NCBI RefSeq assembly: GCF_029960785.1
Contig: NZ_JASBQE010000037.1
Location: 1 to 64,000 of the forward strand
Direction of reading: 5' to 3'
Origin: Polyangium sp. 15x6
GTDB taxonomy: Bacteria > Myxococcota_A > Polyangia > Polyangiales > Polyangiaceae
DNA: 64,000 nucleotides
Below the pieces are notes generated by a model. The model saw only the letters and a list, made by a program, of their open reading frames with translations, ran no database searches and had not been told where the DNA came from. This document shows, piece after piece, positions 1 through 64,000 of the stretch. The position numbers and the translations under genes are program-made. The stretch's first letter is position 1; the number at the start of each line of letters is the position of its first letter.

Positions 1-1
1 G

Positions 2-1462
2 CCCGCAGCCGCGCCTCCCGCGGCCTCCGCGCCCGCAGCCGCCGCCGCGCCGGTGGAAGCGCCCACGCCCGCGCCCGCGCCCGCGAAGCCGCGGATCTGG
101 TCGAAGGGGCGTTTTGCCTGGATCCACCCCCAGCCCGGGGCGAGCCACGCCTGGATCGGATACCTCGCGCTCGGCAGCTCCGTGCCGCTCAAAGGAGGCA
201 GCGTCGAAGCCGCGCGGATCCCAGGTTATGCCGGCTGCGACGCCTGGTACGCCGTCGAGCCGCGCGGTTACGTCTGCGCGGGCGCGACGGCGACGGTCGA
301 CGAAAAGGACCCAGCCATCGTCATCCTGCGTCGCGACGCAGCCGACGTGAGCTCGCCCTGGCCCTACCAGTACGGCGAATCCATTGGCGCTCCGCGTTAT
401 GACCACATCCCGACGCGCGCCGAGCAACGCGAGGCAGAATGGGACCTCGAAAAACACGAGGCCAACGTCGAAAAAGCGCGCGCCGCCGCGGGAGACCCCG
501 CCGCGATCGCCGCCATCGACAAGTCCCTGGTCGGCGTCGACCTCGCCCCCTCCGGCGAGGGTCCGCCCGAGCTTCTGCCCTTTGGCCCCCTCGTCCGGGA
601 AAACCGCAAGTTCGTCCAGCTCGGCTCGACGATCGCGTTCGTACGCGCCTTCGAGTCCGGCGGTCGCACCTTCGTCCTCACGGCCGACCAGGCGATCATC
701 CCGAAAGATCGCATCAAGCCCTACCCACGCTCGACGTTCCACGGCATCTCGCTCGGCGACGACGTGAAGCTGCCGCTCGCCTTCTTCCGGCAGAAGCCGC
801 GTCCAAAATGGAAGCAAGGCGAAGACGGCAAGCTCGTGAAGACCGACGAGACGTTCCCGCGACTCGGCTGGGTGGGCCTGACGGGCTCGCGGATCGAGCA
901 AGACGGCAAGGCGTTCGTCGAGACGAAGGAAAGCGGCATCTACGTACTCGCCGAGGACGCGCAGATCGTGGAGGCCGTCACCGAAGCGCCCTGGCTCGCC
1001 GACAAGGACCCGAACAAGAGCAAATGGGTCGACGTGCGCGTCCTGAACGGGACGCTCGTCGCCTACGAAGGTCTGCGCCCGGTCTACGCGACGATGATCT
1101 CCCCGGGTCGCGGCGGCGTCCCCTATCCAGGCATCGAGCCGCTGAAGACAGCCTCCACCCCCGTCGGTCTCTTCCGCGTCGACGGCAAGTTCCGCACGGC
1201 GACGATGGTGTCGAGCTCGGACGAGAACCTCGTGCATTCCGAGGTGAACTGGGTCCTGAACTTCAGCGGCCCCCACGCACTGCACGGCGCCTACTGGCAC
1301 GACGCCTGGGGCGAGCCGAAGAGCGGCGGCTGCGTGAACCTCGCCCCCACAGACGCCAAATGGGTCTTCGACTGGACCGACCCCGACGTCCCCGAAGGCT
1401 GGCACGGCATGCGCGCCGTGAGGGAGTTCGGTCAGAGTACGATCGTGCGGATCCGGCGGTAG
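2..1462 (+). CDS. L,D-transpeptidase (YkuD domain), 5'-truncated by the window edge
   Basis: Predicted peptidoglycan cross-linking or lipoprotein-anchoring L,D-transpeptidase. The reading frame is open to the first base and begins with an Ala/Pro-rich stretch, typical of a linker after a signal peptide, so the true start lies upstream. The first usable internal start is GTG at 53. The catalytic YkuD region is at the C-terminus: an HG..WH cluster followed by S-G-G-C-V-N-L, with the nucleophilic Cys at residue 427 counted from that GTG (codon 1331-1333). The usual His of the S-H-G-C motif is Gly here. Residues before about 330 contain no domain I can name, though this part is longer than in minimal YkuD enzymes. 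Family knowledge gives the periplasmic reaction (3-3 cross-links); the substrate is inferred. The gene ends just before a block of hairpin repeats and converges on the retron operon. Confidence 0.82.
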   Translation, partial: PAAAPPAASAPAAAAAPVEAPTPAPAPAKPRIWSKGRFAWIHPQPGASHAWIGYLALGSSVPLKGGSVEAARIPGYAGCDAWYAVEPRGYVCAGATATVDEKDPAIVILRRDAADVSSPWPYQYGESIGAPRYDHIPTRAEQREAEWDLEKHEANVEKARAAAGDPAAIAAIDKSLVGVDLAPSGEGPPELLPFGPLVRENRKFVQLGSTIAFVRAFESGGRTFVLTADQAIIPKDRIKPYPRSTFHGISLGDDVKLPLAFFRQKPRPKWKQGEDGKLVKTDETFPRLGWVGLTGSRIEQDGKAFVETKESGIYVLAEDAQIVEAVTEAPWLADKDPNKSKWVDVRVLNGTLVAYEGLRPVYATMISPGRGGVPYPGIEPLKTASTPVGLFRVDGKFRTATMVSSSDENLVHSEVNWVLNFSGPHALHGAYWHDAWGEPKSGGCVNLAPTDAKWVFDWTDPDVPEGWHGMRAVREFGQSTIVRIRR

Positions 1463-1533
1463 ATCGGTAGCGTAGCGCCGGGGTTTCACCCCGGGCCCGA
1501 CCAGGGGCTGTCCGCCCCTGGACCCGGACCAGG

Positions 1534-1931
1534 GCAAGCCCTGGACCTCTGGGCATCGACTGCGCGAAGCGCAGTCGATGCGGGGAAATCTGTTTGTAGC
1601 TATCCGCCCCCTGTGCAGCGCAAGCCCTGGACCTCTGGGCATCGACTGCGCGAAGCGCAGTCGATGCGGGGAGATCTGTTTGTAGCTATCCGCCCCCCTG
1701 TGCAGCGCAAGCCCTGGACCTCTGGGCATCGACTGCGCGAAGCGCAGTCGATGCGGGGAGATCTGATTGTAGCTATCCGCCCCCTGTGCAGCGCAAGCCC
1801 TGGACCGCTGGGCATCGACTGCGCGAAGCGCAGTCGATGCGGGGAGATCTGTTTGTAGCTATCCGCCCCCCCGTGCAGCACAAGTGCTGGACCGCTGGTG
1901 CATCGACCGCGATGCGGTCGATGCAAACGGG
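1534..1931. repeat. Tandem array of about 86-bp hairpin repeats, four full units plus one partial
   Basis: Units begin at 1534, 1620, 1707 and 1793 (86, 87, 86 and about 86 bp), with a degraded fifth unit from about 1879. Each carries a palindrome with arms GCATCGACTGCGC and GCGCAGTCGATGC around a GAA loop (first copy 1553-1581), then a conserved tail ending in TATCCGCCCCC. The fifth palindrome (1900-1924) has a shortened arm GCATCGACCGC with a matching change in its partner and a GAT loop. It sits 11 bp beyond the retron reverse-transcriptase stop and could end that transcript. Related hairpins recur at 51301-51617. The array is open on both strands but shows no domain or codon pattern, so I do not call it coding. 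It fills the whole gap from 1463 to 1935. Confidence 0.9.
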
Positions 1932-1935
1932 AGGC

Positions 1936-3657
1936 TCAGCGGGGAATTTCGAGGAACGCCTTCGCGAGTTGCATCGCTCGCTCGGGGTCGACCATGTTCA
2001 GGTAGGCGATCTTCCCCTGCAGGTACGCCTCGAAATGCGGGATGTTCTCGCGGTTTTGCGCGGCGAGCCCGGTCTTCTTCGCAGCGTGCAGGATCGCGCG
2101 GAGCTTGCGAACCTCCTCGCGCGGCATCCCGAGCTTGTCGTTCACCACGATGCCCGTGACCTCTTGCCGCCCGCCCGCATGCTGCACCCGACCCTTCTTC
2201 GGGTTGATGGCAAACCCCTCCTCCTGCACGATGTGCCGCACCCGCGCGAGCAGGATCCCAAGGTCGCTCCGGCCCTTCTTCTGGCCACCCTTGCCATCGT
2301 CGACGAGCTCGTTCGCCGCGGAGAACGTGAGATCGTCCGCGTACCGCGTGTACGTCCAGCCCATCTTGCGCGTCATGCCCGTGAGGCGCCGATCGAGCTT
2401 GCGCGCGACCAGATTCGAGATCGCCGGACTCGTACACGCGCCCTGCGGCAAACCACGCTCGCCCACCGCCACCCAGTACGTCGTCCCGTCATAGACGACC
2501 TTCCGCCGCGGCGACTCCGTGCAGATCAACGCAAAGATCGTGGCCACCGCAGGCGAGTACCCGATCGACTCGAAGAGCCCACGCACGCGGCCGAACGTGA
2601 TCGTCGGGAAGAAGTCCGAAAGGTCGAGGTTCACCACGGTCCCGCGACCAAGATGCGCCCGCGCATTCGTCACCGTGGATCGCCCCTTCACGAACCCATG
2701 CGCCTCGCCCTCCACCGAGAGCTTCGCGAGCACATTCTGAAGGACCCACTGCTGCGCCTTCGAGAGCGCCTCGTGCGGCGCCGAGAGCAAGCGCGTGCCG
2801 CCCGAGCGCTTCGGCACCTCGAAGTACACGTAATGCGGCTTCTCGACCGCGTCGTTGTGATAGCAGAGCCAGCGCAGCCGCGGGATCGGCACCGAGAGCG
2901 CCTTCGCGACCTCCGCAGGCGTCGACAGCAAGGGCAAACCCTGCTTCCGCAGCTCCTCGACGTTCGCGCGTCGATCGCCGAGGCAGCCGGACACGCCACG
3001 ACCGAGGAAGATGATGTCCTCGGCGCGACGCTTGGCGACGGCCTCCGCGAGCTTCTTCTTCCGCTCGGCCGCGAGCCGCTTCTTCTCCGCCTTGCGCTCG
3101 GCCTTCTGACGGCGAAGCTCCTCGATCGCCGCGTCCGCCTTCTTGCGGGCCACGACGGTCGCCATGCTCGCGGCCTCGTGGTGCTTGAGCCAGAGATCCC
3201 CGACGCGGTGGATCTCCTCGAGCTGCTGCTCCGTGAGCAAGCCGCGCAGGATGAGGCCCCGATCGATCAGCGCCGTCCGCTCGTCGCTCTGCGGCGGGAT
3301 CGTGTCCACGCGCCCGATCCACGCCGTCTGGTACGGGTTGATCTTGAGCGCGCGCTTGCGCATCTCGTCCGCCGACAAACCGAGGATCCCCGACGTGTCG
3401 TACGGGTCCTTCGGCTTCGGTTTGTCCTTCTTCTTCTTGTCGGGCGTCGCCGCCGCCGCCGCCGGCGCAGGGCTCGACGTGAACGTCGCGACCGCCGGGT
3501 TTTTCCCGCCCGCGCCGCTCGTCGTCGAGGTCGAGGACGTCTTCGTCGACGTCGACGCACCGGCTTGCGGTTTGTCGCCCGGCTCGTTTTTCCCGGGCTC
3601 ACCCTCGCCGGGTTTGCCGGTGCCGATGAAGGACTTGACTTTGTCCCAGAAGCCCAC
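1936..3657 (-). CDS. ret: Retron reverse transcriptase with long N-terminal extension
   Basis: This 573-aa enzyme is predicted to copy the msd part of the adjacent ncRNA into branched msDNA. The polymerase core covers about residues 255-570: LDLSDFF (344-350, first catalytic Asp), QGACTSP (405-411), YADD (439-442), then VTG (500-502). Two retron hallmarks are visible, NARAH (331-335, the NAxxH motif) and VTG, and no intron maturase or endonuclease domain follows. The first 240 residues are extra: a Gly/Thr/Pro-rich disordered segment, a Lys-rich patch (74-84) and a charged coiled-coil-like stretch (165-215). Myxobacterial retron RTs are known for N-terminal extensions, and this one is long. 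The start is GTG, chosen because GGGAG lies 5 nt upstream. It is the last gene of a unit with the ncRNA, WHSWIM and HEAT genes. Confidence 0.95.
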   Translation of the reverse strand: MGFWDKVKSFIGTGKPGEGEPGKNEPGDKPQAGASTSTKTSSTSTTSGAGGKNPAVATFTSSPAPAAAAATPDKKKKDKPKPKDPYDTSGILGLSADEMRKRALKINPYQTAWIGRVDTIPPQSDERTALIDRGLILRGLLTEQQLEEIHRVGDLWLKHHEAASMATVVARKKADAAIEELRRQKAERKAEKKRLAAERKKKLAEAVAKRRAEDIIFLGRGVSGCLGDRRANVEELRKQGLPLLSTPAEVAKALSVPIPRLRWLCYHNDAVEKPHYVYFEVPKRSGGTRLLSAPHEALSKAQQWVLQNVLAKLSVEGEAHGFVKGRSTVTNARAHLGRGTVVNLDLSDFFPTITFGRVRGLFESIGYSPAVATIFALICTESPRRKVVYDGTTYWVAVGERGLPQGACTSPAISNLVARKLDRRLTGMTRKMGWTYTRYADDLTFSAANELVDDGKGGQKKGRSDLGILLARVRHIVQEEGFAINPKKGRVQHAGGRQEVTGIVVNDKLGMPREEVRKLRAILHAAKKTGLAAQNRENIPHFEAYLQGKIAYLNMVDPERAMQLAKAFLEIPR

Positions 3658-3729
3658 GGCAACTCCCGCTAGATCGAGGTTGCGACGCGCTTCGCCCGAG
3701 CGCTCGGGCGAGCGATCCTTGATGCACCG

Positions 3730-3772
3730 TTCGACGCGCCGTCCAGCCCTCCAAGGAAGCCCGTCCGCCCGA
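3730..3772 (-). repeat. Retron a2 inverted repeat
   Basis: This 3' repeat of the retron RNA is complementary to 3948-3993. Matching blocks on the plus strand include TTCGACGCG, CGTCCAGCC, CAAGGA and CCGTCCGCCC. It would form the a1/a2 stem that presents the branching guanosine to the RT. Confidence 0.9.
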
Positions 3773-3803
3773 CTACTCGCCTAGGACCACGTCCGATCAC
3801 CGA

Positions 3804-3875
3804 GGCCCTAGGCCCCCTACCGGCATCCAGACCCAAGGGTCCGCTGAGTGGATGCTGGTAGGGGGCTTTAGGGCC
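3804..3875 (-). other. msd long hairpin (DNA stem of the predicted msDNA)
   Basis: The left arm is 3804-3829 and the right arm 3849-3875, with a 19-nt loop. Pairing runs 7 + 10 + 7 bp, interrupted by a G opposite AA and a single A/G mismatch. Small bulges inside a long msd stem are typical of known msDNAs. The lack of a T-tract and the flanking a1/a2 repeats argue against a simple terminator. Confidence 0.9.
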
Positions 3876-3947
3876 AAAAGAACATCGGGCGCGGGGACGC
3901 ATGGGGGAACGAACTCCGCCACGGCGGAACGCCGCAGCATGGTGGGC

Positions 3948-3993
3948 TCGGGCGGACGGACCTCCTTGCAAGGCTGGACGCGAGCGCGTCGAA
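3948..3993 (-). repeat. Retron a1 inverted repeat and branch-point edge
   Basis: This 5' repeat of the retron RNA pairs with 3730-3772. Its inner edge on the transcript reads CCGCCCGA, followed at once by G-C; the AGC there matches the conserved context of the branching G in characterised retrons. Confidence 0.9.
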
Positions 3994-4012
3994 CGAGACG
4001 ACAAGACCATTC

Positions 4013-6124
4013 CTACAACGACTTCCTACCAAGAAGCCAGGCCAGACAGAGGACGGATGCACGCTCGGCGCGGAACCGATCCGCGACGCGCTTCACCTCG
4101 GCGAGCACGTCGGGCGGCAGCGCGAGCCGCTCCTCGACAGCATCCGCAGGCGTACGGGTGGCGAGTAAACGCGCAAGCGTGACGTCCGCGAGCGCGAGCG
4201 CCGTGGTCCACGATCGCTCCGCCTGGATCCGCGGCATGGCCACGTCCCAGGCCTGCTCCAGCACCCGCGACACCGTGGTGTTCTTCCGGTTCGCGGTCTT
4301 GCGGATGTCGTCGAGGATCTGGCGCGGAATCGGAAAACTCTCGCCCGACGACCACTTCGACGCCTTCGCCGGCTCCGGCGCGGGCTCGGGCTTCGGCGCC
4401 TGCGGCAGCGCGCGGCTCGAGAGCACCATCTTGAGCGCGAGCAGATGCCGGCAAGGCCCGGCGCGGAGCCCGCTCTTGTAGAAGTACGAGCACGAGCACT
4501 TCGCCTTCTTGATGGCGAGATCCTCGTCGAAAATCGCCTCGCAGCTCGTGCCCTTCGCCTTGCCGACGACCGCACGCCGGCCGTCCGAGAGCAGCTCGTC
4601 GCGATCGATCGTCACGCCGTTGCCCCGGGCCATCGCGCGGCCCTCGACGAGCTCCGGATGCTCCGGCCCGATGAGCGCCTCGCTCAGCACGGCGGGCATG
4701 ACCTGCCGATAGCGATACACGCGATCGGCGTGGTCGTAGATGAGCTGTCCACGCTTCGCGAGCTGGTGCAGCGCGGGCACGAGGCTCTCCTCGGACGCGC
4801 CCGTCGCCGCGGCGATCGCGGGCAAGGTCGCGCGTTGCTCGTTCTGGAGGAACCGATCGGCCTGCACCATCGTGCGCGCATCCGGCTCGTACGCGCCCGC
4901 GAGCAGATCGAGCCCCGAGCCGCTCGTCCAATCGTTGGTGGTCCAACCGCTCAGCGCGAGCACGAGCCGCATGTCGCCCATGTGCGCGATCCAGATGCTC
5001 GGCAAACCCGAGCCGAGCAGCCGCACCTCGACGCGCTCCGTGAGCGGAAGGACGCGGGCGAGCGCGAAGAGCCGCCGGCGGCCCCAGATCTTGACCTCCT
5101 CGGTGATCTCGCGAGCCACGGCGGGCGCCGAGCGATACGGGCCCAGATGGCCGCCCGCTCCATGGCCGCCGATCTCGAGCCCGCCGTCGTACACGGGGCC
5201 GCGCGACTGGATCTCGATCCCCCACGGATCGAGGATGATCTTCGGCGCCTTGCCCGGCGTGAGCACGAATCGGATGCTGCGCGGCCCGCTCTTCTCGCGG
5301 TGGCGCTTCAGGTGCGCGAGGATCGCGTACACGACCTCGACGGGCAGATCCACGCGGCGGCTCGGCAAGCACGTCGAGGCCTGGATCTGACCGAATCCAC
5401 GCAGCCACGAGGGCGGCAGATCGATCTTCTCCTCGCGGTAGTCCGCCATGCCCTCGACCTTCACGTCGAACCCGGCCGGATCCACGGAGAGGCGCGTCTT
5501 GCGGTAGCTCCGCAGCGTCTGGAAATGCTCGTAGAGCGCGATCGAGTAGTCGACGTTCGTCGTGCCGAGCCCCGCCTCCTGCGAGCCCACGAACGAGTCG
5601 CGGTCCACGGACAAACAGCCGTAGCTCGACTCGTCCTTGGAAAAACACTCGAAGAAGACCACGTCGGGCGCGACGGTCACGACCGGGTCGCACGGCACGA
5701 GGTGGCGGAAGAGCTCGGGATCGTTCCGCGCGAGCTCGTTCGCCCACTTGACGCGCGCGTCCCAGTAGAGGCGATGCATCTTGCGGAAATCGCGGTCGAG
5801 GTTCGGCGGGATCGGCTCCTTCGCGAGGCGCGCGAGCTCGGCCCGCTTGGCCTGATCGAAGAGCTGCGCCTTGAGCTCGGCCTCGCGCTCTTCTTCGGCC
5901 TTCTTCCACGCCTGGTACGCGGTCTTGTCCTTCTTGCGGAACTTGAGATCGCCGACGACCACGTCGTGCAGCGCGCTCATGGCCTCGCGGAAGCGGATCG
6001 CGTCCTTGAGCTCCGCGTCGAAGAAGGTCTTCGGCCGCGCCAGGTTCGGGGAAAAACGCACGAGCAGGCTCTGCGCCGCCCCGAGCACGCCGCTCTTGCC
6101 CAGATAACGGAGATCGACGTTCAC
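4013..6124 (-). CDS. Winged-helix + SWIM zinc-finger protein, predicted retron accessory (WHSWIM)
   Basis: A 703-aa protein predicted to bind nucleic acid within the retron complex. Residues 1-410 are not recognised and include a charged helical stretch (63-105). Residues 415-475 look like a winged helix. Residues 543-560 form a SWIM finger, C-S-C with P-C-R-H (Cys543, Cys545, Cys558, His560). A Pro/Ala linker follows, then two segments (596-630 and 666-699) that resemble ribbon-helix-helix units. The start is GTG at 6124, with AGGAGAGG upstream; it overlaps the upstream TGA as GTGA, so translation is probably coupled. An open extension further upstream overlaps the HEAT gene and is rejected. 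Order HEAT, WHSWIM, msr-msd, RT matches the type XIII retron arrangement as I remember it. Its biochemical role is unknown. Confidence 0.85.
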   Translation of the reverse strand: MNVDLRYLGKSGVLGAAQSLLVRFSPNLARPKTFFDAELKDAIRFREAMSALHDVVVGDLKFRKKDKTAYQAWKKAEEEREAELKAQLFDQAKRAELARLAKEPIPPNLDRDFRKMHRLYWDARVKWANELARNDPELFRHLVPCDPVVTVAPDVVFFECFSKDESSYGCLSVDRDSFVGSQEAGLGTTNVDYSIALYEHFQTLRSYRKTRLSVDPAGFDVKVEGMADYREEKIDLPPSWLRGFGQIQASTCLPSRRVDLPVEVVYAILAHLKRHREKSGPRSIRFVLTPGKAPKIILDPWGIEIQSRGPVYDGGLEIGGHGAGGHLGPYRSAPAVAREITEEVKIWGRRRLFALARVLPLTERVEVRLLGSGLPSIWIAHMGDMRLVLALSGWTTNDWTSGSGLDLLAGAYEPDARTMVQADRFLQNEQRATLPAIAAATGASEESLVPALHQLAKRGQLIYDHADRVYRYRQVMPAVLSEALIGPEHPELVEGRAMARGNGVTIDRDELLSDGRRAVVGKAKGTSCEAIFDEDLAIKKAKCSCSYFYKSGLRAGPCRHLLALKMVLSSRALPQAPKPEPAPEPAKASKWSSGESFPIPRQILDDIRKTANRKNTTVSRVLEQAWDVAMPRIQAERSWTTALALADVTLARLLATRTPADAVEERLALPPDVLAEVKRVADRFRAERASVLCLAWLLGRKSL

Positions 6125-7827
6125 GCCCTCTCCTCCTGGAAGAGCGAAAGCTCCGGCAACTTGCGCCCGATCGCGCTGCGAAGCGCGGGGGCCTGGAAAG
6201 CCGCGCGCGAGACGGCCGCGAGCGCCGCGCGCCGCTCCGGCGGACGCACGCTGCGCAGCGCATACCCGAAGAGCCCCACGAGCGGCTCGGCCTCGCCCGG
6301 GTGCGCCACGATGCGCGCCGCGATCTGCGAGAGCGCCGTGCGCTTCTGCTTCGAGCCGCGGTGCACCGCGAGGATCGTCGTCGCCCAGATCCGCTCGAGC
6401 GTCGCCGGCCCAAGCGCCTTCTCGCGCGCCACGAGGTGCGCGAGGAGAAACGCGCGTACGTCGTCGTACGGGCTCTCCGCGAGAGCCGACCAGAGCGCAG
6501 GATCGTCCTTGAAGCGCACGTCGCGCTCGAAGAGCTGGAGGGCTTCGCGCCGCACGTCGTCGTACCGCGCATCCACGAGGTCCCGGACGTGCGTCATGCG
6601 CGCATCCTTGGAGGTCGAAAGGATCGACACGACCCACTTCGCCGCGGCCTCGCGCACGCGCGGCGCGCGCGCCGAAGCGAGCCGCAACATCGCCTCGATG
6701 CCCTTGATCCCGGCCGTCTTCTTGGTCATGGCCCAGTCGAGCCCGAGCTCGGCGACGGGCGCGACCGGCGAGCACGCGAGGTCCACGCACTGATCGAGCG
6801 TGAGCCGCGCCGGCGCGACGTGCTTCTTGATGGCTTCACAGAGAAAGCCGAGCGCCGTGGGGTTGTCGATCTGGAGCAGCTCCAGCCACTCGGCCACGGA
6901 CAGGCTCGAAATACCCTCGGCCGTGCGCAGGAGATCGGCCGCGAAGACCTGCACCTCCTCGTTCGGGCTTGCGATGAGCGGGCGCAGGCGCGCCATCGTC
7001 AGCGAGCCGAGCTCGCGCGGGTACCACGCCTTGAGGATCTCCACCGCGAACACGCGCACCGTGCGGCTCTTCGCGGTCGTCACGAGCGCGAGCACGCCCT
7101 CGAACGAGCCCTTCCACGCCTCGGGCCAGAGCGGCGCGGGCTCGAGCTCCGCGAGCGAACGGTCCTTCGCCACGCGGATGCCGTCCGGGTGCCGATCGAG
7201 CACGGGCGAGCCGTGATAGAGGGCGTGGAGCAAGCTCCAGGCGTCGAGCAGATGCTCGGGTTTGTCCAGGTGATCGTCGCGGTAGAGCACGAGCGCCTTG
7301 CGGATCGCCTCGCCGTACCGGACGGGATCCTTGCGCCCGATGTCGCGGAAGTAGCGCAGGACGCGGCGGCGCAGGTAGTTGCGCGTGGCCTTCGAGAAGT
7401 GCGGCGCGCTGTCGTTGCGGCCCCAGAAGCGGGTCGGGTGTTTGCCCTCGCCCACGAGCGTGCGCACCTTCAGGGACTGCCGGCTCGACCAGTCGTAGCG
7501 CTGCTTCTCCACGAGCTTGCGCGCGACGAGCCGGTCGAAGGCGACCATGAAGTGACCGACGAGCTCGTCGTCGTGCGCCTTCTCGGCGAGCTTGAAGAGG
7601 CTCTTCACGAGCGGCCGGTGGTGCGGCCTGTCGCAGCCGTCGGCGATGTACGCGACGAGCGTGCGGCGCGCGAACGGACGGCTGTCCTTCATCCACCGAT
7701 CGGCGAGGGATTTGAGCTTCTTGCCCGCCGTGAGCGAGAGGACCTCGTCGACGTAACGGTCGTCGCCCGCCTCCCAGTATTCATCGAGGAGAAGGTTCGA
7801 TCCGGTCCGCGTGCGCGCGTTCGCCAT
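6121..7827 (-). CDS. HEAT/ARM-repeat protein, predicted retron accessory
   Basis: A 568-aa helical-repeat protein, first gene of the retron operon. Much of it, especially after residue 200, consists of paired amphipathic helices of HEAT/ARM type, for example the VRVFAVEIL, VQVFAADLL, VREAAAKWV and VRREALQLF cores spaced about 35-75 residues apart. There is no signal peptide, membrane segment or enzyme motif, so a scaffold or sensor role is likely. The ATG at 7827 was chosen because residues before it in the open frame are low-complexity and unconserved in style. It ends in TGA overlapping the GTG of the WHSWIM gene. Its neighbour on the other side, a pectinacetylesterase gene, is divergent across about 175 bp that should hold the operon promoter. 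The HEAT assignment is by eye; the defence role is inferred from context. Confidence 0.8.
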   Translation of the reverse strand: MANARTRTGSNLLLDEYWEAGDDRYVDEVLSLTAGKKLKSLADRWMKDSRPFARRTLVAYIADGCDRPHHRPLVKSLFKLAEKAHDDELVGHFMVAFDRLVARKLVEKQRYDWSSRQSLKVRTLVGEGKHPTRFWGRNDSAPHFSKATRNYLRRRVLRYFRDIGRKDPVRYGEAIRKALVLYRDDHLDKPEHLLDAWSLLHALYHGSPVLDRHPDGIRVAKDRSLAELEPAPLWPEAWKGSFEGVLALVTTAKSRTVRVFAVEILKAWYPRELGSLTMARLRPLIASPNEEVQVFAADLLRTAEGISSLSVAEWLELLQIDNPTALGFLCEAIKKHVAPARLTLDQCVDLACSPVAPVAELGLDWAMTKKTAGIKGIEAMLRLASARAPRVREAAAKWVVSILSTSKDARMTHVRDLVDARYDDVRREALQLFERDVRFKDDPALWSALAESPYDDVRAFLLAHLVAREKALGPATLERIWATTILAVHRGSKQKRTALSQIAARIVAHPGEAEPLVGLFGYALRSVRPPERRAALAAVSRAAFQAPALRSAIGRKLPELSLFQEERA

Positions 7828-8002
7828 GCGAAGGCCGAGACGATAGGCAAGTTGGACGCGCGCGGTCAAGGGGCATGGCCCTCGCGCCGCAACAACCCCC
7901 AAAAACCTCCGACCATTTCCACCCCCGCTTCCAATCTTCCACCCGAACGGTTCGTCCACGATCCGCGTTGAGCGCGCGCGACCGATCCTTTACGGTGTCT
8001 TC

Positions 8003-9358
8003 ATGAGAGCGCTTCGATTCTCGCCTGGGACGCTTGCCATTCCCCTCGTCTCGCTCCTCGCCGCAGCCGGCTGCGGCAGCGGTGGCGATACCGATCAACT
8101 CTTCAACAACCCGTCGGGCTCGAGCAGCGGCACGTCGGTCGGCGGCGGAGGCGGCGCCGGCGGTGACGGCGGCGCGAGCGCCGGCGGAATGGGCGGCACG
8201 GGTGGGGACGGCGGGATCGGCGGGACGGGCGGCGCCGGTGGCGGAATGGGCGGCTCCGGTGGCTCCGGCGGATCGGGCGGCTCCGGCGGCGGCGGTCCGG
8301 CATGCGCGCCCGAGGGGCCGTTCGACGGCGCGCCCGTCGAGGCCGCGCCCGGGGAATGGACGTGGGTGCCGGTCCCCGAGGCGAAATGCCGCAACGGCAG
8401 CGCCACCGGCTTCGGCGTCCGCATCAACCCGGAATCGACGAAGCTCGTCATCTTCCTCGAGGGCGGCGGCGCGTGCTTCAACGGCACCACGTGCAACATC
8501 AACCCGAGCTCCTTCGGGCAGAGCAACTTCAACAACTGGAAAAACGGCGGCGGGAACAACGGCATCTTCAGCACGTCGAACGCCGCGAACGCCGTCAAGG
8601 ACTGGAGCTTCGTCTACGTCCCCTATTGCACGGGCGACGTGCACGCCGGCAATGCCCCGGACGCCGACGTGCCGGGCACGCTCTCCCCGAAGGGCCAGCA
8701 GTTCGTCGGGTACGCGAACATCGGCCATTACCTCAAGCGCATCATCCCCACGTTCAAGGGCGTGACCGAGGTCCTGCTCACGGGCGTGAGCGCGGGCGGG
8801 TTCGGCGCGTTCTACAATTACGATCGCGTGGCGCAGGCATTCTGCCCCACGCCCGTCGCGCTGATCGACGACTCCGGCCCCCCGATGGGCGACACCTACA
8901 TGGCGCCCTGCCTGCAGCAGCGCTGGCGCGATCTCTACAACTTCCCGGACACGCTGCCCGCCGACTGCGCCGAATGCACGCTCCCGAACGGCGGCGGCCT
9001 CGCCAATGCCTGGAAGCTCCTCGGTCAGAAATACCCCGAGGCCTCGCTCGGGCTCGTCTCGTCCGACAAGGACAGCACGATCTCGCAGTTCTATGGCTAC
9101 GGGAAGAACGACTGCCAGAACATCGACGGCCTCTTCCCGTCGGCGCTCAGCGGCGCTGAATACACGGCGGGCCTCGAGGAGATCCGCGAGAGCTTCCTCA
9201 AGCAATCGCCCGCGTGGAGCAGCTATTTCGTGAGCGCCACGACCCATACCTACCTCGGCGGCAATGGTTATTACAACACCAACGTGGATGGTACGGCGTT
9301 GAGCGGCTGGGTGAAGGGGATCGTCGACGGCGCGGCCGCCACCCACGTCGGGCCGTAA
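8003..9358 (+). CDS. Pectinacetylesterase/Notum-like lipoprotein esterase
   Basis: A 451-aa predicted carbohydrate (pectin-type) O-deacetylase exported as a lipoprotein. The signal peptide ends in a lipobox with Cys24. A Gly-rich linker of about 55 residues (45-98) then tethers the catalytic domain. Residues 148-160 read V-I-F-L-E-G-G-G-A-C-F-N, the family's oxyanion-hole region, and GVSAGG places the nucleophile at Ser263. A late HTYLGGNGYY segment carries the probable catalytic His. The length and motifs match the PAE family. Whether the substrate is pectin or another acetylated polysaccharide cannot be told. The gene is divergent from the retron operon; the next gene on the same strand starts 81 bp later. 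Confidence 0.88.
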   Translation: MRALRFSPGTLAIPLVSLLAAAGCGSGGDTDQLFNNPSGSSSGTSVGGGGGAGGDGGASAGGMGGTGGDGGIGGTGGAGGGMGGSGGSGGSGGSGGGGPACAPEGPFDGAPVEAAPGEWTWVPVPEAKCRNGSATGFGVRINPESTKLVIFLEGGGACFNGTTCNINPSSFGQSNFNNWKNGGGNNGIFSTSNAANAVKDWSFVYVPYCTGDVHAGNAPDADVPGTLSPKGQQFVGYANIGHYLKRIIPTFKGVTEVLLTGVSAGGFGAFYNYDRVAQAFCPTPVALIDDSGPPMGDTYMAPCLQQRWRDLYNFPDTLPADCAECTLPNGGGLANAWKLLGQKYPEASLGLVSSDKDSTISQFYGYGKNDCQNIDGLFPSALSGAEYTAGLEEIRESFLKQSPAWSSYFVSATTHTYLGGNGYYNTNVDGTALSGWVKGIVDGAAATHVGP

Positions 9359-9439
9359 CGAAACGGCAGGCGGATCAACTTTCCGCTCTTACCGAATTTT
9401 CCGGGTGCCAGGGGCGGCACCCTGGACTATGTTCCGCCC

Positions 9440-10036
9440 ATGAACAGCACGCGCACCTATTTCCGCCGCGTTGCGGTCTACTGCGGGTCCTCCGGCGGCG
9501 TCGGGACGCATTACCTCGACGCCGCCCGCGCGGCCGGCGCTTACCTCGCCGAACGCGGCATCGATCTCGTCTACGGCGGCGGCCGCGTCGGCATGATGGG
9601 CGCCGTCGCCGAAGGCGCGCTCATGAAAGGCGGCAAGGTCTACGGCGTCATCCCCGAGAAGCTCAAGTCCCGCGAGCTCGCGCACGAGGGCCTCACCGAG
9701 CTCTTCATCGTCGACAGCATGCACGCCCGCAAGACCATGATGGCCTCGATGGCCGACGCCTTCATCGCCCTCCCCGGCGGCTGGGGCACGCTCGAAGAGG
9801 TCTTCGAGGTCGTGACCTGGTCGCAGCTCAACTACCACAAGAAGCCCGTTGGCCTGCTCAACGTGCGCGGCTACTACGATCACCTCGTCGCATTCCTCGA
9901 TCACGCCATGACCGAGGGCTTCATCCGCCCCATTCACCGCCCCCTCTGCGCGTCGGCGGATTCGATGGAAGCGCTCCTCGACCGCCTCTCGAAGCTCCAG
10001 ATCCCCGATATCGGCCGGTGGATCGACAAACCTTGA
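9440..10036 (+). CDS. LOG-family nucleotide phosphoribohydrolase (TIGR00730 type)
   Basis: A 198-aa Rossmann-fold protein of the LONELY GUY/lysine-decarboxylase-like family. In characterised members this enzyme cleaves cytokinin riboside monophosphates or ordinary nucleotide monophosphates to free base and ribose 5-phosphate. The N-terminal VAVYCGSS strand, VYGGGRVGMMG loop, MHARK and the PGGWGTLEE motif (active-site PGGxGTxxE) are all present, and length is normal. It is cytoplasmic. The UbiB-like gene begins 35 bp downstream, so the two may be co-transcribed, but a shared pathway is not evident. A cytokinin role should not be assumed in a bacterium; nucleotide salvage or detoxification is equally possible. 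Confidence 0.9.
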   Translation: MNSTRTYFRRVAVYCGSSGGVGTHYLDAARAAGAYLAERGIDLVYGGGRVGMMGAVAEGALMKGGKVYGVIPEKLKSRELAHEGLTELFIVDSMHARKTMMASMADAFIALPGGWGTLEEVFEVVTWSQLNYHKKPVGLLNVRGYYDHLVAFLDHAMTEGFIRPIHRPLCASADSMEALLDRLSKLQIPDIGRWIDKP

Positions 10037-10070
10037 ACCGACCCCGCCCGATCCCCACACCCTCGCCTCG

Positions 10071-11357
10071 ATGACCGACGAACGAAAAATCCCGGAAGGA
10101 CGCCTGGGAAGGCTCGCGCGGCTCGCCGCGGTCGGGGCGCGCACGGGCGCGAGCCTGATCCGCGGGACATCGGCCGCGGACGCGGCCGCGCACAAGGCCG
10201 CCGAGATGCTCGGCACGCTCCGCGGGCTCGCCGCGAAAGCCGGGCAGATGGCGAGCTACGTGGACGGCATGGTCCCCGAGGCGCAACGCGAGGCCTACGA
10301 GACGGCCATGCGCAAGCTCCGCAATGCGGCGCCGACGTCGTCCCCGGCGGCCATCCGCGCCCGGGTCGAGGAGGAGCTCGGGGCGCCGATCGACAAACTC
10401 TTCGCCGAATGGGACGAGCAGCCGTTCGCGAGCGCCTCGATCGGCCAGGTGCACCGAGCGCGGCTCGACGACGGCCGCGAGGTCGCCGTGAAGGTGCAGC
10501 ACCCCGGCATCGAAAAGGCCGTCGAGAGCGACCTCGAGAATGCCGACGTCCTCGGCGGCATGGTCGCGGTGCTCGGGCCGAAGCGCCTGGAGCCCAAGGC
10601 CGTGCTCGCCGAGCTCCGGGCGCGCTTCACCGAGGAGCTCGATTACGAGCTCGAAGCCCGGAGGCAGCGGGCGTTCACGGCGTTGCACCAGGGCGACCCG
10701 GCGATCCGCATTCCCGAGGTCATCACCGAGCGGTCGAGCAAGCGCGTGCTCACGAGCCATCTCGTGACCGGAAAAACCCTGGAAGAGGCCTGCGAGGCGG
10801 ACCAGGCCATCCGCGAGCGTTATGCCGACACGCTCTGGCGGTTCGTCTTCAAGGGCAACCTCGTCGGCGGCATGTTCAACGCCGACCCGCACCCCGGCAA
10901 TTACCTCTTCCAGGACGACGGCTCGATCATCTTCCTCGATTTCGGCTGCGTGCAGCCCATCGAGGGCGAGCGGCTCACGCTCGCGCGAAACCTCCACCTC
11001 GCGGCGCTCCGCCGGGACGAGCTGGCGTTCGGCGACATCGCCACGAAGATCCTCCTCACGGAGGGCGGCACCTACGAGCGAATGGCGGTCGCGTACTCGC
11101 GCCGCTGCTTCGAGCCGATCTTCGCCTCGCCGTTCCGGATCACGCGGCCCTACGCGGCGAGCCTGGTCGACGGCATCCGGGAAATGAAGGACGAGGTGCT
11201 GTTCAAGAAAGACGGCAACTTCGTGCAGCTTCCGCCCGGCATGCTCTTCATGAACCGGCTCCAGTTCGGCTTTTATTCGGTCCTCGCCCGCCTCGAAGTG
11301 ACGATCGATTACGCGGCCGTGGAGGAGAAGTTCCTGCGGGAGGCGAGGCTCGTCTGA
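10071..11357 (+). CDS. ABC1/AarF/UbiB-family atypical kinase
   Basis: A 428-aa UbiB-family protein, by family knowledge an atypical ATPase/kinase linked to isoprenoid-quinone or lipid metabolism. Visible motifs are K-x-G-Q (AAKAGQ, about residue 46), the ASIGQVHRA signature replacing a P-loop (about 123-131), AVKVQHPG with the ATP-binding Lys, NADPHPGNY (catalytic loop) and LDFG (metal-binding). No transmembrane helix is obvious at the C-terminus, unlike E. coli UbiB. The start is ATG, 35 bp after the LOG gene. No quinone biosynthesis genes are near, so its specific partner is unknown. Confidence 0.9.
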   Translation: MTDERKIPEGRLGRLARLAAVGARTGASLIRGTSAADAAAHKAAEMLGTLRGLAAKAGQMASYVDGMVPEAQREAYETAMRKLRNAAPTSSPAAIRARVEEELGAPIDKLFAEWDEQPFASASIGQVHRARLDDGREVAVKVQHPGIEKAVESDLENADVLGGMVAVLGPKRLEPKAVLAELRARFTEELDYELEARRQRAFTALHQGDPAIRIPEVITERSSKRVLTSHLVTGKTLEEACEADQAIRERYADTLWRFVFKGNLVGGMFNADPHPGNYLFQDDGSIIFLDFGCVQPIEGERLTLARNLHLAALRRDELAFGDIATKILLTEGGTYERMAVAYSRRCFEPIFASPFRITRPYAASLVDGIREMKDEVLFKKDGNFVQLPPGMLFMNRLQFGFYSVLARLEVTIDYAAVEEKFLREARLV

Positions 11358-11411
11358 TGCGAGGGCCGTTGTGAAACGCGCCCGTCGGCTTATACTCCGC
11401 CGAGGTCCGTG

Positions 11412-11996
11412 ATGCAGAGGCTCCCCCTTCCCTTCCTCATGCTCGCCCTCTTCGCGCCTGCTTCCTGCGGCTACGAGGAGCCGGACATGCCCTCCCAGGA
11501 CGCGCTCTACGACGAGCCGTGGAGGCCGAACGACTTCTACCTGCAGGGCTCGGGCGGGCACGTCGTCAACGCGACCATCGGCGAGGGGACGGCGATCGGG
11601 CCGGTCGTCAACGTCGGCCTCTACGCCGAGGACGACGGCAAGGCCCTGCGCGGCCTCGTGCTCGGCAAGACGCTGAGCGCCTCCGTCCGCGGCTCCGCGA
11701 TCGAGGGGCTCTGGGGCGCCGAGCCGCTCCGGCTCCGCGTGACGCGCATGGAAAAGCGGCAGCACGTCGAGGGCCTGCTCCGCGGCCGCATCACCGATCT
11801 CTGGATCGGGCCCGAGGCGATCACGGGGACCGTCGGCCTCTGCGGATTCGATCTCGCGCGACGCGGGCACATTTACGAAGGGTCGCTACGTTGTGGGGGT
11901 TCGATGGAGCTCGTGAGCGTCCGGATCCCCGAGACGTTCGCGAGCTGGGGCGAGACCGCCTCGGCCGCGATGGTGGCTCTGCTCCTCTCGGGTTGA
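11412..11996 (+). CDS. Small predicted lipoprotein, unknown function
   Basis: A 194-aa exported protein with a short hydrophobic signal and an APASC lipobox (Cys19). The ATG at 11412 is preferred over the GTG one codon earlier because CGAGG lies 6 nt upstream. The mature part is beta-rich (alternating Val/Gly, for example NATIGEG and PVVNVGLYAED) with two late cysteines (CGF and RCGG) that could pair. I recognise no family. It lies 54 bp after the UbiB-like gene on the same strand. About 165 bp with no gene I can support separate it from the sigma factor. Confidence 0.7.
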   Translation: MQRLPLPFLMLALFAPASCGYEEPDMPSQDALYDEPWRPNDFYLQGSGGHVVNATIGEGTAIGPVVNVGLYAEDDGKALRGLVLGKTLSASVRGSAIEGLWGAEPLRLRVTRMEKRQHVEGLLRGRITDLWIGPEAITGTVGLCGFDLARRGHIYEGSLRCGGSMELVSVRIPETFASWGETASAAMVALLLSG

Positions 11997-12162
11997 GCGC
12001 CTGCACATCATTCGTATTCGACGCCTGGGGTAGCCCCCTCGCCCGAAATTCTTTTGCGCGCCCCCCTTCCGGAGGCACGAGAGATGCTTACGTTCCGTAA
12101 CCCGGCGAGCATCACCCTCCGCCGCGTCTTTCGCCGGGCTGGACGCGGGCCTGGAGACCACA

Positions 12163-13467
12163 TTGAACAAACTGAGGATCGCGGGCCCCGCGAAGGAGCC
12201 CGCACGCAAGCGTCGGCCGCGTACGCCCAAGGGCCCCACGCCCCAGGCGCCGCGCGCGGCTCCGATCCAGGACGCGACCGATCTCTACCTGCGTGGGCTC
12301 GAAGCGAGCCAGCCGCTCACGCGCGAGGCCGAAGCCGAACTCGGGCGTCGTATCACCCTCGCCGAGCGCGACGCGCTGTCCGCGCTCGTCCGCTCCCCGG
12401 CCAGCGTGCACGCGCTCGCCGCGATTGCGGAGGAAATCCGGTCTGGCCAGACGAACCCGCGGGACCTCCTGCTGAACGGAGAGGCCCCGGACGCGGCGGA
12501 CACGGCGAGCCGCCTCGTCGACGCGCTCGAACGATCGCGCGCGCTCGCCTCCGAATCGGGGAACGACGCTGCATTGCCCGCGGATCTCGCGGACGCGTTC
12601 GACACGCTCCGGGTCGACCCGACGCTCGTCGAGCGGCTCGATCAGGCGCTCGCCGCGCACGCGAAGGTGAGCTCGGCCGAGGAGCGGGCGCGCATCGAAG
12701 AGGCGCGTGATCGCTCGGCCAAGGCGCGGGCGCGGGCGGCGTTCGAGAAGGGTGAGCTCGTCCGGGCGAACCTGCGCCTCGTGGTCGCGACGGCGCGCCA
12801 TTATGGGAGCCGCGGCGTCCCCCTGCTCGATCTCGTGCAGGAGGGCAACCTCGGCCTCATCCGGGCCGCCGACAAGTTCGACTATGCGCGCGGGTATCGG
12901 TTCGGCACGTATGCGGCGTGGTGGATCCGGCAGTCGATCGAACGGGCGCTCCTTTATCAGGGCAAGGACGTTCGCATGCCGGTGCACCTCACGGCGAGCC
13001 GGCGGCGGGTGCTCGGCGCGGAGCGGGCGCTCTCGCAGAAAAACGCGCGATTGCCCTCGCAGGAGGAGATCGCGGAGAGCTCGGGCGTGCCGCTCGACAA
13101 GGTCCAGGCGGTCCGCGCGCTCTCGCTCACGCCGATCAGCCTCGACGCGCCCATCGGCGACGAGGGCGATTTTCGCTTCGGCGACACGCTCGCCAGCGAA
13201 ACGGACGCCCCCGACGAGGCGCTCGTGCGCACCCGCATGCGCGAGGCCGCGAGCGCGATGCTGGAGACGCTCACGCCCCGCGAGCGCGAGGTCCTCCGGC
13301 TCCGTTATGGCCTGACGGGCGAGGACGACCATACCTTGGAGCAGATCGGCCGCTCGTTCTCGCTGAGCCGCGAGCGAATCCGGCAGATCGAATCGAAGGC
13401 GCTGCAGAAGCTCCGCACCTGGTCGGAGGAGCGGGGGCTCGGTTCTTATCTGGAAGGCTTGCGCTGA
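12163..13467 (+). CDS. Sigma-70 family RNA polymerase sigma factor (group 1/2 type)
   Basis: A 434-aa sigma factor. The N-terminal 35 residues are basic and disordered. Region 1.2 follows (DATDLYLRGLEASQPLTREA). Region 2 includes NLRLVVATARHYGSRG, DLVQEGNLGLIRAADKFDYARGYRFGTYA and AWWIRQSI, which cover the -10 recognition and melting helices. Region 3 is about residues 270-340 and region 4 ends with TLEQIGRSFSLSRERIRQIE, the -35 recognition HTH. It is smaller than a housekeeping RpoD and has a non-standard insert between regions 1.2 and 2, so an alternative sigma factor is likely. The start is TTG at 12163 with GGAGA 5 nt upstream; no ATG lies in the right place. A long hairpin follows the stop. 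Confidence 0.92.
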   Translation: MNKLRIAGPAKEPARKRRPRTPKGPTPQAPRAAPIQDATDLYLRGLEASQPLTREAEAELGRRITLAERDALSALVRSPASVHALAAIAEEIRSGQTNPRDLLLNGEAPDAADTASRLVDALERSRALASESGNDAALPADLADAFDTLRVDPTLVERLDQALAAHAKVSSAEERARIEEARDRSAKARARAAFEKGELVRANLRLVVATARHYGSRGVPLLDLVQEGNLGLIRAADKFDYARGYRFGTYAAWWIRQSIERALLYQGKDVRMPVHLTASRRRVLGAERALSQKNARLPSQEEIAESSGVPLDKVQAVRALSLTPISLDAPIGDEGDFRFGDTLASETDAPDEALVRTRMREAASAMLETLTPREREVLRLRYGLTGEDDHTLEQIGRSFSLSRERIRQIESKALQKLRTWSEERGLGSYLEGLR

Positions 13468-13470
13468 GGG

Positions 13471-13514
13471 CCGAGCCCGTCCATCGATGGCGAAGTCCAT
13501 CGATGGACGCTCGG
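13471..13514 (+). terminator. Hairpin after the sigma-factor gene
   Basis: Arms CCGAG-CC-CGTCCATCGATGG (13471-13490) and CCATCGATGGACG-CTCGG (13497-13514) give about 18 bp with a 2-nt bulge and a 6-nt loop. It lies 3 nt past the sigma-factor stop. There is no clear T-tract, so intrinsic termination or RNA 3'-end protection are both possible. Confidence 0.6.
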
Positions 13515-13585
13515 CCTCCCGCGCGGATGGCTTCTCGGTGGGCTCGATCCGTGGCAAGCTCCCCTTTCGCGCCCCTTCGAGCCCG

Positions 13586-14011
13586 ATGCATACGCCCGAC
13601 GTTTCCTTTCTTTCGCGACGGATCGGCTCTCATCAGACGCGCTTCGAGCCGCCTATGCTGCTCGTCATCGATGTGATCGGCGCCGTCTCGACCACCGAAG
13701 CGGCGGCCATCAAGCGCCTCCTCTACGAAGCCGGCGAGCGAATTGGCGCACCGTACGACATCCTGGCCGACGTGAGCCGCATGGGGACCTTCGATCCGCA
13801 CGCGCGCGCGGTCTTCCGGCACGTCGAACGAAAATACCCGTTTCGACGCGTCGCCATCGCCGGGCCGAGCTTCACCACGCGTGCGATCCTCGGGATGCTC
13901 GAGCGCGCCGGACGTGCGCTGTTTCCCCAGCATTTCGCGTACACGGCCGAGTTCTTCGCGAATACCGAGGAGGCGCGCCGCTGGCTCGCCGAGCCGCCCC
14001 CGCGCGCTTGA
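13586..14011 (+). CDS. STAS/SpoIIAA-like domain protein
   Basis: A 141-aa single-domain cytoplasmic protein. The order of strands and helices (HQTRFEPPMLLVIDVIGAVSTTEAAAI, then YDILADVS, then a positively charged helix and FFANTEEARRWL) fits the SpoIIAA-like (STAS-type) family. A second member of the same style lies at 27035-27490; both have a beta-strand, the DVS step and a C-terminal ARxWL helix. The ATG at 13586 was chosen because the upstream open frame runs through the sigma-factor hairpin. No phosphorylatable Ser in a classic anti-sigma-antagonist context is visible, so a link to the adjacent sigma factor is only suggestive. It converges on the SDR gene with 3 bp between stops. Confidence 0.65.
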   Translation: MHTPDVSFLSRRIGSHQTRFEPPMLLVIDVIGAVSTTEAAAIKRLLYEAGERIGAPYDILADVSRMGTFDPHARAVFRHVERKYPFRRVAIAGPSFTTRAILGMLERAGRALFPQHFAYTAEFFANTEEARRWLAEPPPRA

Positions 14012-14014
14012 GCG

Positions 14015-14818
14015 TCAGCCCTTCGACCGCAGACGCACGCCCATGCCGACGAGCTTGCGGAATGCGCCCGGCAAAACGCGCTTCACCCTCCAGAGCCAGC
14101 GCGCGTCGGCCATCGGCACGGCATATAGCTCATCGCGCTCCACCGCCGCGAGCGCCGCGAGGACGACCTCCTCGACGGGCCGGCCGCCCGCCATGAGTTC
14201 GTCCGCCATCTTGCGGGTCTCCGGATCCGCGAAGCGCCCCGAATTCACGATGTCCGTCTTGAAAAACGTCGGACACAGAACGGTCACGCCCACGCCCGTG
14301 TCGTCGAGCTCCACGGCCAGGGTCTCCGAGATCGCGATGACGCCCGCTTTCGCGGCGTTGTAGGCGCCCATGCGCGGCGCGCAGAGCAGCCCCGCGGCGG
14401 ACGCGACATTGAGGATGTGGCCGGCCCCCTGCTTTTTCATGCGGGGAACGAAGACGTGGCAGCCGTGGATCACGCCGAAGAGGTCGACCTCGATCGTCCA
14501 GCGCCAATCCGTGAGCGAGAGATCCCCGACGAGCCCGCCGCTGCTGACGCCGGCGTTGTTGACCAGGAGGTCGACGGGGCCTTCGCACGCATTCGCGAGC
14601 GCCTCCACCTCCTCGATTTTCGTCACGTCGCAGCCGAGCGCCTTGGCCCCTGCGGCGCCGCGCGCGAGGGCGAGGCGCGCCGTCTCCTCCGCTGCGCCCG
14701 GGTTGATGTCGGAGAGCACGAGCCGCGCGCCGCGCGCCGCGAGCTCGAGCGCGAGCGCGCGACCGAAGCCGCCCCCTGCCCCGGTGATGACGCTGCATCC
14801 CGATGATCGAAGTCCCAT
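14015..14818 (-). CDS. Short-chain dehydrogenase/reductase (SDR)
   Basis: A 267-aa classical SDR. It has TGAGGGFGRALA (cofactor-binding TGxxxGxG), a D near strand 2 (SDIN), NNAG, a Ser strand (NVASAAG) and Y-N-A-A-K (active-site YxxxK). The acidic residue after strand 2 suggests NAD preference. The ATG at 14818 is preceded by AGGAG. It lies 69 bp downstream of the Baeyer-Villiger-type monooxygenase on the same strand, so the two probably form an operon acting on an alcohol/ketone pair: the SDR could make the ketone that the monooxygenase converts to an ester or lactone. The actual substrate is unknown. Confidence 0.9.
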   Translation of the reverse strand: MGLRSSGCSVITGAGGGFGRALALELAARGARLVLSDINPGAAEETARLALARGAAGAKALGCDVTKIEEVEALANACEGPVDLLVNNAGVSSGGLVGDLSLTDWRWTIEVDLFGVIHGCHVFVPRMKKQGAGHILNVASAAGLLCAPRMGAYNAAKAGVIAISETLAVELDDTGVGVTVLCPTFFKTDIVNSGRFADPETRKMADELMAGGRPVEEVVLAALAAVERDELYAVPMADARWLWRVKRVLPGAFRKLVGMGVRLRSKG

Positions 14819-14887
14819 GAAGTTCTCCTCTTCCTCGTCTCCTGGCCCCGCATCAGAGCCCGACCCGCGCCGACCCGTCAATGGCGC

Positions 14888-16369
14888 TCACACGAGCGGG
14901 ACCACTTCGTAGGGCGCGGGATCGAAGCGCCGTGTCTTCAGGCGAAACTCGAAGGTGAAGCCGGGCCAGAGCGTGGTGTTCTTGCCGCTCCGGGTCTGAT
15001 ACCAGCTCACGCATCCGGTCGACCAGACGGTGCGGGGAAAACGCGCCTGGAGCCTCCGGTTTTCCTGGCTTTGCGCCTCGGGCCGCACGTCGACGAACTT
15101 CCAGCGCCGCGCCTGCATGGCCTCGATGCAGCTCATGACGTACGCCGCCTGCGATTCGATCATGAACACCATGGAACTATGGCCCAGGCCGACGTTCGGC
15201 CCGACGATCAGGAAGAAATTGGGAAACCCCGCGATCGTCGTCCCGCGATAGGCCTCGGGTCCGTCGCGCCACGCGTCGTTCAAAGCGCGCCCGCCCCGCC
15301 CGCGGATCTCGAACGGCGCCACGGCCTCGGCCGCCTGGAACCCGGTCGCGAGGATGAGCGTGTCGACCTTTCGTCGGGCTCCGTCGCTCGTCCGGACGCC
15401 CTCCGCCTCGATGGCCTCGATCGGATCGGTGACGAGCTCGACGTTCGGCCGGAGCAGCGCCGGGTAATAATCGTTCGAGAGCAGGACACGCTTGCAGCCC
15501 ATCGTATACGCGGGCGTGAGTTTCTCCCGCAAAACCGGATCCGGCACGCTTTTCGCGAGGTACGCCCGCGCGAGCCGCTCCGCGAGCTTCATGATGCGCG
15601 GCTCGGCGACGAACCCCAGGGCGAACATCTCGTGCCACCAGTATTGACGGAGGCGGGCGAGCCGCTGGAGGAGCGGCACGCGGGCGAACCATTCGCGCTC
15701 GGAAAGCGAGATCGCGCGGTCGCGCTTCGGCAGGATCCACGGCGGCGTGCGCTGGAAGAGGTGGAGACGCCCGACCTTCGCCGCGATGGCCGGCACGATC
15801 TGGATCGCGCTCGCCCCGGTGCCGATGACCGCCACCGTCTTGCCTTCGAGATCCGCGGAATCGTCCCAGCGCGCCGAATGAAAGGTTTTTCCGCCGAACT
15901 TGCCGAGGCCGGGGATGTCCGGCAGCGCCGGCCGGTTGAGGCCACCGCAGGCCGAGACGAGCACGCGCGCCGTCGTCGTGCGCCCGTCGCTCGTCTCGAC
16001 CCGCCAGAGCCCTTCCCGCTCGTCGAACGTGGCGCCTCGGACCTCGGTGTTCAGGCGGATGTGGGGGAGCAAGCCGTACTTCCGGGCGCAAGATTCGAGG
16101 TAGGAAAGAATCTCGGCCTGCGGCGCGAACATGCGTGTCCAGCGCGGGTTCGGCTCGAACGAGAACGAGTAGAGGTGCGATTCGACGTCGCACGCCGCGC
16201 CCGGGTAATGGTTGTCGCGCCAGGTGCCGCCGACGTTTGCTGCCTGCTCGAAGATCGTGAAGTCGTGGATGCCGGCCTGCTTCAACCGGATCGCCATGGC
16301 GAGGCCCGCAAAGCCGCTGCCGACGATGACGATGGGGGTGACCGAGCCCGAAACGCGCGCGCGTCGCAT
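14888..16369 (-). CDS. Baeyer-Villiger-type flavin monooxygenase
   Basis: A 493-aa FAD/NADPH monooxygenase. It has a first Rossmann motif GSGFAGLA (FAD), GGTWRDNHYPGAACD, the Baeyer-Villiger fingerprint F-G-G-K-T-F-H-S-A-R-W-D at about residues 155-166, a second Rossmann motif IGTGASA (NADPH), and the late ATGF strand. These match class B flavoprotein monooxygenases that insert oxygen next to a ketone. Length is normal, without the N-terminal extension seen in some BVMOs. It is divergent from a TetR gene, with two similar palindromes in the 109-bp gap, one only 3 bp from this start codon. Control by that regulator, with a lipophilic ketone or fatty ligand, is likely but inferred. Confidence 0.9.
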   Translation of the reverse strand: MRRARVSGSVTPIVIVGSGFAGLAMAIRLKQAGIHDFTIFEQAANVGGTWRDNHYPGAACDVESHLYSFSFEPNPRWTRMFAPQAEILSYLESCARKYGLLPHIRLNTEVRGATFDEREGLWRVETSDGRTTTARVLVSACGGLNRPALPDIPGLGKFGGKTFHSARWDDSADLEGKTVAVIGTGASAIQIVPAIAAKVGRLHLFQRTPPWILPKRDRAISLSEREWFARVPLLQRLARLRQYWWHEMFALGFVAEPRIMKLAERLARAYLAKSVPDPVLREKLTPAYTMGCKRVLLSNDYYPALLRPNVELVTDPIEAIEAEGVRTSDGARRKVDTLILATGFQAAEAVAPFEIRGRGGRALNDAWRDGPEAYRGTTIAGFPNFFLIVGPNVGLGHSSMVFMIESQAAYVMSCIEAMQARRWKFVDVRPEAQSQENRRLQARFPRTVWSTGCVSWYQTRSGKNTTLWPGFTFEFRLKTRRFDPAPYEVVPLV

Positions 16370-16371
16370 GC

Positions 16372-16390
16372 TGTTGACTCCCGTTCAGTA
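16372..16390. promoter_or_regulatory. Operator-like site 1 near the BVMO start
   Basis: TGTTGACTCCCGTTCAGTA matches 15 of 19 positions with the reverse complement of site 2 (16410-16428). It sits just upstream of the BVMO ATG, where a bound repressor would block transcription or early elongation. Confidence 0.5.
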
Positions 16391-16409
16391 GCGAGTCGAA
16401 GATACCGGC

Positions 16410-16428
16410 TGTTGAACTGAAGTCAACA
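16410..16428. promoter_or_regulatory. Operator-like site 2, palindromic, for the TetR regulator
   Basis: TGTTGA and TCAACA form perfect 6-bp inverted arms around a 7-bp spacer. It lies in the BVMO/TetR divergent intergenic region, the usual place for a TetR-family operator that also autoregulates. Confidence 0.55.
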
Positions 16429-16478
16429 ACAAACCGGACGATTGAACATCCCGGGCGTCGGGGGTATAGGCTCGCCTC

Positions 16479-17177
16479 ATGAAGAGCCGAGCAAGGCCGA
16501 GGCCCGCCGCGCGCCCCCCGGCGGAGGCCGAAAAAGGGCCCGCCGCGCGCGCGCGACTGGAAGTCGACGAGCGCCGCGCCCAGCTCCTCGCGCTCGGCCT
16601 GTCGATCTTCAGCGAGCGCTCCTACGACGAGGTGTCGATCGACGACATCGCGCGCGCCGCCGGGATCTCGAAGGGCCTGCTTTATTATTATTTTCCGACG
16701 AAGCGCGATTTTTACGTGGCCGCCCTGCGCGCGGCGTCGAAGGAGCTGCTCGACGAAACCCTCGGTACGACAAAGGACGCCTCGCCCGAGGCGCAAGTCG
16801 AGCAGGGCGTCCGGACCTACCTCGCGTACGTGGAGCGCCGCGGCGCCGCGTACGTCGCCCTCATGCGGGGCGGAATCGGCTCGGATCCAGAGGTCGCAGC
16901 GGTGCTTGAGGAGACACGCTCGACCTTCCTGGGCCGCATCGTCGCGGCCCTGCCCCCCGAGGCCATGGGCCCGCTCGTCCACACGGCGATGCGCGGCTGG
17001 ATCGGGTTCTTCGAGGCCGCGTCGATCGACTGGGTGGCGCGGAGATCCGTGCCGATCGAGCAGATCGTCACGCTCGCGAAGGTGCTGCTCTTCGACGCGC
17101 TCCGCGCCGCGACGGAGTTTTCCCAGACGAACGAGCCCGCCCCGCCGAAGAAAAAGCGTCCCGCGAAGGCGCGCTGA
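16479..17177 (+). CDS. TetR/AcrR-family transcriptional regulator
   Basis: A 232-aa repressor-type regulator. After a basic 28-residue lead comes the TetR DNA-binding domain: ALGLSIFSERSYDEVSIDDIARAAGISKG, then LLYYYFPTKRDFY, the recognition helix and family-typical Y-Y-F-x-x-K. The C-terminal half is a helical ligand domain without a recognisable subfamily and ends in a basic tail rich in Lys and Arg. It is divergent from the BVMO-SDR pair, with two operator-like palindromes between. Repression of that pair and of itself is inferred. It ends in TGA directly abutting the stop of the large kinase gene on the other strand. Confidence 0.9.
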   Translation: MKSRARPRPAARPPAEAEKGPAARARLEVDERRAQLLALGLSIFSERSYDEVSIDDIARAAGISKGLLYYYFPTKRDFYVAALRAASKELLDETLGTTKDASPEAQVEQGVRTYLAYVERRGAAYVALMRGGIGSDPEVAAVLEETRSTFLGRIVAALPPEAMGPLVHTAMRGWIGFFEAASIDWVARRSVPIEQIVTLAKVLLFDALRAATEFSQTNEPAPPKKKRPAKAR

Positions 17178-20100
17178 TCAGAGCCAGGCCGCCGCGAGCG
17201 AGCGGGCGCGGACGTTCTCGGGCACCTCGTGGAGATAATGCGAGCGCAGCGCCTCGTCCGGGATCTCCGCGGCGCGCGCCTCGATCCGGCCCATGACGTC
17301 GCGCAGGGCTCGCGACGCTTCCTCCATCTCGCCCTGCTCGGCGCACGCCTCGGCCATCACGAGCCGCGCCTCGATCTCGACATACCCGCCGCCGTCCCGG
17401 CCGAGCGTCGCGCCAATCTCCCGGGCGAGCGCGCGCGCCTCGGACGCCTTTCGCAAAAGGACGAGGCAACGCACGAGGAGCGTCGTGATCCAGAGCTTGC
17501 GCAAAGGGACCCGCGCGCAAAGGGTGAGGGCCGCGCGCGCCTCGCGGGCGGCGTCCTCGTAGGCGCCGCGGTGGAGGAGGATCTGCGCCCGGAGGCCACG
17601 CGCCCAACCGCGATACCCGTCGCTCACGCCCGAGGCCGAAAGCACGCGCGCGGCGATGGCCTCCGCCTCGGCCCATTTCGTGTCCTCGCCGAAGCCGACG
17701 AGCAGCGCCGCGAGGTGGAGCTCCGATTGCAGGAGGGCAAACGGTCCCCGGATGCGGCGCGCGAGATCGACGGCGGACCGGAGCGCGCGCTCGCCGGCCT
17801 CGCGCTCGCCGATCTCGCCGAGGGCCTGGCCGAGCCGATTCAGCGCGGTGATGTGGTTTCTGGCATCGCCGATGGATTCGAACGCGGAGACGGCCCTGCG
17901 CGTGAGCTCGAGCTGGCGAAACGGGGCGCGCTCGAAGGCGCGGAGCTCGTCGCTCTCCCCGATCGCCAGGGAGCCGACGACGTCGAGGTCGAGCGCGGGC
18001 ATCGACGCCGCGAGCCGCTCGGCGCGGTCGAGCAAGGCGCGGCAGAGCGCGCGCCGTCCGTACGACGTGAGCAGGGAGGCGGCGAGCGGGGCCCAGAGCA
18101 GGTAATCGCGGCGCGCGTCGGGCTCGGGCTCGAAGTCGATGAAGCGGCTGCCCATGCGGAGGAAATCATCCTCCGCGCCCACGACGAGCGACGCCCACGT
18201 GCCGTGGAAGAGGAGCAAGCACTCCCAGCGGCTGCCGCGCGCGACGAGCGGCAGCGCTCCGACGCTCATCCGGTGCGCCGGTTCGAGCTCCGAGCGCCAG
18301 CAATGCGCCATCGCGCAGAGCGTCTGCAGGTTGCCGAGGACTTCGCCCGCGGCGCCGCACCCGATCCCGCGCTCGGCGCAGAGGAGCGCGCCGGAGAAAT
18401 CGTCGCGGTCGAACGACTGGCTGCCCGCGCGGAGGTAATGGGCCGCGGCGTTCTCGGGGTCGTGACCACGCTGGAAATGCTCGGCGAGGACGAGCGCGTC
18501 GGGCTCGCCGGCGCGCTTCAGCCACTCCCCGGCGAGCCGATGGCCGAGGTGTCGATCCTGATCGGTGAGCATGGCGTACGCGCCCTCGCGGATGATCGCG
18601 TGACGGAACGTGTACTCCTCTTGCCCGGCGAAACGCGAATGGTGCCGCCGCGTGACGAGCTCGCGTGCGCAGAGATCCGAGAGCGACGCGGCGAGCGGCA
18701 AGCCGTCGCCGAGCAGCTCGCAGAGGCCGCTCTCCCAGAACACCTCGCCGAAGATGCTCGCGGCCCGGAGCAGCCGGCGCGACTCGGGCGCGAGCGCCGA
18801 GAGGCGCGCCTCGACCATGCCGAGCACCGTGTCCGGCAGCTCGCCGCCCCGACCGTCGGCGACCGCGCGGATGAGCTCCTCCAGGAAAAACGCATTTCCC
18901 TCGGCGCGCTCCACGAGCGCCGCGCCGCGTTCGGCCGCGACGTCCCCGCCGAGCACGGCCGACACGAGCTCCGTCGCGGCGCGCTTCGGCAAGGGTCCGA
19001 GCCGGATCTCGTGCACGTTCCGGCCCGACCAGAGGCGCGGGAAGACCTCGTGCACCGCGGGCCGCGCGAACGCGAGCACGACGAACGGCACGTCGGTGAG
19101 GTCCCGCAGCACGGCGTCGAGGACCTTGAGCGAGGGCGCGTCTCCCCAGTGCAGATCTTCGAGCACCACGAGGATCGGCCGCGTCGCCCCGACCGCCGCC
19201 GTGAGCGCGCGGTACGCCGACTCGATCTGATCGGCCATGAGCTGCGGGTTCTGACGCGCCGCGCGCAGGCGCGGGCTGCCGTCGTCGGGGAACGGCGCGC
19301 CCGCGAGCTCGCCGAGGAACTCCATGATCGTGCGTTGCTCCGCCGCGTCCGAGAAGATCGACGTGAGCAGCTCGATCTTGCGGCGCTGCGCCTCGATCCG
19401 CTCGCCCGCCGAGATCTGCAGGATCTCGCGCAGCGCGCCCGCGAGCAGCGAGTAGGCCGATCCGGCGCCGATCGCGTCGGGCCGCGCGATCGTGCAACCG
19501 ACGTTCGTGTGGCGCTCCTTGATGACGCGCAAGAGCTCCTGCCGCAGGCGCGATTTGCCCATCCCCGGCGGCGCCGTGACGAGCACCGCCGAGGGGTGAC
19601 GCTCCTCGAAGCTCTCGGCCACGAGGTCGAGGATGTTCCGGAGCTCGCGCTCGCGGCCCACGAAAGGGCTCGGCCTGCCGAGGAGCGTGCGGCTCTCCTG
19701 CCCCGTCCGGCGCTCGCCACGCAGCGCGATCCGTCCTTCCTGCTCGACCAGCTCGAAGCGCGCGTCGAGCAGCGCGCGCGTGTTGTCGTCGATCCGAACG
19801 GGCGCGCCCTCCTGCTTCTCGGCGAGCGCCTCGTCGAGCAGCGCCGCCGCGCGTTCGAGCGCCTCGCCGACGGGAAGGCGGTTCGTGGACTCGCCGCGCC
19901 CCGTCACGAGCACGACGGCCGCCTCGGGCGCCGCGAGCTTGACCCACGCGGCGCAACGCGCCGCGTTCGCCGCTTGATCCACCACGCTGCCCTCGCCGAG
20001 CAGCACGGCCACGACCGCGCCGGAGGAGAGCTCCAGGGCCCGCGCGCCGAGCGGCGTGGCCACGCGCCGCACCGCGGCGACGAGATCCCGCGGCGCCTCG

Positions 20101-21020
20101 CGATCGAGCGGCGGCGCGACCGCCACGATCGAGACGAGCCGCCGCTCCGTGCCCGTCAGCGACGCCCGCGAAGGCTCCCCCGTGGAGACGGGCGGCCTCG
20201 CGGTCAGGTCGATGCGATCGAGGATCACGCGCACCGCCGCGCCGTCCTCGGGGCGCACCTCCGGGTCCTTGGAGAGCAAACGATGGACGAGCGCCGTCAG
20301 CGGCTCCGGCGCGTCGGGGCGCAGATCCCGGAGGCGTGGCGGCTCTTCGAGCAGAAGCTTCGCGAGCAGGGCCATCGGGTGCGCGCCCTGGAACGCGGGT
20401 TTTCCGGCCAAACACTCGTACAGGACACACCCGAGCGCGAACAGGTCCGCCCGCGCGTCGGCGTCGCGGTCGCCGCGCGCCTGCTCCGGCGCCATGTATC
20501 CGGGCGTCCCCAGGATCGATCCCGTCCGGGTGAGCGCGCCCGTGACGCCGCTCTGCGCGATGCCGAAATCGACGATCTTCACGCGATCGGCAGAGCCGCC
20601 CACGAGGAACAGGTTGCTCGGCTTCACGTCCCGGTGGACGATCCGCCGCGCGTGCGCCGCGCCGAGCGCCTCGGCGACGTGGCGAGCGAGGGACAAACTC
20701 TCCTCGATGGAGAGCGCGCCTCGCTCGAGGCGCGCGAGCAGGCTCTCGCCTTCGAGCCATTCCATCGCGAGATAAGGTTCGCCCGAGGAGGCAATGCCAT
20801 GGGCCACGTAGCGCACGACATGCGGGTGCTCGAACGTCGAGAGGATACGCGCCTCCTTCAGGAAACGCGGGGCCGCGTCGCCCTCGGGATCACGCAGCAC
20901 CTTGAGCGCCACGGGCGTGCCCGTGCTCCGGTCGACGGCGCGCCACACCGTCCCCATCCCTCCGGATCCGGCCCGCTTCCCGAGCTCGAACCGTTCGTCG
21001 ATCACCTCACCGGATCGCAT
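17178..21020 (-). CDS. Giant Ser/Thr kinase + degenerate cyclase-like + AAA ATPase + TPR signalling protein
   Basis: A 1280-aa multidomain kinase. The Hanks-type kinase domain covers about 8-275: GSGGMGTV glycine loop, Lys40, HRDVKPSN (Asp131), DFG (151-153), GTPGYMAPE (171-179). Residues about 290-440 have the layout of a class III nucleotide-cyclase homology domain but lack the metal-binding Asp pair, so it is likely non-catalytic. An AAA/STAND-type ATPase follows, with Walker A APPGMGKS (483-490) and a Walker B strand V-V-L-E-D-L-H-W. The C-terminal third is helical TPR-like repeats. There is no transmembrane segment. This PknK-like layout in myxobacteria couples phosphorylation to a large regulatory ATPase; its target is unknown. 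The upstream neighbour is a Vps62-like gene 155 bp away on the same strand. Confidence 0.92.
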   Translation of the reverse strand: MRSGEVIDERFELGKRAGSGGMGTVWRAVDRSTGTPVALKVLRDPEGDAAPRFLKEARILSTFEHPHVVRYVAHGIASSGEPYLAMEWLEGESLLARLERGALSIEESLSLARHVAEALGAAHARRIVHRDVKPSNLFLVGGSADRVKIVDFGIAQSGVTGALTRTGSILGTPGYMAPEQARGDRDADARADLFALGCVLYECLAGKPAFQGAHPMALLAKLLLEEPPRLRDLRPDAPEPLTALVHRLLSKDPEVRPEDGAAVRVILDRIDLTARPPVSTGEPSRASLTGTERRLVSIVAVAPPLDREAPRDLVAAVRRVATPLGARALELSSGAVVAVLLGEGSVVDQAANAARCAAWVKLAAPEAAVVLVTGRGESTNRLPVGEALERAAALLDEALAEKQEGAPVRIDDNTRALLDARFELVEQEGRIALRGERRTGQESRTLLGRPSPFVGRERELRNILDLVAESFEERHPSAVLVTAPPGMGKSRLRQELLRVIKERHTNVGCTIARPDAIGAGSAYSLLAGALREILQISAGERIEAQRRKIELLTSIFSDAAEQRTIMEFLGELAGAPFPDDGSPRLRAARQNPQLMADQIESAYRALTAAVGATRPILVVLEDLHWGDAPSLKVLDAVLRDLTDVPFVVLAFARPAVHEVFPRLWSGRNVHEIRLGPLPKRAATELVSAVLGGDVAAERGAALVERAEGNAFFLEELIRAVADGRGGELPDTVLGMVEARLSALAPESRRLLRAASIFGEVFWESGLCELLGDGLPLAASLSDLCARELVTRRHHSRFAGQEEYTFRHAIIREGAYAMLTDQDRHLGHRLAGEWLKRAGEPDALVLAEHFQRGHDPENAAAHYLRAGSQSFDRDDFSGALLCAERGIGCGAAGEVLGNLQTLCAMAHCWRSELEPAHRMSVGALPLVARGSRWECLLLFHGTWASLVVGAEDDFLRMGSRFIDFEPEPDARRDYLLWAPLAASLLTSYGRRALCRALLDRAERLAASMPALDLDVVGSLAIGESDELRAFERAPFRQLELTRRAVSAFESIGDARNHITALNRLGQALGEIGEREAGERALRSAVDLARRIRGPFALLQSELHLAALLVGFGEDTKWAEAEAIAARVLSASGVSDGYRGWARGLRAQILLHRGAYEDAAREARAALTLCARVPLRKLWITTLLVRCLVLLRKASEARALAREIGATLGRDGGGYVEIEARLVMAEACAEQGEMEEASRALRDVMGRIEARAAEIPDEALRSHYLHEVPENVRARSLAAAWL

Positions 21021-21174
21021 TGAGATTCAGGATACCCTGGAGAACCGACGCCCACAAGCATGCTCGCCGGGCGACGAAACGAGGTCCTTTCGCCTTCGAT
21101 TCGTGGCTCGGGAGCGTACCTTCGCGCCATTCGGAGATTTCCCGTCGGGGAAGACCACCGCGCGACCGGGACGG

Positions 21175-22173
21175 TTACGGCAGACTCGCCATTTCAATCG
21201 GCTTGCGGCAGGTCGCGAATCCGCCCGCGCAATGCCCCGACTGGAACATGGGCCCGCGCGGCGCGCTCGTGCCCGGCAAAAAGCCCGCCGCGCCCCATCG
21301 CCCATCGAAGCGGAACGCCCGCCCCGCGAGCGCGCTCTCGGGCACGTCGTCGAGCCGAGAGAGCCCGCCGCCCTCCCACGTCCGCCAGGGCCGATCGCCA
21401 CACGTCGCGAGATCGTCGCACGACGAGGCGGCCGATTCGAACCACGCGAGGTCCGAGCGGTCGGCATAGGTCGCGTGGGTCCCGCGCGCGGACAGGACGA
21501 CCGGATGCTCGCCCTCCCTGCGGAGCCGAGACCACGTGAAAAAGGGCCCGGGATTGTTGTCCTCGTGCCGGGCGAGGTACGCGCCGAGCGGGCGGCCCTC
21601 CTCGTCGAGGCGCACGGTCATGTGCTCCCAGTCGCTCTCGTGCTGAAAAAAAAGCGGCCCGTCGTTGTACGGATAATAAAACCAGTATTCGAGGTGAATT
21701 CCGCCGCTCGCCCGCGGGTAGACGTTGACGTAGGTCACCCAGTCCTCGGGCCGCTCGCTCCCTTTGCGCACGTCGTCGTCGAACGCCCTGCGCGCGCGGC
21801 GCACGCGCGCGGCGCCCTCCACGAAATCGGACTTTTCCATGACCCAGGGGACCGACGCCGGGAGCGCGCGATCCTCGCGATCGAGAAGGACGACGGGGGC
21901 AAACGTACGAGCGAGCTCGGCCTCGCGCTCATCGGAGAGCCCGTCGCCGTCCCTGTCGCCCGACGCGAGCGGCGGGGGCGGCGTGCCGACGGCCGCGTAG
22001 ACCGGGTCCATCCACGCCTCGCGCAAATCGCGCGCGTGTCCGCTGCCCAGCTCGACACCGGCGAGAGCGAGAAAAAGGACGGATACGGACGCGAGACGAG
22101 GATGACGGCGCGCCCTCCGGGGCGAGAAAACGAGCGGGACGAACGGCATGAGGCGGGCAACCTTTGCACGCAC
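21175..22173 (-). CDS. Vps62-related exported protein
   Basis: A 332-aa protein (GTG start), or 324 aa from the ATG at 22149; neither has a strong ribosome site. An N-terminal hydrophobic stretch suggests export. The core matches the Vps62-related family: the aromatic run EYWFYYPYNDG, then HESDWEHMTVRLD, the ARHE step, and SARGTHATYA. A GDRDGDGLSDEREAE segment just after the signal is a calcium-binding-like Asp loop. Four cysteines (SSCDDLATC, HC and TC) could form disulfides. The function of the family in bacteria is not established. It is followed by a flippase-like gene on the same strand upstream; a shared role is not evident. Confidence 0.7.
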   Translation of the reverse strand: MRAKVARLMPFVPLVFSPRRARRHPRLASVSVLFLALAGVELGSGHARDLREAWMDPVYAAVGTPPPPLASGDRDGDGLSDEREAELARTFAPVVLLDREDRALPASVPWVMEKSDFVEGAARVRRARRAFDDDVRKGSERPEDWVTYVNVYPRASGGIHLEYWFYYPYNDGPLFFQHESDWEHMTVRLDEEGRPLGAYLARHEDNNPGPFFTWSRLRREGEHPVVLSARGTHATYADRSDLAWFESAASSCDDLATCGDRPWRTWEGGGLSRLDDVPESALAGRAFRFDGRWGAAGFLPGTSAPRGPMFQSGHCAGGFATCRKPIEMASLP

Positions 22174-22232
22174 CCCACCCTCGCCGCAAGACCGGCCTGG
22201 ACGTTATTGCGAACGAGCTGCATGTTTTCGTT

Positions 22233-23216
22233 TTAATGCTCGGGCCGCTCGTCCGGCGGCCTCGGCGCTCTCCATACGAGTGGAACGACCGCGCCCACCG
22301 CCACATAGACGGCCTCGAGCGCATGCCCGAGGAGCGCGATGGCGATCGCCTGTGGCAGCGTCGCGCCGAGCACGTCGGCGCTCCACGCGAACGCCCCCTC
22401 GCTCACGCCCACCTGCGCCGGGACGAACGCGCCCACGGCGAGCGCGACCATGCTCGCCCCCTCGGCGACGAGCGCGCGCGAAACGCCCGTCGCCGCGCCC
22501 ACCGCGCGGGCCAGGATTGCATATTGCGCGACCTGGAGCGCCCGACCGAGGAGCATCGCGGCGATCGGCCCCGGCGGAAGGAGGCTCGTCTCGCAGGCGC
22601 GCGCCTGAAAAGCCTGGACATGCGCCCCTGCTCGCCCGGACAACCGGCCGGCGAGCGAGCCGAGCCACCGCGCGCGCATGGCAATCCGGATTCCCGTCCC
22701 CGCCGCGACGAGGAGCGCGGAATGGAGGGCGAGCGCCATCGTGATCGGCGAGGCCCCCGAGAGCGCATACGCGGCGGCCGCGCAGGGCACCGAAATGATC
22801 CCACCGGTCACGAGCGTCACGGCTTGCCCCGTCGCGGCCGCCGCCGTCGCCGCTGTCGGGCCTGCCCACGGCGCGAGCAATGCGGCCTTCGTCGCCTCGG
22901 CCGCCGTGCGCCCGGCGGGCGCGATCGACGAGACGGCCCGCGCCACGAGCGCCGCGCGCACGAGGACACGGGCGGGCAGGAGCCTCCCTTCGGCCGGGCC
23001 ATAGGCCGCATACGTCGCGAGCGCGTCCGTCCCGACGCGCGCTCCTTCGAGGAGCACGACGAGCGGCAGCCACGGCGCCGCGCCGCGCAGAATCAGGCAA
23101 AGCGTACCCGCGCCCGCCTGCCGCACGAGCGAGACGACGACCCCGATCCCGAGGGCCGCGAACGCGATGCGCACGCCCCAGCGAAGCGCGGAGACCCAGG
23201 CCCTCCGCTCCAGCAT
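22233..23216 (-). CDS. Flippase-like integral membrane protein (LPG synthase TM/UPF0104 family)
   Basis: A 327-aa protein made almost entirely of hydrophobic helices; I count about seven to eight. The pattern matches the lysylphosphatidylglycerol synthase transmembrane/UPF0104 family: an early helix (VRIAFAALGIGVVVSLV), a conserved R-x-x-x-E-A-x-K-type step (GRTAAEATKAALLA) and a late GVSEGAF motif. These domains act as lipid flippases or as the membrane half of MprF. No catalytic aminoacyltransferase domain is attached. The ATG at 23216 is preceded by GGAG, so the open frame further upstream is not used. Its lipid substrate is unknown. Confidence 0.75.
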   Translation of the reverse strand: MLERRAWVSALRWGVRIAFAALGIGVVVSLVRQAGAGTLCLILRGAAPWLPLVVLLEGARVGTDALATYAAYGPAEGRLLPARVLVRAALVARAVSSIAPAGRTAAEATKAALLAPWAGPTAATAAAATGQAVTLVTGGIISVPCAAAAYALSGASPITMALALHSALLVAAGTGIRIAMRARWLGSLAGRLSGRAGAHVQAFQARACETSLLPPGPIAAMLLGRALQVAQYAILARAVGAATGVSRALVAEGASMVALAVGAFVPAQVGVSEGAFAWSADVLGATLPQAIAIALLGHALEAVYVAVGAVVPLVWRAPRPPDERPEH

Positions 23217-23424
23217 TTCGTGTCGCTCCACGTTTCCCCCGCGAAACCAGGCGAGGCGCTCGCGCGGCCTCGTCCCTGGCTCTCGCCACGGACGTGCCAG
23301 CGCGACGCGCCCTCGCGATCGCGACGAAATGGGAAATGGTGCGATCAACGAAAACGGCGCGCAACGTGGGGTTCCGGGAGGCCCCACGCCGCGCGCCCCA
23401 TGGGAATTCGATCAGGCGGAGGTC

Positions 23425-24066
23425 TCAGCGGCCCTGGCCACCCGTCCGTCCGCCCTGCTGCTGCTGGCCGCCTTGCGTGCCCGGCTGCGTGCCCTGCTGC
23501 TGGCCGCCTTGCACACCAGGCTTCTCGCCGATCAGGATCCGGGTGACGTGCAGATAGGCCTGCGCGCCGGCCAGCTCATTGGCCTCCTGGGAAGACAGTC
23601 CCCATTGCTGCTGCGCGAGCTGCGTGTTCGGCGACTGCCGGATCTCGCCCACCAGGGCGACCTGATCCCCCTTTTGCAGCTTGTGCTGGCCCTGCTGCAG
23701 CGCGCTCCGGGCCTGGTCGTCCAGGTAGACCGGCACCGTCCGCTCAGCGCTCGGGCCGACCCAGAAGACCCGATCGTTCGAGACCTTCTGCACCTGCGCC
23801 CCGACGAGGTCGACCTGCCGATTGAAGAGCGTCGGGCGGTCGGGCGTGACGAGCACGATCGTCAAATCACGAATGGGTTCCGGCGCGGGCTGCGCTTGCT
23901 GCTGCCCAGCGGCGGGGGGCGTCCCCGGCTGCTGGACCGCCGCTCCTTCGCCGCCCTTACGCACCTCGGCCCCGGCTTGACCGCCGCGGTCGCGCTCCTG
24001 GCAGCCCGCCACGGCGAGCGCCGCGAAGAGGCCGGCCACGCTCACCAAACGAAAAGATCTGCGCAT
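23425..24066 (-). CDS. Lipoprotein with OB-like domain and Gln-rich ends
   Basis: A 213-aa predicted lipoprotein with lipobox AVAGC (Cys22). GGGAGG lies 6 nt before the chosen ATG; another ATG at 24087 with its own AGGAG would add 7 residues. After a Gln/Pro/Gly linker, a single beta-rich domain follows: V-D-L-V-G-A-Q-V, then V-F-W-V-G, V-P-V-Y-L-D-D and GDQVALVGEI. This resembles an OB-fold, as in small periplasmic proteins of the NirD/YgiW type. The C-terminus is a low-complexity Gly/Gln tail. It is probably periplasmic or outer-membrane. No partner is evident; the divergent SRPBCC gene begins 181 bp away. Confidence 0.7.
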   Translation of the reverse strand: MRRSFRLVSVAGLFAALAVAGCQERDRGGQAGAEVRKGGEGAAVQQPGTPPAAGQQQAQPAPEPIRDLTIVLVTPDRPTLFNRQVDLVGAQVQKVSNDRVFWVGPSAERTVPVYLDDQARSALQQGQHKLQKGDQVALVGEIRQSPNTQLAQQQWGLSSQEANELAGAQAYLHVTRILIGEKPGVQGGQQQGTQPGTQGGQQQQGGRTGGQGR

Positions 24067-24247
24067 CGCGCTCCTCCCGTCGTTCATTGCAGAGCTCCTC
24101 TCGCCCTCGATTTCCGCCGAGGACGCCGCCCCCATTCGCTGCAAGTCCCGATCCGAGATCCCACTTCGATCGCCGAACACGCCCGGCCGGGACGAGGTCT
24201 CTTCCTTGCATTCCACGGCTCGGCCCCGACGCCGAAGAGGAGCGCGC

Positions 24248-25030
24248 ATGCAATCGAAGACACCCAGGCTCGACGATATCCACGGCATTCCGGCCCGCGC
24301 GCGCAAGATGAAGCCTCTCAACGTGGGCCCGAACGAGCGCGTCGTCTCCGCGGCGATCGGCGGCGGCCTCGTCGCATGGGCGCTCTGGCGCAGGGGCGCG
24401 CTCGGCCTGCTCGCAGGCGCGTTCGGCGGCGCGCTCACCCATCGCGGGCTCCGCGGCCATTGTCCGGCCTATGAGGCTCTCGGGCTCAGCTCGCGCAAGG
24501 CCCCGAAGCCCACGCCCATGCCCCTCGGCGCGGCCGAAGAACTCACGCGCATCGAGCGCACCGTCACCGTCGCCCGCCCGGCGAACGAGGTATACGCCTT
24601 TTTGCGGGATCCGGCCCACGTCCCCCATTTCGCGCCGCACGTCGAGCGCGTGGAGGACCTCGGCGAGGGACGCATCCGCGTATGGACCGCCCTGAGTGGC
24701 GAGCGTTCCTCGTGGGAAGCCCATATCGATCTGGATCACGAGGCCCGGGCCCTCGTGCTCGGCCACGCGGAGGGTCCGCCGGAAAGGCTCGCGATTCTGC
24801 TTGGCGACGCCCCCGGCGGTCGCGGCACCGAGATACGGCTCGTGCTCGAGCTCTCGAAGACACGCGGCCTCCTCTTCCGCGCCCTCACCGCGGTGGCGGG
24901 CGCGGATCCGGACGCGTGGGCCCGCGCCGGGCTGCGCCGCCTGAAGATGCTGCTCGAAGCCGGTGAAATCGTCACGACCGAGGGACAACCCTCCGGCCGG
25001 TTCATCCCCCTGACGCGCGCGGCGGCCTGA
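24248..25030 (+). CDS. Membrane SRPBCC (START-like) protein with DUF2892-type N-terminus
   Basis: A 260-aa protein. Residues 20-75 (NVGPNERVVSAAIGGGLVAW and a second hydrophobic stretch) resemble the YgaP/DUF2892 inner-membrane hairpin. Residues about 100-245 form a polyketide-cyclase/SRPBCC domain: VTVARPANEVYAFLRDP, the F-A-P-H-V-E-R-V strand, and a long C-terminal helix (ARAGLRRLKMLLEAGEI). The start is ATG with AGAGGAG upstream. A zinc-dependent alcohol dehydrogenase gene follows 35 bp later with its own ribosome site, a pairing often seen in stress-type gene sets. A lipid or hydrophobic-ligand role is inferred from the fold. Confidence 0.8.
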   Translation: MQSKTPRLDDIHGIPARARKMKPLNVGPNERVVSAAIGGGLVAWALWRRGALGLLAGAFGGALTHRGLRGHCPAYEALGLSSRKAPKPTPMPLGAAEELTRIERTVTVARPANEVYAFLRDPAHVPHFAPHVERVEDLGEGRIRVWTALSGERSSWEAHIDLDHEARALVLGHAEGPPERLAILLGDAPGGRGTEIRLVLELSKTRGLLFRALTAVAGADPDAWARAGLRRLKMLLEAGEIVTTEGQPSGRFIPLTRAAA

Positions 25031-25065
25031 CGCCGGGACGAACGAACGACGAAGGGAGAACGATC

Positions 25066-26240
25066 ATGCAGGCGCTCTGTTATCAAGGCGTGAACCGCGT
25101 CGGAGTCGAGACCGTCCCCGACCCCGAGCTCCTCGGCCCCCACGACGCCATTCTGCGCGTCACGATGTCGAGCGTGTGCGGCTCGGATCTGCACCTGCTC
25201 GACGGATACGTACCCACGATGCGGCGAGGCGACATCATCGGCCACGAGTTCATTGGCGAGGTCCTCGAGGTCGCGACCGAAGTGAAAAGCTCCGCCCCGG
25301 CATGCGCGTCGTCGTGGACTCGATCATCGGCTGCGGCCATTGCTTCTTCTGCCAGAGCGAACAGTATGCGCTCTGCGACAACACGAACCCGAAACCCGAG
25401 CTCACCGACAAACTCTACGGCTACCCGACCGCGGGCATCTATGGCTACTCGCACGCCTTCGGCGGCTTCGCGGGCAGCCACGCGACGTACGTGCGCGTGC
25501 CGTTCGCCGACACGAATGCCTTCGAGGTCCCCGAGGGCCTGCCCGACGAGCGTGTCGTCTTCGCCTCGGACGCTCTGCCCACGGGGTACATGGGCGCCGA
25601 CCTCTGCAACATCCAGCGCGGCGACGTCGTGGCCGTCTGGGGATGCGGCGGCGTCGGGCAGATGGCCATTCTCAGCGCCTATTTGCTCGGGGCCGAGCGG
25701 GTCATCGCGATCGACCGCTTCCCCGAGCGGCTCGCCATGGCCCGGGACCGGGCGGGCGCGGAGATCCTCGATTACGAGCAGGTCGACGTGCGCGAGGCCC
25801 TCCGCGAGATGACCGGCGGCCGCGGCCCCGACGCGTGCATCGATTGCGTCGGCATGGAGGCGCACGGGACGGGCATCGATTACGCCTACGACCGGGTCAA
25901 GCAGGCCGTTCGCCTGGAGACCGACCGGCCGACGGTCCTGCGCCAGGCGATCCTCGCATGCCGCAAGGGCGGCACCGTCTCGATCATGGGCGTCTACGGC
26001 GGATTCGTGGACAAGTTCCCCATGGGCGCCGCGATGAACAAGGGGCTCACGCTGAAGATGGGCCCGCAACACGGCCAGCGGTACATCCCGCGGCTGCTCG
26101 AGCACATCCGGAAAGGCGAGCTCGACCCGAGTTATCTCATCACCCACCGCGCCCGCCTCGCGGACGGGCAAGAGGCCTACGACACCTTCAAGGAAAAACG
26201 TGACGGTTGCATGCGCGTCGTCTTCACGCCCGAGGCCTGA
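25066..26240 (+). pseudogene. Zinc-dependent alcohol dehydrogenase, interrupted by a -1 frameshift
   Basis: The first frame (from ATG 25066) encodes a normal GroES-like start with CGSDLHLLDGYVP and GHEFIGEV (zinc and substrate ligands). It shifts near 25285, and the rest continues in another frame to 26240: RPGMRVVVDSIIGCGHCFFC (structural-zinc Cys cluster), the Rossmann GCGGVGQMA, and an intact C-terminus. The break lies in an A-run (25285-25288); one more A would restore V-K-K-L-R-P. Joined, the protein is about 391 aa, the normal length for glutathione-independent formaldehyde or other class-III-like Zn-dehydrogenases. It may be a recent mutation or a base-call error, since the rest shows no decay. 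The SRPBCC gene precedes it. Confidence 0.85.
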
Positions 26241-26792
26241 TCAGTCGTCGAGACAAGCATTGAATGCGACGCTGCAACCCTCGCTCGGGTCGAGCGCGCA
26301 ATTGACGCACGGCTGCGAGGGATCGCTGCCCACGCAGAGGGTCGCGGTGCAGACGGTCGCGCACGGCCCCGCGCACAAGCACCCGAGGAGCGTGTCGTGC
26401 AGCGACTGAGACTCGGGGCAAAAGGGAAGCTCGGGGTGCATGTCCGAGAGGAAGTTCGAGCAGGTCTTGCAGAAACCGCCGCAGGGCATGAAATCGTCCG
26501 CGGTCCCATTACAATCCTCGTCGAGCCCATTGTCGCAGATCTCGGCGGAGGGCAACACCTCGCCCTCACACGCGCCGGGCGTGCCGCTCTCCGTACAGAC
26601 CCGGACGCCGGCGTGGCAGATCCCCACGCCGTTCGTGCTCGGCGGGCCCGTGTAACAAGACTCCGCCACCTCGCCGGGCGTACACGGCGGCGAACCGCCG
26701 CTGCCGCCCTCCGCATCCACGACGACCTTCGCGCCGCAGGCCGACCCGACGAGGCAAAGGAACCCGAAGCCCAACCAAGAGACCGTTCGCAT
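26241..26792 (-). CDS. Cys-rich predicted lipoprotein
   Basis: A 183-aa exported protein with lipobox VGSAC (Cys19). After a short Gly/Ser stretch it has about twenty cysteines and the motif DNGLDEDCNGTADDF, an Asp/Asn metal-binding repeat common in myxobacterial surface proteins. The chosen ATG (26792) directly precedes the hydrophobic signal; longer upstream sequence is ignored. The stop adjoins that of the alcohol dehydrogenase with no gap. Function is unknown; disulfide-stabilised surface binding is plausible. Confidence 0.75.
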   Translation of the reverse strand: MRTVSWLGFGFLCLVGSACGAKVVVDAEGGSGGSPPCTPGEVAESCYTGPPSTNGVGICHAGVRVCTESGTPGACEGEVLPSAEICDNGLDEDCNGTADDFMPCGGFCKTCSNFLSDMHPELPFCPESQSLHDTLLGCLCAGPCATVCTATLCVGSDPSQPCVNCALDPSEGCSVAFNACLDD

Positions 26793-27034
26793 GGGACGTA
26801 CCTCTAAAACGGCCTCACCCCGCCTGTCATCTTTCCGTCGCCCAGGACGACGCGACGCATCATCGTGGCATTGCATCCTCGCAAGGCCGCGGCCGCCTTT
26901 TTCCCCGCTGCAAGGATGGTCACGCCGATTCCCACGCCACAACTCCATGAAAAGATTCGGTTCCGGCGAGCGAAGCCGGCTGGATCGGTCGTTGCAAAGA
27001 GGATCGCGGAGTCGGTCGTGCCGGGAGTTGCGTC

Positions 27035-27490
27035 ATGAGCACATCGTCGTCATTCGAAGAGCGGTTCGGATCGCACCGCCTGCGTTTCGAGGCCCCGGAC
27101 GAGGTCTGCACCGTGCTCGACGGCCCGCTCACCGTCGAAGAGGCCGAGGGGATCATCGGCCGGATCTACGAGCTCGGCCGGAAGCATGGCCCCCTGCTCT
27201 CGAGGCTCGACGTCTCGCGGTATCAGACCTCGGGCGATCGCGTGCGGCAGGTCTTCTTGCGGGGCGGAGGCGACCTCATTCCGGTCCGCGCCGGCGCCAT
27301 TTTCGGCGCCTCGTTCCCCATCCGCATCGCGATGTCGATGGTCCTCACCGCGGGCGCCCACATCCTGCCGAGCCGTTTCTCCTTCCCGGTGACGTTCACC
27401 CCGACCGAGGCGGAGGCCCGCGCGTGGCTCGCCTCCCATCGCCCCGCCAATTCGGTGCGCGGCAGCGCTCTCTTGCCCACCGGAACCTGA
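27035..27490 (+). CDS. STAS/SpoIIAA-like domain protein
   Basis: A 151-aa single-domain protein, same style as the one at 13586-14011: a beta-strand with HRLRFEAPDEV, the RLDVSRY step, a helix in the middle, and a C-terminal ARAWLASHR helix. No signal or membrane segment. It begins with ATG after a weak purine-rich stretch. It converges on the MscS gene with 37 bp between. The function of this family in myxobacteria is not known; partner-switch regulation would be a guess. Confidence 0.6.
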   Translation: MSTSSSFEERFGSHRLRFEAPDEVCTVLDGPLTVEEAEGIIGRIYELGRKHGPLLSRLDVSRYQTSGDRVRQVFLRGGGDLIPVRAGAIFGASFPIRIAMSMVLTAGAHILPSRFSFPVTFTPTEAEARAWLASHRPANSVRGSALLPTGT

Positions 27491-27527
27491 AACGGCAAAC
27501 GTGGCACGGCGCGCCGCGCCCCGTCCG

Positions 27528-29222
27528 TCACGGCGCAGGCGGCAGCGCAAGGAATTCGCTCCCCGCTCCGCGCGAACTCCCTGCCGCTCGACCATGCTCG
27601 ACGCCCTCCTTCGTCAGGACGACGGCGAGCTGGGTCGCGTTGGCGAGCTCGATACCGCGCTCGTCGAAGACCTCCTTGATGAACTTGCGCAGGATCCGCG
27701 GAATCGGATCCGGATCGCCCGCGGTGAGCTTGACGGCGACACGAACCACGATGCCGCTCTGCGCGATCTGCGTCACGCCTCGAACGACCAGCTTGTCGAG
27801 CACGCGACTCCGGTGCGCCTCCTCGAGGCGCTTGCCCGCCTCTTTCAACGCGTCGAACACCTCGTTCAGGTTCGCGTCGAGGCCGACGACGATGTCCACC
27901 ACGGCGTGAACGTACTCGCGTGAGAAATTGATGATCGTGCCGATGTCGCCATTCCGGAACGTGAACATTCGCCCAAAGCCGTCCCGGATCATGGTAACCC
28001 GGAGCTGGACCGAGTCGACGACGCCTTCGCAGTCGCCGATCCGCACGTAATCGCCTTTGAGCAAGTGCCCCTCGAACAGGATGAAGAAGCCGCTCACCAT
28101 GTCGTTGACGAGCTTCTGGGCCCCGAGCCCCACCGCCAGGCCCACGATGCCGGCGCCGGCCAGGAACGGCTTCGTGTCGATCCCGACCTGATCCATCATG
28201 AGCAGGCCCGCGCCGAAATAAATCACGTAGGTGACGACGCTCTGGAGCAGATACACCAGCGTCACGCGGTGCTTCGCGGTCTCGTCCTCGGCGCTTTTTT
28301 TCCCGGCGAACGCCTCGACGAGGAGCACGCGCACGAGCTCGGCCAGCACGCGGGCCGCGAAGAAGGTCCCGAGGAGCCGGATGATGCGAGGGCCATAAGG
28401 CGCGAAGGCCTCGAGCGTCTGGAACTGCCGAACGACGAGGGTCGCCGCTGCGAGGTGGATGATGGCCTCCAGGATCCGCTTCGCCAGCGGCGACAGCTTG
28501 CGGATGCTCACGTAATAGACGCTGAACGCCGATTTTTCGAGGCGCGCGGCGCCGACGTGGTCGAGCCCTTCGAGGCTCAGGACGCCGAGCACCGAGGCCG
28601 CCCGCGCGACGCACACGACGAGCAGGACGTAGAGAATCGTGTCGAGCAACCAATGGACGCTCGACGGCAGGCCGAGCGAAGCGCTGCCGAGGCGGTGCAG
28701 ACCATAGAGGAACGCGACGTTCCCGAGGCCGCCGGCCCTCTCTCGAAAGAGCGTGATTTCCTCTTTCTGGCTCTGGAGGGCCGCGACGGCGCGGAGCCGC
28801 GCTTCGAGGCGGTCGAGCAGCGACTTGAAGAAGACACGGAGGGCGAGCCAGCCGACGCCGATCGCGACGACGATCCCGACGCCACGGAGCAAATCCTGGC
28901 CCGTTCGGACGCTCGCGTATTCGACGAGCCGGTTCGCCCACGGGTGAAGATCGATATCCCGGATGATGGCAATGGCGAGCGTCGCGCAGCCCGCCACCAC
29001 GACGAGCAGCGATAGGACCGTCGCCACGAGGCGCAGCGACTTCTGCACCTGCTCGGCGGCGCTCTCGACGGTCTTCGAGCGAACCGACTGCGTGGCCTGC
29101 CGCACGACCCACCGCAAGAACACGGTCAAGGCGAGCGGCGCGAGGAGCAGGATCGTGGTGGCGACGACGGTCAACGCGACGTTGTTCGAGACCGTGTCGA
29201 AAGAAAAACGGGGCAACGGCAT
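27528..29222 (-). CDS. MscS-family mechanosensitive ion channel
   Basis: A 564-aa membrane protein. At least four hydrophobic helices precede residue 300. The family signature follows at about 345-380: GAGIVGLAVGLGAQKLVNDM, then SGFFILFEGHLLKGDYVRIG, which are TM3 and the beta-domain entrance of MscS. The C-terminal cytoplasmic cage includes RNGDIGTIINFS and a VAVKL strand. It is longer than E. coli MscS, with an extended N-terminal sensor-like region as in MscK/YnaI-type channels. By family knowledge it releases solutes under hypo-osmotic stress. A second gene in the same operon is not evident. Confidence 0.92.
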   Translation of the reverse strand: MPLPRFSFDTVSNNVALTVVATTILLLAPLALTVFLRWVVRQATQSVRSKTVESAAEQVQKSLRLVATVLSLLVVVAGCATLAIAIIRDIDLHPWANRLVEYASVRTGQDLLRGVGIVVAIGVGWLALRVFFKSLLDRLEARLRAVAALQSQKEEITLFRERAGGLGNVAFLYGLHRLGSASLGLPSSVHWLLDTILYVLLVVCVARAASVLGVLSLEGLDHVGAARLEKSAFSVYYVSIRKLSPLAKRILEAIIHLAAATLVVRQFQTLEAFAPYGPRIIRLLGTFFAARVLAELVRVLLVEAFAGKKSAEDETAKHRVTLVYLLQSVVTYVIYFGAGLLMMDQVGIDTKPFLAGAGIVGLAVGLGAQKLVNDMVSGFFILFEGHLLKGDYVRIGDCEGVVDSVQLRVTMIRDGFGRMFTFRNGDIGTIINFSREYVHAVVDIVVGLDANLNEVFDALKEAGKRLEEAHRSRVLDKLVVRGVTQIAQSGIVVRVAVKLTAGDPDPIPRILRKFIKEVFDERGIELANATQLAVVLTKEGVEHGRAAGSSRGAGSEFLALPPAP

Positions 29223-29419
29223 GTCATCTACCTCGTGACGTCGTGCTGCTTCGCTGGGGCGCGATACCTACCGATCGACGGGTGATTGTCAGCACGGCGC
29301 GCTGGAGGGGGCATCCCCCCCACGCCACTCTACACGAGGCCCCGGGAAAAAGAACGGCCCACGGGTGAACCCCCGCAGACATCCTTGCCACCCCGCGCGG
29401 GCGTGGAAAGATGCCCCGC

Positions 29420-30103
29420 ATGACCCTACGGCACCTCCTGCTCCTTCCGCTCCTCCTCCTCGCCTGCAACAAGGAAGCTCCTGCCCCGGCGCCGGAGGCG
29501 AAGGCCCCGGAAGGAAAAACCTCCGCGGCCGCGGCGGCCTCGGACAAACCGGCGGCGGGCGCCGAGGTCGGCAAGCCCGCCCCCGATTTCACGCTCACCG
29601 ACTACGAGGGCAAGACCCACCACCTCGCCGACTACCGCGGCAAGATCGTGGTCCTCGAGTGGTTCAACCCCGAGTGCCCGTTCGTCAAGGCTTCGCACAC
29701 GAAGGGCTCGCTCAAGGGATACTCCAAGCGCGCCGTCGAGAAAGGCGTCGTCTGGCTCGGGATCAACTCGGGCGCGCCGGGCAAGCAAGGCCACGGCCCG
29801 GAGCGCGTCGCCGAGGGGCGGAAAGCGTTTGGCATGGAAAACCCCGTGCTCGCGGACGAGACGGGCAAGGTCGGACACCAGTACGGCGCGACGAACACCC
29901 CGCACATGTTCGTGATCGACGCGCAGGGCACGCTCGTCTACCGCGGGGCCATCGACAACTCGCCCGACGGCGAGGGCGAGTCGCCGAAGGACGGCAAGCT
30001 CGTGAACTACGTCGACGCGGCCCTCGAAGACCTCGCCGCCGGTAAGCCGGTGCGCACGCCCGACACCCGCGCTTACGGTTGCAGCGTCAAGTACGGCTCG
30101 TAA
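29420..30103 (+). CDS. Redoxin (AhpC/TSA-like) lipoprotein
   Basis: A 227-aa thioredoxin-fold lipoprotein with lipobox LLAC (Cys16) and an Ala/Pro linker. Start is the second ATG (29420), since GGAAAG is 9 nt before it but abuts the first ATG at 29411. The redoxin domain has PAPDFTLTDYEGKTHHL, WFNPECPF (a single peroxidatic-type Cys and no CxxC) and the cis-Pro NTPHMFVID. The C-P-F context matches a group of periplasmic redoxins rather than a thioredoxin. It likely reduces peroxides or thiols in the periplasm; partners are unknown. A kinase gene follows 48 bp later. Confidence 0.85.
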   Translation: MTLRHLLLLPLLLLACNKEAPAPAPEAKAPEGKTSAAAAASDKPAAGAEVGKPAPDFTLTDYEGKTHHLADYRGKIVVLEWFNPECPFVKASHTKGSLKGYSKRAVEKGVVWLGINSGAPGKQGHGPERVAEGRKAFGMENPVLADETGKVGHQYGATNTPHMFVIDAQGTLVYRGAIDNSPDGEGESPKDGKLVNYVDAALEDLAAGKPVRTPDTRAYGCSVKYGS

Positions 30104-30151
30104 GCCCCCCGCCATTGTCTGGACCGCACGACCTCGGGTAGTCTCGGCGGC

Positions 30152-32017
30152 ATGTCGAAGTCCACGCCGCCGGACGGGCCTTCCCCTTCCGCCATCGACG
30201 ACGCCGTCACGGTGCCGCGCGCAGAGCAGGCGGCGGCCGCGGGCGGCGAGCCGAGCGCCATGCTGATCTCGTCCTCGGCGCTGGAGGAGCGCGGGCAAGG
30301 CTCGCTGCTTCAGGACGAGCTCGCCTCGCTCGTGGGGAAGCTCATCTCGGATCGGTACGTCGTGCACGAGCTCATCGGGCACGGCGGCATGGGGGCGGTC
30401 TACCGCGGCGAGCAGGTGCACCTGCGCAAGCGCGTCGCCATCAAGGTCCTCCGGCCGGACATGGCGCGGATGATCGAGCTCTCGGTCCGGTTCGAGCGCG
30501 AGGCCATCGCGGGCGCGCACGTGAGCCATCCGAACGTCGTCGCGGCCACCGACTTCGGCAAGCTCGACGACGGCTCGCAGTTCTTGGTCCTGGAATACGT
30601 CGAGGGAACGTCGCTGAAGGACCTCATCGAACAGGGCCCGATGCCCCTCGATCGGGTGCTCTCCATCAGCCGGCAGATCACAATGGCCCTCGGGGCGGTG
30701 CACGAGAAGAGCATCGTGCATCGCGACGTCAAGCCCCAGAACATCCTCGTCGACGCGAAGGGCACGGTCAAACTGCTCGATTTCGGCCTCGCCAAGGTGC
30801 GCGTCGAGCTGCTCTCGGATCAGGGTCGCAATGCGAAGCCGAGCCCGGCGCTGACGGGCGTCGGCATGGTCATGGGGACGTTCGCGTACATGGCGCCCGA
30901 GGCGGCGCGTGGCATGGAGGGCGTCGACGCGCGCTCGGATCTGTATGCGCTCGGCGTCGTGATGTACGAGATGCTCACGGGCAAACGCCCGTTCGAGGAG
31001 AAGGATCCGGGGCTGCACCTGAGAAAGATCCGCAGCGAGGATCCGCCGTCGATGCGGGAGCGCGCGCCGGAGATCAAGGTGCCGCCGCGGATCGACGCCC
31101 TCGTGCTGCGGCTCCTCGCGCGGGAGCCCGATCGGCGGTTCGCCTCGGCGAACGAGGTGCTCGCGGCGCTCGACGAGGCGGCCGCGGCGCCCGAGAAGGA
31201 GCTGGAAAAGGCGCTGGGGAGCGAGATCAAAAACGCGCCCGAGGCCGCGCCCACGCAGGCCGCTTCCCCCGCGCCGAAGCGCCTCGACAAACGCTCGCTC
31301 ATCTTGATTGCCGCGGGCCTCTCGGCGGTCGCGGTGCTCCTCCTCGTCGTGGTCCTCCTCCGCGGAGGGTCCGAAACGACGGAGGCCTCGGCCCCCACGG
31401 CGAGCGCGGCGCCCGCGCCGAGCCCGACGACGGCCCCTGCGAGCGCGCCGACCGATATCGAAGGCGCGGACGCGACGGAATGGGCCGAGCGGCTCCGGCG
31501 GGCGGCCTCTCGCAAAGAATGGCGGCCGGGGGCCAAGGCGTTCCTCGCGCTCGCCAAGCTCGATCCTGCGCGCCTCACCGGCTCCGAGCTTCGCGGCGAC
31601 GTGGCCGCGGTCGTCGCGGGGATCGGCTTCGAGACGAGCTTTGCCGAGTCGGATCAGGTCTTCGACGCGCTCGAGAACGAGCTCGGCAGCGGCGGCCTCG
31701 ATGTCCTCTTCCACGTGGTGCGGACCCGCGGCGGCTCGAAGGCGAGCCGTCGGGCCCAGGACATCCTCGGAAAGCCGGGCATCCTGGAACGCGCCACGCC
31801 CGCGCTGCGTGTCGCGTACGAGCTCCGCAAATCTGCTTGTCCCGACAAGCGCGCGCTCTTTTCGCGCGCGGCCGAGGAGGGCGACGGGCGCGCCCTCGAG
31901 GAGCTCTTGATCGTGAAGGACGTTCCCTGCTCGGCCAAGCGGGATCCGTGTTGTTATCGCGAGGACGCGGAGCTGAAGGACGCGATCACGAAGCTCCGGG
32001 CAAAACTCGGGGGCTGA
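30152..32017 (+). CDS. Membrane-anchored Ser/Thr protein kinase
   Basis: A 621-aa Hanks-type kinase. Residues 1-65 are a disordered lead. The kinase domain covers about 68-340: GHGGMGAV glycine loop, Lys98, HRDVKPQN (Asp192), DFG (210-212) and MAPE. An activation loop with no unusual gap follows. A Pro/Ala/Glu linker leads to one transmembrane helix (about 382-403, L-I-L-I-A-A-G-L-S-A-V-A-V-L-L-L-V-V-V-L). The exported C-terminal 200 residues contain helical segments but no named sensor domain. The signalling input is probably periplasmic, but unknown. It ends 10 bp before an oppositely oriented acyl-CoA synthetase gene. Confidence 0.93.
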   Translation: MSKSTPPDGPSPSAIDDAVTVPRAEQAAAAGGEPSAMLISSSALEERGQGSLLQDELASLVGKLISDRYVVHELIGHGGMGAVYRGEQVHLRKRVAIKVLRPDMARMIELSVRFEREAIAGAHVSHPNVVAATDFGKLDDGSQFLVLEYVEGTSLKDLIEQGPMPLDRVLSISRQITMALGAVHEKSIVHRDVKPQNILVDAKGTVKLLDFGLAKVRVELLSDQGRNAKPSPALTGVGMVMGTFAYMAPEAARGMEGVDARSDLYALGVVMYEMLTGKRPFEEKDPGLHLRKIRSEDPPSMRERAPEIKVPPRIDALVLRLLAREPDRRFASANEVLAALDEAAAAPEKELEKALGSEIKNAPEAAPTQAASPAPKRLDKRSLILIAAGLSAVAVLLLVVVLLRGGSETTEASAPTASAAPAPSPTTAPASAPTDIEGADATEWAERLRRAASRKEWRPGAKAFLALAKLDPARLTGSELRGDVAAVVAGIGFETSFAESDQVFDALENELGSGGLDVLFHVVRTRGGSKASRRAQDILGKPGILERATPALRVAYELRKSACPDKRALFSRAAEEGDGRALEELLIVKDVPCSAKRDPCCYREDAELKDAITKLRAKLGG

Positions 32018-32027
32018 TTTCCACGGC

Positions 32028-33671
32028 TCAGGCGGTCTCGATGCGCGACGCGAGCTCGAGCCCGAGCTCGCCCACCGAAAGCTCGCGCATCCGGAACTTT
32101 TGCACCTTCCCCGTCACCGTCATGGGGAATTCATCCACGATCTTCCAGTAACGCGGAATCTTGAAGGTCGCGATCTTGCCTTTGCAAAATTCGACGAGCT
32201 CGGCCTCCGCCAGCGCCTCGCCCGGCTTCGGCCGGACCCAGGCCATGATCTCCTCGCCGTATTTCGCGCTCGGCACCCCGATCACCTGCGCCTCGCCGAC
32301 GCGCGGATGCAGGTGCAAGAACTCCTCGATCTCGCGCGGATATACGTTCTCGCCGCCGCGGATGATCATGTCCTTGATGCGGCCGACGATGTTCACGTAG
32401 CCCTCCGCGTCGATCGTCGCGAGGTCGCCGGTATGCATCCATCGGCCGGCGTCGATCGACGTGCGCGTGGCCTCCTCGTCGTCCCAGTAGCCGAGCATCA
32501 CGCTGTAGCCGCGCGTGCAGAGCTCGCCGGCGACGCCGCGCGGCAGGACCCTGCCCGTCTTCGGATCGACGATCTTCACCTCCACGTGCGGGTGCACGCG
32601 GCCCACGGTGCCGACGCGTTTGTCCTCGGGATCGTTCGTCGCGCTTTGCGTGGAGACGGGCGAGGTCTCGGTCATCCCGTAGCAGATCGTGACCTCCCGC
32701 ATGTGCATCTGCGAGACCACGCGCCGCATCACCTCCACCGGGCACGGCGATCCCGCCATGATCCCCGTGCGGAGCGAGCGCAGGTCGAACTCCTTGAATC
32801 GCGGGTGATCGAGCTCCGCGATGAACATCGTCGGCACGCCGTAGAGCGAGGTACACCTCTCGGCCTCGACCGCCTCGAGCACCGCGAGCGGGTCGAAGGC
32901 CTCGCCCGGGATCACCATCGTGGACCCGTGCGACGTGCACGCGAGGTTTCCCATGACCATGCCGAAGCAATGGTAAAACGGCACGGGAATGCAGACCCGG
33001 TCGTCGGGGCCGTAGCCGAGGGCCTCGCCCACGAAAAACCCGTTGTTCAGCACGTTGTGGTGCGAGAGCGTCGCGCCCTTGGGAAAACCCGTCGTGCCCG
33101 AGGTGTACTGGATGTTGATCGGGTCGTCGAACGAGAGCTCGGCCTCGCGCTCGGCGAGCGCGTCGTCGCTCACGTGCCCGCCCGCCTCCACGATCATCTT
33201 CCAGTCGTCGTCGACGATCAGGACGAGCCGGAGCTCCGAGAGGCGCGGGCGAACCTCCGCGATCATCTCCACGTAACTCGTCGTCCGGAACCGCCGCGCC
33301 GCGAACAGCACCGAGACGCCGGATTTCCGCAATGCGTATTCGAGCTCCGCCGTCTTGTACGCGGGATTGACGTTCACCAGAATGGCGCCGACGCGCGCCG
33401 CCGCGTACTGCAGGACGACCCATTCGAACCGGTTCGGCGACCAGAGCCCCACGCGATCGCCCCGCTTCACGCCGAACGCCACGAGCCCCCGCGCGACGCG
33501 CGTCGTGGCCTCCCAGAGCTCGCCGTACGTCATCCGCACGCCTTGCGAGCGGACGACGAGGGCCTCGCGCTCCGGGTATCGCGTCGCCGTGCGACGCAGA
33601 TTTTCCCCGATGGTCTCGCCGAGCAGCGGCGTCGCGCTCGTGCCGTGGGTGTAGGAGAGAACGGCCGTCAT
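32028..33671 (-). CDS. Fatty-acyl-CoA synthetase (AMP-binding, ACSF2/FadD13-like)
   Basis: A 547-aa ANL-superfamily enzyme that activates a carboxylate with ATP to acyl-AMP and then transfers it to CoA. Motifs in order: [12 protein letters not shown] (P-loop), [38 protein letters not shown] and the C-terminal catalytic Lys in [10 protein letters not shown]. Length is full. The start is ATG at 33671; an open frame further upstream overlaps the divergent SDR gene and is ignored. Medium- or long-chain fatty acids are the probable substrates. The SDR 140 bp away may be a beta-oxidation or ketone-reduction partner, but no more of that pathway is here. Confidence 0.93.
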
Positions 33672-33812
33672 GGCGCAGCATCGTGGCACGACGCGGCCGC
33701 GCCCGGGAGATGAAACGAACGAGGACGGACGTCCGGGGCGTATTCCGCGAGTTTCAGCGATGCTCGACGGTTGACGGGGCACACGGGCCCGCGGATGATG
33801 GGTGGGGGCACC

Positions 33813-34595
33813 ATGGCAGGACGCATCGCAGGCAAGGTGGCGCTCGTGACGGGCGCGGGGTCGGGCATCGGGCAGGCGACGGCGGAGCTCTTCGCGGAGG
33901 AGGGCGCGCGCGTGGTGGTCACCGATATCGACGTCGCCGCGGCGGAGGCAGCGGCCACGCGCATCGCGACGCGCGGCGGCCAGGCGCTCGCCCTGGAGCT
34001 CGACGCGACGGACGAGGCGGACTGGGAGTCGGTGATCGACCGCGTGCTCGCGGGCTGGGGCCGGATCGATATCCTGGTGAACAACGCGGGCATCGCGTCG
34101 AGCGCCCCGCTCGCCGACAGCACGCTCGCCGATTTCCGGCGCGTGGTCGCGGTGAACCTCGACAGCGTTTTCCTCGGTACGCAGCGGGGGATCCGGGTGA
34201 TGCGCGGCGCGGGCGGGGGCAGCATCGTCAACGTGGCGAGCGCCTCGGGCAAAAAAGCGAGCGCGGGCGCGGGCGCGTATTGCGCGAGCAAGGCCGCCGT
34301 CGTGATGCTGACGAAGGTGGCCGCGCTCGAAGGCGCGCCGCACCGGGTCCGGGTGAACGCCGTGCTGCCGGCGGGCGTGGAGACGCCGATGTGGGAGAAG
34401 CAGCCGTTTTTCCAGGCGCTCGTGAAGGAGCTCGGCGACGTGCGGGACGCGTACACGGCGCTCGCGAAGACCTCGCCGTTCGCGCGGTTCGCCGCGCCGC
34501 GGGAGGTCGCGGCGGCCATTTTGATGTGCGCTTCGGACGAGAGCTCGTACGTGACGGGCGCGGAGATCGTGGTCGACGGCGGGTATACGGCCTGA
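33813..34595 (+). CDS. Short-chain dehydrogenase/reductase (FabG-like)
   Basis: A 260-aa classical [13 protein letters not shown] (TGxxxGxG), the acidic D-I-D after strand 2, NNAG, a Ser strand ([10 protein letters not shown]) and Y-C-A-S-K (active site) are all present. C-terminal VVDGGYTA is typical. The ATG at 33813 was chosen over earlier ones (33771, 33795), since GGTGGGGG lies just upstream. It is divergent from the acyl-CoA synthetase, so a fatty-acid or hydroxy-acid substrate is possible. It converges on a lipoprotein gene with one base between the stops. Confidence 0.92.
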
Positions 34596-34596
34596 T

Positions 34597-36051
34597 TCAG
34601 GGCGTGTTCAGGATTCTGAGCACCCGCACCTTGATCCCTTTTTCGTCTTCGAGCCGCACGCCCACGGCGACCTCGGCCCCGAACGCCCGGATGTCGAGCA
34701 AGCGCACGTCCGTCCACAGGTCCGAGTAAAGATTGTAGGTCGACGGCGCGTCGATCGGGAGCGTGAACAGGGGGTCGACGAGGAGATTTCCGGGCTCGTA
34801 TCGCGCGATCACGAGCTCGTTCTTCGTCTTCACGTCCTCGACCACGCCGCCGCAGATGCACATCGACTCCTCGTCGAAGCATTGCTTCTGGTAGACGCGC
34901 ATGTAATCGAGGTGGCTCACGATCCAGGCGAGCCAGACCTTGCCGTCCGCGGTCCGCGTGATCCCGAAGGCCCCGTTCTCGATGCCGGTCGCGGTCTCGT
35001 GGCAAGGGGCCGGGCAGGTTCCGTTTTGTGAATCGTAATCGGTGGTGGGCGGACAAACGTAAGGCGGGACGTTCGTGTCCGGGATCTCGATCTCGTCGGA
35101 CGCCTGGCCCTCGGGCCACACCACGTGCAGGCCGACGTCGTGCTGGATGACGGCGACGAACGGCTCGACGCCCGCGCCGAGCGCGCTCGCCGGGGCCTGT
35201 GTCGTGCGGTATTTCGTGATGACCGAGGGCACGGAGACCCCGGTCAGGACCTCCGGCGGATCACCGTATGCGAGATCGTAAAAGGAGCCGTTCGGAATGA
35301 ACCCGAGCGAGACGGGCGCGCCCGAGGCGTCGATCGTGAATCGACTCCCCTCGCCGACGGTCTGCACGGGCGAGGACGAAAAACTCCCGTCCACCGTACG
35401 CCTCGCGAGCGAGACTCCGCTCGGCGGCTCGCTCGCGTACCACACGTACGCGATGCCCGTCGGATCGATCTCGAAATCGTGGACCGGCACGTAACGATCG
35501 TCCCTGTCGGCGACCGTCTCTTTCACGAACCCGCTCCCCTCCGGGCGCACGAGCACGAGGCCGTTCGGGTATCCGACGGGCGACGTGCTCCCGTCGATCG
35601 TCGTCTCGTCGCCGACGGCGTACACCTCGCCGGCCGGCCCCTGCGCGAGCACCATCGCCGTCGCGTCGAGCCGCATCGGGAATTCCTCGAACCGGCTGCC
35701 TCCCGAAGGCGTGATCTCGAAGAGATAGGTCCCCTCGTGGCTCGACGTGCCGAGGAACGTGCCCGTGGGCCCCGGCGCGACGCGCACGCCGGCCGCGCCG
35801 AATTCGCGCTCGGTGCAGCGCACCTCGATGTCCGCCGTGATGGGGCAGTTCCCCGCGGGGCATCCCACGTCGTGCGAGGCCACCTCGAAGGAGCACGTGA
35901 TGGGATCGCCGCCGGATCCGCCGGATCCGCCGCCTCCGCCGGCCCCTCCCCCGCCCGCGCCGGGAGGCTCGTCCGGCCCGCCGCAGCCCGCCGCGGCGTG
36001 CACGATTCCGACGAACATGGCCCCGACGAACGACCCGCGCAATGCCCTCAT
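34597..36051 (-). CDS. Large predicted lipoprotein with Gly-rich linker
   Basis: A 484-aa exported protein: signal peptide, lipobox AAAGC (Cys23), then a Gly/Ser run (about 30-48), then a beta-rich region with repeated strands such as [12 protein letters not shown] and [12 protein letters not shown]. The spacing of these strands suggests a beta-propeller-like fold, but I cannot assign one. Several cysteines are in the front ([12 protein letters not shown]) and middle ([17 protein letters not shown]). GAGGTGG upstream supports the ATG. Probably outer-membrane or surface anchored. Function unknown. Confidence 0.75.
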
Positions 36052-36110
36052 GACGCATCCACCTCGCGTGAAAAGGAAGGCGAACACGGCACCAGAATGA
36101 CAGGCGCCTG

Positions 36111-36764
36111 TCAAGCCCCGCCGAGGACCTCGAAGAGCATTTCGAGCATGCGGTACGTCAATCCCCACACGATTCGTTGCTCGACGGCGAACGCCGGCAT
36201 GTCGAGCACATTCCCTTCGTGATTGTAGGCGTATCGCGCCGCGCTCTGGCCACGCGCCATCGGGGCGATCGGCGCCCATATCACCTCGGCCACCTCGGCG
36301 CTCAGCTGAAACGGCGGCGGCTCGGGCTCGTCGAGGGCGAACACGAACGGCGTGATGGTCATTCCGACGCGCCGCGCCCGGGCCACGGCGGGCACGTCCG
36401 CGAGCCGCGCCAAAAAGCGGCCGTGCTGCGCGAGATCGAGCCCGATTTCCTCCTCCGTCTCGCGCAGGGCCGTGTAATAAAGGCTCGGATCCGCCGGCTC
36501 CCGCCGCCCGCCCGGGAAGGCCATCTGCCCCGACCACGGATCGCCCTGCCGCTCGGAGCGGCGGATCAAAAGGACCTCGGCCTCGTGACCCTGGGGGTTC
36601 GGGGGCGCAGCTCCGCTTGCCGGAGCGGAGCCCCCGAGCGTGGACCGCGGGGCACGTAGGATCGCCGCGACGGCCGCTTGTCGCTCCGTCGTCACGGCCT
36701 CGGACACGAGATCGAGCATAGCGAGTCGGGCAGCGACGGCGGCGAGATCATACGAGGTGGACAC
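36111..36764 (-). CDS. CoA pyrophosphatase, Nudix family (NudL-like)
   Basis: A 217-aa Nudix hydrolase, predicted to cleave CoA or oxidised CoA to 4'-phosphopantetheine and 3',5'-ADP. The Nudix box is GGRREPADPSLYYTAL followed by RETEEEIGLD; the box's first Glu is replaced by the Asp/Pro region as in the NudL/YeaB group. The preceding LLIRRS through SGQMAFPGG is that group's CoA signature. Start is GTG at 36764 because GAGGGG sits 8 nt upstream; the ATG at 36719 would remove a helix. It is cytoplasmic and stands alone, 59 bp before the next lipoprotein gene on the same strand. Confidence 0.9.
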   Translation of the reverse strand: MSTSYDLAAVAARLAMLDLVSEAVTTERQAAVAAILRAPRSTLGGSAPASGAAPPNPQGHEAEVLLIRRSERQGDPWSGQMAFPGGRREPADPSLYYTALRETEEEIGLDLAQHGRFLARLADVPAVARARRVGMTITPFVFALDEPEPPPFQLSAEVAEVIWAPIAPMARGQSAARYAYNHEGNVLDMPAFAVEQRIVWGLTYRMLEMLFEVLGGA

Positions 36765-36852
36765 GGCGTTTCCCCTCACATGGCTAGCGGCGCGCGCGGG
36801 AGACGTCAAGGGAAGGGCTTGACGCCCCGAGTCCCCATCGTGGTATCCGGTC

Positions 36853-38304
36853 ATGATGGGACACAAAACGCTTTTTTCTCTCCTCGCCCTGGTCGGGGTG
36901 CCCACGGTCCTCGCAGCTGCGTGCGGATCGAGCGGCGCGGGGGGCACAGGCGCGGCTTCGGGTTCGGGCGCGGCCGGCTCGGGTGGCCAAGCCGGCGCGG
37001 GCGTGGGCGGCGAATTCGTGGGCTCCGTCGGATCCGGCGGCGCGGCAGGCGCGGGCGGCGCGCCGTCGTCGTCCTCGGGCGCCGGCGGAAATCCGCTCGA
37101 CGCGGGGCTCGAGGATTTCTGCATGGGCAAGGGCGCGATCCCGATCCCGAACTCCGGCGAATGCACGGGCGACATCGGCAAGAAGACCTTCCTCTTCGCC
37201 GCCTGCTCCTGCACGGGCTTCGACGCGAACAACACCATCGTGACCGACTCGTTCTCCTCGATCGACCCGAACAAGCCGCTCGCGGGCGGCTCGATCGGCG
37301 TCAATGGCAATTACAGCGCGCAGGCCGCGACGAGCATCAAGGGCGCGCTGCTCGTGAAGGGCTCGATGAGCACGACGAACCAGCACGACGTCGTGCAGGA
37401 GCTGCAATGCGGCGGCAATGCCACGATCTCGCACGTGGCCCTCGCCCAGAGCAACGCGACGATCGGGGGCGTCGTGAACAGCAGCAACAAGGAGCTCACG
37501 ATCCAGGGCAAGCTCTTCACGCCGCTCGCCGACAACACGTCGAAGGTAAACGCGCTCGGCGGCTCGGTCGTGGGCCCGGTCGACATCGAGACGCCCTGCA
37601 ACTGCGACGATCCCGTCGACGTCGCCGGCATCGTCCAGGCGTTCGGCGGGACGAACGACAACGACGAGAATGGCGTCGCCGCGGACGTGCTCGTGGCGAA
37701 TCCCAGCATGCCCACCGAGATCACCCTGCCTTGCGGCCGGTATTTCCTCTCGGGCATCAAGTCCGACAGCACCGTCACCGTGCACCTCACGGGCCGCACG
37801 GTGCTCGCGATCGACGGCGACATCGCGGTCGCCGGCAAGCTCACGATCGACCTCACCGACGCGGCCGAGCTCGATCTCTTCGTGAAGGGCAACGTGGCCC
37901 TGACGAACCAGGCCGCGATCGGCGCGATCACGCGCCCCGCGGCCACGCGTGTGTACATCGGCGGCGCGCAGGTGGCGCTCGCGGGCGAGCTCGTGCTCGG
38001 GGCGAACCTCTACATGCCGAACGCGGCGCTCCAGGCGAGCAACGCGCTCGAGATCTACGGCGCCGTGTTCGCGAAGAGCATCGCCACGGCGCACCAGTTC
38101 AAGGTCCATTACGACGAAGCGATCATCACGATCGCCGGCTGCCAGCCGCCGGACAGCGCGTGCACCGATTGCCACGATTGCGTGAACCCGACGCCCGCCT
38201 GCGGCCCCGGCGGAACGTGCGGCCCCTGCAGCACGGACAAAGATTGCTGCCCGCCGCTCGTCTGCACCCCGAACGGCACGTGCGTGCTCCCGCCGCCAAA
38301 GTAA
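36853..38304 (+). CDS. Predicted lipoprotein with beta-solenoid-like body and Cys-rich tail
   Basis: A 483-aa lipoprotein with lipobox LAAAC (Cys24) and a Gly/Ala linker (about 25-80). The middle (110-420) has many short strands alternating small and hydrophobic residues (for example VKGNVALTNQAAIGAITRPA and VYIGGAQVALAGELVLGA), like polymer-forming or right-handed beta-solenoid surface proteins. The last 60 residues hold a dense cysteine cluster (CTDCHDCV, CGPCSTDKDCC) of disulfide type, often seen at the C-terminus of myxobacterial surface proteins. Family is not certain. It converges on the methyltransferase gene with 4 bp between. Confidence 0.7.
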   Translation: MMGHKTLFSLLALVGVPTVLAAACGSSGAGGTGAASGSGAAGSGGQAGAGVGGEFVGSVGSGGAAGAGGAPSSSSGAGGNPLDAGLEDFCMGKGAIPIPNSGECTGDIGKKTFLFAACSCTGFDANNTIVTDSFSSIDPNKPLAGGSIGVNGNYSAQAATSIKGALLVKGSMSTTNQHDVVQELQCGGNATISHVALAQSNATIGGVVNSSNKELTIQGKLFTPLADNTSKVNALGGSVVGPVDIETPCNCDDPVDVAGIVQAFGGTNDNDENGVAADVLVANPSMPTEITLPCGRYFLSGIKSDSTVTVHLTGRTVLAIDGDIAVAGKLTIDLTDAAELDLFVKGNVALTNQAAIGAITRPAATRVYIGGAQVALAGELVLGANLYMPNAALQASNALEIYGAVFAKSIATAHQFKVHYDEAIITIAGCQPPDSACTDCHDCVNPTPACGPGGTCGPCSTDKDCCPPLVCTPNGTCVLPPPK

Positions 38305-38308
38305 AACG

Positions 38309-39535
38309 TCATTCCTGGCCCCGCGGCGCCTCGCCGAGAATCGCGAGGTTTCGCGGAGTCGCGTCCGCGTCGAACACCTCCGCGACCCGCGCCGTATACC
38401 CTCGCTCTTCGAGCGCCGCCGCCCGGTCCAGCACGACCGCGATTTCCAGCGGACGCGCGAGCATCGCGCGCGGCAGCGTCCAGCGCCGGATCCGGCCGAA
38501 CTCGATCGCCGCTTCCGCCTCGTGCTCATGGATCTCCGCCTCGGTCGCCGGCGCGAGCCCCCGGAGCGCGAGCGCCCGCGCCGAGAGCTCCGCGAGCCCT
38601 TCGCGCGCCCTCCGCCGGTTGATGCCACGCATCTCCTCGCCCGGCGAGATCGCAACGCCGCGCGCCCTGAGCAGCCGCGCGAGCGCGTGCCTGTTTTTCC
38701 GCGCATCGAGCATCTCCGCGAGGCTCGCCTCCACGCCCACGAGCCGCGTCGTCAGGTTCGAAAGCCCGAGCGCCTCGCGCGGGAGCACGAGCCCGGCCGC
38801 TCGCGCCGCCGCGGAGAGCGGCTCTCGCGCGGGCCCGTCGATCTTCTGCAGGCAACACGACACGAGCGCCACGTCGCACGGCGCCCTCGATGCTTCGAGC
38901 ACCAACCGATCGCCGAGCGACCCGCACGCATGCAGCCCGACCGCGAGATCGTCGGGCGAAAGCAGGATCGGATCGCGGAGCGCGTCGAGCACGACGAACC
39001 TCGCGCGCGAGCCTCGCCCGAGGATCGACGCCGCCTCCACGCGCCGCGGCTCGCGCTCGATCCCCACCGCGTCGCGATCGAACATCTCCGCCGCGAGGCG
39101 CGTGAAGTGCCCCCGCCCCGCGCCGATGTCCACGATTCGCCGCGCCCTCTGCGCCATGGGCTCGACCGCGTCGAGCAGCGCTTCGAGCTGCCGCGTCTTG
39201 CGCTCGGAGACCGATCGAGGCCGATCGAGCCGCGTCCCCGGGCTTTGCGCGAGCCGCGCGGGCAGCGCCGAAACCTCGAGCGCCGAGCGCCCGAGCTCCA
39301 CGAGCGACGGCGGCGCGCCTCGGAGCATGGGCAAGCGCGCCGCGAGCCCCTCGGCCTCGCAGCGGGCGAGCTCGTCGTCGGAGAGCGCGCCGAGGAACGC
39401 GGTGAACCCGCGCGCCTCGCAAAAGGCGGGCGGCTCTGCCGAATCCGGCCGCCCGCGCAGGATGTCGAGCGCCGGCGCGACGAGCGCGAGCGCCCGTGCG
39501 AGGCTCTCCGAGACGAACCGGGGCGCGGCTTCCAT
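38309..39535 (-). CDS. METTL25/RRNAD1-like SAM-dependent methyltransferase
   Basis: A 408-aa protein. The SAM-binding core is I-V-D-I-G-A-G-R-G-H-F (motif I, about residues 135-145), followed by DRDAVGIERE. The GLHACGSLGD and SCCLQK steps are those of the METTL25 group (Methyltransf_32). A long N-terminal helical region precedes the domain. Start is ATG 39535; the GTG at 39559 is less likely. The target in bacteria is unknown (rRNA or protein in eukaryotic relatives). It is divergent from the zinc-ribbon kinase, 107 bp apart. Confidence 0.75.
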   Translation of the reverse strand: MEAAPRFVSESLARALALVAPALDILRGRPDSAEPPAFCEARGFTAFLGALSDDELARCEAEGLAARLPMLRGAPPSLVELGRSALEVSALPARLAQSPGTRLDRPRSVSERKTRQLEALLDAVEPMAQRARRIVDIGAGRGHFTRLAAEMFDRDAVGIEREPRRVEAASILGRGSRARFVVLDALRDPILLSPDDLAVGLHACGSLGDRLVLEASRAPCDVALVSCCLQKIDGPAREPLSAAARAAGLVLPREALGLSNLTTRLVGVEASLAEMLDARKNRHALARLLRARGVAISPGEEMRGINRRRAREGLAELSARALALRGLAPATEAEIHEHEAEAAIEFGRIRRWTLPRAMLARPLEIAVVLDRAAALEERGYTARVAEVFDADATPRNLAILGEAPRGQE

Positions 39536-39642
39536 GGCCGGCAAAGCGAACGGCCCCACAAGCCTTCTGTCAAGCTGTACGTTTCGTGCCTTCGGGCTTC
39601 TACTCGCGCCCCTGCGTGGTGTAGGCTCCCGCCGAGCGCCGC

Positions 39643-41263
<1,621 letters not shown>

Positions 41264-41283
<20 letters not shown>

Positions 41284-44035
41284 CTTCCGGCGGCGCGCGG
41301 CGCTGCTCGGCCTCGCCGCGTTCCTCGGGGCCGCGGCGGTGGTGAGCTGCGAGAGCCTCGAAAACGTCGACAAGAACGAATGCGGCAACCGCGTCCTCGA
41401 AACGGGCGAGGATTGCGACGGAAACCTCGTCCCCGGCGAGGAGGCGGTCAACGGTCTCACGACCGTGCCCCCGAACCTCTGCGGCGCCACCTGCCGCTAC
41501 GTCTGCAACCTCGCCGATGATCCGACCGTGGTATGTCCGGCCGATTTCGGCTGCGGGATCGACGGCACGTGCCGCAAGCCCGGCGGGCTCTCCACGCCGC
41601 CGCTCTCGATCGGGGGCGGCGGCGTGCGGCGCTTCCTCTCCGGCGATTTCGACGGCGACGGCCGGCAGGACGCCGTGGCGCTCGGCGACAACTCGCTCGA
41701 CATCCTGTTTTTCGGGACGAACGGCCTCATCGATCGCTCGCTCACGGTGCCGAACGAGCGCCGTTTGCCCGGGGTGGGCGATATCGACGGGGACGGCACC
41801 TCGGATCTCGTCCTGAACCTCGGCGACGCGCTCGGCGTCCTTTCGGGGCAGGACAACCGCACGCTCAAGCCGTGGAGTTACCATTCGGGGGAGCTGGAGA
41901 GCGGCGGCACGCGGCTCGTCCCCCTCGGCCGGATCGGCACCGAAAACACGCTGCTCGCGTTCATCACGAAGGAGGGACAAACCCACCTCGAGACGATCAC
42001 CGTCAACGGCAACGCCGAGCCCGTCCACAAGAAGGTGGGCGGGATGCAGGAGCTGGTCTTGTCGGGGACGCTGGTCGGCGCTGTCGCCGTCTCCGAAAAC
42101 ACGAAGAGCGGCTCGAAATGCCCGGTCGTCGCCTTCGAACTCGCATCGACGCCCTCGCAGGTGGTCCTCCTCTCCTGCGGCGAATCCGGCCAGCTCGCGG
42201 AGGAGCCGAAGCATACCGTGATACCGCTGCCCCTCGGCGGCGCGGCCTGGGCCGGAGCATTCTTCGCGGACGCGGACGACGACGGCGACGACGACCTGCT
42301 CGTCGGGGCCGCGGAGCGTCTCCACTTCTTCGCGAACGACGACACGGGCAAGTTCATGGAGGCCGTGAACCCGGGGGACGATAGCCCCCTTTTGCCGCTC
42401 GTCGTCGAGCCGGGCCAGTGCGGCGGCCGCGTCCTCGCCGGGCCGCCGCTCGCGGTCGGTCATCTCGACGGCAATCGAGCGCTCGACGTCGTCGACGCGC
42501 GCGGCGTGCTCTACAATCCGTACTATAAAAAAGAAGCGATCAAGAAGAGCTGCATCTCTCCGTCCAGCGTGAGCTGGGCACACGCCATCATCGGCGATTT
42601 CAATGGCAACGGGCTCCCGGACGTCCTCGCGTCGCGCTCGGCGCAGACCCTCCTCGACGTGTGGAGCAGCGTCCCAGGGGGCGAGCTCAATACGTTCACC
42701 GTCCCGGTGGAAGAGCTCGTCGGCGAGCTCGCCCTCGGCGATTTCGACGGTGACTCCGTGGACGACGCCGTGCTCCGGTATGCTCCGCCGCCTTCGCCTG
42801 GCAACGAAATGATGACGCCCGCGAGCGAGCTCATCGTCCTCTTCGGCCGCCCGCTCGCCGCGCCCGAGGCGCCCTTCTCCCTCGGTTTTTATCGGAGCCT
42901 CGAGCACATCGCCACCGGCCGCGTGAAAGGGACGAACGCCATCGGTGCCCCCGATCTCCTCGACGATCTCGTGGTCCTCTCCGCCGCCGCCGGGGACTCG
43001 GGAGGGGCGCAAGGCATGCCGAAGCCTTTCACGATCATCGAGGGCAACGTCGGGCGACGGCTCCTCGCTCCGCTGACCATCAAGGGCACGTCGGATGGCG
43101 CGCCGCCGGGCACGATGCCGGTCACGGCCAGTGCACCGACGCAGATCATCGTGTCCCGCTTCGGCGTCGAAGCCTGCAATATGCAAGGGGGCCCGGGAGA
43201 ATCCGCGCAGGGGACCCGGGCGACCATCGCGGCCGCGACAGACAGCGCGGTCTGGCTCGCGGGGTGTCGTCAAGACGGCTCGTCCCTGCGGGTCCTCGAA
43301 GAGCTGGATACGGGCAAGGGCAACATACTGCTCGCGCCGGTGAATTACAGCCAGAATCGCGACGCGCTCGGGGTCTTCCTCAAGGCGGAGACCGGGGGTC
43401 GCGGCCTCTGGGTCGCCGATTACGACCCGAAGACGGGTTTCGAGGCGTCTCCCAAGCTGGGTGACATCTCGAGCGTGCTCGAGGACCTCGTCCTGCCAAA
43501 CCCCGATCCGTTCGACGCGCCGGCGGTCGTCGTCGATGTCGACGGCAATGGGCGGCGCGACGTCGTCCTCCTGGCGAACACGGTGGGCCCGATGAAAGAC
43601 GCCCGGCCCCGGAGCGCGGTCGCCGTCTACTGGAACGACGGCACGGGCACGGAGACGCTCGACGGGAAGCGGCCACCGACGGTCATCACGATCCCCCAAG
43701 AGCTCCTCGAAGACCCCGACACGTCCACGGATGGCAATACCTCCAGCGACGACCTCATCCAGGGGATTGCCGACATCGCATTTCTGAACATCGACGGGGA
43801 CGCGGCCCGGGAGCTCGTCGTTCTCACGCAGCGAGGGCTCTACGTGCTCGACCTGGGCAAGGACCAGGACGGGAAACGCGTATTCAAGCTCCCGGAGGAC
43901 GACAATCCGTTCGCCCGACTCCCGGGCGGCCAGGCGCTGCTCGCGATCGACGCGAACAGCGACGGCGTCGATGATCTGCTCGTCGCCGAGGGCCCCAGGC
44001 TCCTCCTCTTCCTCGGCAAGGAGGCCGCCCGATGA
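41264..44035 (+). CDS. FG-GAP/VCBS-repeat lipoprotein
   Basis: A 923-aa surface lipoprotein. GTG start inside the kinase gene; lipobox VVSC (Cys29) after a basic lead. The body holds at least eight FG-GAP-like units, each with a D-x-D/N-G-D Asp-rich calcium loop: GDFDGDGRQDAV, GDIDGDGTSDLV, ADADDDGDDDLL, GDFNGNGLPDVL, GDFDGDSVDDAV, VDGNGRRDVV, NIDGDAARELV and DANSDGVDDLL. That spacing predicts an integrin-alpha-like seven-blade beta-propeller. Cysteines cluster just after the signal (CGNRVLETGEDCDGN, CGATCRYVC, CGIDGTC), a MYXO-type metal-binding region. Between the kinase and PEGA genes, it is a likely ligand-binding partner of the kinase. Confidence 0.85.
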
Positions 44036-45267
44036 GGCGTTTTTTCGCGGCGCTCGTGATGCTCGCGCTCTCGACCGGGGCGGGGCTCTCGCTCGCGGGC
44101 CCTTCGGAGGTCGATTCCCCCGAGGCACGCGCCTATTTCGAGACCGGCGCCCGCGAGTACGAGAAGGGCAATTACGCGAACGCCGTCCGCGCCTTCGAGC
44201 AGGCGTACGCGCTCACGACGCGCCCCGGCCTGCTCTTCTCGATCGCGCAGGCCTACCGCAAGCAATACGGCAATGACGGCAAGCCGCAGAACCTGCGACA
44301 GGCCGTGGATTATTATCGCCGGTACCTGGCCACGGACACGACGGGCAAGCGGCGTGGCGAGGCGGACGCGGCCATCAAGGACATCGAAGCGATCCTCTCG
44401 CGCTTGCCTCCCGAGGTGCAGAGCACGCCCGCGCCCGAGGAGGCGCCCTCGACCCAGATCTCCATCACGACGCAGGTCGAGGACGCGACCATTTCGATCG
44501 ACGGCGGCCCGCCGCGCTCGCTCGAGGCGATCGACGTCACGCCGGGCAAACACAAGGTCGTGGTGCAGGCGCCCGGATATTTCCCCGAGGAGCGCGAGGT
44601 GCCGGCCAAGCAAGGCCAGATGACGGCGCTCGACGTTCCCTTGCGCGAGATGCCGGCTTTGGTGTCGATCACGGGCCCGGCGGGCGCCTCGGTCACGGTG
44701 GACGGTTTGCCCAAGGGCGCCCTGCCGCTCCAGGCGCCGCTTCAGATCGAGGCGGGCGTCCGGACCCTCAGCGTGAGCTTGAACGGATTCAACACGTTCA
44801 CCACGGAGCTCGATCTCGGCCGTGGAAAGTCGGAGGACGTGAAGGCCGCGCTCGATCGCACGCGGCAACGGATCACCTCGTTCGTCCTCATCGGCGGGGG
44901 AGCGACCTTCGTCGCCGGCGGCGTCGTCATGGCCTTCATCGCCGCGAGGGCCGGCGAGAAGGCGAAGGAGATCAACGATATCCGCAACAACGGCACGATC
45001 AGCGAGACCGAGCTCGACGATTACCTCGACTATCGGGACGCGCAGACGACGCTTCGCAACGGCGCGACCGTGGCGCTCAACGTCGCCGCGGGCATGGGGG
45101 CCCTCGCGTTCCTCCTGTATTACTTCGACGAACCCCGGCTCGCCCCCCCGCGCAAGAAGGATGACAAGAAGCCCAAAGGCCCGGATCCCTCGCGCCTGCG
45201 CGAGATCGCGGTCGTGCCCGCGGTCGGCCCCGGCGTCGTGGGCCTCTCCTTCGGCGCCCGGTTCTGA
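44032..45267 (+). CDS. TPR/PEGA-domain membrane protein
   Basis: A 411-aa protein, third of the kinase/FG-GAP/PEGA unit, with ATG overlapping the previous TGA (ATGA). It has a signal sequence, then TPR-like helices (about 25-120: ARAYFETGAREYEKGNYANAVRAFEQAYAL). Two PEGA-type beta domains follow (about 150-205, ISIDGGPPRSLEAIDVTPGKHKV; and 205-270). Two hydrophobic segments follow: FVLIGGGATFVAGGVVMAFI and LNVAAGMGALAFLLYYF, separated by a loop of about 50 residues. The C-terminus is basic, then beta-like. It probably spans the inner membrane with PEGA domains in the periplasm, as a structural partner of the kinase. Confidence 0.85.
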   Translation: MRRFFAALVMLALSTGAGLSLAGPSEVDSPEARAYFETGAREYEKGNYANAVRAFEQAYALTTRPGLLFSIAQAYRKQYGNDGKPQNLRQAVDYYRRYLATDTTGKRRGEADAAIKDIEAILSRLPPEVQSTPAPEEAPSTQISITTQVEDATISIDGGPPRSLEAIDVTPGKHKVVVQAPGYFPEEREVPAKQGQMTALDVPLREMPALVSITGPAGASVTVDGLPKGALPLQAPLQIEAGVRTLSVSLNGFNTFTTELDLGRGKSEDVKAALDRTRQRITSFVLIGGGATFVAGGVVMAFIAARAGEKAKEINDIRNNGTISETELDDYLDYRDAQTTLRNGATVALNVAAGMGALAFLLYYFDEPRLAPPRKKDDKKPKGPDPSRLREIAVVPAVGPGVVGLSFGARF

Positions 45268-45274
45268 TTCGCCC

Positions 45275-45318
45275 GCCGAGAACATCGAGCGGTTTGACAA
45301 CCGCTCGATGTTCTCGGC
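45275..45318 (+). terminator. Perfect 20-bp hairpin closing the kinase/FG-GAP/PEGA operon
   Basis: Left arm 45275-45294 and right arm 45299-45318 are perfectly complementary with a TGAC loop. It lies 7 bp past the stop of the PEGA gene. No strong T-run follows, so it may be a Rho-assisted or stabilising 3' hairpin. A second stem of GGGGGACG type lies just after it. Confidence 0.65.
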
Positions 45319-45437
45319 TTCTTTCGTCCCGAGGGGGACGCCTCGCGTCCCCCTCTCGTCCGGGCAAAGCCCGGACGATTCACCCCCCGAGGCGAGCTCG
45401 TTTCGCGATCTCGCAAAGCGCCGAACCGTTCGGCGCT

Positions 45438-46115
45438 CTACCGCCGCTTGCGACGCATCGCCGCCGCAAAGACGAGCGCCCCGATCACCGCGCCCATTCC
45501 TCCCAGGCCTCGGGGCGATCCCGGCGCCGCGCTGCAACCTCCGGCTTCGTCCGTCGTTCCGTCGACGCCGAGGTCGGGCATCGAGCCGGGCGGCTGGCTG
45601 CATTGTGCATAGTCGAGCTTGCAATCCGCCATGCAGGTGAGTGGACCTTCGCCCGCCCCTGCTTCCGCGCAATCACTCACCAGAAACAGCTCGCCGTCGC
45701 ATGCCTCGCCCGCTTCGAGCTTACCGCTGCCGCAGACGGGCGGCGGGTGGTTGTCGGGGTTTCCGGGGTTGTACACGAAGCCCTTCGGATCCGGGTCGCC
45801 CTTCGTCCAGAGACAATCGGGGTCGCCGAGCTCCTGCCCGTTCGTCCAGCCATCCTGATCCGAATCGAACTCGCAAAGCGGCGCCCAGTTCACGTTTTGC
45901 TCCTGCACGGGCACGTCGCCCACGAGCTGCAAACGTGCATCGCCGCCGAAATCCGTGTTGTAACTGGCCTTCGTATCGCCGTGGCAGTTCAAGCAGCCGT
46001 ATTTGGTGCCGTTCGGGATGTCGTTCACCCGGAATGGACGCGCGGAGGCGGCCGTGGCGAAGGTGAACGAGGCGAGGCCGACGAGGAGAACCGAAGATCG
46101 CAAGGAGGGCGTCAT
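45438..46115 (-). CDS. MYXO-CTERM surface protein with one haem-c site
   Basis: A 225-aa exported protein. Sec signal ends near ATAASA. A CLNCH motif (residues about 40-44) is a c-type haem attachment site within a very short domain. DSDQDGWTNGQELGD is an Asp-rich calcium-type loop. Cys-rich C-terminal sections follow (VCGSGKLEAGEACDG, DCAEAGAGEGPLTCMADC). The tail is GGC, a short linker, a hydrophobic helix (VIGALVFAAAM) and RRKRR: a MYXO-CTERM sorting signal for surface attachment in myxobacteria. The start is ATG 46115 with AAGGAGG at proper spacing. Electron transfer or haem sensing is possible; neither is shown. Confidence 0.85.
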   Translation of the reverse strand: MTPSLRSSVLLVGLASFTFATAASARPFRVNDIPNGTKYGCLNCHGDTKASYNTDFGGDARLQLVGDVPVQEQNVNWAPLCEFDSDQDGWTNGQELGDPDCLWTKGDPDPKGFVYNPGNPDNHPPPVCGSGKLEAGEACDGELFLVSDCAEAGAGEGPLTCMADCKLDYAQCSQPPGSMPDLGVDGTTDEAGGCSAAPGSPRGLGGMGAVIGALVFAAAMRRKRR

Positions 46116-46207
46116 TCGCCGAGCGTAAAGACGGCTGGCCGGAGGCGTCAAGCGAACCTCCTACCCCTCTCGCGAGGGCGGCCAGGAACGTGGTATAGGT
46201 ACGCCCC

Positions 46208-47464
46208 ATGGTTCCCTGCCCTCGCCGCCCGGGTCTCGCGCGCTCGTCGGTCACCGCCGCCGTGCTCGCCGCGGCTTGCGTCACGCTCGGCCTTCCCCTC
46301 GCCTGCACCCCGACCGAGCCGCGGACGGGGCAATGGAAGCCGACCGAAGGAACCTTCGACGACCCGCGGCCCGAGAACACGACGAAGGCGACGTCGGAGC
46401 CCACGACGAAGCCAACGGCAAACAAGCCGCCGCCGCCGCCGCCTCCTCCTCCTCCTCCGCCCCCGCCTCCGCCTCCTCCACCTCCGCCGCCTCCCCCGCC
46501 TCCGCCCCCGCCTCCTGCGCCGACCGCGACGATTGGCGTCACCGGTCCGAGCTGCGTCATCAAAGGCACGTCCCCGCTCGCGAAGGGCACTCTGCTTTAC
46601 GACGCGCCCGTGGGTGGCCGGGTCATTGCGAGCTTCCAGGGCGGATACGTCCCGATGTCGATGAGCGAGATCCCGCCGGATCCGGCCATTCAGCGCTCGA
46701 AGATCACCACACGCGCGAGCGAGCCTTCCTTCCGGCTCGAAGGGTACGTCGCGACGACCGCGATCCCGGTCTGGAGCGGCCGCGACATCCCGATCGTCTC
46801 GGGCAACGTGTGGATCGCGACCGCGCAGAAGCTCAAGATCACCGGGGCGAAGCTCGGGTTCGTCACGGTCGAGATGCCCATTTTCGGCACGAATGGCCAG
46901 AATGCCACGGTCAGCGCGCCCTGCGACGCCCTCGCGTTGCAGCGCGGCACGCCCGTGCCCGTGGAGGTGCCCGGCAATGGCCGCGGCTTCCTCGCGAAGC
47001 CCCAGGACGTCGATATCCTCGACGGCCCCGCGGGCAACGTCGTCTACACGCTCCGCATGAACGTCGCCGACGTGAAGCTGTTCTGGAGCACCGAGCAGAC
47101 CGGATCGTTCGTCCACGGAAAGCTCCGCGCCGATCTCGCCATCGACGGGTGGATGCGCTGGTCCGATCTCACGGCCCTACCGAAGGGCGAGATGCTGGAT
47201 CAATACATTCCCCCCGAGACGAGCGTCGCGGGCGCGCAGCTCGTCATGGATCCGCCGCCGCGCGTCGCCCGCGCCTCGAAGGACATCCCGATCCGGTTCC
47301 GGCGCGACGAAAAAGAGCGGCCGATCGGCGTGATCGAGGCCGGCGCCGAGCTCCTCGTGCTCGAGACCATCGCGGGCTGGACGAACGTGCTCCCGAAAGC
47401 GGTGTTCGCCCTGCCCGACGACGCCGGCGGCTTCTGGATTCCCGCCGGCGAGACGCCTCGCTGA
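46208..47464 (+). CDS. Predicted lipoprotein with 30 consecutive prolines
   Basis: A 418-aa protein. Signal and lipobox LPLAC (Cys33). A charged linker is followed by a run of 30 prolines (46427-46516), then beta-rich SH3-like segments (GTLLYDAPVGGRVIASF, VLEHR-like AVFALPDD) through the C-terminus. The run uses CCG, CCT and CCC codons in mixed order. It could pass through the peptidoglycan as a rigid rod of about 9 nm (polyproline II). Long Pro runs stall ribosomes, so translation needs EF-P. No family was recognised for the body; SH3b-like binding of the wall would be a guess. It is followed by a B3/B4 gene on the other strand, stop to stop with no gap. Confidence 0.7.
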   Translation: MVPCPRRPGLARSSVTAAVLAAACVTLGLPLACTPTEPRTGQWKPTEGTFDDPRPENTTKATSEPTTKPTANKPPPPPPPPPPPPPPPPPPPPPPPPPPPPPPAPTATIGVTGPSCVIKGTSPLAKGTLLYDAPVGGRVIASFQGGYVPMSMSEIPPDPAIQRSKITTRASEPSFRLEGYVATTAIPVWSGRDIPIVSGNVWIATAQKLKITGAKLGFVTVEMPIFGTNGQNATVSAPCDALALQRGTPVPVEVPGNGRGFLAKPQDVDILDGPAGNVVYTLRMNVADVKLFWSTEQTGSFVHGKLRADLAIDGWMRWSDLTALPKGEMLDQYIPPETSVAGAQLVMDPPPRVARASKDIPIRFRRDEKERPIGVIEAGAELLVLETIAGWTNVLPKAVFALPDDAGGFWIPAGETPR

Positions 47465-48094
47465 TCACTCCGCCACGACGTCCGCGGTCGCCCCCGCCTC
47501 CTCCAGCAATCGCCGATACCACTTCGCGGCTTGTCGCGCGCGGCCCGGGAGCGCGCGCGTGCCCCAGAGGACGGTGAACGTGCGCCGCGTCCCCGCGTGG
47601 GTCTTCGTGCGTTGCGCGTCCTTCACGCCGTTCGCCGACGCGCCTTCCGCGTCGAAGAGGCAAAGCAGCCCGCCGAGATCGATCTCCTGCCCCGAGGCAT
47701 TGAAGACGTATTTCTCGCCCGGCTTCGCGATCCCGATCCGGAGCGGCGGCGTCGCGCGGTCGAGGTCGATCACGCTGATGGGCAGGCCGCTGTGCAAGGA
47801 GACCGCGTTGCACGTGTCGACGGCCGCGTTGATCGAGCCGAGCGCGCCCTCGGTCACCGCGCGGACGAGGTACTCGGACGAAGGCTTGCCCCGGCCCGTC
47901 GGCTTGTATCCGCCGTGCCGCAAGAGATCCCGCACCGCCGCACGGACCGCCTCGTCGGCCGAGAGCGGCGCCGCGGCGCCCGGCGTGAGCAGCGCGCGGA
48001 CGCTCGCGGGGACTTCGATTTCGCCGAGCGGCGCGGGAAACGTGGTCGTGAAGGCGGCGGCCTCGAGCAGCGGGTGGGGATCGATCGTCAGCAT
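47465..48094 (-). CDS. B3/B4 (PheRS beta-like) tRNA-editing-domain protein
   Basis: A 209-aa single-domain protein. The family core is visible: KPSSEYLVRAV, then SINAAVDTCNAVSLHSGLPI, SVIDLDRA, and the late FDAEGA step. This is the B3/B4 editing domain of phenylalanyl-tRNA synthetase, found free-standing in many bacteria and often presumed to bind or edit mischarged tRNA. No synthetase core is attached. Start is ATG at 48094, and a divergent PLP decarboxylase-like gene begins 90 bp away. Confidence 0.85.
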   Translation of the reverse strand: MLTIDPHPLLEAAAFTTTFPAPLGEIEVPASVRALLTPGAAAPLSADEAVRAAVRDLLRHGGYKPTGRGKPSSEYLVRAVTEGALGSINAAVDTCNAVSLHSGLPISVIDLDRATPPLRIGIAKPGEKYVFNASGQEIDLGGLLCLFDAEGASANGVKDAQRTKTHAGTRRTFTVLWGTRALPGRARQAAKWYRRLLEEAGATADVVAE

Positions 48095-48183
48095 GGGAGG
48101 CGCATCCTAGCCCGGCGCGGGCCGCTTGACACGAGGGGGCCGCCGCGTGCCTCATGGCCCCGGAAAACGACCGAGGAGGCACG

Positions 48184-49647
48184 ATGAGGATCCCCGCGAA
48201 GGGTCTCGAAAGGGACGAGCTGTTCGGAAAACTCGCCGCGTTCCGCGCCCATGACATGCCCTGGCGCGACGGACGCACCTTCGCGTACGTCTACGATGCC
48301 GGGCCGGACGCAGAAGGCGTCATTCACCGCGCGTACACCATGTACCTCGGGGAAAACGCGCTCGATCCCACGGTCTTTCCGAGCACGCTCGTCCTCGAGA
48401 ACGACGTCGTCTCCATGGCCGCCGGGCACCTCGGCGGCGACGACGCGGTCGCGGGCTCGTTCACGAGCGGCGGCACCGAGAGCATCCTCCTCGCCGTGAA
48501 GACGGCGCGCGACTTCGCCCGCGAGGCGCGCGGCATCCGCGAGCCCGAGATCGTCGTGCCCGAGACGGCGCACGCCGCGTTTCACAAGGCCGCCCATTAC
48601 CTCGACGTGAAGCTCGTCAGCGTGCCCGTCGACCGCGCGACGTTCAAGGCCGACGTCGCGGCCATGCGCGAGGCCGTCGGGCCGAGCACGATCCTGCTCG
48701 TCGGATCGGCCGTCTCGTACGCGCACGGCGTCGTGGATCCGATCCGCGAGCTCGGCGCGCTCGCGCTGGAGAAGAACCTCCTCCTCCACGTCGACGCGTG
48801 CATCGGCGGGTTTCTCCTGCCGTACTTCCGGCGGCTCGGCGCGCCCGTCGCCGATTTCGATTTCCAGGTCCCGGGCGTCACCAGCATCTCGATGGACTTC
48901 CACAAGTACGCCTACGCCGCGAAAGGCGCGTCCGTGCTCCTCCACAAGACCAAGGATCTCCGGCGGCACCAGTTCTATGCCTGCGCGGGCTGGTCGGGCT
49001 ACACGGTGATCAACTCGACCGTGCAGAGCACGAAATCGGCCGGGCCGCTCGCCGCCTGCTGGGCCGTGCTCCATCACTTCGGCGACGAGGGGTACCTCGA
49101 AATCGCGCGGAACATGCTGGCCGCGACGCGCAAGATCGTGGACGGGATCGAGGCGATCCCGGGCCTAAGGCTCCTCGCGCGGCCCGAGATGAACCTCGTC
49201 GCGTTCACGTCCGACGAGGTCAGCGTCTTTCACGTCATCGACGAGATGAAGGCCCGCGGCTGGTTCGTCCAGCCGCAGCTCGGCTTTGGTTCGTCGAAGG
49301 AGAACATTCACCTCTCGCTCAACCCGAAGGCGCTCGGGCTCGCGGACGAGCTCCTCCAGGATCTGCGCGCATGCGTGGCGATCGCCCGGACGCTGCCGCC
49401 GCCCGGCGGCGATCTCTCGGCGCTCCGCGGCGCGCTCGCCTCGCTCGACCTCACGAAGCTCGACCCGGCGATGCTCGGCGGCCTCCTGCGCGAGGCGATG
49501 GCGGCCACCGGCATCGCGGGCGCGAGCCTGCCCGATCGCATGGCCGCCGTGAGCGAGGTCCTGAACCACCTGCCGCCCCCGCTGCGCGAGCGGCTGCTCG
49601 TCGAATACATGAACGGCCTCTTCCAGACCCGCGTGGACGGCCCCTGA
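48184..49647 (+). CDS. PLP-dependent sphingosine-1-phosphate-lyase-like enzyme
   Basis: A 487-aa group II PLP enzyme. TSGGTES (phosphate-cup) and the H-A-A-F-H-K cofactor-stacking step lead to DACIGGF and the Schiff-base Lys in SISMDFHKYAYAAKG; all match sphingosine-1-phosphate lyase more than glutamate decarboxylase. Unlike eukaryotic forms it lacks a transmembrane anchor. Start is ATG at 48184 with GAGGAGG upstream; the frame's earlier start is rejected. Predicted reaction: cleavage of a phosphorylated long-chain base to phosphoethanolamine and an aldehyde. Myxobacteria are known to make sphingolipids, so the role is plausible, but amino-acid decarboxylation cannot be excluded. Confidence 0.88.
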   Translation: MRIPAKGLERDELFGKLAAFRAHDMPWRDGRTFAYVYDAGPDAEGVIHRAYTMYLGENALDPTVFPSTLVLENDVVSMAAGHLGGDDAVAGSFTSGGTESILLAVKTARDFAREARGIREPEIVVPETAHAAFHKAAHYLDVKLVSVPVDRATFKADVAAMREAVGPSTILLVGSAVSYAHGVVDPIRELGALALEKNLLLHVDACIGGFLLPYFRRLGAPVADFDFQVPGVTSISMDFHKYAYAAKGASVLLHKTKDLRRHQFYACAGWSGYTVINSTVQSTKSAGPLAACWAVLHHFGDEGYLEIARNMLAATRKIVDGIEAIPGLRLLARPEMNLVAFTSDEVSVFHVIDEMKARGWFVQPQLGFGSSKENIHLSLNPKALGLADELLQDLRACVAIARTLPPPGGDLSALRGALASLDLTKLDPAMLGGLLREAMAATGIAGASLPDRMAAVSEVLNHLPPPLRERLLVEYMNGLFQTRVDGP

Positions 49648-49743
49648 TTCCGCCCCGCGGCTGGAAATCCCGAAAATCGATCCGCCCGTGAGGCCCGTCG
49701 TTCCCCGATTGCGACGAGCTAGCGCCTCCCCCACGAAGCGAGC

Positions 49744-50493
49744 ATGCAGAAGATGCTCCGCCGCCTCGGGCTCCTCGCATGGCTCTGCGCCGCCGCCACG
49801 GGGTGCGGCCGGGACGAGCAGGCCCTCGCCGCCATTCGCCCGCTCGCCACGCAGAGGCGCCTCGCGCTCCCCGTCGAGGTGTACACGCTGAACATCCCCG
49901 ACGATCTGCCCGGGTTCGCCGTGCCCGGCCCGGACGGCGCGAATCCGAGGATGCTCTTCCTGCACGGGATGTGCTCGGCCGGCGTCGGGGACGTGCAAGC
50001 CTTCCAGTTCGCGGCGAGCGAGCACGGCGGCATCCTCGCGGTCCGCGGCGACACGCCCTGCAACGGCGCGGGCATCCTGCGCAAGCATTCGTTCGATCTC
50101 GACAAACTCGACGCCCGCATCCGGGCCGCGTTCGAGGTGGGCGGCGGAGCGGCGGACGACCTCGTGCTGGTGGGTCACTCGCAGGGCGCGTTCCTCGGCG
50201 AGCGGCTCGCGGAGCAATGGCCCGCGCGGTATTCACGGCTCATCTTGATCGGCGCGCCCACGGAGCCCTCGGCGGCGCGGCTCCGGCACGTGCGCGGCGC
50301 GGTCATGGTAAGTGGAGAGTTCGATGTGACGACGCGCATGAAGCAGGCCGCCGAGGAGCTCCAGGCAGCCGGCATTCCTTCCACGTACCTCGAAATGCCA
50401 GGCGCCAAGCACGGGCAGATGGGCGACGCCGAGCGGATCTTCGGCGAGGCGTTCGCCTGGCTCGAAAAGAACGCGCTGCCCCGTAAGCCCTAG
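49744..50493 (+). CDS. Alpha/beta-hydrolase lipoprotein
   Basis: A 249-aa hydrolase with lipobox AATGC (Cys21). FLHGMCSAG is the oxyanion region and GHSQG the nucleophile elbow (Ser at about residue 141). A late GEFD supplies the probable Asp, and KHGQM the catalytic His. Length and layout fit a small serine esterase/peptidase. Located at the outer membrane or periplasm. Substrate unknown. The next lipoprotein begins 39 bp later on the same strand. Confidence 0.85.
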   Translation: MQKMLRRLGLLAWLCAAATGCGRDEQALAAIRPLATQRRLALPVEVYTLNIPDDLPGFAVPGPDGANPRMLFLHGMCSAGVGDVQAFQFAASEHGGILAVRGDTPCNGAGILRKHSFDLDKLDARIRAAFEVGGGAADDLVLVGHSQGAFLGERLAEQWPARYSRLILIGAPTEPSAARLRHVRGAVMVSGEFDVTTRMKQAAEELQAAGIPSTYLEMPGAKHGQMGDAERIFGEAFAWLEKNALPRKP

Positions 50494-50532
50494 GCGTGGA
50501 TAGCGGGCCGGGTTCCGGGGTATCCTCGGCCC

Positions 50533-51300
50533 ATGGCCCCGAAGAACCTGCTCGCCTTCGTGCTCGCCGCGTCCGGCGCCCTCCTCGCCCCCGCGTGTTA
50601 TCTGACCTCGTCGTTCGACGGCCTGACCGGAGCTCCCGACGACGGGGCCACGGCGAGCTCGGCGAGCACTGGCGGAGGCATGGGCGGCGCAGGCGGCGCA
50701 GGCGGCGCAGGCGGCGCAGGCGGCGCGGGCGGCAGCGTCGCCACGCCGGCGACGGGGATCCTCGACAATTTCGACCGCGCCGACGGCGCCCCCGGGCCGC
50801 CGTGGAAGGTCGCATCGCCCGACGCGTACACGATCTACGGCGAGCGTCTCATGACGATCGGCACGAATCCCGACGCAGCGATCTGGGATCAGGTGTTCGG
50901 TCCCCGCCAGGAGGCCTACATCACGCTCGAATCGATGGATGGGGACGAGATGGAGATCGAGCTCGTCCTGCGCAACCAGGGGCACCCGAGCGAATGCGAG
51001 TCGGTCGTGGTGAGCTGGAACCGCTTCGATGGGGAGCCCGTGATCCACGTCGCTTATTGCACCGAAGGGCAGTGGATCATGGTCGGCGAGCCGGTCCCGT
51101 GCACGCTCGTGGAAGGCGACACGATATGGGCGCGCGGCTACGAGGACGGCCGCATCGAGGCGTACGTGAACGGCAAGCTCTTCGGGACGTGGGACGCCTC
51201 GGAAGCGCCGATGGGGACCTCCGGCGGACGGATCGGCGTGTTTACCTATGGCATCCCCGACGAGGTCCGCTTCGAGGATTTCGGCGGTGGCTCGTTCTGA
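50533..51300 (+). CDS. Lipoprotein with concanavalin/LamG-like domain
   Basis: A 255-aa lipoprotein with lipobox LAPAC (Cys22). A Gly/Ala linker (about 44-72) is built from a repeated GGCGGCGCA DNA unit (five copies, 50683-50727). The domain after it starts DNFDRADGAPGPPWKV, the classic opening of a jelly-roll carbohydrate-binding or LamG-like fold; ARGYEDGRIEAYVNGKLFGTW is the usual late beta pair. Probable surface carbohydrate binder. No catalytic residues seen. A hairpin-rich intergenic region follows. Confidence 0.78.
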   Translation: MAPKNLLAFVLAASGALLAPACYLTSSFDGLTGAPDDGATASSASTGGGMGGAGGAGGAGGAGGAGGSVATPATGILDNFDRADGAPGPPWKVASPDAYTIYGERLMTIGTNPDAAIWDQVFGPRQEAYITLESMDGDEMEIELVLRNQGHPSECESVVVSWNRFDGEPVIHVAYCTEGQWIMVGEPVPCTLVEGDTIWARGYEDGRIEAYVNGKLFGTWDASEAPMGTSGGRIGVFTYGIPDEVRFEDFGGGSF

Positions 51301-51617
51301 GGCCGCTGCGCCGGGGCGCCGCCCCGGACCCCGCGGGGGCTGTTCGCCCCTCGACCCGAACCAGCGCAAGCGCTGGACCTCAGGGGGAAGAACTGCGCGA
51401 TGCGCAGTTCTTCCCACAGGCCGGTGCCAAGACCAGGGACGGCGTTGCCGGTCACGACGGTCTTGGCTGGCAGCGTCGCCCGCCGGTCTTGCCTCGGCCC
51501 GTTCGATGAACTGCGCATCGCGCAGTTCATCGACCCCGGGTCCAGCGCTTGCGCTGGTCCGGGTCCAGGGGCGGATAGCCCCTGGTGGGGCCTGGGGCAA
51601 CGCCCCAGCGAAGCGCC
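51301..51617. repeat. Hairpin-rich intergenic repeat region
   Basis: This 317-bp gap has no gene I can support. It holds a perfect 14-bp stem with GAT loop (51385-51415, arm GGGAAGAACTGCGC), a 9-bp pair with a 24-nt middle (51426-51467, GCCAAGACC) and a perfect 13-bp stem with ATC loop (51504-51532, arm CGATGAACTGCGC). The flanking text (CGCAAGCGCTGGACCT and GGGTCCAGG-type runs) matches the blocks around the 1534-1931 array, so both belong to one dispersed repeat family. Confidence 0.8.
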
Positions 51618-52526
51618 TCAGAACGTGCCGACGATCATCGCCGCGCCCCCGCCCGGCAAGGGCGCGACGACCGGCCGGACGACCGGCCCGCGGGCGGCCG
51701 CCTCTGGCTTCTTTTCGCCGCCGCTCGTGAAAAATAGCGCGGCCGCGACGCCCAGCGAGGCGACCCCCACGCCGAGCGACACGTCCCCGAGGATCAGCTT
51801 CGTCTTCACGGCATCGACGTCCGTCTCGGCGCAGCTCTGCGTGCGGCCGCAACCGTCGCGGAGCCCCGCGAGATCGGACTTGCCCGTGATCCCGAGATAA
51901 GCGAACGCCCCGAGCGACACCACCCCGAGCCCGCCGAGCACGTACGAGGCCACGCGTTTCCCGGACGGGCCCGAGCCCGGCGCCGCGGGTTTGTCCGGGT
52001 CCGCGCCCGGAGGCGCCTGGGCGGGCCCCTCCAGATCTAGCGTGATCACGCGATTCTTCTCGCCGACACGGATGACGACCTGCCGCTCGACCGGCGTCTC
52101 GTTCGGCGCGACGAACCTGAGCGTGTGGGGCCCCGGGTTCACCGCAATGGGCTGGCCGTCGAGTGTCTTCGTGAGGACGGCGCCGTCGAGCGTGACCTCG
52201 GCTGTGACGACGTCGTTGCCCCGCGCGTCGCGCAAGCCCGGGACGATCGTCGGCAGGCTCGCCTCGACGCGCGGGAGCATGGTGGCGCATTCGTCGCGCA
52301 CGACGGCGGGGCAGGCCTCGGCGCTGCACGCGACGAATTTTCCGCGCGCCTCGACGAGGCGACCGGCTTTTTCGAGCTCCTGACCCTCCTCGAACGCGGC
52401 CGCGCACTGGGCCTTGCGCGCCGGATCGGGCGGGGCGGCGTGCGCCGGCGTGGCTCCGAACGCCGCGGCGACGAACAGGGCGGCGAAGAGGAACCGCGGG
52501 GCGAAGAGGGGTCTCGACGTGGGCAT
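51618..52526 (-). CDS. PEGA-like exported protein with two C-terminal membrane segments
   Basis: A 302-aa protein. Sec signal ends near AHAA. The first part (Cys at AQCAAAF, ACSAEACP, DEC) is a short helical region. The middle (about 95-165) is a PEGA-like beta domain (GNDVVTAEVTLDGAVLTKTLDGQ, then PGPHTLRF). Two hydrophobic segments follow, SYVLGGLGVVSLGAFAYLGI and VSLGVGVASLGVAAALFF, flanking a small Cys-containing loop. Same type as the PEGA protein at 44032-45267. ATG at 52526 is preferred over TTG two codons earlier. Orientation in the membrane and role are unknown. Confidence 0.8.
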   Translation of the reverse strand: MPTSRPLFAPRFLFAALFVAAAFGATPAHAAPPDPARKAQCAAAFEEGQELEKAGRLVEARGKFVACSAEACPAVVRDECATMLPRVEASLPTIVPGLRDARGNDVVTAEVTLDGAVLTKTLDGQPIAVNPGPHTLRFVAPNETPVERQVVIRVGEKNRVITLDLEGPAQAPPGADPDKPAAPGSGPSGKRVASYVLGGLGVVSLGAFAYLGITGKSDLAGLRDGCGRTQSCAETDVDAVKTKLILGDVSLGVGVASLGVAAALFFTSGGEKKPEAAARGPVVRPVVAPLPGGGAAMIVGTF

Positions 52527-52672
52527 GGGCAACGCGGGTGAGCAGAGCGAAGGAACAACAGCTTGCGTGGGGCGTCAACTGCGGGCGGCCTGCTCCTGCG
52601 CGGTAGTATCCCTCACACCACGTCGGTTCGTTGCCCCGTCATAGGTATACGACATCACACAATCGTTCCGCG

Positions 52673-52737
52673 CGGACCTCGGAGACGACCTCCGAGGTTC
52701 CCTTCCAGCTCTGCCCGGACCTCGGAGACGACCTCCG
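52673..52737. repeat. Two copies of a 22-bp hairpin repeat upstream of the PEGA-like gene
   Basis: CGGACCTCGGAGACGACC and the following TCCG occur at 52673-52694 and 52716-52737. The first copy can fold as ACCTCGGAG/CTCCGAGGT (9 bp, loop ACGAC). They lie between the S41 peptidase stop (52760) and the PEGA gene, so they may be a terminator or an operator pair for the downstream gene. Confidence 0.55.
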
Positions 52738-52759
52738 GTCTTCAAGTCGATATCTAACA

Positions 52760-54202
52760 CTACTTTACCGCCGCCTCCGGGCGAGCGGAAAGCTGCACCA
52801 GCCGAAGGACGGCTTTGGTATGTCCGTTCGACAGGTCATCCTTGGGAAAGACATCGATCGTCTCCTCGGGAGGAACGCCGCGCGCCTCGAACAGCTGGCC
52901 TTCCGTGTCCAGGTAGATTTCGTTCGAAAACTCCACCTTCCAGCCGTTCGGCAGAGGCTTCTCGAGCACGTCGGAGAAAGCGCCCCGTGTCGTCGTCCCG
53001 AGGTGTTTGACGTGGGGTAAAGCACGCATGGCGAGCGTGAACGTCTCTCCGGCGCTCACGGTGACGTCGCTCGTCAGCAGATAGACCCGACCGGTAAAAC
53101 GCGGCCGCGGGCTCGGCTCCACATGGAATGCCTGCGGCGCCATGCCCTTCGCGCGGTAGGCCTGCTTGGTGAAGGCAAGCCGCTTCTGGTCGGCAAAGCG
53201 GTTCGCAATCGCGCGGGAGATCAGGTCGTAGCCGCCGCGGTTGTTGGTGACGTCCACGATGACCGCATCGGCGCCATGAAAGGCTGACATGGCCTCGTCC
53301 AGCACGAGGTCCAGGGCGGAGAGCTCCTTCTCGCGCGAGAGATGATCGCCGTAGCCCCCCATCGTGACCACGTTGAGATATCCGACGCGCGGGGCGGCGA
53401 ACCCCCATAAGATCCGATCCTTGGCGGCCTGATGCCCCTTTCCGCCGAGGATGACCTGCAGAATGCCATCGCGGTAGGCCCGCAGCCACGCGCGCTCGAC
53501 CTCCTTCGCGGGTCGCCCCTCGGCGCGGGCACGCGCCGAGAGCAGCTCCAGCGTCTGGCTATGCGTCTCCTCGAAGCTCAGCACCTCGGCGCCGATCTCG
53601 GCCGAGAGATTGACATGCGCGTCGCCGAGGCCTTGCAGCGTCGTGGAGAGGACGTCGAACAGCTTCCGCTCGGGCATTCCAGGCGACACCTGCGCGCGCC
53701 CCGCTTCAACACGTGCCGACCAGTCCAGGTTGCGTTCCTTGAAAAACGCGTAGTGCTCCGCGAGGGTGGCGGCGAAGACTTCGAAGACCCGAGGTGCATC
53801 CCACGCGCGCTTCTCATCATTGCAGGAGGGCGGCAGCCGGTCGATCCTGTCGAAGTGGTATCGCGTCTCGCCCGGAAGGCTGAGGAAGTGCACGGCACCC
53901 TCCGGTCCGGGCTGGCTATAGCCAAAAATCTCGAGCAGCCCCGCAGTCCCGGTGGGGTCTGCATAGCAGCCTGCGGCGCTTTCGTGGTGAAGCAGGAGCC
54001 CCTTGTCGGATACCGTCAGGAGCCAGCCGTAGCCGCGCGAGCGCCACGAGCCTCGCACCCCCTTCGCCGTCGTCTCTCCCTGGATGACTGGGCTGGGCGC
54101 GGCAGCCGCCGGCGGGGCAAGCGGCGGAGAGCTGCCGCCGGGGCCCGATGCGGCGCAGCCGGTCATCAGAACGCAAAACCCAGCAAGGAGGCGGCGATGC
54201 AT
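52760..54202 (-). CDS. S41-family peptidase lipoprotein
   Basis: A 480-aa lipoprotein with lipobox LMTGC (Cys16). After a beta-rich lead, the tail-specific-protease-like core begins with an EHYAFFKERN-type helix and carries GDAHVNL, then VDVTNNRGGYD and SDVTVSAGETFTLAM, where the Ser before A-G-E is the nucleophile of the family. No PDZ domain is recognised. This is the C-terminal processing protease (tricorn/IRBP) family that cleaves periplasmic proteins. ATG at 54202 directly precedes the signal; longer upstream codons are rejected. Confidence 0.85.
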   Translation of the reverse strand: MHRRLLAGFCVLMTGCAASGPGGSSPPLAPPAAAAPSPVIQGETTAKGVRGSWRSRGYGWLLTVSDKGLLLHHESAAGCYADPTGTAGLLEIFGYSQPGPEGAVHFLSLPGETRYHFDRIDRLPPSCNDEKRAWDAPRVFEVFAATLAEHYAFFKERNLDWSARVEAGRAQVSPGMPERKLFDVLSTTLQGLGDAHVNLSAEIGAEVLSFEETHSQTLELLSARARAEGRPAKEVERAWLRAYRDGILQVILGGKGHQAAKDRILWGFAAPRVGYLNVVTMGGYGDHLSREKELSALDLVLDEAMSAFHGADAVIVDVTNNRGGYDLISRAIANRFADQKRLAFTKQAYRAKGMAPQAFHVEPSPRPRFTGRVYLLTSDVTVSAGETFTLAMRALPHVKHLGTTTRGAFSDVLEKPLPNGWKVEFSNEIYLDTEGQLFEARGVPPEETIDVFPKDDLSNGHTKAVLRLVQLSARPEAAVK

Positions 54203-54373
54203 CTTATCCACGGGTTCGCATCCTAGCGCAGGATGCCACGCACGACGAGCCCATTTGAGCAGGGTCGATGCGAGGCGGGGGAGGACGGTGGCTTTGAACC
54301 CCAGCCTATTTCGGTCCCCTTGGTCGAACACTCGAACAGGCGCGTGATTCACGAGATGAGCCTCTCGTACCGT

Positions 54374-56311
54374 TCACCGAGGGGACGAAGGCGCGCGCGC
54401 AGGTCCGGAGTTTCGCCTCATCAAATAGGACGCCAGGCCCAATGGCTCCGGATATCCGCTGGAGAATGCCGTGATCATGCTCCCCTCGGGCGCCGGTTGA
54501 CGTATTGGCTCGATCTCGTCGAAGAACGCCTGCACCTCGTCGCGCATCCCATACTGGGCCGCAAACATTCCCAGCGTCATGATTTGCACAACATGGTCCT
54601 CATAGGGCTTGCGGCGATCCGGGTTGCCTATTTTGGCGCGCATCGTTTCCATCCAGGCGCGCAGAATGGACCGGCCAACCTCGGGCTCCGCTGCCGGGTC
54701 CTTGGATAGATGAAACATGAGGAGTCGTCCCAGCGTCGGGTTGGGCACAATAGGCGAACGCCCATTCGAAGAAGGCACGCCATGATTTTCCTTGCTCACC
54801 GTGGCGAGCCAATCCCGGAGCGAAGGGTGACGCTCGATCCAGTCCAAGTTGTCCCACAGGACCGACGCAGCCGTGTGGCCGACCATGTAATAGGGGGCGG
54901 CACTATCGGCTTCAGCCCAGGGATCCCCGCTCGCTTGCGGAGGATCGACGATGTCCTCGCGCGTCGCCTTGAAGAACCGCAGGAGCAATGCGACGCGCAG
55001 GTCCTCCGAGACCACCGCGAAGCTCGCGGCGACCTGGATGCGACAGAACGTCTCCATCGAGCTCACGATCTTTCCATGGATGAAGATCGGCTCCGTGACG
55101 AGCTTGAACAGGCGCTCGGCGTCATCATGGACGGCGTGCTCGGCGAGCTCCTTCATTACATGGCAGCGCAGCTTCCAGGATTGCAACTGCGCGAACTCCG
55201 CCTCGAGTTCCCGGACGCGTGTCCGTCGTTCCGCTTCAGGAAACTCCGCGGCCGGTAGCTCAGGTAGAAACCGACGTCCCCACACCTTCCGGCCCACACT
55301 TTCACGTAGGGGGAACACGGTTGCCGGGGATAGGCATCCACCCGAACGGCAAGCACGATCCATCCAGGCGAGGCTCTCATAAGCAATGGTAGCCAGATCC
55401 TGCGCTGCCCCGTCGATTCCGCGCGTGATTGGCATTTCACCGTTGGCACGGAGCACATCCTGGAGCAGGTCCCTTATCGGTCGACCCAAGCTGGGGTGCT
55501 CGTCGAACCCACCTATGAGCGCTATACGTTGCAGCACGATCTCCAGCGAGATCGGAGTGGCAGGGCCGGAGAGCCTCGCGTGGAGATCAGGTAGCCATGA
55601 GCGAACCAGGGCTTGCCCCTCCTCCTTTTCGGAGGGGAGGAACTCTCGGCTCACAACCCACTCCGAAGCGTGGTCGAGGAGCACGAGCTCATTGTCGTCG
55701 CGTGAGGTTTTGAGCCGATCCACGACGAGCGACGAGGCCCCCTTCGAGTTGTCCATGAGCCAGCCCCATGCAAGCTGGGACAACACTCTGTACCGAAGGT
55801 GGGACTTTGGCGGAGGAGGGCCCATTTCGCCTGGCATGAGGCGATATTCGGTCAGCTCTGACTCGGGTAGCTCGAGCAGCATGCGAAGGAAGGAGACGTG
55901 CGGTTCCACCACCCCAAGCAGGCCAAACGGGTGGATGGCATCCACACGCGCCAAAAGCAGGCGGGAGTATACGACAGGCTTCTGCTCCAGGATTTCGGCC
56001 GACGCGCTTTCGATATACTCGAGGTCACATCGCCGTGGGGGATCCTCCCGGCTGTCTCCTGGAAACAGGGTGGGGAGGAGCCCAAGGAGATGAGCGCGCA
56101 TCGCAGGCGTGGCCCGATTCGCCCGGTCGAGCTCCCGTCGCATGAGCCGGTACGTTTCGTCCGCAGATGCCAGGCGGCTGCGAGGGACCGGGCCGGTCAA
56201 GCACGGCTGATAAACCACGTCCTCGAGGTGCCGGTGCCGCCCGAGGCAGCCAAAGAGGCAACTCGGGAGGATGATCACGAGGAGCAGTGGCCAGGTCGGA
56301 GCTTTCGGCAT
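54374..56311 (-). CDS. Large predicted lipoprotein, helical, unknown
   Basis: A 645-aa protein with signal and lipobox at Cys22 (C-L-F-G-C). AAGGA lies about 9 nt before the ATG. The mature part is strongly helical and charged throughout, without a recognisable catalytic motif, transmembrane segment or Cys cluster. Several Trp/Leu-rich helices with about 40-residue spacing suggest alpha-solenoid repeats. By eye its third codon positions look a little less G/C-rich than its neighbours. Family not recognised. It is divergent from the beta-helix lipoprotein across a 322-bp gap. Confidence 0.6.
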   Translation of the reverse strand: MPKAPTWPLLLVIILPSCLFGCLGRHRHLEDVVYQPCLTGPVPRSRLASADETYRLMRRELDRANRATPAMRAHLLGLLPTLFPGDSREDPPRRCDLEYIESASAEILEQKPVVYSRLLLARVDAIHPFGLLGVVEPHVSFLRMLLELPESELTEYRLMPGEMGPPPPKSHLRYRVLSQLAWGWLMDNSKGASSLVVDRLKTSRDDNELVLLDHASEWVVSREFLPSEKEEGQALVRSWLPDLHARLSGPATPISLEIVLQRIALIGGFDEHPSLGRPIRDLLQDVLRANGEMPITRGIDGAAQDLATIAYESLAWMDRACRSGGCLSPATVFPLRESVGRKVWGRRFLPELPAAEFPEAERRTRVRELEAEFAQLQSWKLRCHVMKELAEHAVHDDAERLFKLVTEPIFIHGKIVSSMETFCRIQVAASFAVVSEDLRVALLLRFFKATREDIVDPPQASGDPWAEADSAAPYYMVGHTAASVLWDNLDWIERHPSLRDWLATVSKENHGVPSSNGRSPIVPNPTLGRLLMFHLSKDPAAEPEVGRSILRAWMETMRAKIGNPDRRKPYEDHVVQIMTLGMFAAQYGMRDEVQAFFDEIEPIRQPAPEGSMITAFSSGYPEPLGLASYLMRRNSGPARAPSSPR

Positions 56312-56633
56312 GGTCGTGGTTCCTTGCGCGCCTTCTCGGGGGTAAAGCACGCTTCCCGTGTGGCGGTCAACCGTGTCGTTACACACCGCGCGGAGCCCAT
56401 CTTCGCGCCCTGGGGCTCCCCGTCCTCCGTCTTGGGGCCCCCGAGATCGGCTTCCCGTCTGAATGGCCCGCCCGAATTCGCCAACCTGCGATCGCTGGTT
56501 CAGCTCGGCGCCGACGCAGACCCTCCCGAACCGCGCGCGTTCGACGTTCGTGCGGATGGGGTCCCATCGTACGACGTCTTGGCGTACGCTCGTGTCAGCG
56601 GCGGGAGACGAGTGAAAAAAATGGAGGATTCGA
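56312..56633. other. Divergent intergenic region (no gene seen)
   Basis: This 322-bp stretch separates two divergent lipoprotein genes and should hold both promoters. The only clear signal is GGAGGA just before the ATG at 56634. I see no small open frame with codon bias, no hairpin of note and no reliable -35/-10 pair. Confidence 0.4.
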
Positions 56634-58469
56634 ATGCGTATGCACCTCTTGTGGAGCATCGGTTTGGCGCTGCTCATCGGGGTCGGGTGCGATGGCGCTC
56701 CGAACCCTGATGCAACGAGCGGAGGTGGAGACGGAGGTTCCGGAAACGGCGGCGGAGGAAACGGCAGCGGAGGCAGCGGAGGAACATCGGACGATCACGA
56801 GCCGCCCATCGCGATCTTCGCTCCGGCCCCGCCGGCATACTGGTATGTCGACGCGGTGCCGCTCTCGGCCGGCGTCGCCGGCGACGACGTCACCCACTAC
56901 CGTTACGCCATCGACGACGGCGATTTCAGCGACGAGCAGCCGGTGGCGGCGCCGATCTCGATCCCATCCGTCGCGGCCGGCAAGCGCACGCTGAAGATCA
57001 TCGGGCGCGACGCTGCCGGCAACTGACAGGTCACGCCGACCCGGGCGAGCTTCCACATGGCCACGACGGGCCCGGAGCCGACGGCGTGCAAGCTCGTGGC
57101 CGACGGCGGCACGTGCGACTTCATCCTCACGACCTCGAGCGGCTTCTACGCGACTTCCAAGCACTTTTACGACGCGAACGGCGACGACACCCCCGACTAC
57201 GAGAAGCTCCTCGACATCAAGCCGGGCTCGAAGGTCTGCCTCCAGGCCGGCGCCTACGACACGCTGAACATCCGCGGCTTCGAGGGCAGCCCGGAGGCGC
57301 CCGTCACGCTCGTGAACTGCGGCGGTCGGGTCGACTTCGCGCACAGCCACGCCAATGCGGCCCTGGGCGTGCTCGAGTCACGCTACGTGCGCATCGTGGG
57401 CGTCGGAGCCGCGGCCGAGCCGTATGGGATCACCATTGCCACCTCGGGCAATCAGGGCGCGAACGGCCTCGAGATCACCGACGGGTCGTCCGACATCGAG
57501 GTCGCCTTCGTCGAGGTCGAGAGCTCCGCGTACGCGGGAATCGTGGCCCGCACCAATGTGAGCTGCAAGTGGCACCGCGAGTCCTTCGTGCAAGAGAACA
57601 CCTTCCTCCACCATAACAACGTGCACGATACCGGAGGCGAAGGGTTCTACATCGGCGGCTCGCATTGGGGCGCTCTGGAGCTGGTCGAGAACGGCAATGC
57701 CCAGTGCGGCGTCAACGCCGGCAATGGCACCATCGTGTGCGAGAACGACTGCAAGTTCGAGCCCGAGCTGCACGGGGTTCGGGTGTACGCGAACCGGGTG
57801 GAGAGCACCGCCGCCGACGGCATCCAGGTCGGCAGTGCGTGGTCGGACAACGACGGCACGGTCGATTACGACACCGAGGTCTACGACAACGTCGTGATTG
57901 CCGGGGCCACCGGCGACAGCCCCTACAACTCGGGCGCCCTCGACATCAACCCCGGGACTTCGGGCCGGGTGTACCGCAACTTCGTCCGCGGCACCGACGC
58001 TTATGCTGGCCTGTTCATCGCGGGCCCGGGCAACATCGACGTCTACAACAACGTCATCATCACCGCGACGGACGTGGGCCTGGTGATCCAGGACAATGAC
58101 GTGGGCGCGAAGAACGGGCCGTTCCGCATTCTCAACAACACGATCGTCAACGACGGCCCGCACGGCATCTACATGTACCATTCGCACAGCCAGGGGAACC
58201 TCTGCCACAACAACCTGCTCCTGCGCGCGTCCGAGGCCATCCACCTGCTCAACGCCAGCGTCGACTGGACGGCGTCGAGCAACGTCACCACGGGCAGCCT
58301 CGAGAGCCACTTCGTGAACGCGGGCGAGGATGACTATCACCTCGTCTCGACGTCGAGCGCGGTCGACGCCGGGACCGACGTGTCCAGCCTGGGCCTCACC
58401 ACCGACTTCGACAGGCTGCCCCGCAAGGTCGGCCCGTACGACGTCGGAGCCTTCGAATACAGGCCGTAA
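56634..58469 (+). pseudogene. Beta-helix lipoprotein with an in-frame TGA after 130 codons
   Basis: Two segments in one frame: 56634-57026, a signal with lipobox IGVGC (Cys19), Gly-rich linker and Ig-like domain ending in GRDAAGN; and the remainder to 58469. The stop is TGA at 57024-57026 where homologous Ig-like domains have Trp (DAAGN-W), so TGG to TGA is the simplest cause. The second segment is a right-handed parallel beta-helix with NxI/V-type strands and asparagine ladders (for example NNVIITATDVGLVIQDN), like carbohydrate-active polysaccharide lyases or hydrolases. The downstream frame is otherwise clean. It may be a young pseudogene or a base-call error; readthrough is less likely. 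Confidence 0.8.
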
Positions 58470-58601
58470 GCGATGCACCGCGCGGGAGGTCGCCGCCGAG
58501 CTCGAGGTCGGTGAGCGGGAGTGTGGCGACCGCACGAAGCAGCTCCTCAAGGGCCGGCCATACATGAAATTGCGGTGATCGATGCGCTTGCACCGCAACA
58601 G

Positions 58602-59399
58602 CTAAGCCAGCTCACGCAAGAACGACAGGACCACCTCTCCCAGGCGCTCGGGTTGTTCGAACGGAAGGCCGTGGCCGGCGTCCTGTACCTGTTCGATTCG
58701 TACGCGTGGGTTGAGACGCCGCAGCTCCGTTGCCATCTCGAGCGTGACGACGGGGCTATTGTCACCAATGACGAGCAGGCTCGGGACGTCAATCGCGCTC
58801 ACCAGGTCGCGATACTCGGGGTTGGGCGGCGTGAGAACGTCGAACGCGCCCATGCGGGTCTTCCGTCTCGCCTCGGCTTGAAGCTCGACGATCTCGGGCG
58901 AGCGACGCGGGTGTCGGGCTCGGGCCTGCGCAACGAGGTCAGACTTCTGTAAGCCGAGGGCCTTCCGGTGTTGATCGGCGACGTCGCTGTCGCGCACCTC
59001 GCGTTGGCGCTCGGGGCTCAGGAACGTCGGGTCGACCAGGATGAGGCCGCGGATGAGCCCTGCCCCTCGACTCGCCACCACCGCGGCGGTCATGCCGCCC
59101 ATCGAGTGGCCAAGCAGAACCGGACGAGAGAGCGCAAGGCCGCGGATGAGGCCTACGACGTCGCTCGCGTGATCGTCGTACCGGTATCCGTGGTGCGGCG
59201 CGCTCGAACCGCCGTGCCCTCTGGCATCGGGCATGACGACGTCGAATTCACCTTCGAGCGCCCGCGCCAGGGGAGTCCAGCAGGCGCCGCTCCCCATCAA
59301 TCCATGGAGCAGAACGACGGGATACTTGGCGCCTCCCGTTCGGAGGTAGTGGATGTCGATGCCGTTCGTTTCGCAGACTTCACGTATCCAGGTCGTCAT
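58602..59399 (-). CDS. Alpha/beta-fold hydrolase
   Basis: A 265-aa cytoplasmic hydrolase. VLLHGLMGSG (oxyanion), the D-A-R-G-H-G step, GHSMGG (nucleophile elbow, Ser), VIGDNSP and the catalytic His in DAGHGLPFEQP are all in order. Start is ATG at 59399; the earlier open codons overlap the gap to the Sel1 gene. It resembles epoxide hydrolase/esterase members; substrate not determinable. Last of three same-strand genes with the nucleotidase and Sel1 protein. Confidence 0.9.
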   Translation of the reverse strand: MTTWIREVCETNGIDIHYLRTGGAKYPVVLLHGLMGSGACWTPLARALEGEFDVVMPDARGHGGSSAPHHGYRYDDHASDVVGLIRGLALSRPVLLGHSMGGMTAAVVASRGAGLIRGLILVDPTFLSPERQREVRDSDVADQHRKALGLQKSDLVAQARARHPRRSPEIVELQAEARRKTRMGAFDVLTPPNPEYRDLVSAIDVPSLLVIGDNSPVVTLEMATELRRLNPRVRIEQVQDAGHGLPFEQPERLGEVVLSFLRELA

Positions 59400-59443
59400 G
59401 GAACTGTCCCTGCCTGCCGCAGCTTCGCGCACGGACCCCTCGC

Positions 59444-60172
59444 TCAAGGCGGGACGGGTCGGTGCTGGAGGGCGTGCTCGGCTTCCATCATGTACCTCCG
59501 GTATTCGGCCTCGTCGGGCTCGAGCCCGAGCTCACCATGGAGATACGCCAGGGCCAGCGTTTGCAGCGCGGGCGCATGTTCCAGCTCGCCGGCCTTCTCG
59601 TAGAGCGCGAGGGCCTTCTTGTCGTCCTTCGGCACGCCTGCGCCCGCGCGGTACGCATTGGCGAGCAGGAACGTCGCGTCCGGCGACCCTCTCTCCGCAG
59701 CGATCTCGAACCAGCGCGCGGCCTCCCGAGGGTCGGCCCTGACGCCTTGCCCATTCTGGCTCATGACGCCGAGGAAGTAGGCGGCGCTCGGGTGGCGCGA
59801 GGGTTCGGCGCGAAGGAAATGATCACGCGCGCGCCTCACGTCCTTGGGGACCGTGGGTATACCCGCGAGGTAGATCCTCCCGAGCGCGATCTCCGCCTCG
59901 ACATCTCCCTGCTCCGCGGCGCTCGTCAGCGTATGCATCCCGGCCTTCACCTGCTCCGGGTCGGAGAGGCCGAGCAGACGGAAACCGAGGTTTCGCATGG
60001 CAAGGCCGTCGCGGGGCTTGGCCGAGGATCGTGACGGCGGCGCGGACAAACCGGCGAGAGCAGGGCGATCGGGCTCTCGGCGAGCACTTCGGCCGAGCCA
60101 TGACACGAGGAGAAGGGCGGCGGTGATGGCCAGGGCCGCACCGCCGATCAGCGTGACTCGTCGCACACCCAA
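59444..60172 (-). CDS. Membrane-anchored Sel1-repeat protein
   Basis: A 242-aa protein with an N-terminal transmembrane helix (ALAITAALLLVSWLG) and at least four Sel1-like repeats: AAEQGDVEAEIALGRIYLAG, AYFLGVMSQNGQGV, AAERGSPDATFLLANAYRAGAGV and ALQTLALAYLHGELG. Such repeats bind partner proteins. Start is TTG at 60172, 9 nt after the preceding gene's stop (GTG at 60166 is the alternative); no strong ribosome site, so coupled translation from the nucleotidase gene is likely. Confidence 0.85.
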   Translation of the reverse strand: MGVRRVTLIGGAALAITAALLLVSWLGRSARREPDRPALAGLSAPPSRSSAKPRDGLAMRNLGFRLLGLSDPEQVKAGMHTLTSAAEQGDVEAEIALGRIYLAGIPTVPKDVRRARDHFLRAEPSRHPSAAYFLGVMSQNGQGVRADPREAARWFEIAAERGSPDATFLLANAYRAGAGVPKDDKKALALYEKAGELEHAPALQTLALAYLHGELGLEPDEAEYRRYMMEAEHALQHRPVPP

Positions 60173-60180
60173 TTGAGAGC

Positions 60181-62430
60181 TTACTGGCTCAGGTCGATGG
60201 CGTAGATCGACAACAATTTGCCGCTCCCGTCGTCCTGTTGCAAAAGCGAGATGTTCGTGAGCCCGGCGGCCTGCGCCTTCGGGAGCGCGTTTTGCGCCGA
60301 GGTGAAGGTGACCGGGCCCATGGTCGTGACCTTGGTGAACTGGAAGCTCCGCGCGGAGCCGTTGTCTGCGCGCGTGATGTTCTGGATCTTCTTGATGTAC
60401 GCGATGAGCACTTCGCGATTCGTATCGGGTGCGGCGAAGATCGTCTTCGACCCGTCGAGCCCGGGGAAGTTGCCGCCGCCGCCCGCGCGGTAGTTGTTCG
60501 TCGCGACGATGAACTCCTGGCCCATGTCCATGGGCGCCCCCTCGAACATCAGGTTCTTGATGCGCCCGCTCGCCTTCATGCCCAGGGGCGGCAGCGGCTG
60601 CGTCACGTCGATCTCATACGAGATACGCGTGTCCGTGAACATATCGAAGTTGTAGCCGGGCATCGCCGGGTTGATGAGCGGTTGCGGCATCGTCTGGGTC
60701 GGATCGATCTGGGCGTAGCGCGTCGCCGCCCACTCGAGCCAGTCGAGGATTCCCGCGCCGGTCACCTTCACCGCCTGGAGCGTGTTCGCGTAGAGGTAGA
60801 GGTCGGCTGCGTTGTTGATGGCGAGGCTGCCGGCCATCACGTCGGTATAATCGGTCCCGCCCTGGAAACCGGTCTTGAATGGGGCGCTCACCGACAGGAC
60901 GGGGAGCCCCGCGTACTGGGGCAGGTTTTGCTGGATGTAGGACGCGACGTAATCTGCCTGGGCCTGGTTGACGATCTGGATCGCGCCGACGTCGCCCACC
61001 TCGGCGAACAGCGTCGTCATCTCGAAGTCGGTCGTGCCGATCGGCGTCTTGACGTAAGCGATGGTCGCCTGGTGCTCGGTATCGAGCAGCGACGCGATGG
61101 CCGGGTCGGCCGGGACGTAGACCTTCGTCTTGTCCGCCTGCATGTTGCACATCGTCGCGAACGCGCAGGGCGCCCCCGTGAGCCATTGCTCCATCGCATC
61201 GCACGCGGCGGGAAGCCCGTTCTCGCACGTGGTCGCGATGGGGCGGGCCTCGACGATGGTCTTCGTCTTGTCCACGGTCCAGCTCGTGCCATCGTAGGTC
61301 AGGCCGAGCTTGATGACGCCGAGGTGCTGGCCCCAGAAATTCGCCATGACCGCGGGTATCCCCGCGACGGTGCCGAGTGCCTTGTCGACCTCGGGCAGGT
61401 CGAACTGCGGCGTCGTGCTCTTTGCGTTGGGGAAGATCTGGTGGGAATGGCCCATGAGCATCGCGTCGATGCCGGGCACGTGAGCGAGGTGCCATGCCTG
61501 GTTCTCGAGGGACGGCACGTACGGCGTGTCGTCGAGGCCGCCGTGGATGATGGCGACGACGAGATCAGCCCCGTTCTTGCGAAGATCGGCGATGAGCGGC
61601 GCGGCGACCTCCTCCACGCCCTTCGTGAACACCTTGCCCTCGAGCCACTTCTTGTCCCAGTTCAAGATTTGCGGGGGCGTGAAGTCGATGAAACCCATGC
61701 GGAGCGTGCTCTCGACGGCCGTGCCGTCGGGCCCCGTCGCCGTGATGGTCTTCGTGACGAGGACCGACGGCTGGAAGAGCGTCTCGTTCGTCTTCATGCT
61801 GAAGACGTTGGAGTTCACCTGCGGGAACAGCGGGCCCGCGCAGGCCGAAGAACCGCTCAGCTCGAGGTCCGGGACGTCGAACGGGGTATGGGTCACCTGC
61901 GACAGGAAGGCGAGGCCGTAATTGAATTCGTGGTTGCCAATGCCTGCCACGTCGAACTTCAGCTGGTTCATGGCCTTGTACATGGCCAGCGTTTGATCAC
62001 AAGGTAGCGGGGTGACGAGCGCCTGGTAATCGGCGAGCACGGTGCCCTGGATGGTATCGCCGTTGTCGACGAGCAGGTTGTTCGGGAACTCGGCGCGCGC
62101 CTGATTGACGAGGGTCGAGGTGCGCTCGAGGCCGATCGCCTTGTCCTCCACCAGCTTGAAATAGTCGTAGCTCAGGATGTTCGTGTGCAGATCCGTCGTC
62201 TCGAGCAGCGCGACGACCGCCGTCGATCCTTCCGGGGTCACCTGCATCCCGCCCGAGCCGCCCGCGCCCGCGGAGCCACCCGCGCCGCCGGAGCCGCCCG
62301 CGCCGCCGGAGCCGCTCGAGCTCGCATTGTTCGTGGTCGTGCCGCCCGTGTCGTCACCGCATGCTGCGAGCGCCCCCATCACCAGGACCGCCCCAGAAAT
62401 CGCCAAAAGGCTTCCGAGTCGAGCTCTCAT
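60181..62430 (-). CDS. Bifunctional 5'-nucleotidase/2',3'-cyclic phosphodiesterase-type lipoprotein
   Basis: A 749-aa calcineurin-like metallophosphatase. Lipobox LAAC (Cys24) and a Gly/Ala linker are followed by metal-site motifs: TTDLHTN (first Asp/His), NGDTIQG, GNHEFNYGL, IHGG and GHSHQIF. The C-terminal 5'-nucleotidase domain includes an N-N-Y-R-A-G-G-G-G-N-F-P substrate loop. The order and length fit the CpdB/UshA family, which in the periplasm hydrolyses 2',3'-cyclic nucleotides or 5'-nucleotides. Three same-strand genes follow tightly (Sel1, alpha/beta hydrolase), suggesting an operon for nucleotide or phosphate scavenging; that link is inferred. Confidence 0.92.
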   Translation of the reverse strand: MRARLGSLLAISGAVLVMGALAACGDDTGGTTTNNASSSGSGGAGGSGGAGGSAGAGGSGGMQVTPEGSTAVVALLETTDLHTNILSYDYFKLVEDKAIGLERTSTLVNQARAEFPNNLLVDNGDTIQGTVLADYQALVTPLPCDQTLAMYKAMNQLKFDVAGIGNHEFNYGLAFLSQVTHTPFDVPDLELSGSSACAGPLFPQVNSNVFSMKTNETLFQPSVLVTKTITATGPDGTAVESTLRMGFIDFTPPQILNWDKKWLEGKVFTKGVEEVAAPLIADLRKNGADLVVAIIHGGLDDTPYVPSLENQAWHLAHVPGIDAMLMGHSHQIFPNAKSTTPQFDLPEVDKALGTVAGIPAVMANFWGQHLGVIKLGLTYDGTSWTVDKTKTIVEARPIATTCENGLPAACDAMEQWLTGAPCAFATMCNMQADKTKVYVPADPAIASLLDTEHQATIAYVKTPIGTTDFEMTTLFAEVGDVGAIQIVNQAQADYVASYIQQNLPQYAGLPVLSVSAPFKTGFQGGTDYTDVMAGSLAINNAADLYLYANTLQAVKVTGAGILDWLEWAATRYAQIDPTQTMPQPLINPAMPGYNFDMFTDTRISYEIDVTQPLPPLGMKASGRIKNLMFEGAPMDMGQEFIVATNNYRAGGGGNFPGLDGSKTIFAAPDTNREVLIAYIKKIQNITRADNGSARSFQFTKVTTMGPVTFTSAQNALPKAQAAGLTNISLLQQDDGSGKLLSIYAIDLSQ

Positions 62431-62464
62431 CTCACCCTCTCCGCCTAGGGCGGCCGTTTCGCAG

Positions 62465-62536
62465 GAGGGTAGGCAACGCGAAGGACTTTGTCCAGGTCTG
62501 GAGGGTAGGCAACACGCAGGACTTCGTCCAGGTCTG
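62465..62536. repeat. Tandem pair of 36-bp units
   Basis: Units 62465-62500 and 62501-62536 are 36 bp each and differ at few positions (GAGGGTAGGCAACGCGAAGG versus GAGGGTAGGCAACACGCAGG at the start). They lie upstream of the nucleotidase gene, so they may be regulatory or a small duplication. Confidence 0.75.
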
Positions 62537-62672
62537 CCAAGGCCGCGTCATTTGGGGTAGAAGTGAGCCGGTCGTTGCTCTGGGACGCAGCCGGGACCGT
62601 TTCCCGCTCCGAACTTCGCGAGGTCGCGCCGCGGAACGTTTCCTCCGTCCTCCTGGCTGAGCGATTACGACT

Positions 62673-63956
62673 TTATTCGATGCCCGCCGGGCCAGGGCGG
62701 AGCCGCCTCTGCGCCGCCGAGCCCGAGCCCAGGCTGGTTGCCGGCGTGAGCAGCTTCGTCGCATCCACACGCCACGGCGCATCCCCCTGGGGCAGGACCG
62801 CGATGCTCGCGTTGTTCGGGTACGCCGGTGTGGTGGCGAAGTTCAGCGAGCTCAGATCGATCATCGTGAGGATCCCGCTGAACGCGGACATGAAGTAGTA
62901 CTTGCGATTGGTGTGATCACGCACGCTCGTCCACATCGTGTAGTCGCCGTACGTGGTCGTGTACGAGGGCGGCGTCGTGGCCGGGATGCCCGTGGTGGCC
63001 GGCGAGTTCGCCACCGTCTGCAGCAGCATCCCGTACGGCGTCCCCATGCAGATCTGCGTGAGCTGCAGCGCGACGGTGACCGCAGTCTGCTCTGAACCGG
63101 CGAAGCCGGGCGGGTTCTTCGACGGCGGCGTCGTCGCAAAGATGCCTGGCGCCGGCAGCCAACCCGTACCGTCCGCCGGGAGCTGGCTGATGCCCTGGGA
63201 GAGGATCGTTGCCCTGACGAATCGCGAGGCGGACAGCGAGTCCCCTGGCAGCCCGACCAGGCCGCCTCCGACGGGATTGCCGGCACCCGTGGTGGAGGTC
63301 TCGCTGCCGACGAGCGTCAAATTGAAGTAGTTTTTGACGTTCGTGATCTGCCAGTCGTAGGTCGGCCAGTTGGTCATGACGCCGTTGGTGCATCTGTAGA
63401 CGTTGGGTTTGCCCCCGATGAACTCGATGACGGCGCTCTGACCGGTGCTGTCCGTCACGATGTAGTGCAGCGGAACATAGAACCGAGTTCCCGGCGCAGG
63501 CCCCACGACGGAGATCGTCTGCAGGGCTGCCAGGAAGTCCTCGACCGACGCGAAGTTGCCGAGGATCCACGCAGGAAAATCCAGGTAAGACACCTGGTTT
63601 TTCTGCGTCCCAATGGGTGGGTACTCGGTACCGGGGGCGAGCCACAGCGCTCCGACGGACAATCCCTCCGTGTTGATGCCGTCGTTGAAGGTCGGCAGCG
63701 ATGTCCAAGCGCTCCCGGAGGGGGCGATCCCCACGAAGCCATAGGGATTGGTCCACTGGAGCGTCGTCCATCCCTTTGCTGCCTCGGCGGGATGGACCGC
63801 TTGCAGCGGCCAGGACTGGTTGCTCGGCATGACGTAGACGCTCTGCTCAATCAACCCCGGCATCTCCAGCGCTCTCGCGCTCACGTACGTCTTCGCCGTG
63901 TCCGGGGGGCTCTGACCGGGATTGGAGGGGACGCTGATCATCAGGGTCGTGCACAT
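62673..63956 (-). CDS. Linear-amide C-N hydrolase, choloylglycine-hydrolase family
   Basis: A 427-aa Ntn hydrolase. The protein starts Met-Cys, so removing Met exposes Cys2 as nucleophile, as in penicillin V acylases and bile-salt hydrolases. Later features are NDGINTEGLSVGALWL, the D-F-P-A-W-I-L-G-N step, the YHYIVTDSTGQSAVIEF-like strand, and a C-terminal F-S-G-I-L. No signal peptide is seen, so it is probably cytoplasmic. Reaction: hydrolysis of non-peptide amide bonds, for example N-acyl conjugates or N-acyl-homoserine lactones; which one is unknown. The start is the first Met, with GGAGG a few bases before. Confidence 0.85.
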   Translation of the reverse strand: MCTTLMISVPSNPGQSPPDTAKTYVSARALEMPGLIEQSVYVMPSNQSWPLQAVHPAEAAKGWTTLQWTNPYGFVGIAPSGSAWTSLPTFNDGINTEGLSVGALWLAPGTEYPPIGTQKNQVSYLDFPAWILGNFASVEDFLAALQTISVVGPAPGTRFYVPLHYIVTDSTGQSAVIEFIGGKPNVYRCTNGVMTNWPTYDWQITNVKNYFNLTLVGSETSTTGAGNPVGGGLVGLPGDSLSASRFVRATILSQGISQLPADGTGWLPAPGIFATTPPSKNPPGFAGSEQTAVTVALQLTQICMGTPYGMLLQTVANSPATTGIPATTPPSYTTTYGDYTMWTSVRDHTNRKYYFMSAFSGILTMIDLSSLNFATTPAYPNNASIAVLPQGDAPWRVDATKLLTPATSLGSGSAAQRRLRPGPAGIE

Positions 63957-64000
63957 TTTGGGGGCCTCCTTCTGTGGTCATTCACCGGCTATGCGCGACG

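What the first reader, a model, noticed from the sequence alone, without database searches (positions are those of the whole stretch)
1534..1931. Tandem hairpin repeats with compensatory arm changes
Four near-identical units and a degraded fifth keep base pairing even where arm sequence changed (CTGCGC/GCGCAG versus CCGC/GCGG) and the loop moved from GAA to GAT. Kept pairing suggests selection on an RNA or cruciform structure, next to the RT stop.
Basis: partly seen in the sequence, partly recalled or inferred. Interest (0 to 1): 0.55.

Follow-up and report, generated by a model that had tools for sequence, protein, structure and literature searches.

The report
Dispersed hairpin repeat behind stop codons
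The hairpin array is a locally multiplied copy of a short non-coding repeat found at well over a hundred places in this Polyangium genome, mostly just behind stop codons between genes that point at each other, where it probably spreads as a passenger and may serve as the hairpin at the ends of messages.

Summary
Four near-identical hairpins (29 nt, GAA loop) and a fifth (25 nt, GAT loop) are modules of a four-hairpin cassette (A-B-C-D) that starts 5 nt behind the transpeptidase stop codon (1468) and ends 10 nt before the reverse-transcriptase stop codon (1925). The fifth is not degraded: the 25-nt form (GAT or GGT loop) stands at 30 other places in this 13.4 Mb genome. The four are tandem copies of a module found at four other loci here and at over 100 stretches in Polyangium sp. 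6x1. The family was found in 6 of 6 Polyangium genomes and 0 of 33 genomes of other genera. In a fixed-rule 400 kb sample, 8 of 13 placed copies lie between convergent genes. Orthologous gaps may be empty in one species and filled in another. Arms covary strongly family-wide, but almost only between Watson-Crick pairs (G-U 18, A-C 21 of 6490 cells). This speaks against selection on one RNA strand and for DNA-level palindrome maintenance or use on both strands. Nothing ties it to retron function. Best reading: a new BOX/BIME-like modular intergenic repeat, probably tolerated or used as a two-way 3'-end hairpin.

The parts
1468..1925 (+). whole expanded element: A-B-C-D29 followed by three B'-C'-D29 units and a terminal B'-C'-D25
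   Evidence: R1 hit 1468-1582 at 121 bits; TRF 1530-1911; sequence
1478..1494 (+). hairpin A, CCGGGG-TTTCA-CCCCGG
   Evidence: sequence; aligned in 38 cassettes
1501..1521 (+). hairpin B, CCAGGGGC-TGTCC-GCCCCTGG
   Evidence: sequence; arms covary in the family
1529..1544 (+). hairpin C, CCAGGGC..GCCCTGG; the copies in units 2-4 carry a C-C mismatch
1553..1581 (+). hairpin D29, unit 1
1639..1667 (+). hairpin D29, unit 2
1726..1754 (+). hairpin D29, unit 3
1812..1840 (+). hairpin D29, unit 4
1899..1925 (+). hairpin D25 (terminal, common form), 12-nt arms
   Evidence: (I12)
1530..1911 (+). tandem array, period 86-87
53..1462 (+). L,D-transpeptidase (YkuD) gene, 3' end abutting the element (stop codon 1460-1462)
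   Evidence: PF03734 1.8e-12
1936..3657 (-). reverse transcriptase of a type XIII retron, 3' end facing the element
   Evidence: PADLOC RT_XIII 3.1e-155
51301..51618 (.). second family member in the window: an inverted pair of cassettes (+ then -) between convergent genes
   Evidence: R1 hits 87.8 and 106.8 bits; context

Best explanation
This is one copy of a dispersed, non-coding modular repeat that I found only in the genus Polyangium. A cassette of four palindromes (A-B-C-D, about 112 nt) occurs singly, as an inverted pair with both A ends outward, or, as here, with its B-C-D part multiplied in tandem. SHOWN: it is dispersed (14 elements in 400 kb sampled); it sits mostly close behind stop codons and mostly between convergent genes; orthologous gaps may be empty or filled, and filled gaps can differ in architecture; variants of its modules are recombined among copies; its arms stay almost exactly complementary. 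INFERRED: it spreads as a non-autonomous element or by recombination or conversion among copies, mover unknown. It is tolerated at gene ends because it disrupts nothing there, and its hairpins probably serve both flanking transcripts as 3'-end structures (blocking 3' exonucleases or helping Rho or pausing), taking the place of short native hairpins seen in some empty sites. The four D29 units are recent tandem duplications (slippage or unequal crossing-over). The arm change D29 versus D25 is a difference between two older module types, kept complementary by template-directed correction of palindromes, by two-strand selection, or both.
For: Both arm forms recur: 41 places, of which 8 are D29 (5 loci), 31 D25 and 2 other. 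Context: of 60 elements, 39 convergent, 14 tandem, 1 divergent, 6 unclassifiable (sample chosen by hits); fixed-rule sample: 8 of 55 convergent, 4 of 189 tandem, 1 of 51 divergent gaps, and 11 of these 13 elements within 33 nt of a stop codon. All 17 inverted pairs are + then -; in its 7 tandem pairs the stop-codon side is -3 to 17 nt away and the start-codon side 37-244. Orthologous convergent gaps: 13 comparisons filled in both, 3 only here, 5 only in the relative, 20 empty in both; divergent 0 of 39, sequences. Transpeptidase-RT junction filled in 6 of 6 genomes, five builds. Tandem D29 neighbours: 3 here, all in this array, 23 in G002, 1 in G003, 0 in G001, G004, G005. All four combinations of variants in 10 of 15 feature pairs.
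Against: No mover identified; the one Y1 transposase hit is partial and no cassette was found in the 3.2 kb around it. No target-site duplication seen at the best comparable site (by eye). No T-run terminator in 1463-1935, and no RNA data, so the 3'-end role is inferred from position alone. Only 8 of 55 convergent gaps carry one, so it is not a required part of gene ends. Some copies are not near a stop codon on the A side (e.g. L045 3564, L048 6891, L055 13129; L123 and L125 15082). Hairpins in element-free convergent gaps are only modestly above chance (5 of 15, about 1.0 expected), and tandem gaps of 61-150 nt are above chance too (8 of 44, 3.85 expected).
Confidence: 0.6

Rival explanations
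1. Purely neutral or selfish repeat: it lands or is copied anywhere and survives only where it breaks neither coding sequence nor promoter, i.e. between gene ends; it does nothing for the host.
For: Presence/absence differences, genus restriction, species-specific D29 expansion, module reshuffling. Position can be explained by purging alone, because most convergent gaps are short (38 of 55 under 100 nt).
Against: The transpeptidase-RT gap is filled in 6 of 6 genomes, and so are two other convergent gaps in the stretches compared. Some empty sites hold another hairpin at the same spot.
Confidence: 0.27
2. One-strand structured RNA (attenuator or ncRNA) under selection for pairing.
For: Strong covariation, strong folding, loop-to-linker coupling TCC/GGA or TTC/GAA in 122 of 122 parsed cassettes. 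In the small unfitted alignment A1, G-U (11) exceeds A-C (4) among 1243 cells, although these appear to come mostly from rows aligned out of register (the two L058 rows and L005).
Against: In 203 distinct cassettes G-U is 18 and A-C 21 of 6490 cells, while tRNAs in the same loci show G-U in 23 of 246 bracketed pairs and B. cereus terminators are reported with 4.02% G-U and 68 of 76 resolved A-U/G-C switches through G-U (PMC5381666, passages). Of 555 double-change cells 350 are switches that cannot pass through G-U, 205 can. Singles lie in both orientations between convergent genes.
Confidence: 0.08
3. DNA-level site for supercoil relief or protein binding (cruciform, gyrase, nucleoid protein) at convergent transcription junctions, as proposed for BIMEs (recalled).
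For: Near-exact, strand-symmetric palindromes, convergent location; REP sequences are described as frequent between convergent genes, where positive supercoils gather (PMC1525189, passages).
Against: No binding protein or site identified here; four hairpins with differing arms do not suggest one binding sequence.
Confidence: 0.12
4. REP/BIME proper, moved by a RAYT transposase.
For: Palindromic, over 100 copies, extragenic, single and inverted doublets; complementary changes are also reported for REPs (PMC2817692, passages). A GTAG or GTGG stands just before hairpin A in 23 of the 38 cassettes of A1.
Against: At the exact head position the motif is in only 28 of 125 cassettes of A5; one partial Y1_Tnp hit in the genome and no R1 hit in its locus L112. 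RAYTs were not sought in the relatives.
Confidence: 0.05
5. Part of the retron (its ncRNA or a regulatory tail).
For: It lies 10 nt from the RT stop codon, and the RT is beside the same gene in 6 of 6 genomes.
Against: The retron's own inverted repeats lie on the other side of the RT gene (3728-3995). In G001 the junction holds one ordinary 112-nt cassette. The family lies behind many other genes.
Confidence: 0.02

Closest known systems
BOX elements of Streptococcus pneumoniae and S. suis (boxA-boxB(n)-boxC)
   Same: Modular, short, interspersed, stem-loop forming; an inner module is present in variable tandem number; insertions and lengths vary between genomes (PMC3049150, passages).
   Different: Sequence and host unrelated; four palindromes; GC-rich; inverted-pair form; concentrated behind stop codons of convergent genes; no target-site duplication seen, whereas BOX has TIRs and TSDs according to that paper.
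REP/BIME with RAYT transposases
   Same: Over 100 extragenic palindromes, inverted doublets, often between convergent genes, complementary arm changes (PMC2817692 and PMC1525189, passages).
   Different: No strictly conserved GT(A/G)G head (28 of 125 at the exact place), no RAYT found in this genome, larger four-hairpin unit.
ERIC, Correia/NEMIS and RIME elements (recalled, no call)
   Same: About 100-200 bp, conserved, palindromic, taxon-restricted, in transcribed intergenic DNA, as far as recalled.
   Different: Not compared here.
Bidirectional intrinsic terminators
   Same: Hairpins between the ends of convergent genes.
   Different: No T-run next to the stems; copies are clearly homologous and dispersed rather than arising locally.

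Membership tests
BOX-like modular interspersed repeat | dispersed short non-coding element with an inner module in variable tandem number | tested here: met
   0 to 4 D29 units per copy
BOX-like modular interspersed repeat | insertion presence/absence between related genomes | tested here: met
BOX-like modular interspersed repeat | terminal inverted repeats and target-site duplication | tested here: not met
   single cassette ends are not inverted copies; no duplication by eye at the one well aligned site. Hence an analogue, not a member of BOX proper
REP/BIME (RAYT) | GT(A/G)G head before the palindrome | tested here: not met
   28 of 125 cassettes at the exact place in A5; 23 of 38 near it in A1: frequent in one subset, not conserved
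REP/BIME (RAYT) | RAYT gene flanked by inverted copies in the genome | tested here: not met
   one partial Y1_Tnp match, no cassette in its locus; own genome only, draft assembly
MITE | terminal inverted repeats, target-site duplication, parent transposon | tested here: inconclusive
   inverted pairs have long inverted arms, singles do not; a parent element was not searched for beyond Y1_Tnp
Intrinsic transcription terminator | GC-rich hairpin directly followed by a T-run | tested here: not met
   none of the 5 sites found in 1..8000 lies in 1463-1935
Intrinsic transcription terminator | transcripts end there | not testable with these tools
   no RNA data
Rfam family | match above a family's gathering score | tested here: not met
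   window 1..12000, E up to 1: only sR32 at 8398-8455, 20.7 bits against a gathering score of 40

The most novel reading that the evidence does not exclude
A mobile element that replaces gene ends: a hairpin cassette that spreads by inserting at, or recombining into, the native hairpin just behind stop codons, so that convergent gene pairs exchange their own 3'-end structure for a standard two-way cassette, which is then remodelled by swapping modules among copies.
Probability: 0.2. Interest if true: 0.65.

Novelty: new member of a known kind. Interest (0 to 1): 0.4.

Why it matters
It adds a large family (at least 150 cassettes found in this genome, several hundred elements by extrapolation) to the modular palindromic repeats of bacteria; the titles and abstract starts that my searches listed describe none in Polyangium. 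Its filled and empty orthologous sites make it possible to test how such elements move and whether gene ends can be rewritten by repeats. The near-absence of G-U wobble in these hairpins also shows that covariation in palindromes is not by itself evidence for a functional RNA. And it may explain some assembly breaks in these genomes.

Tried and rejected
Rejected: (1) retron part: wrong side of the RT and dispersed family. (2) REP/RAYT: no RAYT found in this genome, head not strictly conserved. (3) Canonical terminator: no T-run. (4) Known Rfam RNA: none above gathering in 1..12000. (5) 'Single-event copy error': both arm forms recur genome-wide. (6) One-strand RNA selection: G-U not in excess over A-C in the large set; the small unfitted set A1 shows 11 against 4, which I put down mostly to rows out of register, unproven. 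The tRNA control (11 tRNAs) shows only bracketed pairs, so it speaks about G-U but not about A-C. (7) Loop-linker coupling as proof of a pseudoknot: the same letters also form an alternative inverted repeat GTCCG..CGGAC, so it proves nothing about RNA.

Rows dropped before counts and biases: one search used 77 of the 105 matches (left out: matches under 50 bits, hits cut at locus ends in L049 [93.8 bits], L064 and L026, and L074, which repeats L051). One search used 26 of the 28 matches (left out window 1832 and 45281); one further element, L114 120, lies at a stretch end and has no gap. One search used 53 of the 65 matches (left out the 12 in L134-L138, the junction shown). One search parsed 122 of 125 rows; the 3 unparsed ones show TCC/GGA by eye. 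One search used 203 of 323 alignment rows (98 duplicates, 10 short, 10 with few cells, 2 under 80% Watson-Crick; recounted). One search used 36 of the 38 rows of A1. Most of the A1 cassettes were collected through intact D arms, so D pairing in A1 and in model R1 is favoured by selection; alignment A5 was fitted to the structure, which leans towards pairing. Gene calls are from my own codon-usage script, not a published caller.

Papers: PMC3049150, PMC2817692, PMC5381666 and PMC1525189 were seen as passages only; PMC8604942 and PMC7202029 only as listings with the start of the abstract; all others as listings. Searches for a description of such repeats in Polyangium or myxobacteria: (0 papers); nothing in the titles and abstract starts listed describes it, but I opened none of the myxobacterial papers, and only open-licence papers are held.

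Full report
WHAT IS THERE. The window is bases 1-64000 of contig C206 of an unnamed 13.38 Mb genome. The finding is confirmed: a tandem array at 1530-1911, period 86, four hairpins D29 and one D25. The element is longer than described: it begins at 1468, 5 nt after the stop codon of a YkuD transpeptidase gene (53-1462), with hairpins A, B and C, and ends at 1925, 10 nt before the stop codon of a type XIII retron RT gene on the other strand (1936-3657). The spacer between D29 units reads as a degenerate B hairpin (GGGG..GTAGCTATCCGCCCCC) followed by a C hairpin, so the repeat unit is B'-C'-D29 and the whole is A + (BCD)n (my reading of the sequence). The repeated units differ at a few spacer positions while their D arms are identical; hairpin C in units 2-4 has a C-C mismatch, whereas the last unit has CAGCAC/GTGCTG, fully paired.

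IT IS A DISPERSED FAMILY. The arm pattern occurs at 41 places in the genome and the pattern read backwards at none; 8 are D29 (5 loci), 31 D25 (14 with a GAT and 17 with a GGT loop, the window's own included) and 2 other. Around nearly all of them lies the same four-hairpin cassette (an exception is L039 5791). A covariance model R1 from 38 cassettes finds at least 150 copies in the genome (the cap). It finds the family in 6 of 6 genomes of the genus and in 0 of 33 genomes of other genera of the family and order (97 first-look candidates scored per genome). In 20 stretches of 20 kb chosen by a fixed rule, mostly on large contigs, it finds 23 cassettes, which I group as 14 elements; by extrapolation (inference) that is about 470 elements in the genome. 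Copies come as singles and as inverted pairs with the A ends outward; all 17 pairs have this order, 15 of them 305-357 nt long and two 579 and 593 nt.

WHERE IT SITS. With a codon-usage gene caller (coding fraction 0.86 in the window, 0.84 in the sample), 60 elements of a sample chosen by hits split into 39 between convergent genes, 14 between tandem genes, 1 between divergent genes and 6 unclassifiable. In the fixed-rule sample 8 of 55 convergent, 4 of 189 tandem and 1 of 51 divergent gaps hold one, the last in a 3.7 kb stretch without called genes. The A end lies -8 to 22 nt from a stop codon in all 29 single convergent cases. In its 7 tandem pairs the stop-codon side is -3 to 17 nt away and the start-codon side 37-244 nt. 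Not all copies obey: L045 3564, L048 6891 and L055 13129 have no stop codon close to the A end. In the fixed-rule sample 11 of 13 elements lie within 33 nt of a stop codon; L125 15082 (57 and 51 nt) and L123 do not.

IT COMES AND GOES. Orthologous gene pairs were compared with five other genomes of the genus over three stretches, and with one of them over a fourth. In convergent gaps: 13 comparisons filled in both, 3 filled only here, 5 filled only in the relative, 20 empty in both. In tandem gaps: 2, 3, 0 and 97. In divergent gaps: 39 empty in both. Examples: a gap of 28 nt here is 128 nt with one cassette in G004 and 359 nt with a pair in G002; a gap of 10 nt here is 642 and 648 nt in G005 and G003 (there the end of the left-hand gene also differs between species). 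No duplication of target letters was recognised by eye; at the best aligned site the element seems to replace a few native letters rather than to split them. Some empty sites hold an unrelated perfect hairpin, e.g. GGCGGGCCCGAGAGCCCGCC. Among element-free convergent gaps of 20-150 nt, 5 of 15 hold a perfect stem of 7 or more, about 1.0 expected from shuffles; tandem gaps: 1 of 40 (20-60 nt, 0.54 expected) and 8 of 44 (61-150 nt, 3.85 expected); divergent gaps: 2 of 14, 1.16 expected (small numbers). One convergent case counted as filled only here is a 313-nt gap in G005 in which R1 found nothing; what it holds was not examined.

THE SAME JUNCTION IN SIX GENOMES. The gap between transpeptidase and RT holds a family member in all six genomes, in five builds: one plain cassette (G001, 120 nt), a cassette with an extra hairpin inserted after A (G004), an inverted pair with a D29 module (G002), two successive inverted pairs (G003 and G005 alike, about 950 nt), and the D29 array (this genome). 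Tandem D29 neighbours occur 3 times here (all in this array), 23 times in G002, once in G003 and not in G001, G004 or G005. So the array looks like a lineage-specific expansion of an inner module at a site that already carried the element (inference). Variants of the modules occur in all four combinations for 10 of 15 feature pairs, which points to exchange among copies (inference).

WHAT THE KEPT PAIRING MEANS. Family-wide, pairing is kept far beyond both controls: A5, 121 distinct rows, 99.0% of cells paired, 555 double-change cells (shuffles 159; slides 29-67), covariation 0.363 (shuffles 0.100); the weakest measure, further pair types, is 43 against 37.0, reached by 4 of 500 shuffles. The plain MAFFT alignment A1 agrees: 98.4%, 35 double-change cells against 5.6. 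Biases: A1 was collected largely through intact D arms, and A5 was fitted to the structure. The kind of change is unlike that in a one-strand RNA. Over 203 distinct cassettes, 6490 cells: 6404 Watson-Crick, 18 G-U, 21 A-C, 47 other. G-U pairs are 0.3% of cells, against 23 of 246 in 11 tRNAs found in the same loci and 4.02% reported for B. cereus terminators, where 68 of 76 resolved A-U/G-C switches passed through G-U (PMC5381666, passages). Of the 555 double-change cells 350 are switches that cannot pass through G-U and 205 can; cells are copies, not events. Against this reading, A1 alone has 11 G-U and 4 A-C in 1243 cells; these appear to come mostly from the two L058 rows and L005, which the plain alignment places out of register. 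A G-U on one strand is an A-C on the other, so almost exact Watson-Crick pairing is expected if the palindrome is kept as DNA (arm homogenisation by template switching between inverted repeats; PMC8604942 and PMC7202029, abstract starts in a listing) or if both strands' RNAs matter, as they would between convergent genes. My data do not separate these two. The B-loop and the B-C linker are coupled (TCC with GGA 101, TTC with GAA 21, mixed 0 of 122), again without the wobble intermediate.

HOW IT MOST LIKELY WORKS. Shown: dispersed modular palindromic element, mostly at gene ends, with presence/absence and remodelling between species and near-exact palindromes. Inferred: it spreads as a non-autonomous passenger or by recombination among copies, survives at gene ends, and is probably used there as a two-way 3'-end structure. 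Against an intrinsic terminator in the strict sense: none of the terminator-like sites in 1..8000 lies in the element. Against a RAYT origin: one partial Y1 hit with no cassette in its 3.2 kb locus, and a GT(A/G)G head at the exact place in 28 of 125 cassettes of A5, though near it in 23 of 38 of A1.

COMPARISON WITH KNOWN KINDS. By design it works most like the BOX elements (modular, inner module in tandem, variable insertions; PMC3049150, passages) and shares location and symmetry with REP/BIME sequences (PMC2817692 and PMC1525189, passages). It is not a member of either as tested above. I therefore file it as a new member of the broad kind 'interspersed modular palindromic repeats'. I found no description of it in the titles and abstract starts listed by my searches of a library that holds open-licence papers only.

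Noticed in passing
window 1936-7959 and 3728-3995: Complete type XIII retron: RT (RT_XIII 3.1e-155), SWIM protein (6.8e-167) and HEAT/ARM protein (8.3e-192). Upstream of the RT lie a long inverted repeat (3728-3772 with 3948-3995) and an inner 18-nt stem (3812-3829/3849-3866) that look like the retron's a1/a2 and msd hairpin (labels recalled).
   Followed up: partly
L145-L150; L151-L156: The retron RT is present beside the same transpeptidase gene in 6 of 6 genomes of the genus, and a second RT, 45-47% identical to it, is also in 6 of 6: both look vertically inherited in the genus.
   Followed up: no
own genome contigs C155, C184, C201, C173, C241, C271, C33, C115 (starts) and C242, C77, C198, C273, C22 (ends): At least 13 of the 150 listed family matches lie within about 310 nt of a contig end (contig lengths from other calls): the repeat probably breaks short-read assemblies.
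   Followed up: no
L039 about 5791-5900; L278 (G005, at the gap orthologous to L131 14158-14194): A second hairpin-cluster repeat (..GTGAATCGGCCGGGCTTTGCC..GAGAGGGGGACGCGAGGCGTCCCCCTCGGGA) with a preceding hairpin whose arms differ (GATC against GAGCTC) between two copies: perhaps another family of the same kind.
   Followed up: no
L134 junction; L046 5592-5752; L274 and L284 gaps: A separate hairpin GGGGCTACGCTCGG..CCGAGCTACGCCCC (with small variants) occurs alone in some gaps and inserted inside cassettes between A and B.
   Followed up: no
cassette hairpin B and B-C linker, e.g. window 1510-1529: B-loop TCC/TTC and linker GGA/GAA are coupled in 122 of 122 parsed cassettes; pseudoknot, alternative hairpin or templated copying are all possible.
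   Followed up: partly
Polyangium sp. 6x1 (109 of the loci L157-L271): The D29 module is at over 100 stretches in this species against 5 loci in the window's genome: a species-specific burst.
   Followed up: partly
window 53-1462: The transpeptidase gives 17-18 matches per genome of the genus, so it belongs to a set of related genes.
   Followed up: no
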